From the NCBI GenBank assembly GCA_023657425.1, contig JAGTJW010000002.1:858431-922430 (forward strand): a stretch of DNA of 64,000 nt. Direction: 5' to 3'. The stretch is from Ideonella sp. WA131b. Lineage in GTDB: Bacteria > Pseudomonadota > Gammaproteobacteria > Burkholderiales > Burkholderiaceae_C. Both the position numbers and the translations under genes were made by a program. The notes under the pieces were generated by a model, which ran no database searches, was not told the origin of the DNA, and worked only from the letters and a program-made list of their open reading frames with translations. Each line of letters starts with the position of its first letter. Within the stretch, counting starts at the first letter, position 1. This document shows positions 1 to 64,000 of the stretch, one piece after another.

Positions 1-1
1 G

Positions 2-697
2 CCCGGCCATGCCACGGCCACGGGGGTGCAGACGCCGGTGGGCGCGGTGAGCGCCGCGCCGCTGGGCAACGCCGCGGTGCTGCCCATCAGCTGGATGTAC
101 GTGCGCATGATGGGCGCCGAGGGCCTGACCCACGCCACCGAGACGGCCATCCTCTCGGCCAACTACGTGGCCGCGCGCCTGGCCGACCACTACGAGATCC
201 ACTTCAGCGGCGGCGTGCCCGGCCTCAAGGGCGGCGGCGTGGCGCACGAGTGCATCCTGGATGTGCGCCCGCTGGCCAAGACCACGGGCGTGGGCGCCGA
301 AGACGTGGCCAAGCGGCTCATCGACTACGGCTTCCACGCACCGACGCTGAGCTTTCCGGTGGCCGGCACGCTGATGGTGGAGCCCACCGAGAGCGAGCCG
401 CTGGCCGAGCTGGACCGCTTCTGCGACGCCATGATCGCCATCCGCGGCGAGATCGCGAAGGTCGAGCAGGGTATCTGGCCGCAGGACGACAACCCGCTGA
501 AGCAGGCGCCGCACACGGCCGCCAGCCTCATCAGCGGCGCGTGGGCACGCCCCTATTCACGCGAAGTGGCCGCCTACCCGGTGCCGGGCCTGAAGCGGCA
601 GAAGTACTGGGCGCCCGTGGGCCGTGTCGACAACGTGCACGGCGACCGCAACCTGTTCTGCAGCTGCGTGCCGATGAGCGAGTACGGCGAGGCCTGA
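2..697 (+). CDS. gcvP: Glycine dehydrogenase (decarboxylating), P protein, C-terminal part
   Basis: This is the last 231 codons of the PLP-dependent P protein of the glycine cleavage system, which decarboxylates glycine and passes the aminomethyl group to the H protein. The reading frame is open from the first bases of the window, so the start and about three quarters of the usual ~960-residue protein lie upstream. The visible part has the family's C-terminal landmarks: [12 protein letters not shown]-like residues and [11 protein letters not shown] near its start, [18 protein letters not shown], and the terminal [15 protein letters not shown]. The catalytic lysine lies upstream of the window. 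The gene ends normally and converges on the solute-binding protein gene that follows. Confidence 0.95.
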
Positions 698-795
698 ACG
701 GCCGGTGCCCCGGTGAAGGGCCACCGGCTCGCATGATCTGCCCAAGGCGAGGCGCGCGGACTGAGCCATGCCCAGCCCGCGCGCGCGGGCTGCCG

Positions 796-1797
796 TCAGG
801 AATCAGCGGTGAAGCCGATGGTCTTGACCAGCGGGCCCCAGCGATCGGTGTCGCGCTTGAGCAAGGCAGCCAGCTCCGCAGGGGATGATGGCGCAGGCAC
901 CAGCCCCATCTGACCCAGGCCGGCGATCACATCGGGCATCGCCAGCGCGGCGCGGACGGCCGCGTTGAGCCGGTTGACGATGTCCATCGGGGTCTTGCCC
1001 GGGACAAAAATGCCGAACCACTCATCCAGCACCAGGTCGCGGAAACCCTGTTCTGCAAACGTGGGCACGTTGGGCGTGAAGCGGCTGCGTGAGTTGCCCG
1101 ATGTGGCCAGGATGCGCACCTTGCCGGTGGCCAGGTGGGGCAGGAACTCGCCCACCGGCCCGCACACCGAAGGCAACTGGCCGCCCAGCATGTCCAGGAT
1201 GGCGGGCTGTGTGCCGCGGTAGGGGATGTGACGCAGCGGCACGCCACCCGCGCGGCCATAGAGTTCGCCCAGGAAGTGCGGGCCGGAGCCTGCCGCCGGC
1301 GAACCAAAGGCCTGCCCAGCAGGATTGGCCTTCGCCCAGGCGACAAACTCGGCCGGGGTCCTCACCGACTCGGGCACGGCGGGGCCCACGGCGATGGCGA
1401 AGTCGAACTGCACCGCTTGCGACACGGGCTGGAAGTCAGCCACCGGGTCATAGGGCAGCTTCTTGTAGGTGTGCGGGTAGATGCCCAGCATCGACATCGG
1501 GGTGACGATCAGGGTGCTGCCATCGGCCGGCGCGGTCTTCAGGGCCGTGAGCGCGATCTGACCACCTGCTCCGGTGCGGTTTTCCACCTGCACGGACCTT
1601 GCATACGGGCCTTGAAGCTTCTCGCCAATACGTCTGGCCGTCACATCCGCGGTGCCGCCGGGCGCGAAGCCGGCGTAGATGACCGCGCGTTCCAGCGGCG
1701 CAGCGGCCTGCGCCTGCGCATAGGCGCGGCCAGACAGAAGGGCCGAAACAGGCGCGGCAGCAGCCAGGCCCAGCAGGTGACGACGGTGTTTGAGCAT
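796..1797 (-). CDS. Bug/TctC-family tripartite tricarboxylate transporter solute-binding protein
   Basis: A 333-residue periplasmic binding protein of the Bug (TctC) family, which captures small carboxylates or similar solutes for tripartite tricarboxylate transporters. Residues 1-28 form a signal peptide: a basic start (MLKHRRHLL), a hydrophobic alanine/leucine core and a likely cleavage site after AYA. The mature part has the family pattern YAGFAPGGTADVTARRI near the N terminus and the central HIPYRGTQPAILDMLGGQ. No TctA or TctB membrane subunit is adjacent, which is usual for the many orphan Bug proteins of Burkholderiales. The ligand cannot be read from the sequence. Confidence 0.9.
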   Translation of the reverse strand: MLKHRRHLLGLAAAAPVSALLSGRAYAQAQAAAPLERAVIYAGFAPGGTADVTARRIGEKLQGPYARSVQVENRTGAGGQIALTALKTAPADGSTLIVTPMSMLGIYPHTYKKLPYDPVADFQPVSQAVQFDFAIAVGPAVPESVRTPAEFVAWAKANPAGQAFGSPAAGSGPHFLGELYGRAGGVPLRHIPYRGTQPAILDMLGGQLPSVCGPVGEFLPHLATGKVRILATSGNSRSRFTPNVPTFAEQGFRDLVLDEWFGIFVPGKTPMDIVNRLNAAVRAALAMPDVIAGLGQMGLVPAPSSPAELAALLKRDTDRWGPLVKTIGFTADS

Positions 1798-3802
1798 GCG
1801 AGTCTCCGTTGGAAAGTGGTGTTGTGGGGTGCGGGTGGCGGTTGCAGTCTATGCCCATGGCCCGCCTGAGTTTGTCTAACGTTGGCCAGTGACTAGCCAG
1901 CAGTCAAGGCGACGCTGCACACCGCCACTTCAGTCAAACGCCGCTCACCATACAGCGCTTGGACAGCAGTGTCGCGATACGCCCCGGCGCCCATACGGCC
2001 AATGGGACGAATCGAACTCTAGGAGCGTGGGCGGCGCTTGGCGGCAGGGAACTGACCGCCTCCAGGAGCCTTACTTCAAGTGCTCGGCGAGAAACCTCTC
2101 CATGCGCCGGGCAAAGTCGGCTCTGGTTTCTGGCAGCCGCCAGGAGTGGCCCTCGTCGGGGTAGACCACCCACAGCGGGTCACGCCCGGCCTTTTGCAGA
2201 GCGTCGCGCAGGCGTTTGCCATGGGCCAGGGGCACACGCTGATCGGCTTGGCCAAAGGCCAGCAGCAAGGGGGCGAGGATCCGGTCTGCCTGGGCCACGG
2301 GCGACACACTGGTCAGCATGTCCGCATCGGCCCTGGGGTCACCGACCATCTGCGGCAACAAGTAGCGACGACCCGACCTGCTGATGTCGTCGCTGATCCA
2401 CCAAGACCCTTCAAGGTAGAGAAAGGGATCGGTCACAGCCACCCAGGCGACACCGCAGCGGTACAGCTCCGGGTGGCGTACCAGACCCATCAGCGTGGAG
2501 TAGCCGCCATAGCTGGCGCCAGCGATGCACACCCGCTTGTCGGCCAAGCCCTGCGCCTGGGCCCAGAGCACGGCATCGGCCACGTCGTCCTGCATGGCGC
2601 GGCCCCACTGCTTCCACCCGGCTTCGAAGTGCGCCTGACCGTAGCCCTGGCTGCCTCTGAATTCCGGACTGATGACCAGATAGCCGCGCGAGGCCAGGAA
2701 CTGCTCGGTTTCGCTCCACTTCCAGTGGCCCCCGCGAACCCAGGGCCCGCCGTGCACCAACACCACAGCCGGGCCCGGGCGCCCCGCTTGGCGGCCGATG
2801 GGCACGGTCAACCACACGGGCAGATCACGCCCATCACGCGCCTTGATGCGCTGAAGGTCGACGGAGGCCATCAGCCGCGGGTCGATGCCTGCATTGACCT
2901 GGGCCACGCCGAGCCACCGCTGGTCGGCCGCCGTGTAGACCCAGAGCTGCCCAGGGTGCCGGTCGGAGAACTGGTGCACCAGCGCCACCATGTTCGGTTC
3001 ACCACAGCGCCGGCAGCTGATGCGGTTGACAGTGCCCGACAAGCGCTCGTCCACCAGCGCCTGGAAGGCCTTCATCTTCGGGTCGAACCACACCGTCTGC
3101 TCTGCGTCGGTCACGACGCGCACGCCGGCCGCAGAACCACCTCGCCTGGTGAGGAGAACCGTGCCGCTGTAGTCGAAACCGGGCGTGGATATCCAGGCGG
3201 CCTGTGCGGGCTCGTGGCGATCGAAGTCGTACTGGACCAGCTCGCCATAGCCCTCCGGACCCCGGCGCTGCGTCACGTACAGGTTGCCGGCGTCGTCCAC
3301 ATGGTGGGGGCTGAAGGGAGCACGCAACGAGTCCGCCTGGTTCAGCAATTGCCATGCCGTCTGGCCAGGGCCACGCCAATGAATCAATTGCTGTCCTTGC
3401 CGCCGCGCGACGGCAACGCGGGCCTCACCGGCACTGTCAAAGAGCCAGCCCACGGTGCCGCGCGGCGCATCCAGGTCCATCAGGCGCGTTCTGCCGTTGC
3501 GGGTGTTCAGCCGCAGTGGCAACACCTCGCTGATGTCGTTGTGGACGTCGAAGATCAACCTCCCGACAAGGACCTCGTCGGCTTCAATGCCAGACTCGGG
3601 CAGCGGCACCTTCAGCAGCACGTGGTTGTAGGGCAAGACGTCGCGCGTGATGCGTCCTTCCACCACGATCGGCTCCGAACCGCGCGCCACCAGCTGGCGC
3701 AGGTTCTTGCCGTCGGCATCGACGCCATACAGACCGGGCGCCGAGCGGCGGTCTTCGCCGCTGCCAGACTCCAGATCGGCCACGCTGAAGATCAGGCGGT
3801 TG

Positions 3803-3820
3803 CACTACTGTCCGGTTAAA
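3803..3820 (+). repeat. Left terminal inverted repeat of the IS4-family element
   Basis: CACTACTGTCCGGTTAAA, identical to the reverse complement of 5113-5130. It directly abuts the 9-bp target duplication at 3794-3802. Confidence 0.95.
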
Positions 3821-3947
3821 TGACTTGCACCGAGCCTGAGATCAAGCATTGGTGCGGGCTGTAGGCCGATTTTGTTTGGTGCCGATTTGAACTTCGTTTC
3901 TGTAAAACCGCGTACTTTCCCGGGCTTGACTGCCTCTGGGGAAGCGC

Positions 3948-5117
3948 GTGCATATCGGCAAGACCTTGTTTGCTCAGGTCATGGAGTTCGTTCCATGGAC
4001 CAGCTTCGCGCGCATCGTGCAGCGCCATGGAGGCAACGCGGGCGTGCGCACGCTGTCGTGCGCCGAGCAGTTCCGCGCCATGGCCTTCGCGCAATTGACT
4101 TGGCGCGAAAGCTTGCGCGACATCGAGGCCAGTCTGTCGGCGAATGCCGGCAAGCTGTATGCGATGGGCTTTCGTTCGGCGGTCAAGCGCTCCACGCTGG
4201 CCGACGCCAACGAATCGCGCGACTGGCGCATCTGGTCGGACTTGGCCGCCTTGTTGATCCGGCGTGCACGCACGCTGTATGCGAACGATTCGCTCGGCGT
4301 CGATCTGGACAACACGGTGTATGCGCTGGACTCCAGCACCATCGATCTGTGCCTGAATTTGTTCGACTGGGCGCCGTTTCGCTCGACCAAGGCCGCCATC
4401 AAGCTGCACACGCTGCTGGACCTGCGCGGCGCGATTCCCGCGTTCATCCACATCAGCGACGGCAAGCTGCACGACGTGAACGTGCTGGACATGCTGGCCT
4501 TCGAGCCTGGCGCGTTCTACGTGATGGATCGCGGCTATGTCGACTTCGCACGGTTGTATGCGTTGCATCAGGCCGGCGCCTTCTTCGTCACGCGCGCCAA
4601 GTCGCCGATGGACGCCAGGCGTGTCTACTCGGCTGCGACCGATCGCAGCACCGGCATCATCAGCGACCAGCAGGTCATGCTCAACGGCCACTACTCGGCC
4701 AAAAAGTATCCCGAGCACCTGCGGCGTGTTCGATTCAAGGACCCCGAGACGGGCAAGACGCTGATCTTCCTGACCAACAACACGGCCTTGCCGGCGCTGA
4801 CGATTGCCTCGTTGTACAAGAGTCGCTGGCAGGTCGAGTTGTTCTTCAAATGGATCAAGCAGCATCTGCGCATCAAGAAGTTTCTCGGCAACAGCGAGAA
4901 CGCGGTGAAGACGCAGGTGTGGTGCGCCGTGGCCACCTACGTGCTCATCGCCATCGTCAAGAAGGAGCTTCAACTCGATGCCTCGCTCTACACATGTCTA
5001 CAGATCTTGTCGGTGTCGGTCTTCGAGAAAACCGAGGTTTCATGCGCCTTGCAGGCCGATGCGTCCCAGACCGACATGCCCGACGCCGCTAACCAATTGA
5101 ATTTGTTCGACTTTTAA
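3948..5117 (+). CDS. IS4-family DDE transposase
   Basis: A 389-residue transposase with an N-terminal DUF4372-type domain (about residues 1-75) and a DDE transposase domain. The catalytic acids are visible: D128 in YALDSSTIDL, D194 in YVMDRGYVDF, and E297 in the family signature Y290-R293-E297-K304 (spacing Y-2-R-3-E-6-K) within YKSRWQVELFFKWIKQ. The start is a GTG preceded by GGGGAAG; the next in-frame methionine (residue 12) would cut into the conserved N terminus (IGKTLFAQ). No frameshift or stop interrupts it, so the enzyme looks functional. It is the only gene of the element. Confidence 0.95.
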   Translation: MHIGKTLFAQVMEFVPWTSFARIVQRHGGNAGVRTLSCAEQFRAMAFAQLTWRESLRDIEASLSANAGKLYAMGFRSAVKRSTLADANESRDWRIWSDLAALLIRRARTLYANDSLGVDLDNTVYALDSSTIDLCLNLFDWAPFRSTKAAIKLHTLLDLRGAIPAFIHISDGKLHDVNVLDMLAFEPGAFYVMDRGYVDFARLYALHQAGAFFVTRAKSPMDARRVYSAATDRSTGIISDQQVMLNGHYSAKKYPEHLRRVRFKDPETGKTLIFLTNNTALPALTIASLYKSRWQVELFFKWIKQHLRIKKFLGNSENAVKTQVWCAVATYVLIAIVKKELQLDASLYTCLQILSVSVFEKTEVSCALQADASQTDMPDAANQLNLFDF

Positions 5118-5130
5118 CCGGACAGTAGTG
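5113..5130 (-). repeat. Right terminal inverted repeat of the IS4-family element
   Basis: Perfect 18-bp mate of 3803-3820. The transposase stop codon TAA (5115-5117) lies inside this repeat, so the gene extends right into the element's end. The second copy of the 9-bp target duplication follows at 5131-5139. Confidence 0.95.
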
Positions 5131-5602
5131 AGGCGGTTGTTGTTGACCCAACTGAACTCCACCACATCGACGTCGATGAAGTGGGCCACTCGGACCGCCT
5201 TGCCGCCAGGCGCCAGTTCGACGACCGCCAACGCCACTCGCTTGACGCCTGCCGCCGTGGTGAGCGCCAGTTGAGTTCCCGAAGGTGACAACTGCGCATC
5301 AAGCACGTCCCGGTTCTTGAAGAAGGCCTCGGCGGGCAAGTTCGCGGCGGCTGCTGCTGCAACTGTAGCAGGCGAACGGTCCAACACCGGCGTTTGGGCC
5401 CAAGCTGCCGAGCAAAGCAGACCCAAAAACACACCGAGGCCGTTGCGCAAGCGAAGACGTCTCGTCATTGTCGTTAGCCCCTTACTCGTTGGCCGCTGTG
5501 TTGTTGGCCCCTTTTTCGGCCGCGTGCTAGCGGAGATTGTGCCCAACACGCCAAAGCCGCACACCGGCCTCGCAGAGCCGCCGCGCGGCCCCTGTGCCGT
5601 GT

Positions 5603-6769
5603 TCAGTCCATGAATGGCGTCAGGTCGATCGCCGAGCGGCCCTGGAACACCCGCTCGGCCAGAGCCTCGCCCAAGGCGGCGGAGTGCTTGAAGCCGTGGC
5701 CTGAACAGGCCGACACCCACATCAGGCCGGGAACCGTCTCGCCGATGCGGAAGCGCCCATCTGCTGCCATGGTGTACAGGCAGGCCGAGCCGCGCAGCGC
5801 CTGGCTGCTCAGACCGGTCAGGCGCGGTCGCACGAGGCGCTCGACCAGCGCCGCCGTCTCTGCTGCGGACACGTCTCGCGCCACGGTCTCGGGCGTGGTG
5901 TCGTGCTCGAACTGCTCGGTGCCCACCTTCACGCCGCCCGAGCCGTCGACAAGTGGCATGCCGTAGAAGGTGTCTTCGTAGCGCTCGCCGCGCGTCACGA
6001 TGAAGGTGGGGCAACGGGCGGCTTCGAAGTCGGCCTCGCAGCCGGGTTCGGGTTTCAGCCAATGCAGCACCTGCCGCAGCACGCGCAGCTCGCGCGCCCA
6101 AGGGAGCCCGTGCGCCGCGGCCAGACCTGGCAGCCAGGCGCCCGCCGTCACCAGCACCTGGGCCGCGTGGTGGGTGCCACGCGCCGCGGTCACGCGCCAG
6201 ACGCCGCCTTCGCGCACGACGGCCTGCACCGGCTCGTCGGTGAGCAGTTGCGCGCCCGCACGCCGCGCCATCGCCAGTTGTGCGGCGATGCAGCGCTCGG
6301 GGTAGACCACACCCCCACCCGGCTCGAAGCAGCCGGCCTCGGCATCGTCGATGTGGAACTGCGGCCAGCGTCGGCGCAGCTCGGCCGCGGTGAGCGCCTC
6401 GTGCGGCACGTCGAAGGCCTGCGCGACGGCACGGGTGCGGGCCACGAAGGCGGTGTCGGAGCCGGCCGGGCCGATCACCAGCACGCCTGTGCGCGTCATC
6501 AGCGGACCTTCGAACGGCAGCGTCGGGTCGGCAGCCCGTGCGGCTTCGAGCTCGCGCCAGATCGCGTGCGAGCGCCGTACCAGCGGCGCGTAGGCCTCGC
6601 CCTCGCCCACCGCCTCTCGGGTGACGCGGGTCAGGCCGTGGCTGGAGCCGCGGTCGTGCGGCGGCGCGAAGCGATCGATGCCCAGCACGTGGGCGCCCCG
6701 CCGCGCCAGCTGCCACGCGGCGGCGCTGCCCATAGCGCCCAGGCCCACCACAATCACGTCCACCTGCAT
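5603..6769 (-). CDS. FAD-dependent oxidoreductase, sarcosine oxidase / N-methyl-tryptophan oxidase type
   Basis: A 388-residue flavoprotein of the DAO family, monomeric sarcosine oxidase (SoxA/SolA) branch, which oxidises N-methyl amino acids and releases formaldehyde and peroxide. The dinucleotide-binding motif VIVVGLGAMGSAAAWQLARRG opens the protein, followed by the branch-typical DRFAPPHDRGSSHG. Near the C terminus SACSGHGFKHSAALGEALAE includes a conserved flavin-contact region. The ATG at 6769 puts the Rossmann motif right at the N terminus, as in the family. It is divergent from sdaA across only 27 bp. Its exact substrate (sarcosine, N-methyltryptophan, pipecolate or other) cannot be fixed from sequence. 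Confidence 0.88.
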   Translation of the reverse strand: MQVDVIVVGLGAMGSAAAWQLARRGAHVLGIDRFAPPHDRGSSHGLTRVTREAVGEGEAYAPLVRRSHAIWRELEAARAADPTLPFEGPLMTRTGVLVIGPAGSDTAFVARTRAVAQAFDVPHEALTAAELRRRWPQFHIDDAEAGCFEPGGGVVYPERCIAAQLAMARRAGAQLLTDEPVQAVVREGGVWRVTAARGTHHAAQVLVTAGAWLPGLAAAHGLPWARELRVLRQVLHWLKPEPGCEADFEAARCPTFIVTRGERYEDTFYGMPLVDGSGGVKVGTEQFEHDTTPETVARDVSAAETAALVERLVRPRLTGLSSQALRGSACLYTMAADGRFRIGETVPGLMWVSACSGHGFKHSAALGEALAERVFQGRSAIDLTPFMD

Positions 6770-6796
6770 AGCGCATTCCTGACTGGAGACTGAGTC

Positions 6797-8188
6797 ATGG
6801 CCGTGAGTGTCTTCGACCTCTTCAAGATCGGCATCGGACCGAGCAGCAGCCACACCGTGGGGCCGATGCGCGCGGCGCGCCTGTTCGTCCGCCACCTGCA
6901 GCACTCGGGCCTGCTGGCCACGGCGGCGCGCGTGCGCGTGCAGCTCTATGGCAGCTTGGGCCTCACCGGCCGCGGCCATGGCAGCGACAAGGCCGTGCTG
7001 CTGGGACTGGAGGGCCACGAGCCCGACACGGTGGAGGTCGATGCCGTGCCGGCGATGCTGCAGGCCATCCGCACGCAGGCGCAGCTGCGGCTGGGCGGCA
7101 CACACCCCGTGACCTTTGCCGAAAAGGACGACCTGCGCTTCCACCGCCGCGAGACGCTGCCCTTCCACGCCAACGGCATGCGCTTCGAGGCCCTCGATGC
7201 CGGCGGGGCCATGCTTGCCGACAAGGTGTACTACTCGGTCGGCGGCGGCTTCGTGATCAGCGAGGAGGTGGCGGTCGACGGCGTGCGGCAGAAGGTGATT
7301 GCGCCCGAAGCTACGGTGCTGCCGCTGCCCTTTCGCAGCGGGGCCGAGCTGCTGCAGCGCTGCGCCGAGACCGGCGAGGGCATCGCCGCGGTGATGCGCG
7401 CGAACGAGCGCCACTGGCGCAACGACGCCGAGATCGACGCCGGCCTGGACCGCATATGGGCCGTGATGCAAGCCTGCGTGCAGCGCGGCATCGCCACCGA
7501 GGGCGTGCTGCCAGGCGGCTTCCAGGTGCGGCGGCGAGCAGCCAAGCTGCACCAGGATCTCACCGCCCACCCCGAGGCCGCGCTGACCGACCCGCTGCAG
7601 GTGCTCGACTGGGTCAATCTCTACGCCCTGGCCGTGAACGAGGAGAACGCCGCCGGAGGCCGCGTCGTCACGGCCCCCACCAACGGCGCCGCGGGCATCG
7701 TGCCGGCCGTGCTGCACTACTACACGCGTTTCGTGCGCGGCTCATCGGCGGAAGGCGTGCGCGACTTCCTGCTGACCGCCGCCGCCATCGGCATCCTCTA
7801 CAAGGAAAACGCCAGCATCAGTGGCGCCGAGGTCGGCTGCCAGGGTGAGGTCGGCGTGGCCTGCAGCATGGCCGCCGGCGCGCTGTGCGCGGTGCTTGGC
7901 GGCACGCCCGAGCAGGTGGAGAACGCGGCCGAGATCGGCATGGAGCACCACCTCGGCCTCACCTGCGATCCGGTGGGCGGCCTCGTGCAGATTCCCTGCA
8001 TCGAGCGCAATGCCATCGCCTCGGTGAAGGCGATCAACGCCGCGCGCATGGCTCTGCGCGGCGACGGCACCCACCACGTGAGCCTCGACCAGGTGATCAA
8101 GACCATGCGCGAGACCGGCGCCGACATGCTCACCAAGTACAAGGAGACGGCGCGAGGCGGCCTGGCGGTCAACATTGTGGAGTGCTGA
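6797..8188 (+). CDS. sdaA: L-serine ammonia-lyase (L-serine dehydratase), iron-sulfur type
   Basis: A 463-residue single-chain L-serine deaminase that converts serine to pyruvate and ammonia using a [4Fe-4S] cluster rather than PLP. The N-terminal beta domain starts [21 protein letters not shown], the family signature. The C-terminal alpha domain carries the candidate cluster cysteines in [16 protein letters not shown] and IPCIERN, and the glycine-rich [10 protein letters not shown]. Length matches one-piece proteobacterial enzymes. With gcvP and the N-methyl amino-acid oxidase close by, the region is rich in glycine/serine breakdown genes. It starts 27 bp from the divergent oxidase gene, so its promoter must be compact or overlap that gene. 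Confidence 0.95.
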
Positions 8189-8197
8189 GGGGGCCGC

Positions 8198-8702
8198 GCG
8201 CCGGACGAGCGCACGCGCCAGAACACGGCGATGGTGGACGAGTCGCGCTCCAGCGCCATCGCCCTGGTCGACCGCGCCGCCGCGCTGGCGCAGGCCGTCA
8301 GCTTGATCAAGCTGCGCCAGGTCAGCGCCGACGAGGCGCGGGCGCTCGTGGGGGGGGGGCGCTCGCGCTCATCCCAGAACGTGGGCGCCCGGGCGCAGCC
8401 GAAGAGCTGCACAGCAGCAAGGCCGGGCTCGTCGACCGCGACCTCTGCATCTTCTTCATCGATCGCCAGGGCCGCTATGTGCTGCACGGCGTCAAGCCAG
8501 CCATGGAAGGCCGGCGCGTGGACGACGTACCCGGCGTCGACGGCGACCGCTTCGTGCGCGACGCCTTCGCGGGCGCAGCAGCCGGTGGCGCCTGGATCGA
8601 CTGCGTCATCGTCAACCCGGTCAACGCTCAGGTGCAGGCCAAGGCCTCGTGGGTGCAGGCCCTGGACGACGGGCTCGTCGTGGGCGGCGGCATCTACCGG
8701 GA
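8198..8702 (+). pseudogene. Remnant of a methyl-accepting chemotaxis protein with a C-terminal Cache-like domain
   Basis: Directly after sdaA one frame reads [14 protein letters not shown], matching the end of a chemoreceptor signalling domain (usually QQNAALVEES), and continues to a run of ten G at 8350-8359. Beyond the run the sense moves one frame over: EELHSSKAGLVDRDLCIFFIDRQG, then ASWVQALDDGLVVGGGIYR ending about 8702, a Cache-type sensor segment. The N-terminal sensor, membrane segments and most of the signalling domain are absent, and the frames disagree across the G tract. I read it as the decayed tail of a chemoreceptor gene, not a functional product. Confidence 0.75.
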
Positions 8703-8756
8703 CAATACGGCAGGCCCGCTGCGTGGCGGGACAGCCAACGGAGGGGTGCGGGCCGA

Positions 8757-11700
8757 TCAGTCGCGGTCGGCAGGCAGCGGCAAGAGGCCGTCGCCGGCCG
8801 GCGGACGTGCGCCTGCCATGGCCTGAGCGTCGCGCCCGCTGCGCCGCTCGCGAGCCAGGTAGCTGTACAGCACCGGCACCACCACCAGCGTGAGGATCGT
8901 GGAGGTGATGACGCCGCCGATGATGGCGCGGCCCATCGGCGCCTGGATTTCGCCGCCGTCATTGAGCGCCAGCGCCAGGGGCAGCATGCCGAAGACCATG
9001 GCCATGGTCGTCATGATGATCGGCCGCAGGCGCACCAGACCGGCCTGGCGAAGTGCATCGGCCACCGTGGCCCCGGCCTTGCGGGCGTGGTTGGCGAAGT
9101 CCACCAGCAGGATCGCGTTCTTCGTCACCAGGCCCATCAGCATCACCAGTCCGATCATGCTGAAGACGTTGAGCGTGCTGTTCCAGAACAGCAGCGCCAG
9201 CATCACTCCGATCAGCGCCAACGGCAGACTGGCCATGATGGCAAGAGGCTGCAGGAAGCTGCCGAACTGGCTGGCCAGCACGATGTAGATGAACACCACC
9301 GCCAGGCCCATGGCCGCGAGCAGCCCGCTGAAGGCCTCGGCCTGCTCCTGCATCTGGCCGCCGACGTCGAAACTGTAGCCCGGGGGCAGCTTGGTCTGCC
9401 CGATGAGCTTCTGCACGTCGGCGGCGACATCGCCCGGGCTGCGGTCCTTGACGCCGGCATACACCGCCTCACGGCGCTGCAGGTTCTGGCGACGGATGTT
9501 TTGCGGGTTGAACACCGGCACGATCTCGGCCACGCTGTCCAGTGCGATGGGCGTGCCTGCCGCTGAGCCACTCCCTGCAAAGGCCACCGGCAGCGCACGC
9601 AGTTGCTCGATGCGCTCGCGGCTGGCTTCGGGCAGGCGCAAGGTCACGTCAACCTGGTCGCCGTCCGGCGTCGTCCAGGTGGTCGCGGCGTCACCGCTGA
9701 CGTAGGCGCGCAGGCTGGCCGAGACCTGCGCGGTCGTCAGGCCCAGCTCGCGCACGGCATCGGGCTTCAGGCGTACCGCGTAGGCTGGCATGCCGGCCTG
9801 CACGCTGGTCTCGACGTCCACCGCGCCGGGGATCTGCTTGACCTTCTCGGCAAAGTCGGTGGCGATCTTCGCCAGGCCTTCGGGGTCGTTGCCCAGGATG
9901 GCCACGTAGATCGGCCGGTTCCAGCCGACGCTGATGTCGGTGCCCGGCACCACGGCCACGGCCGTGCGGATGGCGTCTTCGACCTCCTTCTGCGAGCGCT
10001 TGCGATCCTTGCGGTCCACCAGGCGGATGTTGATCCAGGCCTGGTTGCGCTGCCCAGGGCCGCCGACCCAGGTGCTGATGTGCTGCACCTCGGGGAAGGT
10101 CCGCACGATGGCCTCGAGCTGCTGCACCTTGGCGTCGGTGCGCTCCAGGCTCGCGCCCACGGGCATCTTCACGGCGAGCTGCGTGTAGCCCTGGTCGGTC
10201 TGCGGAACGAACTCGGTGCCCACCAGTGGCGCCAGGCCCAGCGCGATGACGAAGCTGGCCACGCCCCCGGCCATGACTGCGCCGCGGGGGGTGAGGGTGG
10301 CGCTGCGCAGGCGGCGCTTGCTGCCCTTGTCGCGCGTGCCGTCGGCCTTGAAGCCACGGCCGTACGTGGGCAGCACCCACAGGCGCCAGCGGCGGGCGCT
10401 GAAGATCCAGCAGATGGCGCGCTCGTAGGCGCCGTGGAGTGCGTCCATGCCACGGTCGGTGGCGCGCAGGGCGTGGCCGAGCACCGGCAGCCGCTTCAGC
10501 CGCGTGCCGGGCGGGTCGTGCCAGACGCTGGAGAGCATGGGGTCGAGCGTGAAGCTCACGAACAGGCTCACCAGCACGGCGACGACGACCGTGATGCCAA
10601 AAGGGTAGAAGAACTTGCCGATGATGCCGCCCATGAAGGCCACCGGCGCGAACACCGCCACGATGGCAAAGGTGGTGGCCATCACCGCCAGACCGATCTC
10701 CTCGGTGCCCTCGCGCGCCGCCGTGACGTGGTCCTTGCCCATGTGCACGTGGCGCACGATGTTCTCGCGCACGACGATGGCGTCGTCGATCAAGAGGCCG
10801 ATGCACAGGCTCAGCGCCATCATCGTCATGAAGTTCAGCGTGAAGCCAAAGAAGTGCACGGCGATGAAGCTGGAGATCACCGCGATCGGCAGCGTGAGCC
10901 CGGTGATGATGGTGCTGCGCCAGCTGTGCAGGAACAGGAACACGATGGCGACCGTGAGCAGCGCACCCTCGATGAGCGTGCTGCGCAGGCCGGCGAGGCT
11001 GCCCTTGACCCAGTCGGAGCTGGCGTTGATGAGCCGCAGTTCCACGTCGGGCGGCAGCGTCTCCTTCAGCTCGTCCATCGCGGCCTTGACCGCATCGCCG
11101 GTGGCCACGATGTTGGCGTCCTGCTGCTTGAAGACGTTGAAGTTGATGGCGCGCTGGCCGTTGACGCGCGCCAGCGAGTCGGGCTCCTTCTCGCGCTCGA
11201 TCAAGCTGCCAAGATCGGCCAGGCGCAGCGGCAGGCCGTTGCGGTGGGCCACCACCACGTCGGCGAAGCGGCGCGGATCCTTCACGCGGCCTTCCACGCG
11301 CAGCAGCGCGTCCTGGGTGCCGTCGGAGACCAGCCCCACCGGCTGGTCGGTGTTGGCCTCGCGCAGCGCCTGCGCGATCTGGCCCGGCGTCACGCCGTAA
11401 GCGCGCAGCCGCGCGGGATCGAGATCGATGCGCACCTCGCGCTCGGTCAGGCCGTTGATCTCGACCCGCGCCACACCGGGCACGCGCTGCAGCCGCTTGC
11501 CGATCTGGCTCTCGCCGATCAGGCTGAGCTCGCGGTGGCCACGCGCGGTGCCCAGCAGGGCCATCTGCACCACGGGCTCGCTGTTGTCGTTGTTCCAGCG
11601 CGCCAGCTGCAGCGCCTTCACGTCGCGCGGGAAGCCCGCCTGCACGGCGGCAACGCGATCGCGAACGTCCTGCAGCGCGCGGCCCATGTCGGCGTCGAGC

Positions 11701-11987
11701 TTGAACTCGGCCGAGAGGTCTGCCCGGCCCTCGAAAGCCCGCGAGGTGATGCGCTTCACGCCGGCCACGCTGTTGATGGCTTCCTCCAGGGGCTTGAGCA
11801 CCTCGCGCTCCAGCGCTTCGGGCGTGGCACCCGGGTACTCCACCGAGGCCCAGATGCCGGGCAGCGAGATGTCGGGCATCTGCTCCACGCCGAGCTTGCT
11901 GTAGCTGAAGACGCCCATCACGCACAGGGCCACCATGACCATGGCGGCGAAGACGGGGTTGCTGATCGAGATGCGCGTGATCCACAT
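8757..11987 (-). CDS. RND-family multidrug efflux permease (HAE1 type)
   Basis: A 1076-residue inner-membrane proton antiporter of the AcrB/MexB superfamily. It starts MWITRISISNPVFA, as in the family, with a first membrane helix, a large periplasmic porter loop, a block of helices (TM2-6), a second periplasmic loop and TM7-12, ending in a short cytoplasmic tail. The proton-relay residues are visible: adjacent aspartates 401-402 in GLLIDDAIV (TM4) and a lysine near 956 in GLVTKNAILLVDF (TM10). The upstream gene encodes the matching adaptor, so they form an operon (27-bp gap, GAGGAGCTC ribosome site). No outer-membrane factor gene accompanies them. The substrate class (drugs or solvents rather than metals) is inferred from family only. 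Confidence 0.93.
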   Translation of the reverse strand: MWITRISISNPVFAAMVMVALCVMGVFSYSKLGVEQMPDISLPGIWASVEYPGATPEALEREVLKPLEEAINSVAGVKRITSRAFEGRADLSAEFKLDADMGRALQDVRDRVAAVQAGFPRDVKALQLARWNNDNSEPVVQMALLGTARGHRELSLIGESQIGKRLQRVPGVARVEINGLTEREVRIDLDPARLRAYGVTPGQIAQALREANTDQPVGLVSDGTQDALLRVEGRVKDPRRFADVVVAHRNGLPLRLADLGSLIEREKEPDSLARVNGQRAINFNVFKQQDANIVATGDAVKAAMDELKETLPPDVELRLINASSDWVKGSLAGLRSTLIEGALLTVAIVFLFLHSWRSTIITGLTLPIAVISSFIAVHFFGFTLNFMTMMALSLCIGLLIDDAIVVRENIVRHVHMGKDHVTAAREGTEEIGLAVMATTFAIVAVFAPVAFMGGIIGKFFYPFGITVVVAVLVSLFVSFTLDPMLSSVWHDPPGTRLKRLPVLGHALRATDRGMDALHGAYERAICWIFSARRWRLWVLPTYGRGFKADGTRDKGSKRRLRSATLTPRGAVMAGGVASFVIALGLAPLVGTEFVPQTDQGYTQLAVKMPVGASLERTDAKVQQLEAIVRTFPEVQHISTWVGGPGQRNQAWINIRLVDRKDRKRSQKEVEDAIRTAVAVVPGTDISVGWNRPIYVAILGNDPEGLAKIATDFAEKVKQIPGAVDVETSVQAGMPAYAVRLKPDAVRELGLTTAQVSASLRAYVSGDAATTWTTPDGDQVDVTLRLPEASRERIEQLRALPVAFAGSGSAAGTPIALDSVAEIVPVFNPQNIRRQNLQRREAVYAGVKDRSPGDVAADVQKLIGQTKLPPGYSFDVGGQMQEQAEAFSGLLAAMGLAVVFIYIVLASQFGSFLQPLAIMASLPLALIGVMLALLFWNSTLNVFSMIGLVMLMGLVTKNAILLVDFANHARKAGATVADALRQAGLVRLRPIIMTTMAMVFGMLPLALALNDGGEIQAPMGRAIIGGVITSTILTLVVVPVLYSYLARERRSGRDAQAMAGARPPAGDGLLPLPADRD

Positions 11988-12014
11988 GGCCCGAGCTCCT
12001 CGGTGGACGCGCGT

Positions 12015-13208
12015 TCAGCGCAGGAGCGCGCTCGACGCCGCGGCGCTGGTGACTGGCGCAGTCCGGGGCGCCACGACACTGGCCTTGGCACCCTCGCGCA
12101 GATTGTCGAAGCGCGCGGCCAGCACGACGCTGGCGGGCGTCACCCCCTGCAGCACCTCGACAAGGCCCACGCGCTCGTCGCGCCGCCCCACCGTGACGGT
12201 GCGGCGCGCCAACTGGCCGTTCTCGATCAGCCAGACATGGTCCTGGCCGCTGGTGCTGCCGACGGCGGCGGTCGGCAGCGTCAGGCGTTCGGTGTCGTCC
12301 GCAAGCTCGGCGCTCACCAGCGCGTACTGCCCGGCGCGCAGCCGCTCCTTGGGGTTGGCAAGCTCCACGGTGACGCCGATCGAGCGCGTGCCGGGCTCGG
12401 CAGACGGCGCGATGCGGGCCACGCGGCCCGCCACGGGTGTGTCCAGGCCCTCCACGCGCAGCTGCACCGGCAGCCCGGGGCGGATGCGCGAGACCTCATG
12501 CGTGCCCACCTGGCCGGCCAGCTCCAGCCGGGCAAGGTCGACAATGGTGAGCACCGGCTGCTCGGGGCTCACCTTCTCGCCCGGCAGCGCGTGGCGCCGG
12601 GCCACGATGCCGGCGATCGGTGCCACCAGCGTCGCGTCGCGCAGGCCGACGCGGGTGGTGTCCAGCGCAGCCTGGGCCGCGGCGAGGTTGGCGCGCGCGG
12701 TGTCGAGGGCAGCACGCGAGCTCTCCAGCGCGTTGCTGCTGATGAACTGCTGCGCCGCCAGACGTTCGTTGCTGGCGTGCGTGCGCTCGGCTTGAACCAG
12801 CGCGGCGCGCGCCGACTCCAGCAGCGCGCCGCGTTCGGCGACTCGGCCACCCAGCTCGGCCAGCTCGATGCGGCCGATCACCTGGCCCGCAGCCACGCGG
12901 CTGCCTTCGGCGACGTTCAGCGCCAGCAGCGTGCCGCCAGCCTTGGCGCGCACAATCGCGGTCTGCGGGGCCACCAGCGGGCCGGAGAACTCCACCACTG
13001 CGGCCAGGCGCGCCAGCTTGGGCTGAACCACCTCGCGCGACGCAAACTCCAGGGTCGGTTCGGGATTGCGCCCGTCGGTGCCGCCGGACATCGCCTGCGC
13101 GATGCCCGATGCGCCCGTCTTGCCGCCCAGCCTGGCGCTCAACACCAGGCCCGTCACGACGGCGACTCCCGCCAGCACGACGAGGCCGGCCCTCCACGTT
13201 GTCTTCAT
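12015..13208 (-). CDS. RND efflux periplasmic adaptor (membrane fusion protein)
   Basis: A 397-residue HlyD/AcrA-type adaptor that bridges the RND permease to an outer-membrane channel. Residues 8-27 form a single hydrophobic segment that would anchor or export it; no lipobox cysteine is present, so it is probably held by the uncleaved helix. A biotinyl-lipoyl-like half-motif (GTLLALNVAEGSRVAAGQVI), a coiled-coil hairpin rich in Ala/Glu/Arg (about 150-215), the second lipoyl half (VAPIAGIVARRHALPGEKV) and beta-barrel and membrane-proximal domains follow in normal order. It is upstream of, and presumably co-transcribed with, the permease. No TetR or LysR regulator is next to the pair. Confidence 0.92.
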   Translation of the reverse strand: MKTTWRAGLVVLAGVAVVTGLVLSARLGGKTGASGIAQAMSGGTDGRNPEPTLEFASREVVQPKLARLAAVVEFSGPLVAPQTAIVRAKAGGTLLALNVAEGSRVAAGQVIGRIELAELGGRVAERGALLESARAALVQAERTHASNERLAAQQFISSNALESSRAALDTARANLAAAQAALDTTRVGLRDATLVAPIAGIVARRHALPGEKVSPEQPVLTIVDLARLELAGQVGTHEVSRIRPGLPVQLRVEGLDTPVAGRVARIAPSAEPGTRSIGVTVELANPKERLRAGQYALVSAELADDTERLTLPTAAVGSTSGQDHVWLIENGQLARRTVTVGRRDERVGLVEVLQGVTPASVVLAARFDNLREGAKASVVAPRTAPVTSAAASSALLR

Positions 13209-13372
13209 CTCGTTTCCCTCGCCTGCGCGCCGTCAGGCTACCCTGAACCGGGCAGCTCGTCGGCTGCGTTTGCGCAGAGTGTGGAGGATCACCCGGCCCC
13301 CGGCGAGCGCGGCTGCGATGAAGCGCGGAATCGGGGCGACGAACTGCTGACGCCACCGATGGCCCGGCACGC

Positions 13373-14560
13373 TCAGGCCCGCCTTCTGGCGGCATTCGGG
13401 TTGAGGAGCGCGCGCTCGCAGGCGGCGGCACAGGCCCAGGCCAGCAGCGCACACAGGGCGGCGGCCCAGAACACGGCTGCAAAGCCCAGCCGCTCGATCA
13501 GCCAGCCACCACCGAGGCCACCCATGACCCCGGAGATGCCATAGCCCAGGGTCGTGTAAAGCGCCTGGCCGCGCCCGCGCAGGCGCCCGGGGAACAGCCG
13601 TTGCACGAGCGCGATGCAGGCGGCGTGATGGGCGGCAAAGGTCACCGCATGCAGCAGCTGCGCCAGCACCAGCACCGGCGCCCAGGCACCACCGCCTGCG
13701 GTCAGCGCGAAGCGCAGCGCCGTGGCGCCGGCCACCACCTGCAGCCAACGTTCCGCGACCAGCAGCGGGAACCAGCGGCCCTGAGTCCAGAAAAAGACGA
13801 TCTCCACCGCCACGCTCACCGCCCACAAGGCGCCGACCGCCGTCTTCCCGTAGCCCAGGCTCACGAGATACAGCGAGAAAAACGCGTACAGGCTGGTGTG
13901 GGCCAGCACCGTGAAGAAAATGGACGCGAAGAACCAGGCCACGCAGGGCTTGCGCAGCAGCGGCAGCACGGGCGGCGCAGGCTCGTCGTGTGCCGGCTCT
14001 TCGTGCGTGCGCGGCAGCGCCAGCGCCGCGGCCAGCAACAGGCCGTTCATGAGGGCCACGAAGCCGGGAAAGACCGCAATGCCGAAGCGATCGAGCAAGG
14101 CTCCGAAGCTGGTGACGGCGGCCAGGAAGCCGACGGAGCCCCACACCCGCACGCGGCCGTAGCGTCGGGCATCGATGCCGCCGTCGGGCGTGGCCAGGGC
14201 GCGCGCCAGGATCGCCTCGTACAGCGGCACGACGCCGCTGTTGGCCACGAACAGCAACACCGTCACCAGGGCCACCGGCACGGCCGCCGTCACGCCCAGC
14301 AGGCCCAGCGCCGAACACAGTGCGCCTGCGGCGGCGATGCGGATGAGCTTGACGCGCTGGCCGCTGTGGTCGCCGGCCCAGCTCCAGGCGTAGGGCGCCA
14401 GCACGCGGGTCCAGCTCTGCAGGCTGACGATGCCGCCGATGACGAGCGTCGACAAGCCCAGGCTCTGGAACCACAAGGGCGCGTACGGGTTGAACAACCC
14501 GATCGCCGCGAAGTAGGTGAAGGTGAGCGCGCCGAAAGGCGCCAGGCTGCCGGTGGGCAC
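13373..14560 (-). CDS. MFS transporter (MFS_1-like / 3-phenylpropionate transporter-like)
   Basis: A roughly 395-residue polytopic protein with about 12 hydrophobic segments arranged as two bundles of six, split by a hydrophilic loop near residue 200 (RTHEEPAHDEPA). The start APFGALTFTYFAAIGLFNPYAPLWFQSLGLS resembles the HcaT/LacY-like branch (PF12832) used in proton-driven uptake of small organic compounds. A GTG at 14560 gives the usual short N terminus; a TTG at 14581, overlapping the aroC stop codon, is an alternative. It lies directly downstream of aroC on the same strand and is probably translated from the same mRNA. The substrate is unknown. Confidence 0.85.
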   Translation of the reverse strand: MPTGSLAPFGALTFTYFAAIGLFNPYAPLWFQSLGLSTLVIGGIVSLQSWTRVLAPYAWSWAGDHSGQRVKLIRIAAAGALCSALGLLGVTAAVPVALVTVLLFVANSGVVPLYEAILARALATPDGGIDARRYGRVRVWGSVGFLAAVTSFGALLDRFGIAVFPGFVALMNGLLLAAALALPRTHEEPAHDEPAPPVLPLLRKPCVAWFFASIFFTVLAHTSLYAFFSLYLVSLGYGKTAVGALWAVSVAVEIVFFWTQGRWFPLLVAERWLQVVAGATALRFALTAGGGAWAPVLVLAQLLHAVTFAAHHAACIALVQRLFPGRLRGRGQALYTTLGYGISGVMGGLGGGWLIERLGFAAVFWAAALCALLAWACAAACERALLNPNAARRRA

Positions 14561-14577
14561 GGCGCGGGGCTTGCCCG

Positions 14578-15675
14578 TCAAGCCTGGCCGGGGATCGGCG
14601 GTACCGGCAGCGCCACGTCGCCGCACTGCGCGCGATGGCGCAGCACGTGGTCCATCACCACCAACGCGAGCAGTGCCTCGGCGATGGGGGTGGCGCGGAT
14701 GCCGACGCAGGGGTCGTGGCGGCCGAGTGTCTCGACCACCGTGGGCTCGCCGGTGCGCGTGATGCTGGGCTTGGGCGTGCGGATGCTGCTGGTGGGCTTG
14801 ATGGCGATGCGCACCACCAGGTCCTGCCCGGTGCTGATGCCGCCCAGCACGCCGCCGGCATGGTTGCTGGCAAAGCCGGCCGGCGTGAGCGCATCGCCGT
14901 GATCGCTGCCGCGCTGCGCGACGACGCCGAAGCCATCGCCGATCTCCACGCCCTTGACCGCGTTCAGACCCATGAGGGCCCAGGCGATGTCGGCGTCGAG
15001 CTTGTCGAAAAGCGGCTCGCCCAGGCCCACGGGCACGCCGCGCGCCCGCACCTCGATGCGCGCACCGCAGCTGTCGCCTGCCTTGCGCAGCGCGTCCATG
15101 TGGGCTTCCAGCCGCGGCACGATGCCGGCGTTGGGCGCATAGAAGGGGTTGAGCGGGATCTGGGACTCGTCGTCGAAGGGGATCTCGATCTCGCCCAGGG
15201 CGCTCATCCAGCCCGTGAAGGTGGTGCCGTGGCGCAGGTGCAGCCACTTCTTGGCCACCGCGCCGGCCGCCACCATGGGGGCCGTCAGACGTGCGCTGCT
15301 GCGGCCGCCGCCGCGCGGGTCGCGCTCGCCGTACTTGCGCCAATAGGTGTAGTCGGCATGGCCGGGGCGGAAGGTGTCGAGCAGGTTGCCGTAGTCCTTG
15401 CTGCGCTGGTCGGTGTTGCGGATGAGCAGCGCGATCGGCGTGCCCGTGGTGCGGCCCTCGAACACGCCGGAGAGAATCTCCACCGCGTCGGGCTCGTTGC
15501 GCTGCGTCACGTGGCGGCTGGTGCCGGGGCGGCGGCGGTCTAGCTCGGGCTGGATGTCGGCCTCGGAGAGCTCGAGACCTGGCGGGCAGCCATCGATCAC
15601 GCAGCCGATGGCGGGGCCGTGGCTTTCGCCGAAGTTCGTGACGCGGAAGAGGTCGCCGAAGGTGGAGCCGGGCAT
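14578..15675 (-). CDS. aroC: Chorismate synthase
   Basis: A 365-residue chorismate synthase, the last step of the shikimate pathway: 5-enolpyruvylshikimate-3-phosphate to chorismate with reduced FMN. Signature blocks are present: [20 protein letters not shown] near the start, [16 protein letters not shown]-like residues around 110, [11 protein letters not shown], and IRTPKPSI near the end. An in-frame methionine 12 codons upstream exists, but the ATG at 15675 matches the family N terminus ([18 protein letters not shown]). The MFS gene follows with overlap or near overlap. Confidence 0.97.
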
Positions 15676-15688
15676 GGAGCCCGGGATT

Positions 15689-16159
15689 CTAGAAGCTAGG
15701 AGTCTGCGCACCGGGCGCGGCCTGCCGCTCGGGCCAGTCGCGGATGTAGGCCTTGAGCATGCGATTCTCGAAGTCCTGCGCGTCGACCACGGTCTTGGCG
15801 ACGTCGTAGAACGAGATCACGCCCATCAGCGTGCGCTTGTCGAGCACCGGCATGTAGCGCGCATGGCGCAGCAACATCATGCGGCGCACCTCGTCGATCT
15901 CGGTCTCGGGCGTGCAGGTCAGTGGCGCGTCGTCCATCACCGAACGCACGAGCCGCGTGCCGACAGCACCCCCGTTGGCCACCACCGCCTGGATGACCTC
16001 GCGGAAGGTGAGCATGCCGACGAGATCGCCGTGCTCCATGACGACGAGAGAGCCGATGTCCATCTCGGCCATGGTGCACACTGCCTGCGCCAGGGGCTGG
16101 TCGGGCGTCACGGTGTAGAGCGTGTTGCCCTTGACGCGCAGGATGTCGGTGACTTTCAT
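15689..16159 (-). CDS. CBS-domain pair protein
   Basis: A 156-residue cytoplasmic protein made of two CBS motifs (about residues 8-60 and 76-130), a Bateman module that usually binds adenine nucleotides and signals energy state. It starts [20 protein letters not shown] and contains [20 protein letters not shown] and [21 protein letters not shown], the two repeats. No enzyme domain is fused to it, so its partner is unknown. It ends 13 bp upstream of aroC on the same strand and is divergent from metY. Confidence 0.9.
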
Positions 16160-16255
16160 GGCGGTGCGTTCGAGGAGCGGAGGAAGGCGGGGCTCGAACC
16201 AATATAGCCCACAATGAGGTGCCCTCACGCTGCACGCGACTGCACAGCCGACGCC

Positions 16256-17554
16256 ATGGCCTCCGTCATCGACCCCGGTTTCGACACCCTGGCGCTGCAT
16301 GCCGGCGCTGCCCCGGACCCCGCCACCGGCGCGCGCGCCGTGCCGCTGCACCTGAGCACGGGCTTCGTCTTCCAGAACGCCGACCACGCAGCCAGCCTGT
16401 TCAACCTGGAACGCTCGGGCCACGTCTACAGCCGCATCAGCAACCCCACGAACGCGGTGCTCGAGGAGCGTATCGCCGCACTCGAAGGTGGCTCGGGCGC
16501 AGTGGCCACGGCCAGCGGGCAGGCGGCGCTGACGCTGGCCATCACCACGCTGGCCGGCGCCGGCAGCCACATCGTGGCCAGTTCGGCGCTCTACGGCGGC
16601 AGCCACAACCTGCTGCAGTACACGCTGGCGCGCTTCGGCATCGCCACCACCTTCGTGAAGCCGGGCGACATCGACGGCTGGCGCGCCGCCGTGCGCCCCG
16701 AGACCAGGCTGCTCTTCGGCGAGACGCTGGGCAACCCGGGCCTGGACGTGCTGGACGTGCCGACGGTGGCGCAGATCGCGCACGAGGCCGGCGTGCCGCT
16801 GCTGGTGGACAGCACCTTCACCACGCCCTGGCTGATGAAGCCTTTCGAACACGGCGCCGACCTCGTCTTCCACAGCGCCACCAAGTTCCTGTGTGGCCAC
16901 GGCACGGTGGTGGGCGGGCTGCTGGTCGATTCGGGCCGCTTCGACTGGAGCCGCGCCGAGCGCTTCCCGGAACTCAACCAGCCCTACGCCGGCTTCCACG
17001 GCATGGTGTTCAGCGAGGAGAGCACCGACGGCGCCTTCCTGCTGCGCGCGCGCCGCGAGGGCCTGCGCGACTTCGGCGCCTGCATGAGCCCGCACACGGC
17101 CTGGCTCATCCTGCAGGGCATCGAGACGCTGCCGCTGCGCATGGCGAGGCACGTGGCCAACACGCGGCGTGTGGTGGAGTTCCTCAGCCGGCACGGCATG
17201 GTCTCGCGCGTGGGCTACCCCGAGCTCGACGGCCACCCCAGCCAGGCCCTGGCGGCCCGGCTGCTGCCGCGCGGCTGCGGCGCGGTGTTCAGCTTCGATC
17301 TGGCCGGCAGCCGCCAGCAGGGCCGCGCCTTCATCGAGAGCCTGAAGATCTTCAGCCACCTGGCCAACGTGGGCGACTGCCGCTCGCTGGTGATCCACCC
17401 CGCCAGCACCACGCACTTCCGCATGGACGACAAGGCGCTGGCCGCGGCCGGCATCGGGCCCGGCACGATCCGCCTGAGCATCGGCCTGGAAGACGCCGAC
17501 GACCTGATCGACGACCTGAAGCGCGCCTTCAAGGCCGCCGAGAAGGCGCGCTGA
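16256..17554 (+). CDS. metY: O-acetylhomoserine (or O-succinylhomoserine) sulfhydrylase
   Basis: A 432-residue PLP enzyme of the Cys/Met metabolism family that makes homocysteine from an activated homoserine and sulfide. The N terminus FDTLALHAGAAPDPATGARA and YSRISNPTNAVLEERIAALEGG are typical of MetY-like proteins. The PLP lysine is K210 in FHSATKFLCGHGTVVGG. The ATG at 16256 gives the family length; an ATG at 16214 would add 14 residues of unconserved sequence. It heads a short operon with the alpha/beta hydrolase and the Mpo1-like gene. Acetyl versus succinyl substrate cannot be decided by eye. Confidence 0.9.
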   Translation: MASVIDPGFDTLALHAGAAPDPATGARAVPLHLSTGFVFQNADHAASLFNLERSGHVYSRISNPTNAVLEERIAALEGGSGAVATASGQAALTLAITTLAGAGSHIVASSALYGGSHNLLQYTLARFGIATTFVKPGDIDGWRAAVRPETRLLFGETLGNPGLDVLDVPTVAQIAHEAGVPLLVDSTFTTPWLMKPFEHGADLVFHSATKFLCGHGTVVGGLLVDSGRFDWSRAERFPELNQPYAGFHGMVFSEESTDGAFLLRARREGLRDFGACMSPHTAWLILQGIETLPLRMARHVANTRRVVEFLSRHGMVSRVGYPELDGHPSQALAARLLPRGCGAVFSFDLAGSRQQGRAFIESLKIFSHLANVGDCRSLVIHPASTTHFRMDDKALAAAGIGPGTIRLSIGLEDADDLIDDLKRAFKAAEKAR

Positions 17555-17621
17555 GCATGCGCGCCGGGACCGGCGACACCCCGCACGATGCCGGGGCGCG
17601 CTCCGAGGAGGAACGGGCTGC

Positions 17622-18455
17622 ATGAAACTCAGCGTGCAAGGGCGCACGGCCTACGCCTACACCGGCGGCAAGCTTTTCGACCCCACCCTGCCCTGCGTGG
17701 TGTTCGTGCACGGCGCCGTGGGCGACCACAGCGTGTGGACGCTGCTGGCGCGCTGGGCCGCGCACCACGGCCACGCCGTGCTGGCCGTCGACCTGCCCGG
17801 CCACCTGCGCAGCGATGGGCCCGCGCTGACGAGCGTGGAGGCGATGGCCGACTGGCTGCTGGCGCTGCTCGACGCCGCCGGCGTGCGGCGCGCGGTGCTG
17901 GCCGGCCACAGCATGGGCTCGCTGGTGGCGCTGCAGGCCGCGGCGCAGGCGCCGGAGCGCGCGGCCGGGCTGCTGATGTTCGGCAGCTGCGTGCCGATGC
18001 CGGTGCCGCAGGCGCTGCTGGACCTGTCGCTCACCGACGTGGGCGCGGCCATCGAGCGCGTGGTCGGCTTCTCGTTCTGTACGCTGGCTGCCAAGCCCTC
18101 GTACCCCGGCCCCGGCGTGTGGCTGCGCGGCGCGGCGCGCGGGCTCATGCACCAGGTGATGCGCGCCGGCGGCGACCCGCGCCTCTTCCACACCGACTTC
18201 AGCGCCTGCAACGCCTACGCGCAGGGCCTGGAGGCTGCCGCGCGCGTGCGCTGCCCGGCCGCACTGCTGCTGGGGGCATCCGACCAGATGACGCTGCCGC
18301 GCGCCGCGCAGCCCGTGGCCAACGCCCTGAACGCCCGCGTGCACACGGTGGCGGCGGGGCATTTCCTGATGCAGGAGGCCCCCGACGAGGTGTTGAATGC
18401 GCTGCGCCTGGAACTGGCGCGCTGCGCGACCCCCACCGAGGAAAGCCCCGCATGA
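17622..18455 (+). CDS. Alpha/beta-fold hydrolase
   Basis: A 277-residue hydrolase with the alpha/beta fold. The oxyanion region VVFVHGAVGDHSVW is at residues 27-40, the nucleophile elbow GHSMGS has S97, and the late AAGHFLMQEAPDEV supplies the catalytic histidine near residue 246. An acid candidate is in GASDQMTLPRAA. No signal peptide, so cytoplasmic. A ribosome site GAGGAGG-like (CGAGGAGGAAC) sits ahead of the ATG. It lies between metY and the Mpo1-like gene with ATGA overlap to the latter. Substrate unknown; esterase, lactonase or C-C hydrolase are all possible. Confidence 0.85.
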   Translation: MKLSVQGRTAYAYTGGKLFDPTLPCVVFVHGAVGDHSVWTLLARWAAHHGHAVLAVDLPGHLRSDGPALTSVEAMADWLLALLDAAGVRRAVLAGHSMGSLVALQAAAQAPERAAGLLMFGSCVPMPVPQALLDLSLTDVGAAIERVVGFSFCTLAAKPSYPGPGVWLRGAARGLMHQVMRAGGDPRLFHTDFSACNAYAQGLEAAARVRCPAALLLGASDQMTLPRAAQPVANALNARVHTVAAGHFLMQEAPDEVLNALRLELARCATPTEESPA

Positions 18456-18790
18456 CGAGCTCCCTGCTCACCGCCGACAAGGTGGACCCGAAGTCCTTCC
18501 GCAGCTTCGCCGAGTTCTACCCCTTCTAGCTGGGCGAGCACTCGAACCGCACCTGCCGCCGCCTGCACTTCCTGGGCAGCTCGCTGGCGCTGGCCTGCCT
18601 GGCGCTGGTGTTCGCCACCGGCAGCCTGGCCTGGCTGCTGGCGGGCCTCTTGTGCGGCTATGGCTGCGCCTGGCTGGGCCACTTCGGCTTCGAGAAGAAC
18701 AAGCCCGCCAGCTTCAGCCGCCCGCTGTACAGCTTCATGGGCGACTGGGTGATGTTCAAGGACCTGCTGACCGGGCGCATCCCGCTCTGA
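18452..18790 (+). pseudogene. Mpo1-like (DUF962) membrane protein with an internal stop codon
   Basis: The 113-codon frame begins with the ATG overlapping the hydrolase stop (ATGA) and reads FRSFAEFYPF, then TAG at 18527-18529, then LGEHSNRTCRRLHFLGSSLA and two membrane segments, ending KDLLTGRIPL. In family members the stop position is a tyrosine within EFYPYYLGEH, so a Tyr codon has changed to TAG. The rest of the frame is intact. It is either a nonsense-mutated gene, a read-through case or a sequencing error. Relatives are small membrane proteins linked in yeast to fatty-acid alpha-oxidation; the bacterial role is unclear. Confidence 0.85.
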
Positions 18791-18866
18791 ACGGGCAGCC
18801 CGTGCCGGGTGCCTGTGCCCGTCGCGGACCGGCCCCGACCGCCACCGTGTGGGCGGCCGTGCTGCG

Positions 18867-20129
18867 TCACGGCGCCAAGGCCTCGGCCAAGGTCATCCTC
18901 GCCAACACGCTGCGCCGGAAGAAGCCACCGCTGGCCGCGCCCGGCTGCAGCAGCGTTTCGCGCACCAGCGGCTCCAGCGGGGTCGCCGCAGGATCGACCA
19001 GCAACACGTGGCGAGGGGCATCACCCTCGTCCAGGCGTCGCACCCAGTCCAGCCGCGCCAGCAGATCGAGCAGCGGCTCGATCTGCAGCGCATCGGTGCG
19101 CAGGGTCTCGGCCAGGGCCGCCAGGCTCAGGCCGTGCCCGGGCCCGTCTCGGGCCGCCTGCAGACGCGCCAGCACGGCCAGGGCGAGCTCGAAGCGCCAG
19201 CCCGGCACGGCAGGCCGCAAACCCACCCGCATCGACAAGCTGGGCGCGTACGCCGCGATCACCGCCCCCAGCAGCACGATCACCCACACCAGGTAGACCC
19301 ACAGCAGCAGGATCGGCACCGCCGCGAAGGTGCCGTACACCGCGCTGTAGCCGGGCACGCTGTCGAGGTACCAGGCGAGCAGCCGCTTGGCAACCTCGAA
19401 GGCCAGCGACACAAAGACACCCCCGGCCAGCGCGTGGCGCCAGCGCACCGCGGTGTTGGGCACGTAGTGATACAGCCCGGCCGCGGCCAGAGCCAGCACG
19501 CCGAACTGCAGCAGCTCCAGCAGCAGCGACACGCCGCCGGGGAGCGCCGCCACCCAGCCCCGAGAAGCCGAGACGGCCAGCGACGTGGCCGTCAGGCTCA
19601 TGCCCAGCGCCAGAGGGCCCAGGGTGATGGCCGCCCAGTACACCAGCACGCGCTGCCCCAGCGACCGCGGCTTGCGAACGCGCCAGATGGCATTGAGCGT
19701 GCGGTCGATGGTGAGCAGCAGCGCCAGCGCCGTCACCACCAGCAGCGCCAGGCCCAGTGCACCCATGCCGCGGGCTTTGGCGGCGAAGTCGGTCAGGCCG
19801 CGCAGAACCGGCCGCGCGATGCCGTCGGGCACGAGGTTCTTGAGGAAGTAGTCCTGCAACGCGCGCTCGAAGCCGGCGAACATCGGGAACACCGTGAAGG
19901 CGGCGAGCATCACCGTCACCAGCGGCACCAGCGCGATCAGCGTCGTGAAGGTCAGGCTGCCGGCCGTCAGGCCCAGGCGGTCGTCCTTGAATCGGCGCGC
20001 CAGCACGCGCAGCGTCTCCTGCCAGGGCCAGCGGCGGAGGGTGTCGGGCAACTCCAGCGCAAGGTCGGCGGCCGTGGCCGCCACGCTGCCGCTGGGGCTC
20101 GGGGGGTTTGCCGGCGGGGGCATGGGCAT
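18867..20129 (-). CDS. YihY/virulence factor BrkB family inner-membrane protein
   Basis: A 420-residue membrane protein of the YihY family, once misassigned as RNase BN. It has about six transmembrane segments between residues 45 and 300, with family motifs RFKDDRLGLTAGSLTFTTLIAL near the first and VYGTFAAVPILLLWVYLVW near the last. A C-terminal cytoplasmic extension of about 100 residues resembles a winged-helix fold ([32 protein letters not shown]) seen in some family members. The start is chosen at the ATG at 20129; a longer frame would overlap the divergent gene. Function uncertain. Confidence 0.88.
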   Translation of the reverse strand: MPMPPPANPPSPSGSVAATAADLALELPDTLRRWPWQETLRVLARRFKDDRLGLTAGSLTFTTLIALVPLVTVMLAAFTVFPMFAGFERALQDYFLKNLVPDGIARPVLRGLTDFAAKARGMGALGLALLVVTALALLLTIDRTLNAIWRVRKPRSLGQRVLVYWAAITLGPLALGMSLTATSLAVSASRGWVAALPGGVSLLLELLQFGVLALAAAGLYHYVPNTAVRWRHALAGGVFVSLAFEVAKRLLAWYLDSVPGYSAVYGTFAAVPILLLWVYLVWVIVLLGAVIAAYAPSLSMRVGLRPAVPGWRFELALAVLARLQAARDGPGHGLSLAALAETLRTDALQIEPLLDLLARLDWVRRLDEGDAPRHVLLVDPAATPLEPLVRETLLQPGAASGGFFRRSVLARMTLAEALAP

Positions 20130-20146
20130 GCTGACTATGATGCCGC

Positions 20147-20581
20147 ATGACCCGTGCGCACCCCTCCGAAGACGCCGCCGACGGCAGCAGCACCGCGGCG
20201 CCGATGCCACCCGACCCGGCCGTCCGGCGGGCGCGCGACATCGCGCTGGCCTCCGTGCTGGGCCTGGTGGCCGTGGGCCTGGCCTGGGAGCTGTGGCTCG
20301 CGCCCACCGGCAGCGGCACCTGGGCCATCAAGGTGCTGCCACTCTTGTTCTGCCTGGGCGGGCTGCTGCGCCACCGGCTCTATACCTTTCGCTGGCTCAG
20401 CCTGCTCGTCTGGCTCTACGCCTTGGAGGCGATCACCCGCGGCGTCACCGAGAGCGGTGTCTCGCAGGCCCTGGCGCTGGTGCAGCTGGCGCTGTCCCTG
20501 GTGCTGTTCACGGCCTGCGCCATGTACGTGCGCTGGCGGCTGCGCAAGGGTCGCCGCCTCGAGCCCACTGCGGCGCCGTGA
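20147..20581 (+). CDS. DUF2069 membrane protein
   Basis: A 144-residue small inner-membrane protein with four predicted helices (about residues 30-48, 57-72, 77-95, 104-125). The central AIKVLPLLFCLGGLLRHRLYTFRWLSLL matches DUF2069 (PF09842) in pattern. It is divergent from the yihY-type gene with only 17 bp between start codons, and it overlaps the following oxidase gene by GTGA, implying translational coupling. No Shine-Dalgarno stretch precedes its ATG. Function unknown. Confidence 0.82.
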   Translation: MTRAHPSEDAADGSSTAAPMPPDPAVRRARDIALASVLGLVAVGLAWELWLAPTGSGTWAIKVLPLLFCLGGLLRHRLYTFRWLSLLVWLYALEAITRGVTESGVSQALALVQLALSLVLFTACAMYVRWRLRKGRRLEPTAAP

Positions 20582-22008
20582 CCCCGGACTCGGCCGCCGA
20601 CGCCCTGCTGCCGGCGCTGCGCGCCGCCGTCGGCGAGACACAGGTGCTGGCGGCCGGCGATGGCACCGACCTCACCGCCTGGGAGCAGGACTGGCGCCGC
20701 CGCTGGCGAGGCCGCGCGCGGGCCGTCGTGCGCCCGGGCAGCACGGCCGAGGTGGCGGCCGTCGTGCGCGCCTGCGCCGCCCACGGCGCGGCCCTCGTGC
20801 CGCAGGGCGGCAACACCGGGCTGGTAGGGGGCGGCGTGCCCGACACCAGCGGCACACAGGTGCTGCTCAGCCTGCAGCGCCTGAACCGCCTGCGGGCACT
20901 CGACGTGACCAACCTCACGCTCACGGCAGAGGCGGGCTGCGTCTTGCAGGTGCTGCAGCAGGCGGCAGAGGCGCGCGGCCTGCTGCTGCCGCTGAGCCTG
21001 GCGGCCGAAGGCAGCTGCACGCTCGGTGGCAACCTCGCCACCAACGCCGGCGGCACGCAGGTGCTGCGCTGGGGCAATGCGCGCGAGCTCTGCCTGGGGC
21101 TGGAGGTCGTCACCGCCCAGGGCGAGGTCTGGGACGGGCTGTCGGGGCTGCGCAAGGACAACACCGGCTACGACCTGCGCGACCTCTTCGTGGGCAGCGA
21201 AGGCACCTTGGGCGTGATCACCGCCGCCACGGTGAAGCTGGCACCGCAGCCCGCCGCCGTGACCACTGCCCTGGCCGCCTGCGCGACGCTGGACGACTGC
21301 GTGGCGCTGCTGAACCTGGCGCGTGCGCGCCTGGGCCCGGGCCTCACGGGCTTCGAGGTGATGAGCCGCTTCGCGCTCGATCTGGTGGCCCGGCACTTTC
21401 CGGCCCTGCCGCGCCCGCTGCCGGGCGCCCCGTGGACGGTGCTGCTGGAGCAGAGCGACGTCGAGGGCGAGGCCCCGGCACGGGCGCGCTTCGCGCGGCT
21501 GCTGGAGGCCGCACTCGAGGCCGGCGTGGTCTCCAATGCCGCGGTGGCCGAGAGCCTGGCGCAAAGCCGCGCGCTGTGGCATCTGCGCGAGTCGATCCCG
21601 CTGGCGCAGGCCGAAGAAGGCCTCAACATCAAGCACGACATCGCCCTGCCGGTGTCGGCCATTCCCCGCTTCTGCGCGCGCACCGACGCGCTCTTGCAAG
21701 AGCGCTGGCCGGGGGTGCAGCTGGTCAACTTCGGCCACCTGGGCGACGGCAACCTGCACTACAACGTGCAGGCGCCGTCTGGCGACGACGGCCGGCGCTT
21801 CCTCGCCGAACACGAGCACGCCGTCAACCAGGTGGTGTTCGACAGCGTGGCGCGGGAGGGGGGCTCGTTCTCGGCCGAGCACGGCATCGGCGCGCTCAAG
21901 CGCGACGAGCTCGCGGTGCGCAAGCACCCCGTGGCCTTGGGCCTGATGCGCGCCATCAAGCAGGCGCTCGACCCGCAGGGGCTGATGAACCCGGGGCGCG
22001 TGCTCTGA
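20578..22008 (+). CDS. FAD-binding oxidase, GlcD / D-2-hydroxyglutarate dehydrogenase type
   Basis: A 476-residue flavoprotein of the PCMH-type FAD-binding fold. The N-terminal FAD_binding_4 domain has VPQGGNTGLVGGGVP (about 78-93) and CTLGGNLATNAGG; the C-terminal FAD-oxidase_C domain ends EHGIGALKRDELA and LMNPGRVL. The segment NFGHLGDGNLHYNV carries the metal/flavin-contact histidines of D-2-hydroxyacid dehydrogenases. GTG at 20578 is the start, overlapping the DUF2069 stop codon. Probable substrates are D-2-hydroxyglutarate, D-lactate or glycolate; electrons go to an unknown carrier. No GlcE/GlcF genes are adjacent, favouring a stand-alone D-2-hydroxyglutarate dehydrogenase-like enzyme. 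Confidence 0.88.
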   Translation: MTPDSAADALLPALRAAVGETQVLAAGDGTDLTAWEQDWRRRWRGRARAVVRPGSTAEVAAVVRACAAHGAALVPQGGNTGLVGGGVPDTSGTQVLLSLQRLNRLRALDVTNLTLTAEAGCVLQVLQQAAEARGLLLPLSLAAEGSCTLGGNLATNAGGTQVLRWGNARELCLGLEVVTAQGEVWDGLSGLRKDNTGYDLRDLFVGSEGTLGVITAATVKLAPQPAAVTTALAACATLDDCVALLNLARARLGPGLTGFEVMSRFALDLVARHFPALPRPLPGAPWTVLLEQSDVEGEAPARARFARLLEAALEAGVVSNAAVAESLAQSRALWHLRESIPLAQAEEGLNIKHDIALPVSAIPRFCARTDALLQERWPGVQLVNFGHLGDGNLHYNVQAPSGDDGRRFLAEHEHAVNQVVFDSVAREGGSFSAEHGIGALKRDELAVRKHPVALGLMRAIKQALDPQGLMNPGRVL

Positions 22009-22021
22009 CGCCGCCCCGGCG

Positions 22022-22474
22022 CTATTGCACCGGCCCCTTCATCGCCGCCGGCACCGGGATCGCGACGGTCTCGATGCCCTCGTCGCGCAAGGCCTCCCGC
22101 TCCTCGGGCGTGGCGCGGCCGCGGATGCCGCGCTGGGCTGCTTCGCCGTAGTGGATGCGGCGTGCCTCCTCGGCAAAACGCTCGCCGACGTCCTCGGTGC
22201 GGTCAACCAGCTCCCGCACGGCCTGCAACCAGGCGCCCTGCAGGTCGGCCGGGCGCGTGACGGTGGTCTCGGCACTGGCCGCAGCCGGCGCGGGCGGCGC
22301 CGTGGCGCCCGACAGGTTCAAGCGTGGCGCCGAAGGCCGCCGGGTGATGGTGGTGTCATCGCACACGGGGCAGGCCACCAGTCCGCGCGCCAGCTGGGTC
22401 TGGAATTCGTCGTCGGAGCCGAACCAGCCTTCAAACGCATGGTCGTGGCGGCAGCACAGATCGAGGACCTTCAT
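22022..22474 (-). CDS. DUF1178 family protein
   Basis: A 150-residue protein matching DUF1178: it starts MKVLDLCCRHDHAFEGWFGS and has CPVC about 25 residues on, giving a Cys/His set (CC...H...CPVC) that looks like a small zinc-ribbon. The rest is charged and helical (TEDVGERFAEEARRIHYGEA, GIRGRATPEEREALRDEGI), the latter being a well conserved family block. It is the last gene of a minus-strand set downstream of nuoN (DUF2818, NUDIX, DUF1178). Function unknown. Confidence 0.85.
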   Translation of the reverse strand: MKVLDLCCRHDHAFEGWFGSDDEFQTQLARGLVACPVCDDTTITRRPSAPRLNLSGATAPPAPAAASAETTVTRPADLQGAWLQAVRELVDRTEDVGERFAEEARRIHYGEAAQRGIRGRATPEEREALRDEGIETVAIPVPAAMKGPVQ

Positions 22475-22481
22475 CGTGCCG

Positions 22482-23093
22482 TCATGCTACGTCGCGCGCC
22501 TCGGCTTCGCTCGCCCAGGACCATGCTCGATGCCCGGTCAATGCCGCCTGCAGCCAATGCAGCCCGACCAGGGTCTTGACGTCGGTGAGTTCGCCTCGCG
22601 CATCGAGCGCGGCCAGCGCCGACAGGGGCATCGTCACCGTTTCGACGAATTCGCCGGCATCGGGCTGCGCCGGCCCGGGCACGAGACCGCGGGCAAACCA
22701 CAGCGCGATGCCCTCGCTGCTGTAGGCGGCGGCATTGTGGATCCAGCCGGCCCAGGCCCACTCACGGGCCGTGAAGCCGGTCTCCTCGAGCAGTTCGCGG
22801 CGGGCGCAGGCGATGGTGGCTTCCCCGGCATCGCGTTTGCCTGCCGGCCATTCGAGCAAGACACGGTCTATGGGGTAGCGGTGCTGACGCACCAGCACGA
22901 CGGCAGGATCGGCGCCGTCGTCCAGCAGGGGAATCACCGCCACGGCGCCCGGATGCCGGATGTACTCCCGCGTGGCGGTGGATCCATCGGGCAGGCGCAC
23001 GGTGTCTCGGCAAACCCTGAGAAACCCCCCGGACAGCAGCGTTTCGCCCGCGAGCCTGGCTTCGCGCAGATGCGCGTCGGCGGGCGCTGCCAT
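22482..23093 (-). CDS. NUDIX hydrolase, ADP-ribose pyrophosphatase-like
   Basis: A 203-residue NUDIX enzyme that cleaves nucleoside diphosphate-X substrates. The full NUDIX box is present from GKRDAGE to LLEETGF (pattern G-x5-E-x7-REL-x-EE-x-G), with the magnesium-binding REL/EE residues intact. Upstream, VLVRQHRYPIDRVLLEWPAG is typical of ADP-ribose pyrophosphatases. The ATG at 23093 is chosen because upstream codons in the frame run into DUF2818. It is 7 bp after DUF2818 and 7 bp before DUF1178, so all three are likely co-transcribed as an extension of the nuo operon. Confidence 0.92.
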   Translation of the reverse strand: MAAPADAHLREARLAGETLLSGGFLRVCRDTVRLPDGSTATREYIRHPGAVAVIPLLDDGADPAVVLVRQHRYPIDRVLLEWPAGKRDAGEATIACARRELLEETGFTAREWAWAGWIHNAAAYSSEGIALWFARGLVPGPAQPDAGEFVETVTMPLSALAALDARGELTDVKTLVGLHWLQAALTGHRAWSWASEAEARDVA

Positions 23094-23100
23094 CGGCCGC

Positions 23101-23421
23101 TCAGGCGTCGGCTGCGGCGCCCCGGTGGCCACGGCGCAGGTAGCGCCAGACGAAGCCCGGCGACGCGAAGGTGAGGAACAGCGCACCCATGGTGACGTAG
23201 AACTGCCAGCCCTGAACATGGCGCCGCCCGATGCGGTCCTCGACCAGCCAGCCCAGGCCCAGGACGACGCCGTAGAGCAGGAGCAGTTCGAGCAGCCGCC
23301 AGCCCAGCACCTTGGGATTGCGGCGCGGGCCGACGATGAACAGGCGCTCGTTGACGAAGGGCAGGTTCGCCAGGACCAAGGCCCCGAGGACGACGGCCCA
23401 GACTTCGGCGGCGTGGTTCAC
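23101..23421 (-). CDS. DUF2818 membrane protein
   Basis: A 106-residue protein with about three hydrophobic segments (residues 7-22, 43-60, 75-92), beginning NHAAEVWAVVLGALVLANLPFVNERLF and ending in a basic tail. The pattern fits DUF2818, found next to nuoN in betaproteobacteria. It starts 10 bp after the nuoN stop. Its placement suggests a role tied to complex I assembly or activity, but that is inference from context only. Confidence 0.85.
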   Translation of the reverse strand: MNHAAEVWAVVLGALVLANLPFVNERLFIVGPRRNPKVLGWRLLELLLLYGVVLGLGWLVEDRIGRRHVQGWQFYVTMGALFLTFASPGFVWRYLRRGHRGAAADA

Positions 23422-23431
23422 GAGGGCGCGG

Positions 23432-24910
23432 TCAGCTCAGCGTACGCTGGATGGCGTCGCGGCACAGCGCCATCAGCCCACCCGAAAACAGGCCGAACAC
23501 CAGCACCGCGGCCCCGTTGAGCGCCAGCAGCGCCGTCACGCCCTGGCCCTGCGGGGGCACGGCGCCCAGGTTGGGGGGGTCAAACCACATGACCTTGACG
23601 ACGCGCAGGTAGTAGAAGGCGCCGATCAGCGAGAACAGCACCGCCACCACCGCCAGCACGATGTAGAGCATGACGTTGGTGGTGACCAGGGCCTGGATGA
23701 CGCTGAGCTTGGCGAAGAACCCGATCATCGGCGGCACGCCCGCCAACGAGAACATGAACACCGTCATCACCCCAGCCATCCAGGGCGAGCGCCTGGCCAG
23801 ACCGGAGAGGTCGGCCACCTGCTCGCTCTCGAAGCCCTGGCGCGACAGCAGCATGATCAGGCCGAAGGTCCCCAGCGTGGTGAGCACGTAGCTCACGAGG
23901 TAGAACATGGCCGAGCTGTACGCGTTGGCCGCCGACAGCGTGTTGCCGCTCACCACGCCGGCACTCAGGCCCAGCACGATGAAGCCCATCTGCGCAATCG
24001 TGCTGTAGGCCAGCATGCGCTTCAGGTTGCTCTGCGCGATGGCCGCGATGTTGCCCACCGCCAGGCTGGCCACCGCGAGCACGATGAACATCTGCTGCCA
24101 GTCCACCGCCAGGCCCAGCATGCCCTCGACGAGCAGCCGGATGGTGATGGCGAAGGCCGCGAACTTGGGCGCGCCGCCGATCAGCAGCGTGACCGCCGTC
24201 GGGGCGCCCTGGTAGACGTCGGGCACCCACATGTGGAAGGGCGCGGCGCCCAGCTTGAACGCCAGCCCTGCCACCACGAAGACGGTGCCGAACACCAGCA
24301 CCTCCTTGTTGATGCCGCCGGCAGCGATGCGCTCGAACACCTTCGGGATCTCGAGCGTGCCGGTGGCACCGTACATCATGCTCAGACCGTAGAGGAGGAA
24401 GCCGCTCGCGAGCGCGCCCAGCACGAAGTACTTCATCGCCGCTTCGGTGCTGAGGGCATGGTCGCGCCGCAGCGCCACCAACGCATACAGACTCAGGCTC
24501 ATCAGCTCCAGGCCCAGGTACACGACGAGGAAGTTGTTCGCCGAGCACATGACGGCAATGCCCAGCAGCGCGAACAGCGTGAGGGTGAAGAACTCGCCCT
24601 TGAGCATGTCTCGCGCAGCCAGCGTGGGGCGTGCGTAGGCCAGCGTGATCATCACCGCGATGGCCGCGAAGAAGGCCAGCAGGTGGCCCATGGGATCGAC
24701 CACCACCATCTGGCCCATGCCGTACTCGGTGCGGCCATCCTGCAGCGCCTCGAGGTGCAGCAGTGCAAAAGCCGCGATCGAGGCCTGAGTCAGCCAGAAG
24801 GTGGTGCCGCGGGTGGGATGCCGGGAGAAGAGGTCGACCAGCAGCACAGCGCAGGCGGCCACCAGCAGCACGATCTCGGGCAGGACGACGGTCCAGTTCA
24901 TCGCGTTCAT
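23432..24910 (-). CDS. nuoN: NADH-quinone oxidoreductase subunit N
   Basis: The 492-residue antiporter-like subunit NuoN of complex I, one of three membrane subunits that move protons. About 14 membrane helices; the family core includes YLGLELMSLSLYALVAL with the conserved glutamate, FKLGAAPFHMWVPDVYQGAP with lysine, and IAQSNLKRMLAYSTIAQMGF with the central lysine. It is the last nuo gene, 7 bp after nuoM. Minus strand, like the whole operon. Confidence 0.97.
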   Translation of the reverse strand: MNAMNWTVVLPEIVLLVAACAVLLVDLFSRHPTRGTTFWLTQASIAAFALLHLEALQDGRTEYGMGQMVVVDPMGHLLAFFAAIAVMITLAYARPTLAARDMLKGEFFTLTLFALLGIAVMCSANNFLVVYLGLELMSLSLYALVALRRDHALSTEAAMKYFVLGALASGFLLYGLSMMYGATGTLEIPKVFERIAAGGINKEVLVFGTVFVVAGLAFKLGAAPFHMWVPDVYQGAPTAVTLLIGGAPKFAAFAITIRLLVEGMLGLAVDWQQMFIVLAVASLAVGNIAAIAQSNLKRMLAYSTIAQMGFIVLGLSAGVVSGNTLSAANAYSSAMFYLVSYVLTTLGTFGLIMLLSRQGFESEQVADLSGLARRSPWMAGVMTVFMFSLAGVPPMIGFFAKLSVIQALVTTNVMLYIVLAVVAVLFSLIGAFYYLRVVKVMWFDPPNLGAVPPQGQGVTALLALNGAAVLVFGLFSGGLMALCRDAIQRTLS

Positions 24911-24917
24911 GTTCTCG

Positions 24918-26396
24918 TCAGCCCGGGATCTTGGAAACCGCCACGTGGCGCAGCAGCTCGGTGACCGCGGGGTTCATCGCATCGGTCAGGGGCTTGGGGT
25001 ACAGGCCCATCCACAGCACGGCGACGGCGAGGATGGCGAGCATCAGGAACTCGCGGCCGTTGATGTCCTTCAGCACCTTGACGTCGTCGTTGGCGACGTC
25101 GCCGAAGTACACGCGCTTGACCATCCACAGCGTGTAGGCAGCACCGAACACCAGCGTCGTGGCGGCAGCCAGGCCGATCCAGAAGTTGTACTGCACGGCG
25201 CCCAGGATCACCATCCACTCTCCGACGAAGCCGGCGGTGCCCGGCAGGCCGCAGTTGGCCATGGCGAACAGCACCGCGAAGGCCGTGAACACGGGCATGG
25301 TGTTGGCCACGCCGCCGTAGCTGGCGATCTCGCGGCTGTGCACGCGGTCGTAGAGCACGCCGATGCACAGGAACATGGCGCCCGAGACGAAGCCGTGGCT
25401 GATCATCTGCACGATGCCGCCGGCCACGCCGAGCTCGTTGAACATGAAGAAGCCCAGGGTGACGAAGCCCATGTGTGCGATGGAGCTGTAGGCCACGAGC
25501 TTCTTCATGTCCTGCTGCACCAGCGCGACCAGCCCGATGTAGAGCACGGCCACGAGGCTGAGCGTGATGATGAACCAGTCCCACTCGCGCGCGGCGTCGG
25601 GCGCGATCGGCAGGCTGAAGCGCAGGAAGCCATAGGCGCCAAGCTTGAGCATGATGGCCGCCAGCACCACCGAGCCGCCGGTGGGCGCCTCGACGTGGGC
25701 GTCGGGCAGCCAGGTGTGCACCGGCCACATCGGCACCTTCACCGCGAAGGCCGCGAAGAAGGCAAAGAACAGCAGCGTCTGCGCATCCAGCGGCAGCGGC
25801 AGCTTGTACCAGCCAAGGATGTCGAAGCTGCCGCCGCTCTTGAAGTAAAGGTACACCAGCGCGATGAGCATCAGCAACGAGCCGAGCAGCGTATACAGGA
25901 AGAACTTGAAGGCCGCGTAGACGCGGTTGGGCCCACCCCAGACGCCAATGATGATGTACATCGGGATCAGCGTGGCCTCGAAGAAGACGTAGAACAGAAG
26001 GCCGTCGAGCGCCGAGAACACGCCGATCATCAGGCCGCTGAGGATGAGGAAGGCGCCCATGTAGGAGGCCACCCGCTCCTGAATCACTTCCCAGCCAGCG
26101 ATGATCACGATCACGGTGATGAAGGCCGTGAGCGGCACGAACCACAGGCTCAGGCCGTCGACGCCGAGGTGGTAGTGCGCGTTGAAGCGCTCGATCCAAG
26201 GCAGCTTCTCGACGAACTGCATGCCGGCGCCGGTGGTGTCGAAGCCGGCGATCAGCGGCAACGTCACCACGAACGAGGCCACCGCGCCCACCAGCGCGAT
26301 CGCCCTCACCACCCCCGCGTTCTCGTCGCGGCCGACGGCCAGCAGCAGGGCACCGAAGGCCACCGGCAGCCAGATCGCGATACTCAGCAAACCCAT
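24918..26396 (-). CDS. nuoM: NADH-quinone oxidoreductase subunit M
   Basis: The 492-residue antiporter-like subunit NuoM. Recognisable blocks are FFEATLIPMYIIIGVWGG with the conserved TM5 glutamate, AVKVPMWPVHTWLPDAHVEAP with the TM7 lysine, and QQDMKKLVAYSSIAHMGF in the second half. About 14 helices. Gap to nuoL is 36 bp and to nuoN 7 bp. Length and order are normal. Confidence 0.97.
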   Translation of the reverse strand: MGLLSIAIWLPVAFGALLLAVGRDENAGVVRAIALVGAVASFVVTLPLIAGFDTTGAGMQFVEKLPWIERFNAHYHLGVDGLSLWFVPLTAFITVIVIIAGWEVIQERVASYMGAFLILSGLMIGVFSALDGLLFYVFFEATLIPMYIIIGVWGGPNRVYAAFKFFLYTLLGSLLMLIALVYLYFKSGGSFDILGWYKLPLPLDAQTLLFFAFFAAFAVKVPMWPVHTWLPDAHVEAPTGGSVVLAAIMLKLGAYGFLRFSLPIAPDAAREWDWFIITLSLVAVLYIGLVALVQQDMKKLVAYSSIAHMGFVTLGFFMFNELGVAGGIVQMISHGFVSGAMFLCIGVLYDRVHSREIASYGGVANTMPVFTAFAVLFAMANCGLPGTAGFVGEWMVILGAVQYNFWIGLAAATTLVFGAAYTLWMVKRVYFGDVANDDVKVLKDINGREFLMLAILAVAVLWMGLYPKPLTDAMNPAVTELLRHVAVSKIPG

Positions 26397-26432
26397 CTCG
26401 ACGTCCTGTGGTTCTTGTTGTGGCCTGGCGGC

Positions 26433-28466
26433 TCAGCGCAGGTAGCCGCTGAAGAACGGCCAGAGCTGCCAGGTGAGCAGCGCGAAGATGCCCAGCAGCA
26501 TCACCAGCGCATAGGTGTACAGGCGCCCCGTCTGCGCCTGGCGCAGCACGCCGGCCAGACCACCGATGCCTCGCGCCGAGCCGTTGATGGCGCCGTCGAT
26601 CACGGCCTGGTCGCCGCCCTTCCAGAGGCCCGTCCCCAGTGCCCGCGCACCGGCGGCCAGCACGTTCTCGTTGAACCAGTCCATGTAGTACTTGTTCTCG
26701 AGCACGGTGCGCACGGGCTTCAGCGCGCGGTCGATGGCGGCCGGGATATGCGGTGCCTTCAGGTAGAAGACCCAGGCCGTGACGACACCGGCCAGCGCCA
26801 GCCAGAACGGCACCGTCACCACGCCGTGCAACGCCATGGCCACGGGGCCGTGGAACATCTTGGCCAGCTCGGCGATGGCCGGGTGGGCCTGCGTGTTGAC
26901 GGTGATCGCGTCCTTGAGGAACTCGCCGAACAGCAGCGGCTGGATCGTCATGTAGCCGATCACCACCGAGGGCACGGCCAGCAGGATCAGCGGTGCCGTC
27001 ACCACCCAGGGCGACTCGTGCGGCGTGTGGTCTGCGTGGTCGTCGTCGTGGCCGTGGGCGTGGTCGCTGTCCTCGTGTGACGGCGGCGGGAAGGGCTTGT
27101 GGTGGAAGCGCTCCTCGCCGTGGAAGACGAGGAAGTACATCCGGAACGAGTAGAAGGCCGTGACGAACACGCCGATGTAGACGGCCCACATCGCGAAGGT
27201 GGCTCCTGGCAGCGTGCTGTGGTGCGACGCGATCAGGATGCTGTCCTTGCTGTAGAAGCCAGCGAACAGCGGCGTGCCGATCAGCGCCAGGCTGCCCAGC
27301 AGCGCGGTGATCCACGTGATGGGCATGTGCTTGCGCAGGCCGCCCATGTTGCGGATGTCCTGATCGTGGTGCATGCCGATGATCACGCTGCCGGCGGCCA
27401 GGAACAGCAGCGCCTTGAAGAAGGCGTGCGTCATCAGGTGGAACACGGCCACGCTGTAGGCACTCAGGCCCAGCGCCACCGTCATGTAGCCCAGCTGGCT
27501 GAGCGTGGAGTAGGCGACGACGCGCTTGATGTCGTTCTGGATGATGCCCAGGAAGCCCATGAACAGCGCCGTGATCGCGCCGATGACGAGCACGAGGTTG
27601 AGCGCCGTGTCGGACAGCTCGAACAGCGGACTCATGCGCGCGACCATGAAGATGCCGGCCGTCACCATGGTGGCGGCGTGGATCAGCGCCGAGATCGGGG
27701 TCGGGCCCTCCATCGAATCGGGCAACCACACGTGCAGCGGAAACTGCGCGCTCTTGCCCATGGCGCCCACGAACAGGCAGATGCAGGCCACGGTGAGCAG
27801 CTGCCAATCGGTGCCGGGGAACTGCAGCTTGCTCAGCTCGCCGGCCTTGGCAAAGGCCTCGCCGTAGTTCAGGGTGCCGGCGTAGGCGGCGATCAGGCCG
27901 ATGCCCAGGATGAAGCCAAAGTCGCCCACGCGGTTGACGAGAAAAGCCTTCATGTTGGCAAAAACCGCCGTGGGCTTCTTGAACCAGAAGCCGATCAGCA
28001 GGTAGCTCACCAGGCCCACGGCCTCCCAGCCGAAGAACAGCTGCAGGAAGTTGTTGCTCATCACCAGCATCAACATGCTGAAGGTGAACAGGCTGATGTA
28101 GCTGAAGAAGCGCTGGTAGCCCGGGTCGCCGTCCATGTAGCCGATGGTGTAGACATGCACCATCAGGCTCACGAAGGTCACCACCACCATCATCATGGCC
28201 GTCAGGCCGTCGACCAGGAAGCCGACCTCCATGACCAGCTTGCCCAACACCATCCACTCATAGAGCGTGGCATTGAAACGCGCGCCGTTCGCCACCTGCG
28301 CGAGCACCACGCACGAGCAGACGAAGGCGACGAACACGCCCAGGATGGTGAAGAAGTGGGCGCCTCGGCGGCCCACCCACTTGCCGGCCAGGCCGGAAAT
28401 GATGGCGCCGGCCAGTGGCGCCAGCGGCACGGTGAGCAGCAGCCCTTGCGAGAGTGTTGAAGCCAT
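26433..28466 (-). CDS. nuoL: NADH-quinone oxidoreductase subunit L
   Basis: The 677-residue distal antiporter-like subunit NuoL, including the long C-terminal lateral helix that clamps NuoM and NuoN. Core motifs: FFGWEAVGLVSYLLIGFW with the TM5 glutamate, GKSAQFPLHVWLPDSMEGP with lysine, and IIQNDIKRVVAYSTLSQLGY. A loop at about residues 460-484 is strikingly rich in His and Asp (HEDSDHAHGHDDDHADHTPH), a pattern that could bind metal. Otherwise normal. It starts 4 bp after the nuoK stop. Confidence 0.97.
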   Translation of the reverse strand: MASTLSQGLLLTVPLAPLAGAIISGLAGKWVGRRGAHFFTILGVFVAFVCSCVVLAQVANGARFNATLYEWMVLGKLVMEVGFLVDGLTAMMMVVVTFVSLMVHVYTIGYMDGDPGYQRFFSYISLFTFSMLMLVMSNNFLQLFFGWEAVGLVSYLLIGFWFKKPTAVFANMKAFLVNRVGDFGFILGIGLIAAYAGTLNYGEAFAKAGELSKLQFPGTDWQLLTVACICLFVGAMGKSAQFPLHVWLPDSMEGPTPISALIHAATMVTAGIFMVARMSPLFELSDTALNLVLVIGAITALFMGFLGIIQNDIKRVVAYSTLSQLGYMTVALGLSAYSVAVFHLMTHAFFKALLFLAAGSVIIGMHHDQDIRNMGGLRKHMPITWITALLGSLALIGTPLFAGFYSKDSILIASHHSTLPGATFAMWAVYIGVFVTAFYSFRMYFLVFHGEERFHHKPFPPPSHEDSDHAHGHDDDHADHTPHESPWVVTAPLILLAVPSVVIGYMTIQPLLFGEFLKDAITVNTQAHPAIAELAKMFHGPVAMALHGVVTVPFWLALAGVVTAWVFYLKAPHIPAAIDRALKPVRTVLENKYYMDWFNENVLAAGARALGTGLWKGGDQAVIDGAINGSARGIGGLAGVLRQAQTGRLYTYALVMLLGIFALLTWQLWPFFSGYLR

Positions 28467-28470
28467 CGCG

Positions 28471-28806
28471 TCAACCCTTCAGTTCGTCGAGTTCCTCGAC
28501 GTTGATTGACGCGCGGTTGCGGAACAGCACGACCAGGATCGCCAGTCCGATGGCCGACTCGGCTGCGGCCACCGTGAGGATGAAGAAGACCATCACCTGC
28601 CCGGCCATGCGGTCGGCCTCCAGGGGCAGGAAGTGCGAGAAGGCGATGAAATTCAGATTGACGGCCAGCAGCATCAGCTCAATGGCCATCAGCAGCACGA
28701 TCAGGTTGCGGCGATTCAGGAATATGCCCGCCACCGACAGCGCGAACAGGATGCCGCCGAGGCTGAGGAAGTGGCCCAGCGTGAGGCCGCCCAGTGTGGC
28801 CGTCAT
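28471..28806 (-). CDS. nuoK: NADH-quinone oxidoreductase subunit K
   Basis: The 111-residue NuoK subunit with three helices. The second helix [22 protein letters not shown] carries the conserved glutamate of the proton path, and [22 protein letters not shown] carries the other. The ATG at 28806 overlaps the nuoJ stop (ATGA), so the two are translationally coupled. A longer upstream frame exists but would lie wholly within nuoJ. Confidence 0.96.
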
Positions 28807-29447
28807 GTCGCGCTTCCTTCCTGCCTGGGCGCAGCATCGGGTGCTGAAGGCTGCTCGACCGTCGGCGCGATCTTGACCAGGCGCACGCGGTCGGCCTTCT
28901 TGGCCTTGACTTGTTCGCCCGGGTTCATGTGCTTGCTGTCCTTGCGCTCGCGCAGCGTCAGGGCAATCGCGGCGATGATGGCCACCAGCAGCAGCACAGC
29001 GGCCAGCTGCAGCGGATACAGGTAATCGGTGTAGATCTCGATGCCCAGAAGCCGGGTGTTGCCGATCTCGATCTCGCGCGCCGTCGGCGCCGGTGCGCCC
29101 CCCTGGAAGCCGCGCATGAGCACCAGCGCCATCTGCAGCGCGATCAGCGCGCCCACAAAGCCGGCCACCGGCAGGTGCTTGTAGAAGCCGTCTCGAAAGG
29201 CGTCGGAATTGATGTCGAGCATCATCACCACGAACAGGAAAAGCACCATCACCGCGCCCACGTACACCAGCACCAGGGCGATGGCCAGGAACTCGGCGCG
29301 CAACAGCATCCACAGGCAACTCGCGCTGAAGAAGGCCAGCACCAGGTACAGGGCCGCGTGCACGGTGCTGCGCGCGGTGATGACCCGCAAGCCCGCGAAC
29401 AGCAGGACCGCCGAAAAGACGTAGAAGAGGGCAGTGATGGAGTTCAT
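28803..29447 (-). CDS. nuoJ: NADH-quinone oxidoreductase subunit J
   Basis: The NuoJ subunit, 214 residues from the ATG at 29447; an in-frame GTG at 29459 would add four. Five helices, with the conserved TM3 [23 protein letters not shown] that takes part in the open-closed switch of complex I. A C-terminal hydrophilic tail of about 50 residues ([21 protein letters not shown]...) follows the last helix. The gene is separated from nuoI by a 109-bp gap holding an inverted repeat, unlike the tight spacing elsewhere in the operon. Confidence 0.95.
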
Positions 29448-29462
29448 CGAGTCAGACACCCG

Positions 29463-29523
29463 TTCGCCCTGAGCCTGTCGAAGGGCTGTGTTCGAAGCGG
29501 GGCTTCGACAGGCTCAGCCCGAA
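29463..29523. repeat. Intergenic inverted repeat (CCTGTCGAAG type) between nuoI and nuoJ
   Basis: Two 21-bp arms, 29463-29483 and 29503-29523, pair at 19 of 21 positions; each holds GAGCCTGTCGAAG or its complement, with a 19-nt loop. This motif is a very common dispersed intergenic palindrome in Burkholderiales genomes (from memory, not searched). In the nuo transcript it would fold into a strong hairpin in the gap between nuoI and nuoJ. It has no T-run, so it looks like an mRNA stabiliser or processing element rather than a terminator. Confidence 0.9.
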
Positions 29524-29556
29524 TGGATTGTTTCTAGTCACCGATTGGGATGGAAA

Positions 29557-30054
29557 TCAACGGAACTTCGCGTCGGCGGCACGGGCGGCAGCGATGTCCT
29601 TCTCGTAGCGGTCGCCCACCGCGAGCAGCATGTCCTTCGTGAAGTAAAGGTCGCCGCGCTTTTCGCCGTGGTACTCGAAGTGGTGTGTCTCGACGATGCT
29701 GTCGACCGGGCAGCTTTCCTCGCAGAAGCCGCAGAAGATGCACTTCGTGAGGTCGATGTCGTAGCGCTTGGTGCGGCGGGTGCCGTCGGCGCGGACCTCG
29801 CTCTCGATGGTGATGGCCATCGCCGGGCACACGGCCTCGCAGAGCTTGCAGGCGATGCAGCGCTCCTCGCCGTTCTCGTAGCGGCGCAGCGCATGCAGGC
29901 CGCGGAAGCGCGGGCTTTGAGGCGTCTTTTCTTCGGGAAACTGCACGGTGATCGTCGGCGACAGGAAATGCTTGCCGGTGATCCTGAGGCCCTTGAACAG
30001 TTCGACCAGCATGAGGCTGGACAGCACATCCTTGACCGCGGTTAGGGTGCTCAT
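29557..30054 (-). CDS. nuoI: NADH-quinone oxidoreductase subunit I
   Basis: The 165-residue peripheral-arm subunit with two [4Fe-4S] clusters (N6a and N6b). Both motifs are intact: [16 protein letters not shown] and [16 protein letters not shown]. It passes electrons from NuoG toward NuoB. The N-terminal amphipathic stretch ([17 protein letters not shown]) lies against NuoH. It starts 13 bp after the nuoH stop. Confidence 0.97.
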
Positions 30055-30067
30055 CGCTGGGTCTCCA

Positions 30068-31141
30068 TCAGAGGGGCTTGAACACGCTGAAAGGCGTCTG
30101 CATCCACAGGCCCACCACGACCAGCCAGATCAAGGTGATCGGAATGAAGACCTTCCAGCCCAGCCGCATGATCTGGTCGTAGCGGAAGCGCGGGAAGGTG
30201 GCGCGCACCCACAGGAACATGGTGACGACGACAAAGACCTTGGCCGCGAACCAGAACCAGCCCCAGGCTCCGGTATCCGGCAGAAAGCCCACCGGCGACG
30301 ACCAGCCGCCCAGGAACAGCAGCACGGTCATCGTGCTGACGAGGATCATGTTCGCGTACTCGGCCAGGAAGAACATCGCGAAGCTCATGCCCGAGTACTC
30401 GATCATGTGGCCGGCGACGATCTCGCTTTCGCCCTCGACCACGTCGAAGGGGTGGCGGTTGGTCTCGGCCAGGCCGGCGATGAAGAAGATCACGAAGATC
30501 GGCAGCAGCGGCAGCCAGTTCCAGCTGAGAAAGGTGAGCCCCATGTCGGCAAAGTGGCCGCGCTGCTGCTGCGCCACGATGTCCGACAGGTTCATGCTCG
30601 CCGACACCATGAGCACGACGACGAGGCAAAAGCCCATGGCGATCTCGTAGCTCACCATCTGGGCCGACGCGCGCAGCGCGCCCAGGAAGGCGTACTTCGA
30701 GTTGCTGGCCCAGCCGGCAATGATGACGCCGTAGACCTCCAGGCTCGTGATGGCCATCAGAAACAGCAGGCCGGCGTTGATGTTGGCCAGCGCGAGATCA
30801 GGCCCGAACGGCACCACAGCCCACGCCGCCAGCGCGGGCATGATGGTCATGACGGGGCCGAGGAAGAACAGCGGCTTGTTGGCCGCCGTCGGGCGAACGA
30901 TCTCCTTGAAGATCAGCTTCACGGCATCGGCGATGGGTGTGAGAAGGCCGTAGGGGCCCACGCGGTTGGGGCCCGGCCGGATCTGGCTCCAGCCGATGGC
31001 CTTGCGCTCCCACAGCGTGAGGTAGGCGACGCAGCCCATGAGCGGCAGCACGACGGCGACGATCTTGATGAGCGTCCAGATCACGAGCCACAGCGTGGGG
31101 CCCAGGGCCGCGTTGGCGGCGGCGTGCAGCGGCTCGAACAT
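30068..31141 (-). CDS. nuoH: NADH-quinone oxidoreductase subunit H
   Basis: The 357-residue membrane subunit that forms much of the quinone chamber. Eight or so helices; conserved blocks are [44 protein letters not shown] and [20 protein letters not shown], containing the acidic loop residues that couple quinone reduction to proton pumping. Its ATG shares one base with the nuoG stop codon. Confidence 0.97.
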
Positions 31142-33483
31142 CAGGCCTTCTCCACGGTGAGGGTGCCGAACATGGCACCCAGGGCCGCCGTGACCGCGTG
31201 ACCGGCAGCCACGCGCACGGCGGTGGCGGCAAGCGTGTCGTCGCAGCGTGCGGCGAGCACCGCCATGCCCTCACCTTGCGTGATGCGCACGCGGTCGCCC
31301 TCGACCAGGCCCAACCGGGCCCACAACGCAGGCGGGATGCCCGCCACCAGCTCGCGCGCGTCGGCCGTGAGCTGCAGCGAGCTCGCGCGGCGCACGATCA
31401 TGTCCGTGGCGTAGATGGGAACGTCGGCGATGCGCTCCAGGCCTTCCGGGGCCGCACGCAGCGCAGCGGGCGAGGGCTCGACCACACTGCCGTTGTCCAG
31501 ACGCCTGGCGAGCTCGGCCGTGTCGCCCAGCGCCTCGGCGCGCACCGCCTCGGAGCTTTCTTGCCCAAACCCCGACAGGCCCAGCAGGTTGCCCAGCACG
31601 CGCAGGATCTTCCACCCCGGGCGCGTTTCGCCCAGCGGCTTGATGACGCCGTGGAAGGCCTGCAGCCTGCCCTCGGCGTTGACGAAGCTGCCACCGGTCT
31701 CGGTGAACGGCGCCGTGGGCAGCAGCACGTCGGCTGCCTGGCCCAGGGCGCTTTCGGGTCCGTCGAAGAAGGGCGTCATCGCCACCACGAGGCCCGCCTG
31801 CGAGAGCGCGGCCTGCGTGGCGGTGGCGTCGGCGCCGTCGAGCAAGGGTTCGGTGTTCAGCAGCAGCAGCGCCTTCATGGGCTGCGTCAGCATCTGAGCG
31901 GCGTTCAGGCCCCCCGGGCCGGGCAGCGCGCCGACGAGTTGCGCGCCGACGGCGTTGGCGCCCTCGCCCAAGTAGCCCACGGTGGCCCCCGTCTGCGCGG
32001 CGATCCACTGCGCCACGGCCAGGATCTGCGCAGCCTGAGGGTGCTGCGCAGCGGCGTGGCCCAGGAGCAGCGCCTTGTGCGCGCCGCTGGCCAGCAGCTC
32101 GGCCACCGCTTGCGCATGGGGGCCGGGGGTGGCAGGCAGCGGCGCCGGCACGCCGGCCAGCCGCGCGACGGCCGCGGCCACGTCGGCCAACTGCTGCAGC
32201 CACTGCGACGGCGCGGCGGTGAGCGTGGCGGTCACCGGCAGCGCCCAGTCGTCATGCACCGCGTTCAGGCTGGCGATGCGCGCGCCGCGTTTCGCGGCCT
32301 GGCGCAGGCGTTGTGCGAACAGCGGGTGGTCCTTGCGCAGGAAGCTGCCGATGACGAAGGCACGGTCCAGCGTCGCCAGACTTGCTATCGAACGGCCCAG
32401 CCAGCGCGCCTTGCCCGGTGGCGCGGCGTTGCCGAAGTCAGCGTGGCGCAGGCGGTGGTCGATGTTTTCGCTGCCCAGGCTGCGCATCAGCTTGGCCAGC
32501 AGGTGCAGTTCTTCCACGGTGGCCATCGGGTGCGCCAGCGCGCCCATGTGCGCGCTGCCGAACTCGGACTTCACCCGCTTGAGGCCCTGGGCCACGTAGC
32601 GCAGCGCGGTGGTCCAGTCGACGGCCTGCCACTGCCCGCCCTGCTTGATCATCGGCTGCTGCAGCCGAGCGGGCCCGTTCAGCGCCTCGTAGCTGAAGCG
32701 ATCGCGGTCGGCGATCCAGCACTCGTTGACGTCCTCGTTCTCCAGCGGCACCACGCGCATCACGGTGCCGGCCTTGACCTGCACAACGAGGTTGGCGCCG
32801 GTGCTGTCGTGCGGCGAGACCGACTTGCGACGGCTGAGCTCCCAGGTGCGCGCGCTGTAGCGGAAGGGCTTGCTCGTGAGGGCGCCGACCGGGCAGATGT
32901 CGATCATGTTGCCCGACAGCTCGCTGTCGACCGTGCGGTCTTCGACCGTGGTGATCTCGCTGTGCTCGCCGCGGTGGATCATGCCCAGCTCCATCACCCC
33001 GGCCACCTCCTGGCCGAAGCGCACGCAACGGGTGCAGTGGATGCAGCGGGACATCTCTTCCATGCTGATCAGCGGGCCGACGTCCTTGTGCTCGACGACG
33101 CGCTTTTCCTCGGCGTAGCGGCTGGCGCCGCCGCCGTAGCCCACCGCCAGATCCTGCAACTGGCACTCGCCGCCCTGGTCGCAGATGGGGCAGTCCAGGG
33201 GATGGTTGATGAGCAGGAACTCCATCACCGACTGCTGCGCCTTGACCGCCTTGTCGGACTTGGTGCGCACCACCATGCCGTTGGTGACCGGTGTGGCACA
33301 GGCCGGCATGGGCTTGGGCATCTTCTCGATGTCGACCAGGCACATGCGGCAATTGGCTGCGATGGACAGCTTCTTGTGGTAGCAGAAGTGCGGCACGTAG
33401 ATGCCGGCGGCATCGGCCGCGTGCATGACCACGCTGCCGTCGGGAACCGTGACGGTCTTGCCGTCGATGTGGAGCTCGGCCAT
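31141..33483 (-). CDS. nuoG: NADH-quinone oxidoreductase subunit G
   Basis: The 780-residue iron-sulfur subunit. The N-terminal 2Fe-2S ferredoxin region has [19 protein letters not shown]; next come the His-Cys cluster [20 protein letters not shown] and the [10 protein letters not shown] plus [10 protein letters not shown] set. The C-terminal two thirds are the molybdopterin-oxidoreductase-like domain without cofactor. Start ATG 33483 ([11 protein letters not shown]) matches the family; upstream codons in frame overlap nuoF. Confidence 0.97.
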
Positions 33484-33487
33484 GGTG

Positions 33488-34837
33488 CTACGCGGTCTGC
33501 GGCACAGCGCAGGTCTTGTGCTCGATGTGGTGCGCGAACTCGTCGCGGAAATGCTTGAGCATGCCTTCAACCGGCATGGCGGCGGCGTCACCCAAGGCGC
33601 AGATCGTGCGACCCTTGATGTTGGCCGACACGCTGTCGAGCAGCGCCAGGTCGTCGGCCCGGCCCTGGCCGTGCTCGATGCGGTGGATCACCCGCCACAG
33701 CCAGCCCGTGCCCTCGCGGCAGGGCGTGCACTGGCCGCAGCTCTCGTGCTGGTAGAAGTACGACAGGCGCAGCAGGCTCTTCACCATGCAGCGGGTGTCG
33801 TTCATGACGATGACCGCGCCCGAGCCCAGCATGGAGCCTGCCTTGGCGATGGCGTCGTAGTCCATCGTCAGGTCCATCATGATGTTCGCGGGCAGCACCG
33901 GGGCCGACGAACCACCGGGGATCACGGCCTTGAGCGAGCCGCCCTTCACGCCGCCGGCCAGCTCCAGCAGCTTGGCAAACGGCGTGCCCAGCGGGATCTC
34001 GAAGTTGCCGGGCTTGTTGACGTCGCCCACCACGCTGAAGATCTTGGTGCCGCCGTTGTTGGGTTTGCCGCACTCGAGGTAGGCCTGGCCGCCGTGGTTG
34101 ATGATCCACGGCACCGCGGCGAAGGTCTCGGTGTTGTTGATGGTGGTGGGCTTGCCGTAGAGGCCGAAGCTCGCCGGGAACGGCGGCTTGAAGCGCGGCT
34201 GGCCCTTCTTGCCCTCGAGGCTTTCGAGCAGCGCGGTCTCTTCGCCGCAGATGTAGGCGCCGAAGCCGTGGAAGGCGTGCAGCTGGAAGCAGAAGTCGCT
34301 GCCACCGATGCGGTCGCCCAGCATGCCGGCGGTGCGGGCCTCGTCCAGCGCCTGCTCAAAGCGCTCGTAGATCTCGAAGATCTCGCCGTGGATGTAGTTG
34401 TAGCCCGTCTTGATGCCCATCGCATAAGCGGCGATGGCCATGCCCTCGATGACGATGTGCGGGTTGTAGGCGAGGATGTCGCGGTCCTTGCAGGTGCCGG
34501 GCTCGCCCTCGTCGGAGTTGCACACCAGGTACTTCGCGCCCGGAAAGGCGCGCGGCATGAAGCTCCACTTCAGGCCCGTGGGGAAGCCTGCGCCCCCGCG
34601 GCCGCGCAGCGCGCTGGCCTTGACCTCGGCGATGACCTGATCCTGCGTCATCCCCGGGCCGCCGTCCAGGCCGAGGATCTTCTTCAGCGCCGAGTAGCCG
34701 CCACGCGCCACGTAATCGGCGTAGCGCCAGTTGCGACCATCCAGCCCCGCGTAGATCTGCGCGCCGATGTGGCGGTCGTGGAAGCAGCTCTCCGTGCCCT
34801 TGGCCTGGAACTTCGACAGGTCGAGCGTGGGGTTCAT
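33488..34837 (-). CDS. nuoF: NADH-quinone oxidoreductase subunit F
   Basis: The 449-residue subunit that binds NADH, FMN and cluster N3. The NADH/FMN glycine-rich motif [17 protein letters not shown] is at about residue 65-82, [15 protein letters not shown] follows, and the [4Fe-4S] ligands are in [14 protein letters not shown] with a fourth cysteine in RTICALGDA. The start ATG 34837 overlaps the nuoE stop by ATGA-type overlap. Normal length. Confidence 0.97.
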
Positions 34838-35325
34838 TGGGGCTGCGCCTTCAGGAAATCGAGCAGCTCGTCCAGGCGCTCGTTGGTCATGAAGCTGAGC
34901 ATCTGGCGGTCGTTGACCAGCATCACCGGCGCGTCGGCGCAGGCGCCCAGGCACTCGCTGGGCTGCACGGTGAAGGTGCCGTCGGCCGTGGTGCCGTAGG
35001 GCTCGACGCCCAGCCGCTTGCACACGTGTTGCAGCGCCTGTTCGCCATCGCGCAGCGCGCACGGCAGGTTGGTGCAGACGTTGAGCTTGAAGCGCCCCAC
35101 CGGCTGCTGGTTGTACATGTTGTAGAAGGTCGTCACCTCGTGCACCGCAATCGGTGGCATGCCCAGGTACGCGGCGATCGCGTCCTCGGCCTCGGTGCTG
35201 ACCCAGCCCTGCTCCTGCTGCACGATGGCCAGACAGGCCATCACGGCCGAGACCTTTTGCTCGGGTGGGTACTTCGCCACCTCACGGTCGAACCGTGCTC
35301 TCGTGGCATCGCTCAAATGCATCAT
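34834..35325 (-). CDS. nuoE: NADH-quinone oxidoreductase subunit E
   Basis: The 163-residue thioredoxin-fold subunit holding the [2Fe-2S] cluster N1a. Ligand cysteines appear as VCTNLPCAL and [27 protein letters not shown] is a conserved family stretch. It overlaps both neighbours by four bases (nuoD upstream, nuoF downstream), indicating tight coupling. Confidence 0.97.
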
Positions 35326-36575
35326 CGATCGATCTCGCCAAACACGACGTCCATCGTGCCAATGATTGCCACCGCGTCGGCGATCATGTGGCCGCGTGCC
35401 ATCTCGTCGAGCGCGGCCAGGTGCACGAAGCCGGGCGGGCGGATCTTCAGCCGGTAGGGCTTGTTGGCCCCGTCGCTCACGATGTAGATGCCAAACTCAC
35501 CCTTGGGGTGCTCCACCGCGGCGTAGGCTTCGCCCTCGGGCACGTGCATGCCCTCGGTGAACAGCTTGAAGTGGTGAATCAGCTCCTCCATGTTGGACTT
35601 CATGTCCACGCGCGAGGGCGGCGCCACCTTGTGGTTGTCGGTGATCACAGGGCCGGGGTTGGCGCGCAGCCAGTCCACGCACTGCCTGACGATGCGGTTG
35701 CTCTGCCGCATCTCCTCCACGCGCACGAGGTAGCGATCGTAGGTGTCGCCGTTCACGCCCACGGGCACATCGAAGTCCATGCGGTCGTAGACGTCGTAGG
35801 GCTGCTGCTTGCGGAGATCCCACGCAATGCCGCTGCCCCGCAGCATCGCGCCGGTGAAGCCGAGGTTCAGCGCGCGCTCCGGGCTCACGACGCCCACGCC
35901 CACCGTGCGCTGCTTCCAGATCCGGTTGTCGGTGAGCAGGGTCTCGTAGTCGTCGACGTTCTTCGGAAAGCGTTGGCAGAAATCGTCGATGAAGTCCAGC
36001 AGGCTGCCCTGGCGATTGGCGTTGAGCGCCTTGATGGCCTTCTCGTTCTTGATGCGGCTCACCTGGTACTGCGGCATGCGCTCGGGCAGGTCGCGGTAGA
36101 CGCCGCCCGGGCGGAAGTAGGCCGCGTGCATGCGCGCGCCCGACACCGCCTCGTACATGTCGAAGATGTCCTCACGCTCGCGGAAGCAGTAGATGAGGAT
36201 GTTCATGGCCCCGCAGTCGAGGCCATGGCAGCCCAGCCACAGCAGATGGTTGAGCAGCCTTGTCAGCTCGGCGTACATGACGCGGATGTACTGCGCGCGC
36301 TCGGGCACCTCGATGCCCAGCAGCTTTTCGATGGCCAGGCAGTAGGCGTGCTCGTTGGCCATCATCGACACGTAGTCGAGGCGGTCCATGTAGGGCAGGC
36401 TCTGGATGTAGGTCTTCTGCTCGGCCAGCTTCTCGGTGGCGCGGTGCAGCAGGCCGATGTGCGGGTCGGCGCGCTGGATGACCTCGCCGTCGAGCTCGAG
36501 CACCAAGCGCAGCACGCCGTGCGCGGCCGGGTGCTGGGGCCCGAAGTTCAGGGTGTAGTTCTTGATCTCAGCCAT
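35322..36575 (-). CDS. nuoD: NADH-quinone oxidoreductase subunit D
   Basis: The 417-residue 49-kDa homologue that lines the quinone site with NuoB. It begins [23 protein letters not shown], with the conserved quinone-site histidine in GPQHPAAHG, and includes [26 protein letters not shown]. The C terminus [39 protein letters not shown] is full length. A 111-bp gap with a repeat separates it from nuoC. Confidence 0.97.
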
Positions 36576-36646
36576 GGAAGCTCAGGCGCGGGTAGCGGCC
36601 ATCAAGCAGAAGCCACGGATCCGGCTCTGCCGGGCCGTCGGCGAAC

Positions 36647-36686
36647 GGCCCCCTCGGGGGGTAGCGAACGAAGTGAGCTTGGGGGC
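36647..36686. repeat. Intergenic GC-hairpin repeat between nuoC and nuoD
   Basis: GGCCCCCTCGGGGGG (36647-36661) folds into a tight hairpin and is followed by TAGCGAACGAAGTGAGCTTG and a further GGGGGC (36681-36686) able to pair with the GCCCCC at the start. The combination of a CCCCC-TCG-GGGGG hairpin with ACGAAGTGAGC is a widespread dispersed intergenic repeat in Comamonadaceae and relatives (recollection, not searched). It occupies the nuoC-nuoD gap and ends directly at the nuoC stop codon. Confidence 0.85.
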
Positions 36687-37286
36687 TCATGACAATCCGC
36701 CGTAGTTGTCTTCGCGCACCACGCGCGGCACGTTCTCGCGCGGCTCGATGGTCACGGGCTGGTAGATCACGCGCTTGGTCTCGGCGTCGTAGCGCATCTC
36801 GACGTGGCCGCTGACCGGGAAGTCCTTGCGCATCGGGTGGCCGATGAAGCCGTAGTCGGTGAGGATGCGGCGCAGGTCCTCGTGGCCCTCGAAGAGGATG
36901 CCGAAGAGATCGAAGGCCTCGCGCTCGAACCAGTTGGCGGCGTTCCAGACCTCGTTGATGGACGGCACGGCGGGCAGGTCGTCGTCGGGGCAGTGCACGT
37001 GCACGCGCAGGCGCCAGTTCAGGCTGACCGAGAGCAGGTGCGAGACCACGGAGTAGCGTGGGCCTTCGGTACCCTCGTTGCGGTACTCCGACCAGTCGAC
37101 GCCGGCCAGGTCGATCAGCTGCTCGAAGCGAAGCTGCGGGTCATCGCGCAGCCTGCGCGCCACGTCGGGCCAGCGGGCCGCCGGCACGGTGATCGTGATC
37201 TCGCCGCGGTCGCGCTTCAGCGCAGTGACGGCATCGCCGAGCACGCTCGTGAGCGTCGCCTGCAGGGTGTCGAGCTTCAGGGTCAT
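36687..37286 (-). CDS. nuoC: NADH-quinone oxidoreductase subunit C
   Basis: The 199-residue NuoC subunit (30-kDa homologue), separate from NuoD as in most betaproteobacteria. Family blocks are present: [39 protein letters not shown] and [23 protein letters not shown]. The ATG at 37286 (MTLKLDTLQ) is the plausible start; longer in-frame codons overlap nuoB. Confidence 0.96.
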
Positions 37287-37308
37287 CGGGTACTTCCGGG
37301 CACCAGGG

Positions 37309-37785
37309 TCAGCGCGCGATGGTGTTCTCGCGGCGGATCTTGGCCTGCAGCTGCAGGATGCCATAGAGCAGCGCCTCGGCCGTGGGCGGGCAGCCGGGCA
37401 CATAGACGTCCACCGGCACGATGCGGTCGCAGCCACGAACGACGCTGTAGCTGTAGTGGTAGTAGCCGCCGCCGTTGGCGCAGGAGCCCATGCTCAGCAC
37501 CCAGCGCGGCTCGGCCATCTGGTCGTAGACCTTGCGCAGCGCCGGCGCCATCTTGTTGCACAGTGTGCCGGCGACGATCATCAGGTCGCTCTGGCGCGGG
37601 CTCGGGCGAAACAGCATGCCGAAGCGGTCGATGTCGTAACGCGCGGCACCGGCATGCATCATCTCCACGGCGCAGCACGCGAGGCCGAAGGTCATCGGCC
37701 ACAGCGAACCCGTCTTGGACCAGTTGACGAGCTTGTCGACCGAGGTGGTGACGAAGCCTTCCTTCAGAACGCCTTCAATGCCCAT
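37309..37785 (-). CDS. nuoB: NADH-quinone oxidoreductase subunit B
   Basis: The 158-residue subunit with the terminal cluster N2. The ligands are all visible: adjacent cysteines in [10 protein letters not shown], then GSCANGGG and [15 protein letters not shown]. It receives electrons from NuoI and delivers them to quinone at the NuoD interface. It lies 40 bp after nuoA and 22 bp before nuoC. Confidence 0.97.
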
Positions 37786-37825
37786 GCTGCTGCTCCGACT
37801 GCTGACCGCCGACGTTCATTGCCCG

Positions 37826-38185
37826 TCACTCCCAATCGAGGGCACCCTTCTTCCACTCGTAGATGAAACCGACCACGAGGATGGCCAGGAAGATCATCAT
37901 GGCCCAGAAGCCTGACGCCCCGATGTCGTGCAGCGACACCGCCCACGGGAAGAGGAAGGCGATCTCGAGATCGAACAGGATGAACAGGATGGCCACGAGG
38001 TAGTAGCGCACGTCGAACTTCATGCGCGCGTCTTCGAAGGCCTCGAAGCCGCACTCGTAGGGGCTGTTCTTGGCCGCGTCGGGCCGGTTGGGGCCGAAGA
38101 TGAAGCCCAACACCTGCGGCGCCACGCCAACGCCGATGCCCACCAGGATGAACAGGATCACGGGCAGGTAGGCTTGGAGGTCCAT
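37826..38185 (-). CDS. nuoA: NADH-quinone oxidoreductase subunit A
   Basis: The 119-residue first subunit of the operon, with three helices and the conserved loop [43 protein letters not shown], which carries the loop cysteine used as a conformational marker of complex I. Start ATG 38185. The promoter should be in the 154 bp between here and tRNA-Leu, but I see no convincing -35/-10 pair there; the operon might also be read from the tRNA promoter. Confidence 0.96.
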
Positions 38186-38339
38186 CGCGGTGTCAATCCA
38201 ACGTCAGCCAAAACACGGCCAAGAAAAAGCGCGCCTTCAGATTGACCTTGAAGGGCCCCCTTGAAGACTGCGAGAGGCTCAAGGCACTGGGCGCGCTGAT
38301 GATGCGTAACCGGTGCTGCAACGGACCGTTCTGAGGACC

Positions 38340-38424
38340 TGGTGCCGACGGCGAGACTCGAACTCGCACAGCTTTCGCCACTACCCCCTCAAGATAGCGT
38401 GTCTACCAATTTCACCACGTCGGC
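38340..38424 (-). tRNA. tRNA-Leu (anticodon GAG)
   Basis: An 85-nt tRNA including encoded CCA. Read on the minus strand the acceptor stem GCCGACG (38424-38418) pairs with CGTCGGC (38350-38344), the D arm is TGGTGAAATTGGTAGACA, the anticodon loop TTGAGGG sits in a CTATC/GGTAG stem, a class II variable arm (GGCGAAAGCT) follows, and the T arm is GCGAG-TTCGAGT-CTCGC. The loop gives anticodon GAG, reading CUC/CUU leucine. A TAGAAT -10-like box lies at 38508-38503. Confidence 0.96.
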
Positions 38425-38514
38425 ACGGTGCCCTCGGGAGGGTCCGTCTAGCGTCTTTGCCGCCCGGTTTGCGTGAGGAACTGGCTCCCCGGACAGCCGC
38501 GCATTCTAGCCACA

Positions 38515-38536
38515 AACGAGGGGGTTTCCCCTCGTT
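38515..38536 (-). terminator. Hairpin after secG, probable terminator
   Basis: AACGAGGGG and CCCCTCGTT form a perfect 9-bp stem with a 4-nt loop, 12 nt after the secG stop. On the secG strand only TTTG follows, so it is a weak intrinsic terminator or a 3'-end protecting hairpin. It separates secG from the tRNA-Leu gene on the same strand. Confidence 0.55.
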
Positions 38537-38548
38537 CGCGACACCCCG

Positions 38549-38941
38549 TCACCGCGAGGCCGCGGGCGCGGCAGGCTGCGCCGGGACCGCCCCCGGTGCG
38601 GCCGGCGCGGCCGGGATCGCACCCGGGATGGCGCCCGGCACACTGGCTGCGGGCAGCGGCGCGTCGAGCACGCTGCCACCCGGTGTCGAGCGCGCGACCT
38701 TGCCGGTGGAGCTGAGGTAGGTGATGGCCAGCGTGCACACGAAGAACACGGTGGCGCAGGCGGCCGTCGAGCGCGACAGGAAGTTCGCGCTGCCGCTGGC
38801 GCCAAAGAGGCTGCCCGAAGCGCCGCTGCCGAACGAGGCGCCCATGTCGGCGCCCTTGCCGTGCTGCACCAGCACGAGGCCGATCATCACGATCGCCGTG
38901 ATCACTTGCAGGGCCAGCAGGAGGGTCAACCAGATTTGCAT
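38549..38941 (-). CDS. secG: Preprotein translocase subunit SecG
   Basis: A 130-residue SecG with two membrane helices (residues 4-26 and 55-75) and the conserved loop VLVQHGKGADMGASFGSGASGSLFGASGS. It assists SecYEG-mediated export. The C-terminal 45 residues are an Ala/Pro-rich low-complexity tail (PGAIPGAIPAAPAAPGAVPA), common in Burkholderiales SecG proteins. It follows tpiA on the same strand, the usual order. Confidence 0.95.
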   Translation of the reverse strand: MQIWLTLLLALQVITAIVMIGLVLVQHGKGADMGASFGSGASGSLFGASGSANFLSRSTAACATVFFVCTLAITYLSSTGKVARSTPGGSVLDAPLPAASVPGAIPGAIPAAPAAPGAVPAQPAAPAASR

Positions 38942-38984
38942 GATGGATCGGAAGCGTTGGAACTCGAAGAAGGCAGCGGCGGCG

Positions 38985-39731
38985 TCAGCCGCCAGCGCGC
39001 ACGATGGCGATGAAGTCGGCCGCCTTCAGCGAGGCACCGCCGATGAGGCCGCCATCGATGTCGGGCTGCGCGAAGAGCTCGGCCGCGTTGTCGGCCTTGA
39101 CGCTGCCGCCGTAGAGGATGCGCATCGCGTCACCGCGGCCGGTGGCGGCCTGCAGCTGAGCGCGAAGCAGCGCGTGGACCTCCTGCGCCTGCGCTGGTGT
39201 GGCGGTGCGGCCGGTGCCGATGGCCCACACGGGCTCGTAGGCCACCACCATTTCGGCCGCGCAGTGCGCGAGCTGGTGGATGACGACGGAGAGCTGGCGC
39301 TTGACGACCTCGGCCGTGGCGCCCGCCTCGCGCTCGCCGAGTGTCTCGCCGACGCACACGATGGGCGTGACGCCGCGGCCCAGCGCGGCCTGGGCCTTGG
39401 CGGCCACCAGCGCGTCGCTCTCGGCGTGGTAGGCGCGGCGCTCGCTGTGGCCCACCAGCACGTAGCGGCAGCCCAGCTCCTGCAGCATCGCGGCCGACAC
39501 CTCGCCGGTGTAGGCGCCCTGCGCGTGGGCCGACACATCCTGCGCGCCCCAGCGCAGGTCGCTCGCGGCCAGTGCGATGGCGGTGTCGGCCAGGTAGACG
39601 AAGGGCGTGCACACGGCCACGTCGCAGCCAAAGGGCCGGGCGGCCAGCACCTGCGCCAGCAGATCGGCATTGGTGGCGCGGCTGCCGTGCATCTTCCAGT
39701 TGCCGACGACGAGCTTGCGACGGAGGGGCAT
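38985..39731 (-). CDS. tpiA: Triosephosphate isomerase
   Basis: A 248-residue TIM barrel interconverting dihydroxyacetone phosphate and glyceraldehyde 3-phosphate. Catalytic residues are visible: lysine in VGNWKMHGS, histidine in [11 protein letters not shown], and glutamate in [12 protein letters not shown]. The phosphate-gripping [13 protein letters not shown] is near the end. Start ATG 39731 ([13 protein letters not shown]) is used; 8 more codons upstream are unconserved. Confidence 0.97.
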
Positions 39732-39759
39732 GGCGGCGGTTCCCGGGTTCGACACGGGG

Positions 39760-40794
39760 TCAGGCCCAGCTCAGCACGAGCTTGCCGATGTGCGTGCCGG
39801 ACTCCATCAACGCGTGCGCGTCGGCCGCGGCGCCGGGCTCGGCGGCCTGGAACACACGATGGATCACGGGCCGCACGCGGCCGGCCTCGAGCCAGGGCCA
39901 GGCGTGCGTGCGCAGTTCGCGCGCGATGTGGGTCTTGTAGGCGATGCTGCGCGGGCGCAGCGTGGAACCGGTCACGGTGAGGCGCTTGCGCAGCACCAGG
40001 CCCGCGTCGAAGGCGCCGCCGTTGCCACCCTGCGTCGCGATGATGGCCAGCCGGCCGTCCTCGGCCAGGCACTTCAGCTCGCGCAGCACGTACTCGCCAG
40101 CCACCATGTCCAGCACCACGTCGGCGCCGCGGCCAGCGGTCACGCGCCGGGTTTCCTCGGCAAAGTCCTGGGTGCGGTAGTTGATGCCGTGGTCGGCGCC
40201 CAGCGCCACGCAGGCCGCCACCTTCTCGTCGCTGCCGGCGGTGACGATGACCCGTGCGCCCAGCGCCTTGGCCAGCTGGATGGCGGTGACGCCGATGCCA
40301 CTGGAGCCGCCCTGCACCAGCAGCGTCTCGCCGGGCTGCAGGCGCGCGATCTGGAACACGTTCTGCCAGACGGTGAAGAAGGTCTCGGGCAGGCTCGCCG
40401 CCTCCACCATCGTCAGCCCCGTGGGCACCGGCAGGCACTGGCCCACCGGCGCGGTGCAGACCTCGGCGTAGCCACCGCCCGCCACCAGCGCGCAGACCGC
40501 ATCGCCCACGGCCAGGCCGGCCGCGGCGAGCTCGGCCGCGTCACCGGCGATCACGGTGCCGGCCACTTCCAGGCCCGGCAGGTCGCTCACGCCGGGCGGC
40601 ATGGGATACAGGCCCTTGCGCTGCAGAACATCAGGCCGGTTGATGCCGCTGGCCTGCACGGCGATCAGCAGCTCGCCGGCCTTCAGCTCGGGCCGCGGCC
40701 GCGTGCAGGCGCGCAGCACCTCCGGACCGCCCGGCTGGGCGATCTCGAAGGCGCGCATGCCGGCGCTGGCCGCTGCACCCATGAACCGTGTCAC
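39760..40794 (-). CDS. NAD(P)H-quinone oxidoreductase, zinc-free MDR family (PIG3-like)
   Basis: A medium-chain dehydrogenase/reductase of about 344 residues, quinone oxidoreductase branch (QOR/PIG3). It has the N-terminal GroES-like fold with [21 protein letters not shown] and the nucleotide motif [21 protein letters not shown], and no structural zinc cysteines. The first ATG (40794) overlaps the pnp stop by ATGA; an ATG at 40758 ([15 protein letters not shown]) matches the usual family N terminus and may be the real start. Likely role: NADPH-dependent quinone or enal reduction. Confidence 0.88.
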
Positions 40795-43103
40795 TCCGGC
40801 TGCTTCGGCGGCTCGGCAGCGGGCGCGGCGTCGGCGGCCGGGGCATCGCCCGGGCCACCTTGGCCGCCCTCGGCCGGCGCGGCATCGCGGCGCGGGCGAT
40901 CGTCACGGTCGCTGCGCTCGCGGCGCGGGCGGTCCTCACGGTCCCGACGCGGCCGATCGTCGCGGTCGCGGCTGAAGCGCTCGCGCGGGGCCTCTTCCGG
41001 CATGCCCTCGGGCCGCTCGAGCAACGACTTCATGCTGAGCTTGATGCGGCCCTTCTCGTCGGTCTCGAGCACCTTGACCTGCACGACCTGGCCTTCCTTC
41101 AGGAAGTCCTCGACCTTTTCGACACGCTGGTGCGCGATCTGGCTGATGTGCAGCAGGCCGTCCTTGCCGGGGAGGATGTTCACGAGCGCGCCGAAGTCCA
41201 GGATCTTGGTGACCGGGCCTTCGTAGACCTTGCCGATCTCGGCCTCGGCCGTGATCTCGGCGATGCGCTTCTTGGCGTACTCGGCCTTCTCGGCCTCGGT
41301 GCTGGCGATGGTGATGGTGCCGTCCTCGCCGATGTCGATGGTGCAGCCCGTCTCCTCGGTCAGCGCGCGGATGGTGGCACCACCCTTGCCGATGACGTCG
41401 CGGATCTTCTCCGGGTTGATCTTCATCGTGTACAGGCGCGGGGCGAACTTGCTCACCTCTTCCTTGGCGCCGCCCACGGCCTCGACCATCTTGGAGAGGA
41501 TGTGCAGGCGCGCTTCCTTGGCCTGCGCCAGCGCCACCTGCATGATCTCCTTGGTGATGCCCTGGATCTTGATGTCCATCTGCAGGGCCGTGATGCCGCC
41601 GTTGGTGCCGGCCACCTTGAAGTCCATGTCGCCCAGATGATCTTCGTCACCCAGGATGTCGGTCAGCACCGCAAAGCGGTTGCCTTCCTTGATCAGGCCC
41701 ATGGCGATGCCGGCCACGTGCGCCTTCAGGGGCACACCGGCGTCCATCAGGCTCAGGCAGCCGCCGCAGACGCTGGCCATCGAGCTCGAGCCGTTGGACT
41801 CGGTGATCTCGCTGACCACGCGCAGGGTGTACGGGAACTCTTCCTTGCTCGGCAGCACCGCCACCAGCGCGCGCTTGGCCAGACGGCCGTGGCCGATCTC
41901 GCGGCGCTTCGGCGAACCCACGCGCCCGGTCTCGCCGGTGGCGAACGGGGGCATGTTGTAGTGCAGCATGAAGCGGTCTTCGAAGTCGCCCGCCAGCGCG
42001 TCGATGCGCTGCGCATCGCGCTCGGTGCCCAGCGTGGCGGCGACGAGCGCCTGCGTCTCGCCGCGCGTGAACAGCGCCGAGCCGTGGGTGCGCGGCAGCA
42101 CCGAGGTACGGATCTCGATCTGGCGCACCGTGCGCGTGTCGCGGCCGTCGATGCGCGGCTCGCCGGCCAGGATCTGGCCGCGCACGATGGCGCTCTCGAT
42201 GTTGAACAGCAGGCCCTCGACCTCGACCTTGTCGAACTCGATGCCCTCGGCCTTGAGCGCCGCGAAGACGTTGCTCGTGACCTCGCGGCAGGCCTGCGTG
42301 CGGGCCTGCTTGCTGCGGATCTGGTAGGCCGCGCGCAGCGGGCCCTCGGCCAGCTCGCTGACCTTGGCGATGAAGGGCTCGTTCTTGGCCGGGGCCTGCC
42401 ACTGCCACTCGGGCTTGCCGGCGTCGCGCACCAGCTCGTTGATGGCGTTGATGGCGATCTTGCCCTGGTCGTGGCCAAAGACCACGGCGCCGAGCATCAC
42501 TTCCTCGCTCAGCTGGTCGGCTTCCGACTCCACCATCAGCACGGCGGCCTCGGTGCCGGCGACGACGAGATCCATCTTGCTGTCGGCCAGTTGCGTCTGG
42601 CCGGGGTTCAGCACGTACTCGCCGTTGATGTAGCCCACGCGCGCGGCGCCGATGGGGCCGTTGAACGGGATGCCGCTGATCGCCAGCGCGGCACTGGTGC
42701 CGATCATGGCGGCGATGTCGGCCTGCACCTCGGGGTTGAGGCTCAGCACGTGCACGACGACCTGCACCTCGTTGAAGAAGCCGTCCGGGAACAGCGGGCG
42801 AATCGGGCGGTCGATCAGGCGGCTGGTCAGCGTCTCCAGCTCACTCGGGCGGCCTTCGCGCTTGAAGAAGCTGCCGGGGATCTTGCCGGCGGCGTAGGTC
42901 TTCTCGATGTAGTCGACGGTGAGCGGGAAGAAGTCCTGCCCGGCTTTGGCCTCGGACTTGGCGACGACGGTGGCCAGCACCACGGTGTCGTCCATGCTGA
43001 CGAGCACGGCACCCGTGCTCTGGCGGGCGATCTCGCCGGTTTCCAGCGTGACGGTGTGCTGGCCCCACTGGAACGTCTTGGTGACCTTGTTGAACAGGCT
43101 CAT
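40791..43103 (-). CDS. pnp: Polyribonucleotide nucleotidyltransferase
   Basis: The 770-residue PNPase, a phosphorolytic 3'-5' exoribonuclease of the RNA degradosome. Two RNase PH domains (about 10-230 and 310-540) flank a helical linker; a KH domain ([16 protein letters not shown], about 560-580) and an S1 domain (about 620-690, [21 protein letters not shown]) follow. The final ~70 residues are an Arg/Asp repeat tail ([20 protein letters not shown]) and a Pro/Ala stretch, an extension beyond the E. coli length that may bind RNA or partners. It is downstream of rpsO, the classic rpsO-pnp pair. Confidence 0.97.
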
Positions 43104-43219
43104 GCGATGTCTTCCTGGTTAGGAGGTGGGCAGCGCAATGCCATTCCAGTGAGACCCCTCGTGGAGATGCCGTTGGAATGACACAGCTCTTGCGGCCCTG
43201 GGTTGGGTAAACGGTGACA

Positions 43220-43246
43220 GGGGGCGCCGAACCATCGGCAGCCCCC
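43220..43246 (-). terminator. Hairpin between rpsO and pnp
   Basis: GGGGGC-TGCCGA pairs with TCGGC-GCCCCC across a 4-nt loop on the minus strand, ten bases after the rpsO stop. No T-run follows. In other bacteria the rpsO-pnp gap carries a partial terminator and an RNase III site for PNPase autoregulation; this stem is a candidate for either role. Confidence 0.55.
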
Positions 43247-43256
43247 GTGGGAACTC

Positions 43257-43526
43257 TTACTTGCGCAGGCCGAGCTTGGCGATCAGCGCGGTGTAGCGGT
43301 CGGCGTCCTTGTCCTTCAGGTAGGACAGCAGGCGCTTGCGCTGGTTGACCATCTTCAGCAGGCCGCGGCGGCCATGGTGGTCCTTCAGGTGCTGCTTGAA
43401 GTGCGGCGTGAGCTCGTTGATGCGCGCGGTAAGCAGCGCGACCTGCACTTCGGGGCTGCCGGTATCGGAAGCGCCACGGGCGTGGACCTTGACGATGTCG
43501 GCGGTGGCGGTGGTGGTCAGGGGCAT
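43257..43526 (-). CDS. rpsO: 30S ribosomal protein S15
   Basis: An 89-residue S15 that binds the central domain of 16S rRNA. Conserved residues: [48 protein letters not shown] is nearly invariant in the family. An AGGAAA ribosome site precedes the ATG. The 5' leader (43527-43684) can form GGAAACC/GGTTTCC pairing, so leader-based autoregulation by S15 is possible but unproven. Confidence 0.97.
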
Positions 43527-43684
43527 GTCGATTTCCTGTGTGGTGGCCGTGCTGGCTGGAAACCGCCCCAGGGGCGTGCCAGGCCGGCTCGCCACCGAGA
43601 GAGGTTTCCGTGGGTCTACTTGCGAACGCCAGTGAAACCGACCGGCGCCGTGCGCTTCCCGGCCGTGAGCCGGAAAGCCGTCGA

Positions 43685-44854
43685 TTATGGCACGAGGGCT
43701 GCCTGAAGACGCGCCAGTCCGTCGTCCAGCCGGTCCGGGTCGCGAGAGGCGAAGCACCAGCGCAGCCAGCCTTCGCCTTCCGGTCCGAAGGCGGCGCCGG
43801 GGGCCAGGCCCAGGCCGTGGGCGGTCACCAGGTGCCGTGCCAGGGCCAGCGAATCGCCGGCCAGCGGGTGGCCTTCGGCGCGGAAGAAGGCGTACAGCCC
43901 GCCCGGTGCCGCGGCCACCCGCACGCCCGGCAGCACCTGCAGGCCGCCGACGAGCCGGTCGCGGCACAGCCGCAGGTGGGCCACGACGCGGGGCACCAGC
44001 GTGTGGGCCATCGCCAGCGCCGCCAGGCCGCCGCGCTGCACGAACACCGGCGCGCAAGAACTGTTGAACTCCAGCAGCCGCCCCATGGCCGGCATCGCCG
44101 CCTCGGGCAGCACCAGCCAGCCCAGGCGCCAGCCCGTCATCAGGAAGCTCTTGCTGAAACTGTGCACCACCACCACGCGGTCGTCGGGCCCGGCCAGGTC
44201 GAGGAAGCTCGGCGCGGCGCCACCGGCCGGCACGTCGAAGACCAGCCGCTCGTAGACCTCGTCGGCCACGATCCAGGTGCCGGTGCGCCGGCAGTGCTCG
44301 ATCATCGCCTGCTGCTCGGCCGCACCGAGCGTCCACCCGGTCGGGTTGTTGGGCGCGTTCACCAGCAGCACGCGCGTGGCCGGCGTCACGCGCGCCAGCA
44401 GCGCGGGCAGGTCCAGCCGCCAGGCACCCTGGTCGTCGGGCGCCAGCGCCACGCGGGTGACCCGGGCACCCAGGATCGCCGGCTGCGCGGTGAGGTTGGG
44501 CCACACGGGCACCACGGCCACGACTTCGTCACCCGCGCCCAGCAGCATCTGCATGGCCAGCATCAGCGCGTTCACACCGGCCGAGGTGACGGCGATGCGC
44601 GAGGCCGCCACCGGCCGGTGCAACGCCGTGGCGTAGGCGGCGATGGCCTCGCGAAGCTCGGGCAGCCCGAGGTTGTGCGAGTAGAAGGTCTCGCCCCGCG
44701 CCAGCGACTCGGCCGCCGCTGCGCGGATGGGCTCGGGCGTGACCTCGTCGCTCTCGCCGAACCAGAAAGGCAGCACGTCGGTCCGGCCCAGGCCGGCGTT
44801 GGCCACCTCACGGATCAGGCTGGCGGGCAGTTGCTCGATGGCAGCGCGGATCAT
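43685..44854 (-). CDS. Class I/II aminotransferase (aspartate aminotransferase-like)
   Basis: A 389-residue fold-type I PLP aminotransferase. The substrate-pocket and PLP motifs are present: [36 protein letters not shown] and the Schiff-base lysine in [15 protein letters not shown]. It ends with a normal small domain. Start ATG 44854 ([17 protein letters not shown]) fits relatives; a longer frame extends into the neighbouring remnant. The specific amino acid is not readable from sequence. It lies 23 bp downstream of the binding-protein remnant. Confidence 0.9.
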
Positions 44855-44877
44855 GCGGGCTCGTTTCTTGAGGGCCG

Positions 44878-45411
44878 TCAGCTTGTCAGTCGGGCCGCGG
44901 CATGCGGCAGGCGTTCGGCTGCGCCACGGCCTCGGCCTCGAAGCGGCGCAAGGTCCGCAAAGCCGAAGTCCGAGCCCTCGACCTCGAACGGCACGCCGGG
45001 CGAGCCAGCCCGCTCCATCACGCTGACCACCAGCGGCTGCTGCAGTTGGTGATCGGCGGCGCGCATGCGCCGGGTGCCAGGCGCGGTGAGGCACAGGCGC
45101 TGCACGCGGCGGTCGGCCAGCAGCGTCTCGACCCGCGCGGCCAGCCGCAGGTCGGCGGTGGCGTCGAAGCGGAAGTGCCAGAAGCTGCAGCGCTCGTCGG
45201 TGAGCGCCGGGTCCACGGCCGAGTGGTTCAGTAACGGCACGCGCCGCTGGAGGCTGCGCTCGTTGTGCTTGTCGATGGCATCCGACAGCACCGCGGCGGG
45301 GGCCGAGCTGTTGCCCTGCAGCACGACGCCGGCACCGTCGTCGAGCGCGGCGCGCAGTGCCAAAGGCAGCAGGGCCGCCCCGGCGAACAGGCTGCGTCGG
45401 GTTTGATGCAC
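44878..45411 (-). pseudogene. Internally deleted remnant of a branched-chain amino-acid type ABC substrate-binding protein
   Basis: A GTG-initiated frame starts with a signal-peptide-like HQTRRSLFAGAALLPLAL, then jumps straight to mid-protein blocks GVVLQGNSSAPAAVLSDAIDKHNER and LNHSAVDPALTDERCSFWHFRFDA, then to the C-terminal block MRAADHQLQQPLVVSVMERAG. In family members (LivK-like, ~400 residues) these lie far apart, so at least two internal segments are missing. At about 177 residues it cannot form the two-lobed fold. No transporter genes are adjacent. Confidence 0.7.
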
Positions 45412-45531
45412 GTCAGAACGGAAGGTCTTGAAAACGCGGCGGCCGGCAGTCACCTGCGGGCCATGGATGCCGTGACCCGTGCCTGCAGGCCGGCCCGGCG
45501 ATGTGTCTGCCACGCCATTCTAGGAGGCCCC

Positions 45532-45969
45532 ATGTTCATCGTTCCCAGCTCCCGCGACACCCGTCACCTCTCCCGGCTCTTCGACGACGCCTTCGACCGC
45601 TTTTTCGGGCAGGTCGCCATGCCTGCGCCCGAGGGCATGGCCTCGCGCAGTCCCGCGCTCGACGTCGCCGAGAGCGACCGCGGCTACACCGTGAAGCTCG
45701 AAATGCCCGGCGTTGCCCGCGAAGACGTCAAGGTCTCGATCGACGGCCGCCAGGTCACTGTCCAGGCGCAGAACCCGCAACAGGAGGCGCGCAAGGACGG
45801 CGAGCGCGTGGTTTATCGCGAGCGCTCGGTGCCGAGTTACGCGCGCACCTTTGCGCTGCCGGTGGAGATCGACCAGGCCGAGGCCGGTGCAAAACTCGAG
45901 CACGGCGTGCTGACGCTGTACTGCCCCAAGCGCGGCGCGCGCCATGGGGCGGAGATCACGGTGTCGTGA
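45532..45969 (+). CDS. Small heat-shock protein, Hsp20 family
   Basis: A 145-residue alpha-crystallin-domain chaperone that holds unfolding proteins. The domain runs about residues 43-140 with [38 protein letters not shown] and a late [10 protein letters not shown] strand replacing the usual GVLTLTLPK. The N terminus [19 protein letters not shown] is typical. A strong AGGAGG (45522-45527) sits 4 nt ahead of the ATG. The C-terminal IxI-like anchor (EITVS) is short. It converges on tsaD with a 14-bp overlap of coding ends. Confidence 0.93.
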
Positions 45970-47008
45970 TCGACAGTTCGGCCAGCGGCCAGCGCGGCCG
46001 CACGTCGAAGGCGCCGTCGGTCTGCAGCAGGGCCAGGCCGTGCTGCAGCCGCAGCGCCGCGGCCAGCGCGATCATCGCGCCGTTGTCGGTGCACAAGGCC
46101 AGCGGCGGGTAGTGCACGGCGGCCCCGCGGCGCGCCACCGCGGTGTCGAGCCGCTGGCGCAGGCGGCGGTTGGCGCCCACGCCACCAGCCACCACCAGCG
46201 TGGTGGCGCCGGTGGTCTCGAGCGCGCGCAGCGACTTGGCCACCAACACGTCGACGATGGCCTCCTGGGTGGCCGCGGCCAGGTCCGCGAGGGCCTGGCC
46301 GCCGGGCTCGGCACCGAGCTTGCGGTGCTGCGTGAGCACGGCGGTCTTGAGGCCGGCGAAGGAGAAGTCCAGGTCGCCGCTGTGCAGCAAGGGACGCGGC
46401 AGCTTGAACGCGGCTGCGTCGCCCTGTTCGGCCAGCCGTGCCAGCGCCGGCCCGCCCGGGTAGCCCAGGCCCAGGAGCTTGGCGCTCTTGTCGAAGGCCT
46501 CGCCGGCGGCGTCGTCGATGGTCTCGCCCAGCAGCCCGTAGCGGCCCACGCCGGCCACGTGCATCAGCTGCGTGTGCCCGCCCGACACCAGCAGCGCCAC
46601 GAACGGGAAGGCCGGTGCCGGCGAGGCCAGGAACGGCGACAGCAGGTGCCCCTCGAGGTGGTGCACGCCCAGCGCCGGCCGGCCCAGCGCCGTGGCCAGC
46701 GCCACCGCCACGCCCGCGCCCACCAGCAGCGCCCCGGCCAGGCCAGGGCCGCGGGTGTAGGCCACGAGGCCGATGTCAGAGCGCGCGGCGCCCGCATCGG
46801 CCAGCACGCGCTCCAGCAGCGGCAGCACGCGGCGGATGTGGTCGCGCGAGGCCAGCTCGGGCACGACGCCGCCATAGTCGGCGTGCATGGCCGCCTGCGT
46901 GTGCAGCGCCTCGGCCAGCAGGCGCGGCGGCTGGCCCGGCCCGGCCGGGGTCTCGACCAGCGCCACGCCGGTCTCGTCGCACGACGACTCGATGCCGAGC
47001 ACCTTCAT
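45956..47008 (-). CDS. tsaD: tRNA N6-threonylcarbamoyladenosine transferase subunit TsaD
   Basis: The 350-residue TsaD/Kae1 protein that transfers threonylcarbamoyl to A37 of ANN-decoding tRNAs, working with TsaB and TsaE. It opens [19 protein letters not shown], has the metal-binding [10 protein letters not shown] (HxEGH) and a downstream VSGGHTQLM. It follows fdx of the isc operon on the same strand after 69 bp, so it may be read from the isc transcript or its own promoter. Confidence 0.97.
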
Positions 47009-47077
47009 CGCCGGTTCGAGCCGCGCAGGGCCGGCGCGCGGCTTGCCAAGATCTGCCCGTGCACCGCCACGCTGCGC

Positions 47078-47416
47078 TCAGTGCTTCTCGCGGGCGTGGT
47101 TGATCGTGTACCTGGGGATCTCGATCGTCACGTCGCGTTGGGACAGGATCGCCTGGCAGCTCAGTCGCGAGGTCGGCGTCAGTCCCCAGGCGCGGTCGAG
47201 CAGGTCCTCCTCCGACTCGTCCATCTCGCCCAGCGAGTCGAAGCCCTCCTTCACGATGACGTGGCAGGTGGTGCAGGCGCAGCTCATCTCGCAGGCGTGC
47301 TCGATCTCGACGCCATGCTCCAGCATGGCCTCGCACAGCGAGGTGCCGGCGGGAGCCTCGATGGTGGTGCCCTGGGGCGCCAGCTCGGGGTGGGGAAGGA
47401 TGCGGATGACGGGCAT
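47078..47416 (-). CDS. fdx: ISC-system [2Fe-2S] ferredoxin
   Basis: A 112-residue adrenodoxin-type ferredoxin that supplies electrons for cluster assembly on IscU. Cluster ligands are in CEMSCACTTCHVIV (three cysteines in the C-x5-C-x2-C pattern) and a fourth in RLSCQAIL. It lies 21 bp after hscA, the usual isc order. Confidence 0.96.
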   Translation of the reverse strand: MPVIRILPHPELAPQGTTIEAPAGTSLCEAMLEHGVEIEHACEMSCACTTCHVIVKEGFDSLGEMDESEEDLLDRAWGLTPTSRLSCQAILSQRDVTIEIPRYTINHAREKH

Positions 47417-47437
47417 GGGGGCCTTCGGTCGGGGCCT

Positions 47438-49300
47438 TCAGATCTGGTCGAGCGAGCGGCCGGCCAGCGCGCGCCGGATGCCCTCGTTCATGCGTGCGGC
47501 GGCGAAGCCCTCGGTGCCCTCGGCCAGGGCCTCGACGGCGGCGTCGATGGCGTCGGCATCGGCGCCGCGCGCCTGCGCCTGGGCGGCCTGCAGCAGCGAC
47601 TCGATGGCCTGGCGCTCGGCGGCGTCGAGCAGCGCAGCGTCGGCGACCAGCGCCGCGCGCGTGGCCAGCACCATGCGCTCCGCCTCCACCCGCGCCTCGC
47701 GCAGCTTGCGCGCCGCCATGTCGTCCTCGGCATGCGAGAAGCCGTCGCGCAGCATCTGCGCGATCTGCTCGTCGGCCAGGCCGTAGCTGGGCTTGACGGC
47801 CACCGAGGCCTCGACGCCCGAGCCCAGTTCGCGCGCCGACACGCTCAGCAGCCCGTCGGCGTCGACCTGGAAGGTGACGCGGATGCGCGCCGCGCCGGCG
47901 GCCATCGGCGGGATGCCGCGCAGCTCGAAGCGCGCCAGGCTGCGGCAGTCGGCCACCAGTTCACGCTCGCCCTGCACGACGTGGATGGCCATCGCCGTCA
48001 GGCCGTCCTTGAACGTGGTGAAGTCCTGCGCCTTGGCCACGGGGATGGTGCTGTTGCGCTCGATCACGCGCTCGACCAGCCCGCCCATGGTCTCCAGGCC
48101 CAGGCTGAGCGCGATCACGTCCAGCAGCAGCAGCTCGCCATCCCGGGCGTTGCCGGCCAGCGCATTGGCCTGGATCGCGGCGCCGAGGGCCACGACCTCG
48201 TCGGGGTTCACGTCGGTCAGCACCGGGCGGCCGAACTGCGCGCTCACGCGCTCGCGCACCAGCGGCATGCGCGTGCTGCCGCCCACCATGACCACGCCCT
48301 GCACCTCGTCGGCCGCCACGCGGGCATCGCGCAGCACCTTGCGCACGGCAGTCAGCGTGCGCTCCACGAGCGGCGCGGCGACGGCGTCGAGCTGCGCGCG
48401 GGACACGGCCACGCGGGCGTCGCGGCCGGCCACCCGGGCCTGCCACTCGGCGCACGCGGCCGTGCTCAGCGCCTCCTTGGTGGCGCGCGCGGCGATCAGC
48501 GCGTTGCGGCGGTCCTGCGCGCCCAGCGTCGCGGCGTCGACGTCGGCCTGGGTCAGCGCCCAGTCGGCCAGTGTGTGGTCGATGTCGTCGCCGCCCAGGG
48601 CCGCATCGCCGCCGGTGGCCACAACCTCGAACACGCCGCGCGTCAGGCGCAGCAGGCTGATGTCGAAGGTGCCGCCGCCCAGGTCGTAGACGGCATACAG
48701 GCCCTCGCTGCCGTGGTCCAGGCCGTAGGCCACGGCAGCCGCCGTGGGCTCGCTGATCAGGCGCAGCACGTTCAAGCCGGCCAGCTCCGCCGCGTCCTTC
48801 GTGGCCTGACGCTGCGCGTCGTCGAAATAGGCGGGCACGGTGATGACGGCGCCGTGCAGTTCACTGTCGAAGCTGTCTTCGGCGCGCTGGCGGAGCGTGG
48901 CGAGGATCTCGGCCGACAGCTCCACCGGCGTCTTCGAGCCCGCGCGCGTGGCCACGGCCACCATGCCGGGCTGGTCGACCAGCGCGTAGGGCAGGCGGTC
49001 AGGAGTGGTCACGTCGGCCAGACGGCGGCCCATCAGGCGCTTGAAGGACGCGACGGCGTTGGCGGCGTCGCTGGCCTGCGCCGCCAGCGCCTCGTGGCCG
49101 ATGCGGCGGCCGCCACCCTCGGGGTAGTGCACCGCGCTGGGCAGCAGCAGCCGGCCCAGCTCGTCGGGCAGGCACTCGGGCACGCCGTGGCGCACGGCGG
49201 CCACCAGCGAGTTCGTGGTGCCCAGGTCGATGCCCACGGCGATGCGGCGCTGGTGCGGGTCCGGCGCCTGGCCGGGTTCGGAGATCTGCAGGAGGGCCAT
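47438..49300 (-). CDS. hscA: Fe-S assembly chaperone HscA (Hsp70 type)
   Basis: A 620-residue specialised Hsp70 that helps IscU release its cluster. The ATPase domain starts [17 protein letters not shown] and has [17 protein letters not shown] and [17 protein letters not shown]; the substrate-binding domain follows from about residue 390. The ATG at 49300 ([11 protein letters not shown]) matches the short N-terminal extension of HscA. It follows hscB by 13 bp. Confidence 0.96.
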
Positions 49301-49313
49301 CGCGGGGCGGGGA

Positions 49314-49835
49314 TCAGGCGGCGGCGAGCCGCTCAAGGCGCTGTGCCAGCGCCTCACGGAAACGGGTCACGAACATGAGCGCGCGCACCTGCGCGGCGGC
49401 GGCGGCCGTGTCTCCCTGCTCGTCGAGCAGCACCACCAGGCGCTGGTGCATCGCGCGCTCCTGCGCGGCCACGGCGTCGTCCAGCGCCTGTACCGCCGCT
49501 GCGTCGACCGTGTCGTCGAGCGCTTCGCGCCAGCCCATCTGCTGCTGCAGGAACTCGCGCGGCATGGCCGTGTTGCTCTCGGCCGCGATGGGCGCGCCGC
49601 GCTGCTCGCACAGGTAGGCGGCGCGGCTGAGCGGGTCCTTCAGGCGCTGCCAGGCCTCGTTCACGCGCACCGACCACTGCATGGCCACGCGCTGCGCCGC
49701 CGCGCCGTCGGCGGCAAAGCGGTCGGGGTGCGTGGCAGCCTGCAGATCGCGGCGGCGCGCGTCGAGCGCGGCGCGGTCGAGCAGCTGCCGCGGCGGCAGC
49801 CCGAAAAGGCTGAAGTCGTCGTCGGTGAGCTTCAT
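49314..49835 (-). CDS. hscB: Co-chaperone HscB (J-protein)
   Basis: A 173-residue J-domain partner that delivers IscU to HscA. The J domain (about 1-75) contains the HPD motif in AATHPDRFA; the C-terminal three-helix part binds IscU. It starts 13 bp after the GNAT gene and has a normal length, so the inserted gene has not damaged it. Confidence 0.95.
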
Positions 49836-49848
49836 CGCTCGGCCCCGG

Positions 49849-50331
49849 CTACAGCGCCTTGGCCATGAACAGCGACAGCCCATTGTCCGGGTAGCCGCCG
49901 AAAGGGCCGCGCAGCGCATAGCCGGCGCGCTCGTAGCGCTTGACGGCCTCGGTCTGGTCGCGGCCGGTCTCCAGCAGCGCCAGGCGATAGCCGTCGCGGC
50001 GCAGCTTGTCTTCCATGGCATCGAGCAGCCGCGCGCCCAGCCGGCGGCCGCGGCGCGATGGATCGACGTACATGCGCTTGACCTCGCCGTAGGCGTGGCC
50101 GCCGGTGGCGGGCTCGCCGGCCCTGCGGCGGCAGGCGGCGGTGCCGACAGCCTCCCCCTGCTCGCGCGCGACGAAGAAGCTGATGTCGGGCGCCAGCAAT
50201 TCGTCGACCGAGAGGATGTGGTTGGCCTCGGGCGCGTACAGGCTGCCCAGGTAGCGGTCGAGCGCAGCGAGCAGCGCCACGACCTCGGGCTGGTCGGGGC
50301 GCTCCTCGGTGATCGTGAACGCGGGCTCCAT
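49849..50331 (-). CDS. GNAT-family N-acetyltransferase inside the isc operon
   Basis: A 160-residue acetyltransferase of the GNAT fold. The acetyl-CoA loop is RRGRRLGARLLDAME (pattern R-x-x-G-x-G/A) after the beta4 strand VKRMYVDPS, and the late AVKRYERAGYALRGPFGGY is the usual C-terminal half. No target is evident: it could acetylate a small molecule, antibiotic or protein. It sits 7 bp after iscA and 13 bp before hscB on the same strand, so it is almost certainly co-transcribed with the isc genes. Standard isc operons lack such a gene here. Confidence 0.88.
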   Translation of the reverse strand: MEPAFTITEERPDQPEVVALLAALDRYLGSLYAPEANHILSVDELLAPDISFFVAREQGEAVGTAACRRRAGEPATGGHAYGEVKRMYVDPSRRGRRLGARLLDAMEDKLRRDGYRLALLETGRDQTEAVKRYERAGYALRGPFGGYPDNGLSLFMAKAL

Positions 50332-50338
50332 CAGTCCA

Positions 50339-50662
50339 TCAGACCCGGAAAGATTCGCCGCAGCCGCAGCGGTCCTTCTCGCGTGGGTTGTGGAACTTGA
50401 AGCCTTCGTTGAGCCCCTCGCGCACGAAGTCGAGCTCGGTGCCGTCGATGTAGGGCAGGCTCTTGGGGTCGATCAGCACCTTGACGCCGTGGTCCTCGAA
50501 GACGATGTCGTTCGGGGCCACCTCGTCGGCGTACTCCAGTTTGTAGGCCAGGCCCGAGCAGCCGGTGGTCTTGACGCCCAGGCGCACGCCGACACCCTTG
50601 CCCCGGCGGCCGAGGTAACGGGTGACATGCCGCGCCGCGGCCTCGGTGAGCGTGACGGCCAT
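50339..50662 (-). CDS. iscA: A-type iron-sulfur carrier IscA
   Basis: A 107-residue A-type carrier. The three ligand cysteines are present: GCSG in [13 protein letters not shown] and CGCGESF at the C terminus. It takes clusters or iron from IscU to target enzymes. It lies 7 bp after iscU and 7 bp before the GNAT gene. Confidence 0.95.
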
Positions 50663-50669
50663 GGCGGGC

Positions 50670-51080
50670 TCAGTCCGCGGCAGCGGCAGTGGCGGCGGCG
50701 CCGTGCTTGTGCTTGTAGTCCTCGACCGCGGCCTTGATGGCGTCCTCGGCCAGGATGGAGCAGTGGATCTTCACCGGCGGCAGCGCCAGTTCCTCGGCGA
50801 TCTGCGTGTTCTTGATCGTCAGCGCCTCGTCCAGGCTTCTGCCCTTGACCCACTCGGTGACGAGCGAGCTGCTGGCGATGGCCGAGCCGCAGCCGTAGGT
50901 CTTGAAGCGCGCGTCCTCGATCAGCCCGGTGGCGGGGTTGACCTTGATCTGCAGCTTCATCACGTCGCCGCAGGCCGGCGCTCCGACCATGCCGGTGCCG
51001 ACGTCGGCATCGCCCTTGTCGAAGCTGCCGACGTTGCGCGGGTTCTCGTAGTGCTCGACGACCTTGTCGCTGTAAGCCAT
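50670..51080 (-). CDS. iscU: Iron-sulfur cluster scaffold IscU
   Basis: A 136-residue scaffold on which clusters are built. The three ligand cysteines are in [18 protein letters not shown] and [10 protein letters not shown]; the LPPVK motif recognised by HscA is just before the last. The C terminus has a short Ala-rich tail ([12 protein letters not shown]). It is 37 bp downstream of iscS. Confidence 0.97.
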
Positions 51081-51117
51081 GTTCCGGTACTCCTGGTGAC
51101 GTCGCGGCCGCGTGCGC

Positions 51118-52332
51118 TCAGTGCGCGGCCCATTGGATCGTGTTGAGGTCGATGCCGTCCTTGTGCATCTCCCACAGCGGCGAGAGCTCGCGCAGCCGGG
51201 CCACGCGGTCTTGCAGCAGCGCCACGGCGGTGTCGATGTCGTGCTCGGTGGTGAAGCGGCCGATGGTCATGCGCAGGCTGCTGTGCGCCAGCTCGTCGCT
51301 GCGGCCCAAAGCACGCAGCACGTAGCTGGGCTCCAGGCTGGCGCTGGTGCAGGCTGATCCAGAGCTGACGGCGATGCCCTTCACGCCCATGATCAGGCTC
51401 TCACCCTCGACGAAGTTGAAGCTCGCGTTCAGGTTGTGCGGCACGCGCTTCTCAAGGTGGCCGTTGATGAACACCTGCTCGATGCCCTGGATGCCGTCGA
51501 GCAGCCGCTTCTGCAGCATGCGCACGCGCTCGAGCTCGGTGCCCATCTCCTGGCGCGCGATCTCGAAGGCCAGCCCCATGCCCACGCACTGGTGCGTGGG
51601 CAGCGTGCCGCTGCGCATGCCGCGCTCGTGGCCACCGCCGTGCATCTGCGCCTCCAGGCGCACGCGCGGCTTGCGCCGCACGTACAGGGCACCGATGCCC
51701 TTGGGGCCATAGGTCTTGTGCGAGGCCAGGCTCATCAGGTCGACCGGCAGCGTCGCCATGTCGATGGCCACCTTGCCCGTGGCCTGCGCGGCGTCGACAT
51801 GCAGGATGATCCCGCGCTCGCGGCACATCGCGCCGATGGCAGGGATGTCCTGGATCACGCCGATCTCGTTGTTCACGATCATGACGCTGGCCAAGATGGT
51901 GTCGGGCCGAAGTGCGTCATTGAAGCGGTCAAGGTCGAGCAGGCCGTCTTCCTGCACATCAAGGTAAGTCACCTCGAAGCCCTGGCGCTCGAGCTCGCGC
52001 GTCGTGTCGAGCACCGCCTTGTGCTCGGTCTTGACGGTGACGATGTGCCTGCCGCGGCTGGCGTAGAAGTGCGCCGCGCCCTTGATGGCGAGGTTGTTGC
52101 TCTCGGTGGCGCCGCTGGTCCAGACGATCTCGCGCGGGTCGGCGTTCAGCAGGGCGGCCACCTGGACTCGCGCCTTCTCGACGGCCTCCTCGGCCTCCCA
52201 CCCCCAGGCGTGACTGCGGCTGGCCGGGTTGCCGAAGTGCTCGCGCAGCCAGGGGATCATTGCGTCGACGACGCGCGGGTCGCACGGCGTCGTGGCGCCG
52301 TAGTCCAGGTAGATGGGCAGGTGCGGGGTCAT
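51118..52332 (-). CDS. iscS: Cysteine desulfurase IscS
   Basis: A 404-residue PLP cysteine desulfurase that gives sulfur to IscU and to tRNA thiolation. PLP lysine is in [18 protein letters not shown] and the catalytic cysteine is in the mobile loop [20 protein letters not shown]. Length and N terminus ([24 protein letters not shown]) are normal. It is 16 bp after iscR. Confidence 0.97.
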
Positions 52333-52348
52333 GTCTCGGAGGCGTGGT

Positions 52349-52882
52349 TTACTTGGTGAGCGAGGAGCCGAGCGCGAACACCGAGTTCGGCGCCGTCACC
52401 TTGATCGGCTTGACGACGGGCACCGACGAGATCGCGCGCTTGACCGGCGCCTCGTCGATGGAAACACCCTTGGCCAGCTGCTCGTCGACCAGCTTCTTGA
52501 GAGAGACGGAGTCCAGAAACTCGATCATGCGCTGGTTCAGGCCGGCCCAGAGGTCGTGCGTCATGCACTTGCCGCTGTCCTCGCCCATGCAGTTCTCGCT
52601 GCCAGCGCAGCCGGTGGCGTCGATGGGTTCGTCGACGGCGACGATGATGTCGGCCACGGTGATCTCGGTCGCCGGCCGCCCGAGCGAGTAGCCACCGCCG
52701 GGGCCGCGGGTGCTCTCCACCAGCTCGTGGCGGCGCAGCTTGCCGAAGAGCTGTTCGAGGTAGGACAGCGAGATCTGCTGCCGCTGGCTGATCGCTGCCA
52801 GGGCGACGGGGCCGTTGCTGGAGCGCAGGGCCAGGTCAATCATGGCGGTAACGGCAAAACGACCCTTGGTGGTCAGTCGCAT
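52349..52882 (-). CDS. iscR: Iron-sulfur-responsive transcriptional regulator IscR
   Basis: A 177-residue Rrf2-family regulator that senses cluster status and represses isc. The winged helix comes first ([37 protein letters not shown]), and the cluster cysteines are in [23 protein letters not shown], where the second spacing is x7 rather than the x5 of E. coli. ATG 52882 follows an AGGAG at 52894-52890. A dyad overlaps the likely promoter upstream, fitting autoregulation. Confidence 0.95.
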
Positions 52883-52937
52883 GGCGGGGCTCCTGGGCGC
52901 AGGGAGGCGCCGGCCGGGGGAAGGCTCGTTCCCGAGC

Positions 52938-52971
52938 GAATCACTCAACTATACCGGAAGTCGAGTGAATC
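52938..52971 (-). promoter_or_regulatory. Probable iscR promoter with overlapping dyad operator
   Basis: Arms 52938-52950 and 52959-52971 pair at 11 of 13 positions around an 8-nt spacer, and a TATAGT -10 box (52953-52948, minus strand) lies across the inner edge of one arm. A repressor bound here would block RNA polymerase. The spacing does not match the E. coli type 1 IscR consensus, so binding by IscR is inferred from position only. The -35 hexamer is weak. Confidence 0.55.
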
Positions 52972-53020
52972 AGTCCGGCATTGAAGGGCTCGCCGCCATT
53001 CCGTCCATGACAAAGCCGCT

Positions 53021-53466
53021 TCAGCGGCTGGATTCAGCTGTGTCCAGCAGCGGCTGCTGCAGCGCGAGGCGCTCCAGGATGCCGTCGCAGTTGGCTTCCA
53101 CGAGGTCCGGCACGTGCTCGAAGCCGGCCGGGCTGCCGTAGCGGGGTCGGGCACCTCGGCCTCATGGGCCCGGCGCAGGGCCAGCGCCATCAGCATACCC
53201 GCCTGCGCCGGCCCGGCGGGCGGCCTGCGCTCACGCAGCCCGGAGCGTGGGCGTCAGACATCCGGCTCCGCGTTGGGCCGATTTCGGGGCCCAGGCCAGG
53301 CGTCGCGCGCAGCGAGGGCTGTACGCCCGGGTCAGCGAGGCAGCGCCGCATGGGCCCCGAAATCGGCCCAAGCCGAAGGGACGGGGCCGGGGCTGGATTT
53401 CTGCCGCCCACGCTCCCAGCGGGCGGGCGCGCAGGCGAGAGAGATCGTAGCCACGAGCCGCGACTG
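53021..53466 (-). pseudogene. Low-molecular-weight protein tyrosine phosphatase remnant
   Basis: Between uvrB and iscR lie two pieces of an LMW-PTP gene in the correct order. The upstream piece (about 53466-53418) reads [15 protein letters not shown], a mid-N-terminal block. After a 177-bp palindromic element the C-terminal piece reads EVPDP, then after a one-base deletion near 53143 YGSPAGFEHVPDLVEANC and ends LDTAESSR at 53021. The N-terminal P-loop with the catalytic C-x5-R and much of the middle are missing, so it cannot be active. Confidence 0.72.
53241..53417. repeat. 177-bp palindromic element inserted in the phosphatase remnant
   Basis: The inner arms 53273-53293 and 53351-53371 are a perfect 21-bp inverted repeat with a 57-nt centre. 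The outer ends 53242-53252 (GGAGCGTGGGC) and 53406-53416 are also exact complements, and the flanking bases pair at 16 of 18. The whole can fold into a long imperfect hairpin; a further small stem (GGCGT/ACGCC) lies in the centre. It encodes no protein. It looks like a REP- or MITE-like mobile repeat or a structured RNA. The same end sequence recurs at 60701-60712. Confidence 0.7.
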
Positions 53467-53516
53467 GGCGGCCGCGGCCGGCAGATCGCCGGCCAGCCAC
53501 TGCCTCAGGCGCTCGA

Positions 53517-55643
<2,127 letters not shown>

Positions 55644-55756
55644 GCGGGGTTTCCCTGGGCCTTGCACCTAGAATCCTGGGGGTCACCCACCGCATCGGGT
55701 GGGGGCAACCGGCAAGGGTAACCCACCCTCCCCATCCCCCAGATCCCCGACTCCAC

Positions 55757-56971
55757 ATGCCTGCAGCTCCCGCTCTCTTCGCGGCCGTCGAGATGGCGCC
55801 CCGCGACCCCATCCTGGGCCTCAACGAACAGTTCAACGCCGATGCACGGCCGGGCAAGGTGAATCTGGGTGTCGGCGTCTACTTCGACGACCAGGGCAAC
55901 TTGCCCGTGCTGAAGTGCGTGGCCGCTGCCGAGCGGCAGCTGCTTGAAGCGCCCAAGGCCAAGGGCTACCTCCCGATCGATGGCATCGCCGCATACGACA
56001 AGGCCGTGCAGGGCCTCGTGTTCGGCGCCGACAGCGCCGTGCTGGCCGAGGGCCGCGTGGCTACCGTGCAGGCCATCGGCGGCACCGGCGGCCTGAAGGT
56101 GGGCGCCGACCTGCTCTACCGCGTGAACCCTGAGGCCAAGGTGCTGATCTCCGACCCCAGCTGGGAGAACCACGGCGCCCTCTTCACCAACGCGGGCTTC
56201 GCGGTGGAGATCTATCCCTACTACGACACCGCCACGCGCGGCGTGCGCATCGCCGAGTTGCTGTCCACGCTGGACGCCGCCGCGCCGGGCACCATCGTCG
56301 TGCTGCATGCCTGCTGCCACAACCCTACGGGCTGCGATCTCACGCCGGCGCAGTGGCAGCAGGTGGCCGCCGCCTGCCAGGCGCGCGCGCTCGTGCCCTT
56401 CCTCGACATGGCCTACCAAGGCTTCGGACTCGGCATCGCCGAAGACGGCGCGGCGGTGCAGGTCTTCCTGGCCACCGGCCTGCCGTTCTTCGTGAGCACC
56501 TCGTTCAGCAAGAGCTTCTCACTCTACGGCGAGCGCGTGGGCGCGCTCAGTGTGGTCTGCGCCGGCAGGGACGAGGCGGCACGTGTGCTGAGCCAGCTGA
56601 AGATCGTGATCCGCACCAACTACAGCAACCCACCCACCTTCGGCGCCACGGTGGTGGCCACGGTGCTGAACACGCATGCGCTGCGCACGATGTGGGAAAA
56701 CGAGCTCGCCGGTATGCGCCAGCGCATCGCCGCCACGCGTCGACAGCTGGTGGAGCGGCTGGCCGCCGCCGGTGTGGCAGGCAACCTGTCCTACATCACC
56801 CAGCAGATGGGCATGTTCAGCTACTCGGGCCTGAGCAAGGCACAGATGCAGCGTCTGCGCGACGAGTTCGGCGTGTATGGCCTGGACTCCGGCCGCATTT
56901 GCGTGGCCGCTGTCAACAGCCGCAACATCGAGGCCGTCGTGGCCGCGCTGACCGCCGTGATGAAGGGCTGA
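55757..56971 (+). CDS. tyrB: Aromatic/aspartate aminotransferase, class I
   Basis: A 404-residue homodimeric PLP aminotransferase of the AspC/TyrB subgroup. It opens FAAVEMAPRDPILGLNEQFNAD, has the pocket motif CCHNPTGCDLTPAQW, DMAYQGFGLGI, and the PLP lysine in STSFSKSFSLYGERVGAL; the arginine that binds the substrate carboxylate is in DSGRICVAAVN. Aspartate versus tyrosine/phenylalanine preference is not decidable by eye, so the symbol is tentative. It is divergent from uvrB. Confidence 0.88.
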   Translation: MPAAPALFAAVEMAPRDPILGLNEQFNADARPGKVNLGVGVYFDDQGNLPVLKCVAAAERQLLEAPKAKGYLPIDGIAAYDKAVQGLVFGADSAVLAEGRVATVQAIGGTGGLKVGADLLYRVNPEAKVLISDPSWENHGALFTNAGFAVEIYPYYDTATRGVRIAELLSTLDAAAPGTIVVLHACCHNPTGCDLTPAQWQQVAAACQARALVPFLDMAYQGFGLGIAEDGAAVQVFLATGLPFFVSTSFSKSFSLYGERVGALSVVCAGRDEAARVLSQLKIVIRTNYSNPPTFGATVVATVLNTHALRTMWENELAGMRQRIAATRRQLVERLAAAGVAGNLSYITQQMGMFSYSGLSKAQMQRLRDEFGVYGLDSGRICVAAVNSRNIEAVVAALTAVMKG

Positions 56972-57139
56972 AGCCGGCCGTTCATCGGCGGATCTGGCGC
57001 GTGCCCAGGCGCCAAGATGGCGCGCCAGTGTCTGCCTGACGCAGTTGCTGCACCGCAGCATGAGACGGGTTACATTCGGTCGCGCAGGCCCAGCCGGGCC
57101 CGCGCCCAGCGTCGCAAGAGCGACAGCAAGGACAGCACC

Positions 57140-58483
57140 ATGCTCTACCACCTGTACGAAACCCAGCGCGCGCTGATGGCACCGTTTTCGGAGTTCGCCA
57201 GCGCCACGGCCAAGCTGTACAACCACCCGCTGTCTCCCTATGCGCACACGCCCTGGGCGCAGCGTGTCTCTGCCGGCTTCGACCTGCTGCACCGTCTGGC
57301 CAAGGAGTACGAAAAGCCTGTCTTCGACATCACGGCCGCTGCCGTGGGTGGTTCCAATGTGGCGGTGCAGGAGCAGGTGGCACTGACCAAACCGTTCTGC
57401 CGGCTGCTGCGCTTCAAGCGCTTCTCGGACGACCCGGCCACGCTGGCGCTGATGAAGACGCAGCCCACCGTGCTGGTGGTGGCGCCGTTGTCGGGCCACC
57501 ACAGCACCCTGCTGCGCGACACCGTCAAGAGCCTGCTGCAGGACCACAAGGTCTACATCACCGACTGGACCGACGCGCGCATGGTCCCGGCCGAGGCGGG
57601 TCCGTTCCATCTCGACGACTACGTGGCCTACGTGGAGGCGTTCATCCGTCACGTCGGTGGTGGCGACGCGCACGTCATCAGCGTCTGCCAGCCCACGGTG
57701 CCGGTGTTGGCCGCCGTCTCGCTGATGGCCAGCCGCGGTGAACCCACGCCGCTCACGATGACGATGATGGGCGGCCCCATCGACGCGCGGAAAAGCCCCA
57801 CCGCCGTCAACAACCTGGCGATGAACAAGAGCCACAGCTGGTTCGAGAACAACGTCATCTTTCGCGTGCCGCAGAACTTCCCGGGCGCAGGCCGCCGCGT
57901 CTACCCCGGCTTCCTGCAGCACACGGGGTTCGTGGCGATGAACCCGGACCGTCACTTGAGCAGCCACTACGACTACTTCCTCGACCTGATCCGCGGTGAC
58001 GATGACAACGCCGAGGCCCACCGCCAGTTCTACGACGAGTACAACGCCGTGCTCGACATGCCGGCCGAGTACTACCTGGACACCATCAAGACCGTGTTCC
58101 AGGATTTCGCGCTCGTCAACGGCACCTGGGCCGTCGCCGGCCAGGCGGTGAGGCCGCAGGACATCACGCGCACGGCGCTGCTCACGGTGGAAGGCGAACT
58201 CGACGACATCTCCGGCGCCGGCCAGACCGAGGCCGCGCACGGGCTGTGCATCGGCATCCCGAGGGCCCGCTCAGTGCACTACACGGCCGAGGGTGCGGGC
58301 CACTACGGCATCTTCTCAGGCCGGCGCTGGCGCGAGAAGGTGTACCCGGCGGTGCGCGATTTCATCAAGCGGTTCAATACCCCGCTCGACGCCGCACCGG
58401 TTGGCAAGGCGCCGCGCCGTGCGGCTGCGACAGCACCCGCAGTGCCCGAGCGCAAGTCCCGCGCCCGCAAGACCGCGGCTTAA
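57140..58483 (+). CDS. phaZ: Intracellular polyhydroxybutyrate depolymerase
   Basis: A 447-residue intracellular PHB depolymerase of the PhaZ1 type of Ralstonia/Cupriavidus, which mobilises stored polymer granules. The nucleophile is a cysteine, C183 in HVISVCQPTVP, rather than the serine of extracellular enzymes. Conserved surroundings include PVLAAVSLMASRGEPTPLTMTMMGGPID and the late VHYTAEGAGHYGIFSGRRWR with the catalytic histidine. There is no signal peptide. The C-terminal 25 residues are basic and Ala-rich (KAPRRAAATAP...KSRARKTAA), perhaps for granule or nucleic-acid contact. It implies the cell stores PHB. Confidence 0.94.
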   Translation: MLYHLYETQRALMAPFSEFASATAKLYNHPLSPYAHTPWAQRVSAGFDLLHRLAKEYEKPVFDITAAAVGGSNVAVQEQVALTKPFCRLLRFKRFSDDPATLALMKTQPTVLVVAPLSGHHSTLLRDTVKSLLQDHKVYITDWTDARMVPAEAGPFHLDDYVAYVEAFIRHVGGGDAHVISVCQPTVPVLAAVSLMASRGEPTPLTMTMMGGPIDARKSPTAVNNLAMNKSHSWFENNVIFRVPQNFPGAGRRVYPGFLQHTGFVAMNPDRHLSSHYDYFLDLIRGDDDNAEAHRQFYDEYNAVLDMPAEYYLDTIKTVFQDFALVNGTWAVAGQAVRPQDITRTALLTVEGELDDISGAGQTEAAHGLCIGIPRARSVHYTAEGAGHYGIFSGRRWREKVYPAVRDFIKRFNTPLDAAPVGKAPRRAAATAPAVPERKSRARKTAA

Positions 58484-58523
58484 AGCAGCCAAGGTGCGTT
58501 CGGCGCCGCGATAATCCGGCGTC

Positions 58524-59222
58524 GTGACCAACACTTCGTCCGCCTGCCTGGCCGACCGTATCGACGCAGCACTGCCGCAGACGCAATGCACGCGCTGTGG
58601 CGAGCCCGACTGCCGCCGCTACGCCGAGGCCATCGCCGAGGGCCGGGCGCCCATCAACCGCTGCCCGCCCGGCGGCGCCGAGGGCATCGTGCGGCTTGCC
58701 TCGATCAGCGGCCAGCCGGTGCAGCCGCTCGACCCGGCCCACGGCACCGAAGGCCCACGCGCCGTCGCCTTTGTCGACGAGGCCTGGTGCATTGGTTGCA
58801 CGCTGTGCATCAAGGCCTGCCCTGTGGACTGCATCGTCGGCGCGCCCAAGCGCATGCACACCGTGATCGAGTCGCTGTGCACCGGCTGCGCGCTGTGCGT
58901 GCCGGCCTGCCCGGTGGACTGCATCGCGCTGGAGCCCGCCACGTCCGGCGCCAGCGGCTGGGCCGCCTGGAGCCCGGCGCGGGCCGATGAGGCGCGCGCG
59001 CGCCACCGCCTGCGCGGCCAGCGGCTGGCACAGGAGCGGCGCGACAACGACGAGCGCCTGGCCGCGAGGGCCGCACACAAGCTGGCCGACATCGCCGCCG
59101 CCAGCCGCCACACCGACCCCGCCGTGCTCGACGCCAAGCGCCCCATCGTCGAGGCCGCGCTGGCCCGCAGACGCGCTCGGCTGGCCTCGCCGACGCCGCC
59201 GCCCGCCGACGATGAAGCCTGA
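58524..59222 (+). CDS. RnfB-like ferredoxin, orphan
   Basis: A 232-residue iron-sulfur protein. The N-terminal Fe-S domain has [16 protein letters not shown] and NRCPPGG (PF04060 type); two [4Fe-4S] motifs follow, [16 protein letters not shown] and [16 protein letters not shown]. The C-terminal ~80 residues are a charged Ala/Arg helix. Unlike E. coli RnfB there is no N-terminal membrane anchor, and no rnfA, C, D, G or E is nearby. GTG start at 58524. It overlaps nth by 11 bp, an arrangement common in betaproteobacteria. The electron partner is unknown. Confidence 0.88.
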
Positions 59223-59868
59223 GGACATCGGCCCCTTCTTCGCCAGGCTCGCCGCGGCCAACCCGGAGCCGCGCACCGAGCTCGAATTCTCCAGCGTCTT
59301 TGAGCTGCTGGCCGCGGTGCTGCTGTCGGCCCAGGCCACCGACGTGGGTGTCAACAAGGCGACGAAGCGGCTGTTCGTTCTGGCGCCCAACCCACAACGC
59401 ATGTTGGCGCTGGGCGAAGCACGCGTGACCGAGCTCGTGCGCACCATCGGCCTGTGCCGGACCAAGGCGAAGAATCTGCTCGCCACCTGCCGCATCCTTG
59501 TGGAAAGGCACGGCGGCAAAGTGCCGAGCGACCACGCCGCGCTCGTGGCGCTGCCCGGAGTGGGTCGCAAGACGGCCAACGTGGTGCTGAACGTGGCTTT
59601 CGGAGAGCCGACGATGGCGGTGGACACGCACGTGTTCCGCGTGAGCAACCGCACCGGGCTGGCGCGTGGCAAGACAGTCCAGCAGGTCGAGCAGCAGCTG
59701 CTCCAGCGCGTCCCGTTGCGCTGGGGCGAGCATGCCCACCACTGGCTCATCCTGCACGGCCGCTATGTGTGCACTGCGCGCGCTCCGCGCTGCGCAGCCT
59801 GCGGGGTGCGCGAGTGGTGCGATGAAGGCCGGCGCGCCCGCACGGTCGGCCGCCACAAGGCGGGCTGA
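59212..59868 (+). CDS. nth: Endonuclease III
   Basis: A 218-residue bifunctional DNA glycosylase/AP lyase for oxidised pyrimidines. The helix-hairpin-helix [14 protein letters not shown] holds the catalytic lysine; the catalytic aspartate is in [11 protein letters not shown]. The C-terminal [4Fe-4S] ligands follow the exact C-x6-C-x2-C-x5-C spacing in [17 protein letters not shown]. The start overlaps the end of the RnfB-like gene. Confidence 0.97.
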
Positions 59869-59893
59869 CGGCGCGACCACGAAATCGCGTCCC

Positions 59894-59899
59894 TACAAT
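59894..59899 (+). promoter_or_regulatory. Likely -10 box (TACAAT) for the zapB-like/zapA pair
   Basis: TACAAT lies 20 bp before the chosen start of the zapB-like gene. A transcript from here would begin about 59906, after the first ATG at 59898, which supports using the ATG at 59919. No good -35 hexamer is visible. Confidence 0.45.
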
Positions 59900-59918
59900 G
59901 TCTGCGAGGGGGATGCCG

Positions 59919-60149
59919 ATGGCCCATACGTTCGATGAGCTCGCGGAACGGATCGACCGCTTGGTGCTGCGACACCAGGAGTTGCAGCGTGCCAATGCGC
60001 TGATCGGGGAACAACTGGCCGCGGTCGCGGCCGAGCGCGACAGCCTCCGTTCTCGGCTGGCCGCCGCACGCGGCCGCATCGACGGCCTTCTGGCCCGATT
60101 GCCAGCAGAGCCGGGCCCGATCCCGGCCGAACGAGATTCCGGCACATGA
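59919..60149 (+). CDS. Small coiled-coil protein upstream of zapA (TIGR02449 / ZapB-like)
   Basis: A 76-residue coiled-coil protein (AHTFDELAERIDRLVLRHQELQRANALIGEQL). The heptad pattern and its place right before zapA match the TIGR02449 family of short proteins. Three ATGs are possible (59898, 59913, 59919). The last is chosen because AGGGGG (59907-59912) sits 6 nt ahead of it, whereas the first lies inside the likely -10 box. It overlaps zapA by ATGA. A cell-division role is inferred from its neighbour. Confidence 0.75.
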   Translation: MAHTFDELAERIDRLVLRHQELQRANALIGEQLAAVAAERDSLRSRLAAARGRIDGLLARLPAEPGPIPAERDSGT

Positions 60150-60469
60150 AGCAGATGGAGGTGACCATCCTCGGACAGGTGTACGTCCTGGCCTGCCCCG
60201 AAGGCGGCGAGGCGTTGCTCGCCAAGGCCGTGGCGGCCGTCGACCGCGAGATGGTCAACATCCGCGACGCCGGCAAAGTGCGCGCACGCGAGCGCATCGC
60301 CGTGCTGGCGGCGCTCAACCTCGCCTACCAGTCTGCCGAACAGAGCCCCGTACGCGCCGCCGAGCCTACAGCCGAGGTTGCCACCACAGGCGTCCTGCCC
60401 CAGGCGCAGCTGGACCTGCTGGTCGAACGACTGGACCAAGCCCTCGGCGCCGATGGGCAGTTGTTGTGA
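60146..60469 (+). CDS. zapA: Cell division protein ZapA
   Basis: A 107-residue ZapA that bundles FtsZ filaments at the division site. The N-terminal globular part has VTILGQVYVLACPEGGEALLAKAVAAVDREM; the middle is the coiled-coil region (RARERIAVLAALNLAYQSAEQ). It is followed directly by the 6S RNA gene, a location conserved in many proteobacteria. Confidence 0.93.
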   Translation: MKQMEVTILGQVYVLACPEGGEALLAKAVAAVDREMVNIRDAGKVRARERIAVLAALNLAYQSAEQSPVRAAEPTAEVATTGVLPQAQLDLLVERLDQALGADGQLL

Positions 60470-60500
60470 CTATCGGCAGCACAGGACCTTGACCTCTGCC

Positions 60501-60506
60501 TAGAAT
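60501..60506 (+). promoter_or_regulatory. -10 box of the 6S RNA promoter
   Basis: TAGAAT, 7 bp before the first base of the closing stem of the 6S RNA (60513). The -35 region is weak. Confidence 0.55.
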
Positions 60507-60512
60507 GAATGC

Positions 60513-60692
60513 GTCCGTCGTGATCTCGTGGGCTCTATATTTCCTTGAACCGATGCTCATTGAGCCAGGGCTTGGAACATTGCCGGGCTGGTGTGATCGT
60601 CTCGCGTCAGATGAACCCGAAGCCAGGCTGACCTCGCCCACCTGAACTTCCCTGAGGGTTCAGGAATGCGGCTCACGGTTCACGACGGACAC
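60513..60692 (+). ncRNA. ssrS: 6S RNA
   Basis: The stretch after zapA folds as a 6S RNA, the mimic of open promoter DNA that sequesters sigma70 RNA polymerase. The 5' end GTCCGTCGTGA (60513-60523) is an exact complement of the 3' end TCACGACGGAC (60680-60690), closing a ~180-nt rod. The 3' half contains the characteristic hairpin CCTGAACTTCCCTGAGGGTTCAGG-like stem (split here: CCTGAAC / GTTCAGG). Length, promoter position and the zapA neighbour all agree. The usual downstream ygfA (5-formyl-THF cyclo-ligase) gene is not present; a remnant of an unrelated gene follows instead. Confidence 0.85.
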
Positions 60693-60708
60693 CCTTGCTG
60701 CCCACGCT

Positions 60709-60924
60709 CCCAGCCCCTACTTCGGCCCGAAGTCCACCCGCGAGGCACCGCGTTGGCTCAAGGTGGATGTGACGCTGGTGCGCAAGACGCGCCTGCTGTC
60801 GCTGGCCGACATGCGCCGGGCGCCCGAGTTGTCGACCCTGCATGTGCTGCGTCGGGGCAACCGGCTGTCGATCACGCCGGTGACGGCTGCGGAGTGGGCG
60901 GCGGTGCTCGGGCGGCTGGGCTGA
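60709..60924 (+). pseudogene. 5'-truncated EVE-domain protein remnant
   Basis: An open frame without a start codon reads PYFGPKSTREAPRWLKVDVT, VRKTRLLSLADMRRAPEL and LRRGNRLSITPVTAAEWAAVLG, ending at TGA 60924. These are the last ~70 residues of an EVE-domain protein (usual length ~150), a domain related to modified-base readers. The first half, including the base-binding pocket, is missing. The break coincides with a GCCCACGCTCCC sequence identical to the end of the palindromic element at 53241-53417. Confidence 0.7.
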
Positions 60925-61004
60925 GAGTGCCAGGCGCGCAGAGCGGCTGCGTCCCCTGGCTTCGGTCTTGCACGATCTGAATGCCCAGGTGCCCACTTCA
61001 CGCC

Positions 61005-61010
61005 TATAAT
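61005..61010 (+). promoter_or_regulatory. -10 box (TATAAT) upstream of rpsU
   Basis: A perfect consensus TATAAT about 98 bp before the rpsU start. The -35 position is poor. The leader of some 90 nt runs to the rpsU ATG. Confidence 0.55.
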
Positions 61011-61107
61011 CGATGGCTTTGCCGTGACGGACCGCTGCTGGATGGCGACCGATTTCGGACTTTTCCCTGCAAACCCCGGGCCTTCGCGAAAGCAGCCCCA
61101 ACCCGCA

Positions 61108-61320
61108 ATGACCACGATCCGCGTCAAAGAGAACGAACCTTTCGATGTCGCCCTGCGCCGCTTCAAGCGCACCATCGAGAAGATCGGCCTGCTGACCGAG
61201 CTGCGCGCCCGCGAGTTCTACGAAAAGCCCACTTCCGAACGCAAGCGCAAGAAGGCGGCGGCGGTGAAGCGCCACTTCAAGCGCGTGCGCAGCATGCAGC
61301 TGCCCAAGAAGCTCTACTGA
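61108..61320 (+). CDS. rpsU: 30S ribosomal protein S21
   Basis: A 70-residue S21, basic, with [40 protein letters not shown] and the terminal RRR/KK-rich helix. The ATG at 61108 gives exactly the family length; a longer frame upstream is not conserved. It is followed by a strong intrinsic terminator and then yqeY. Confidence 0.96.
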
Positions 61321-61371
61321 CCGGAACGACGGCATCCCCCACATCGGGGACGCCTCGACGGTCGCCAAGGC

Positions 61372-61402
61372 AAGCCCGCGCGGATCCCCGTGGCGGGCTT
61401 TT
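61372..61402 (+). terminator. Rho-independent terminator after rpsU
   Basis: AAGCCCGC (61372-61379) pairs with GCGGGCTT (61393-61400) around a 13-nt loop, followed by TTTTGT. The stem and T-run make a good intrinsic terminator, 51 bp past the rpsU stop, partly isolating yqeY. Confidence 0.8.
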
Positions 61403-61446
61403 GTCGTTGTTGATACCCCAGGCCGAGTGCCGAGAGACCCGCCGCC

Positions 61447-61896
61447 ATGAGCACGCTGAAGGACCGCATCCAGGATGACATGAAGGCGGCCATGCGCGCC
61501 AAGGACAGCGAGCGCCTGTCCACCATCCGCATGCTGTTGGCCGCGATGAAGCAGCGCGAGGTCGACGAACGCATCGTGCTCGACGATGCCGCGGTCGTGG
61601 CCATCGTCGACAAGCTCATCAAGCAGCGCCGCGACAGCATTGCGGCTTTCCAGCAGGCCGGCCGCGACGACCTGGTGGCCAAGGAATCGGCCGAGGTGCC
61701 GGTGCTGCAGGCCTATCTGCCTGCGCGGCTCTCGGGCGACGAAGTGGCGACGGCGGTGGCGGCCATCGTGGCCGAACTCGGCGCCGCAGGCCCTGGCGAC
61801 ATGGGCAAGGTGATGGCCGCCGCCAAGGCCCGTCTGGCTGCCACGGCCGAGATGGCGCAGGTGTCTGCCGCGGTGAAGGCCGCGCTTGCACGATGA
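61447..61896 (+). CDS. GatB/YqeY domain protein
   Basis: A 149-residue protein of the YqeY family, related to the tail domain of GatB in tRNA-dependent amidotransferases. Typical blocks: LKDRIQDDMKAAMRAKDSERLSTIRMLLAAMKQREVDER, then KQRRDSIAAFQQAGRDDLVAKESAE, then GPGDMGKVMAAAKARLA. Its position after rpsU is conserved in proteobacteria, where dnaG and rpoD usually follow; here they do not. Function uncertain, possibly tRNA-related. Confidence 0.92.
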   Translation: MSTLKDRIQDDMKAAMRAKDSERLSTIRMLLAAMKQREVDERIVLDDAAVVAIVDKLIKQRRDSIAAFQQAGRDDLVAKESAEVPVLQAYLPARLSGDEVATAVAAIVAELGAAGPGDMGKVMAAAKARLAATAEMAQVSAAVKAALAR

Positions 61897-62255
61897 GTGC
61901 CGCGCCCGTTCTGCAGGCCGCGAACCTGCGTGCCGTGGCCCCTGACGTGTGTGTGGCCGGCCAGCTGACGCCCGCGGCGATGGCGGAAGCGGCTTCTGCG
62001 GGATTCCGCAGCATCGTCAACAACCGCCCGGACCACGAGCATGGCCCCGGACAGCCGACCAGTGCGGAGATCGAGGCCGCCGCTCACGCCGCCGGCCTGG
62101 TTTACCGCCACCTGCCCGTGGACGGCGGCTGGCAATCGGCCGAGGAAATCGCCGCCTTCGCCCAACTGCTGGCCGAACTGCCTCGACCGCTGCTGGCGTT
62201 CTGCCGCTCGGGCGCGCGATCGACGCGGCTGTTCGTTGCCTTGGGGGTACGCTGA
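61893..62255 (+). CDS. DUF442 / TIGR01244 family phosphatase-like protein
   Basis: A 120-residue protein with the cysteine-phosphatase signature CRSGARS (C-x5-R) in LLAFCRSGARSTRLFV and an early IVNNRPDHEH block, both typical of TIGR01244/DUF442 proteins. Some relatives are the phosphatase-like half of Blh proteins linked to sulfide metabolism. It overlaps yqeY by ATGA, so they are co-translated. The real substrate is unknown. Confidence 0.85.
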   Translation: MSAAPVLQAANLRAVAPDVCVAGQLTPAAMAEAASAGFRSIVNNRPDHEHGPGQPTSAEIEAAAHAAGLVYRHLPVDGGWQSAEEIAAFAQLLAELPRPLLAFCRSGARSTRLFVALGVR

Positions 62256-62368
62256 GCCGTTCAGCGGGTTTTCAGGGCCTGTGCGCATCAGGCCCGATTC
62301 CTAGAATCGCGGCTCGGGCGCAAGCCGTTCGGCGGGCTGCCGACGGCTGAACACACGGAGACCCACGC

Positions 62369-62971
62369 ATGGGCGGTTTGCTGAAGATCTCGGGGCTGAT
62401 CGATGCATTCAATGAATGGATCGGCAAGCTCATCATGTGGCTGGTGCTGGCGGCGGTGCTCATCAGTGCCGGCAACGCCATCATCCGAAAGGCCTTCGAC
62501 ATGAGTTCGAACGCCTTTCTTGAGATCCAGTGGTACCTGTTCGCCGGGGTGTTCATGCTCGGCGCGGGCTACGTGTTCTTGCGCAACGCCCACGTGCGCA
62601 TCGACTTCATCTCGAGCAAGCTGTCCAAGCGCACCAACGCGATCATCGACATCCTGGGCATCGTGTTCTTCACGATCCCGCTGTCGATCATCCTGATGGT
62701 CTTGTCATGGCCGTTGTTCCAGCAGGCCTACGCCTCGGGCGAGATGAGCGCCAACGCCGGCGGCCTGATCCGCTGGCCGGTGCTGCTGCTGATCCCGGTG
62801 GGCTTCGCCATCCTGGCGCTGCAGTCGATGTCCGAGCTCGTCAAGCGCATCGCATTCCTCACCGGCCACCGCAGCGAGCCGTTCACCGAGGTGTCCGGCA
62901 AGTCCGAAGAAGAGAAGCTGGCCGAGGAGCTGGCGCGGCAGGCCGCAGCCAAGGTCCAGGGAGCGCGCTGA
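62369..62971 (+). CDS. TRAP transporter small membrane subunit (DctQ)
   Basis: A 200-residue DctQ-type permease subunit with four helices (about 18-36, 50-70, 88-110, 130-150). [21 protein letters not shown] and [34 protein letters not shown] are family landmarks. The C-terminal cytoplasmic tail ([20 protein letters not shown]) is longer than usual. It is directly followed by dctM (1-bp gap). No DctP binding protein precedes it in the window. Confidence 0.92.
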
Positions 62972-62972
62972 C

Positions 62973-64000
62973 ATGGCTCAGTTCATTGCCCAGAACTTCG
63001 TCCCGCTGATGTTCGCGGGCCTGCTGTTCTTCCTGCTCACCGGCATCCCGGTGGCCTTTGGCCTGGCCGCAACCGGCCTGATGTTCGGCTACATCGGCAT
63101 CGAGGTGGGCCTGTTCGGCGCGAACATGTTCCAGGCGCTGCCGCTGCGCGTGTTCGGCATCATGCAGAACGACACGCTGCTGGCGATCCCCTTCTTCACC
63201 TTCATGGGGATCATCCTCGAGCGCTCGGGCATGGCCGAGGATCTCCTTGAGACAGTCGGCCAGGTGTTCGGGCCCGTGCGCGGCGGCCTGGCCATCGCCG
63301 TCATCCTGGTGGGCGCGCTGTTGGCCGCCACCACCGGCGTCGTGGCCGCGGCGGTGATTTCGATGGGCCTGATTTCGCTGCCCATCATGCTGCGCTACGG
63401 CTACAACCGCACCATCGCCACCGGCACCATCACGGCCTCGGGCACGCTGGCGCAGGCGATCCCGCCGTCTCTGGTGCTGATCGTGCTGGCCGACCAGCTC
63501 GGCCGCTCCGTCGGCGACATGTATGCCGGCGCCCTGGTACCGGGCCTGCTGCTGGTGGGGCTTTACCTCGCCTTCGTGGCCGCGGTGGCCATCGTGCGGC
63601 CCAAGTGGGTGCCGGCGCTGCCGCTGGAGGCGCGCATCTACCGTGAAAGCAGCGGGGCCAGCGGTCACCGCTCCTTGCTGGTTCTGTTCGCGATCTGTGG
63701 CGCAGCGGGTTGGCTCTGGGCCCAGTACCACGAGGCCATCATCAACCCGATGGTCGGCCGCGACCGGCCGGCGCCGGGCGACGAAGTCTTCATCATGTCG
63801 ATGACGGTGGCGTCTTTCCTGGCTCTGGGCCTGGCGCTGCTGGACAAACTGGCACGACTGGGCATGCTGTCACGCTTGGCGCAACAGGTCACCTTCGTGC
63901 TGATCCCGCCGCTGGTGCTGATCTTCCTCGTGCTGGGCACCATCTTCCTGGGTGTGGCCACGCCCACCGAGGGCGGCGCGATGGGCGCGGTGGGTGCGCT
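62973..64000 (+). CDS. TRAP transporter large membrane subunit (DctM), cut by window end
   Basis: The first 342 codons of the DctM permease, which carries the sodium-driven transport path. Helices and loops match the family: [76 protein letters not shown] loop around residues 205-265 is enlarged and carries extra helices, as in the longer DctM variants. The gene continues past 64000. The substrate cannot be inferred without the DctP partner. Confidence 0.93.

Follow-up and report, generated by a model that had tools for sequence, protein, structure and literature searches.

A long palindrome in the window (the whole 64,000-nucleotide stretch of Ideonella sp. WA131b DNA analysed here) is very probably a decayed copy of a MITE that, judging by its sequence, would have been moved in trans by a DDE transposase of the IS1182 family. 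The kind of element is already known, the repeat being an IS1182-type MITE family and the window copy a degraded member of it. What looks new, from sequence comparison, is that the longer members carry a covarying two-hairpin core and that this core is paired with two kinds of ends.

The window copy within an LMW-PTP gene

First described as a palindrome at 53241-53417, the element is better bounded at 53243..53415 (173 bp, no strand assigned), and is a degenerate short-form IS1182-type MITE encoding no protein, recognized by its identity to the short forms and by its fold. It folds at -130.7 kcal/mol (z -8.8), which is equaled by none of 200 dinucleotide shuffles of one strand, and the opposite strand gives z -7.7 against dinucleotide shuffles; the palindrome is real and well past chance. 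The perfect 21-bp inner stem of the preliminary description is present (53273-53293 with 53351-53371) as part of 31-nt arms that are 87% complementary, and the outer ends are complementary as it stated (53242-53270 with 53388-53416, 86%).

The left terminal inverted repeat (53243..53272, forward strand) is defined by comparison with family copies, and the right one (53386..53415, reverse strand) by the same comparison together with arm complementarity. Between them lie an inner hairpin, arm A (53273..53371, no strand assigned), in which complementarity and fold give the 21-bp perfect stem plus apical stems, corresponding to covarying helices 2-4 of the alignment A1 described below, and a linker with the remnant of a mini-hairpin (53372..53385, no strand assigned), identified from its sequence and from the long form L016 set against the short form L009. 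Arm B, the second arm found in the 271-bp form, is absent. The window copy itself lacks an intact target duplication, having degenerate remnants on the left (CCCG, 53239..53242, forward strand; CTAG in most copies) and on the right (CCAG, 53416..53419, forward strand). It looks old, given its 90-91% identity to four other short forms in the genome, which measure 170-171 bp. Plasmid records gave no match to it.

In the preliminary description the palindrome separates two ordered parts of an LMW-PTP gene, and tblastn with the intact protein of a relative (G031) agrees. Residues 71-89 of the G031 reading, counted from its first translated residue, match the window at 53414..53470, the edge of which overlaps the element end by alignment, and residues 110-141 match at 53143..53238, both on the reverse strand. 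The intact G031 gene (locus L138) has a Pfam LMWPc match of 8.8e-32, and its two flanks matching the window are 92% and 89% identical. The gene order at the locus is uvrB, phosphatase, iscR-like, the window neighbors being uvrB (53517..55667, reverse strand; Pfam UvrB domains) and an iscR-like regulator of the Rrf2 family (52349..52948, reverse strand; Pfam Rrf2 5.8e-40). At the insertion point 59 bp of the G031 phosphatase sequence are absent from the window; relative to G031 the window phosphatase also lacks roughly 165-180 bp N-terminally, including the CTGNICRS loop, and its C-terminal part runs on in another frame.

A repeat family with CTAG duplications

A search of the host genome (G000) removes the concern that no other copies might exist: the window element matches at least 40 places there, a lower bound obtained by merging 120 rows, with 40 of 183 candidates scored. 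We read 38 stretches along with their flanking DNA, as well as another 20 sites where the match is terminal, and scanned 40 loci (the 38 together with L097 and L102) for paired ends. The scan yielded 34 two-ended elements, with seven loci lacking a pair; counting the flanking 4 bp, 21 of these are 275 bp long, six are short forms of 174-185 bp that include the window copy, two are 167 bp, and five are 60-91 bp. The short form L009 is the long form L016 minus its second arm. Elements spanning 60-275 bp are too short for a transposase gene, and the repeat is thus a MITE in being short, present in many copies, bounded by terminal inverted repeats and without a transposase gene. The ends read (CTAG)GAGCGTGGGCGGCAGAA, and the 14-bp end CTAGGAGCGTGGGC is found at 147 genome sites at no more than one mismatch, elements included, compared with a single site for the reversed pattern.

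CTAG is present on both sides of 30 of the 34 two-ended elements, the exceptions being one copy in each of L010, L013 and L041, and the window copy. We joined the flanks of 16 sites without the element and searched for these in four relatives, and at eight of them (L012, L016, L017, L020, L031, L015, L038, and L040, whose alignment has a short left side) at least one relative has an empty site with one CTAG. As the relatives keep a single CTAG at these eight sites, insertion with a 4-bp duplication is directly observed there. At two other sites the relatives align across the junction with CTGG (L022) or with TTAG or GTAG (L021) instead; L033 and L042 correspond to ~83 bp and ~500 bp of extra DNA in G031, with no CTAG there; and for L019, L028, L029 and L032 none of the four relatives provided a usable match spanning the junction. 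The earlier suggestion of a non-autonomous mobile element is borne out by the high copy number, the terminal inverted repeats, the CTAG duplications with their empty sites, and the existence of transposase-bearing elements that share the ends (see below).

Insertion could in principle have followed the mode proposed for IS1272, in which a target inverted repeat is replaced without duplication, but we consider this improbable. The part of PMC5678879 that deals with this Staphylococcus element assigns it to the IS1182 family and describes how it replaces inverted repeats of 21-38 bp, with no target duplication reported there; comparably, 59 bp are replaced at the window copy, and ~726 bp of an IS copy at an end-to-end palindrome (L089). 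However, the 59 bp exceed the IS1272 targets, a single fold of them in G031, run without shuffles, revealed no long inverted repeat, and the elements here duplicate CTAG, with one CTAG in a relative versus two in the host at eight sites. The empty sites refute inverted-repeat replacement as the general mode, and it could hold for some copies.

Promoter targeting was entertained and dropped. TAGNAT follows the target at 9 of 23 clean sites (leaving out 7 of the 30 CTAG/CTAG elements, which another end adjoins) versus 2 of 37 other CTAG sites in the retrieved loci (Fisher p 0.0017), but this motif was picked post hoc and TAGNNT is unenriched (15/23 versus 18/37, p 0.29); we make no claim of targeting.

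Two-hairpin cores and their two types of ends

The genus, and records titled Piscinibacter, Ramlibacter and Pseudorhodoferax, contain elements of 260-271 bp that are 60-95% identical to L016. We found 27 distinct long sequences; another three copies from G000 were passed over and the listing comprised 24 rows. Alignment A1 consists of 22 of these, L112 (260 bp) and L078 (which shares its genome with L109) having been excluded untested. Orientations in A1 were chosen for best identity to L016, such that the alignment leans towards homologous arms. The architecture of these elements is of near-constant length: an end stem of 30 bp is followed by arm A, by a mini-hairpin in which both predicted pairs are invariant, and by arm B. 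The consensus has 101 pairs with 95.2% of cells paired across the 22 elements, and 71 of the 101 pairs (385 cells) have changed on both sides, a level that none of 500 shuffles reaches, while sliding the partners lowers pairing to 35-42%; both controls flatter the result, as the structure derives from A1 itself and kinship can exceed shuffles without constraint, although the margin is still large. The alignment indicates that the core fold is preserved by compensating changes. Nineteen shorter elements with the same ends from other records mostly form one long hairpin, with L200, L210 and L251 being exceptions. Six ~160-bp hairpin MITEs with IS1182-type ends (L224, L230, L263, L269, L271, L291) share an apical tip like CATAGTGGTTCTATG.

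A repeated structured non-coding RNA or terminator gene would likewise account for the high pairing, the both-sided changes and the very stable fold on both strands. We nonetheless hold such an RNA to be improbable: the CTAG empty sites and IS-type ends indicate mobility, a palindrome folds on either strand, DNA-level hairpin correction could also compensate changes, and no Rfam family matches at its gathering score (best 31 bits versus a gathering score of 90). Structured RNA as a function, one of the two possibilities originally put forward, is unsupported, in that the fold covaries and yet palindromic DNA can do so without RNA.

Other genomes of the genus contain loci sharing arms, but not ends, with the host element. 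The pattern GAGCYTGTGAAGATATG is present in 6 of 81 genus genomes, and four distinct two-ended elements with these ends and related cores (in G050, G021, G026 and G029; loci L362, L365, L366 and L375, at 1501-1766 in each) are all 266 bp, fold alike, and have matching 3-bp TCA or TGA duplications. Between their interiors and three of the CTAG type, identity is 63-76% in the better of two orientations, the lowest value being scarcely above the control of 20 shuffles of one interior (mean 58%, maximum 61%); stronger than these identities are the BLAST matches of two of the four to the host element (E 7e-36 for G050 and 2e-10 for G021). G029 holds both kinds of ends. Both kinds begin with GAGYSTG or close to it, so that the ends may share a distant origin. 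This analysis found no IS with GAGCYTGTGAAGATATG ends. A related hairpin core with GAGGTTGAGAGG ends and a 3-bp TCA/TGA duplication is present at L079.

In the usual view a bacterial MITE is what remains of an IS and its interior is arbitrary; here it is the interior that is conserved, and not the IS. A related core with different ends and TCA/TGA duplications suggests that one core may join two end/target systems. It is conceivable, if somewhat doubtful, that the two-hairpin core is a long-lived lineage of its own that keeps its fold and length (266-271 bp) and is carried by two transposition systems (CTAG and TCA/TGA), i.e. a transposase parasite selected for folded DNA (or RNA) that is recognized or protective, rather than the leftover of one IS. 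With an interior that covaries, a length that hardly changes, and cores with two kinds of ends, it offers a testable case for selection on a folded non-coding shape.

Partner insertion sequences, known relatives and solo ends

A scan of named genomes with CTAGGAGYSTGSGCGGCAGAAA gave at least 120 stretches, from Burkholderiales, Gammaproteobacteria and Acidobacteriota among others. Among the 120 listed, seven contain a complete IS, 1527-1581 bp long, that shares the ends and has a 441-aa ORF (L205, L211 (Janthinobacterium sp. CG3), L238, L252 (Marinobacter records), L254 (Acidobacteriota MAG), L305 and L308), which carry CTA/TAG flanks where the contig reaches; L235 has an ORF of 454 aa and that of L207 is split. 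The L308 transposase is identical in L238, L252 and L305. NCBIfam model NF033551 assigns the three proteins tested (L308, L211, L254) to the IS1182 family, at 346-375 bits against a cut-off of 270, and they have Pfam matches to DUF772, DDE_Tnp_1 and DDE_Tnp_1_6. The MITE ends are thus common to complete 1.5-1.6 kb ISs in the genus, Janthinobacterium, Marinobacter and an Acidobacteriota MAG, and it is by these ends, shared with complete ISs of the family, that we assign the MITE to IS1182.

The 4-bp duplication made an IS5-family partner our first guess, as IS5-family ISs make 4-bp YTAR duplications, and IS5 models do match the L308, L211 and L254 transposases below their cut-offs. All three pass the IS1182 model and miss those IS5 cut-offs, which overturned the guess, and in the part of the host PF01609 matches covered (the 20 of 32 given as loci, together with L025) none has MITE ends flanking the transposase; we judge it very unlikely that the family is a MITE of an IS5-family element.

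For the preferred IS1182 partner, no transposase match was found in the host G000 at E≤1e-20 with all 8 candidates scored, nor any partner IS by end pattern, PF01609 transposases or IS-end comparisons. With no IS1182 transposase detected in the host, its copies look orphaned. Homologues at E≤1e-20 are present in 11 of the 81 genus genomes (just 21 candidates were scored in some) and the strict MITE end pattern in 14, the two lists overlapping only in G054. The full-length homologues from the genus are 64-70% identical, and their ISs have the ends GGAGCGTGGGCGGCAGAA, GGAGTGTGGGCGGCAGAA or GGAGTCTGCGCGGCAGAA, apart from small deviations, the same end variants that MITEs of different genomes carry. 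Similarity of L016 to nine ISs ends after ~20 bp, and it is therefore not a simple internal deletion of any of them.

These comparisons suggest a mechanism in which the partner transposase would bind ends of ~17-20 bp (GAGYSTGSGCGGCAGAA), mobilize the MITE in trans, and join it at CTAG, the 4 bp becoming duplicated. The family would have arrived in the host via a partner since lost, and its folded core may persist because the shape aids mobility or limits harm to the host.

Comparable elements are in print. MITEPye1 of Paracoccus yeei is non-autonomous, with terminal inverted repeats like those of the IS1182-family ISPye18, direct repeats and predicted long stem-loops (PMC11578231), and the elements here are alike in having IS1182-type terminal repeats, direct repeats and long-hairpin folding without autonomy. 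In contrast, MITEPye1 is of low copy (1-3 in chromosomes), and the passages of that paper describing it offer no counterpart to the two-hairpin core or its covariation. The MITEs of Methanosarcina acetivorans assigned to ISMac2 (160 bp, 14 copies; 169 bp, 7 copies) likewise have an IS1182 partner, but are archaeal, shorter, and given without a description of structure in the table and passages concerned; we read the table's last column, 4 for the 160-bp and 0 for the 169-bp element, as the direct repeat (PMC3852290). The final 4 for ISPse1 (IS1182) in a Paracoccus table we similarly read as a 4-bp duplication (PMC3281130), and a text search of a review of prokaryotic MITEs (PMC10969869) finds no mention of IS1182. 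Elements sharing our ends in Gammaproteobacteria (L221, L230, L263, L269) and in Thermoanaerobaculum and Acidobacteria records (L206, L212) are flanked by CTAG or close variants, but are mostly one hairpin of ~160-180 bp rather than two arms and ~268-271 bp in all. The expectation of something undescribed thus holds in part: IS1182-family MITEs have been published (PMC11578231, PMC3852290), whereas we found no description of the two-hairpin core or the second ends. In the literature searched no paper was recognized as describing the present element; ISfinder was outside its scope and may contain an entry.

The window also contains a solo element end, CTAGGAGCGTGGGCGGC, with the rest of the element absent (2019..2035, forward strand), and another with one mismatch (60700-60713, reverse strand). 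These solo ends are 14-17 bp, and the window has four end sites at no more than two mismatches compared to 1.08 expected. Solo half ends and 24-bp palindromes occur in the host genome, and these, the palindromes in general and the single Y1_Tnp gene in the genome would suit REP/BIME sequences spread by a REP-associated Y1 transposase, a reading that is strongly disfavored by the empty sites and extremely unlikely given the target duplications, an IS partner with a DDE transposase, and no MITE ends (at ≤2 mismatches) within L062, which covers the Y1 gene.

At some IS1182-type MITE copies the relatives have additional DNA, a point relevant to genome erosion by such repeats. The end-to-end palindrome at L089 (around 601-617) stands in place of its IS segment by comparison with L050-L052, the interrupted copy being presumably IS1380-like. 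The flanks of a palindrome at L096 (591-614) are ~3.5, 5.1 and 6.1 kb apart in G031, G036 and G028, reflecting either a deletion or differing gene content. The solo ends L088-L107 are mostly too diverged from relatives to decide on excision footprints; at L100 there are ~15 bp in one relative versus ~12 in G000 after a shared CTAG. We read the solo-end and palindrome sites as scars, which is unproven. Long palindromes are deletion-prone, which would account for the short forms, the solo ends, the end-to-end palindromes and the loss of host DNA next to some copies, such as the 59 bp missing at the window copy; we infer that palindrome instability made these scars.

Two unrelated ISs are located exactly at the CTAG center of GCCCACGCTCCTAGGAGCGTGGGC-type palindromes, as if the palindrome were a preferred target: one with a 583-aa transposase at L057 (1087-3080), which we take to be IS1634-like, and one with a 472-aa transposase at L025 (2262-3767). 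Both were considered as partners and rejected, as they lack MITE ends and appear to be inserted at that center.
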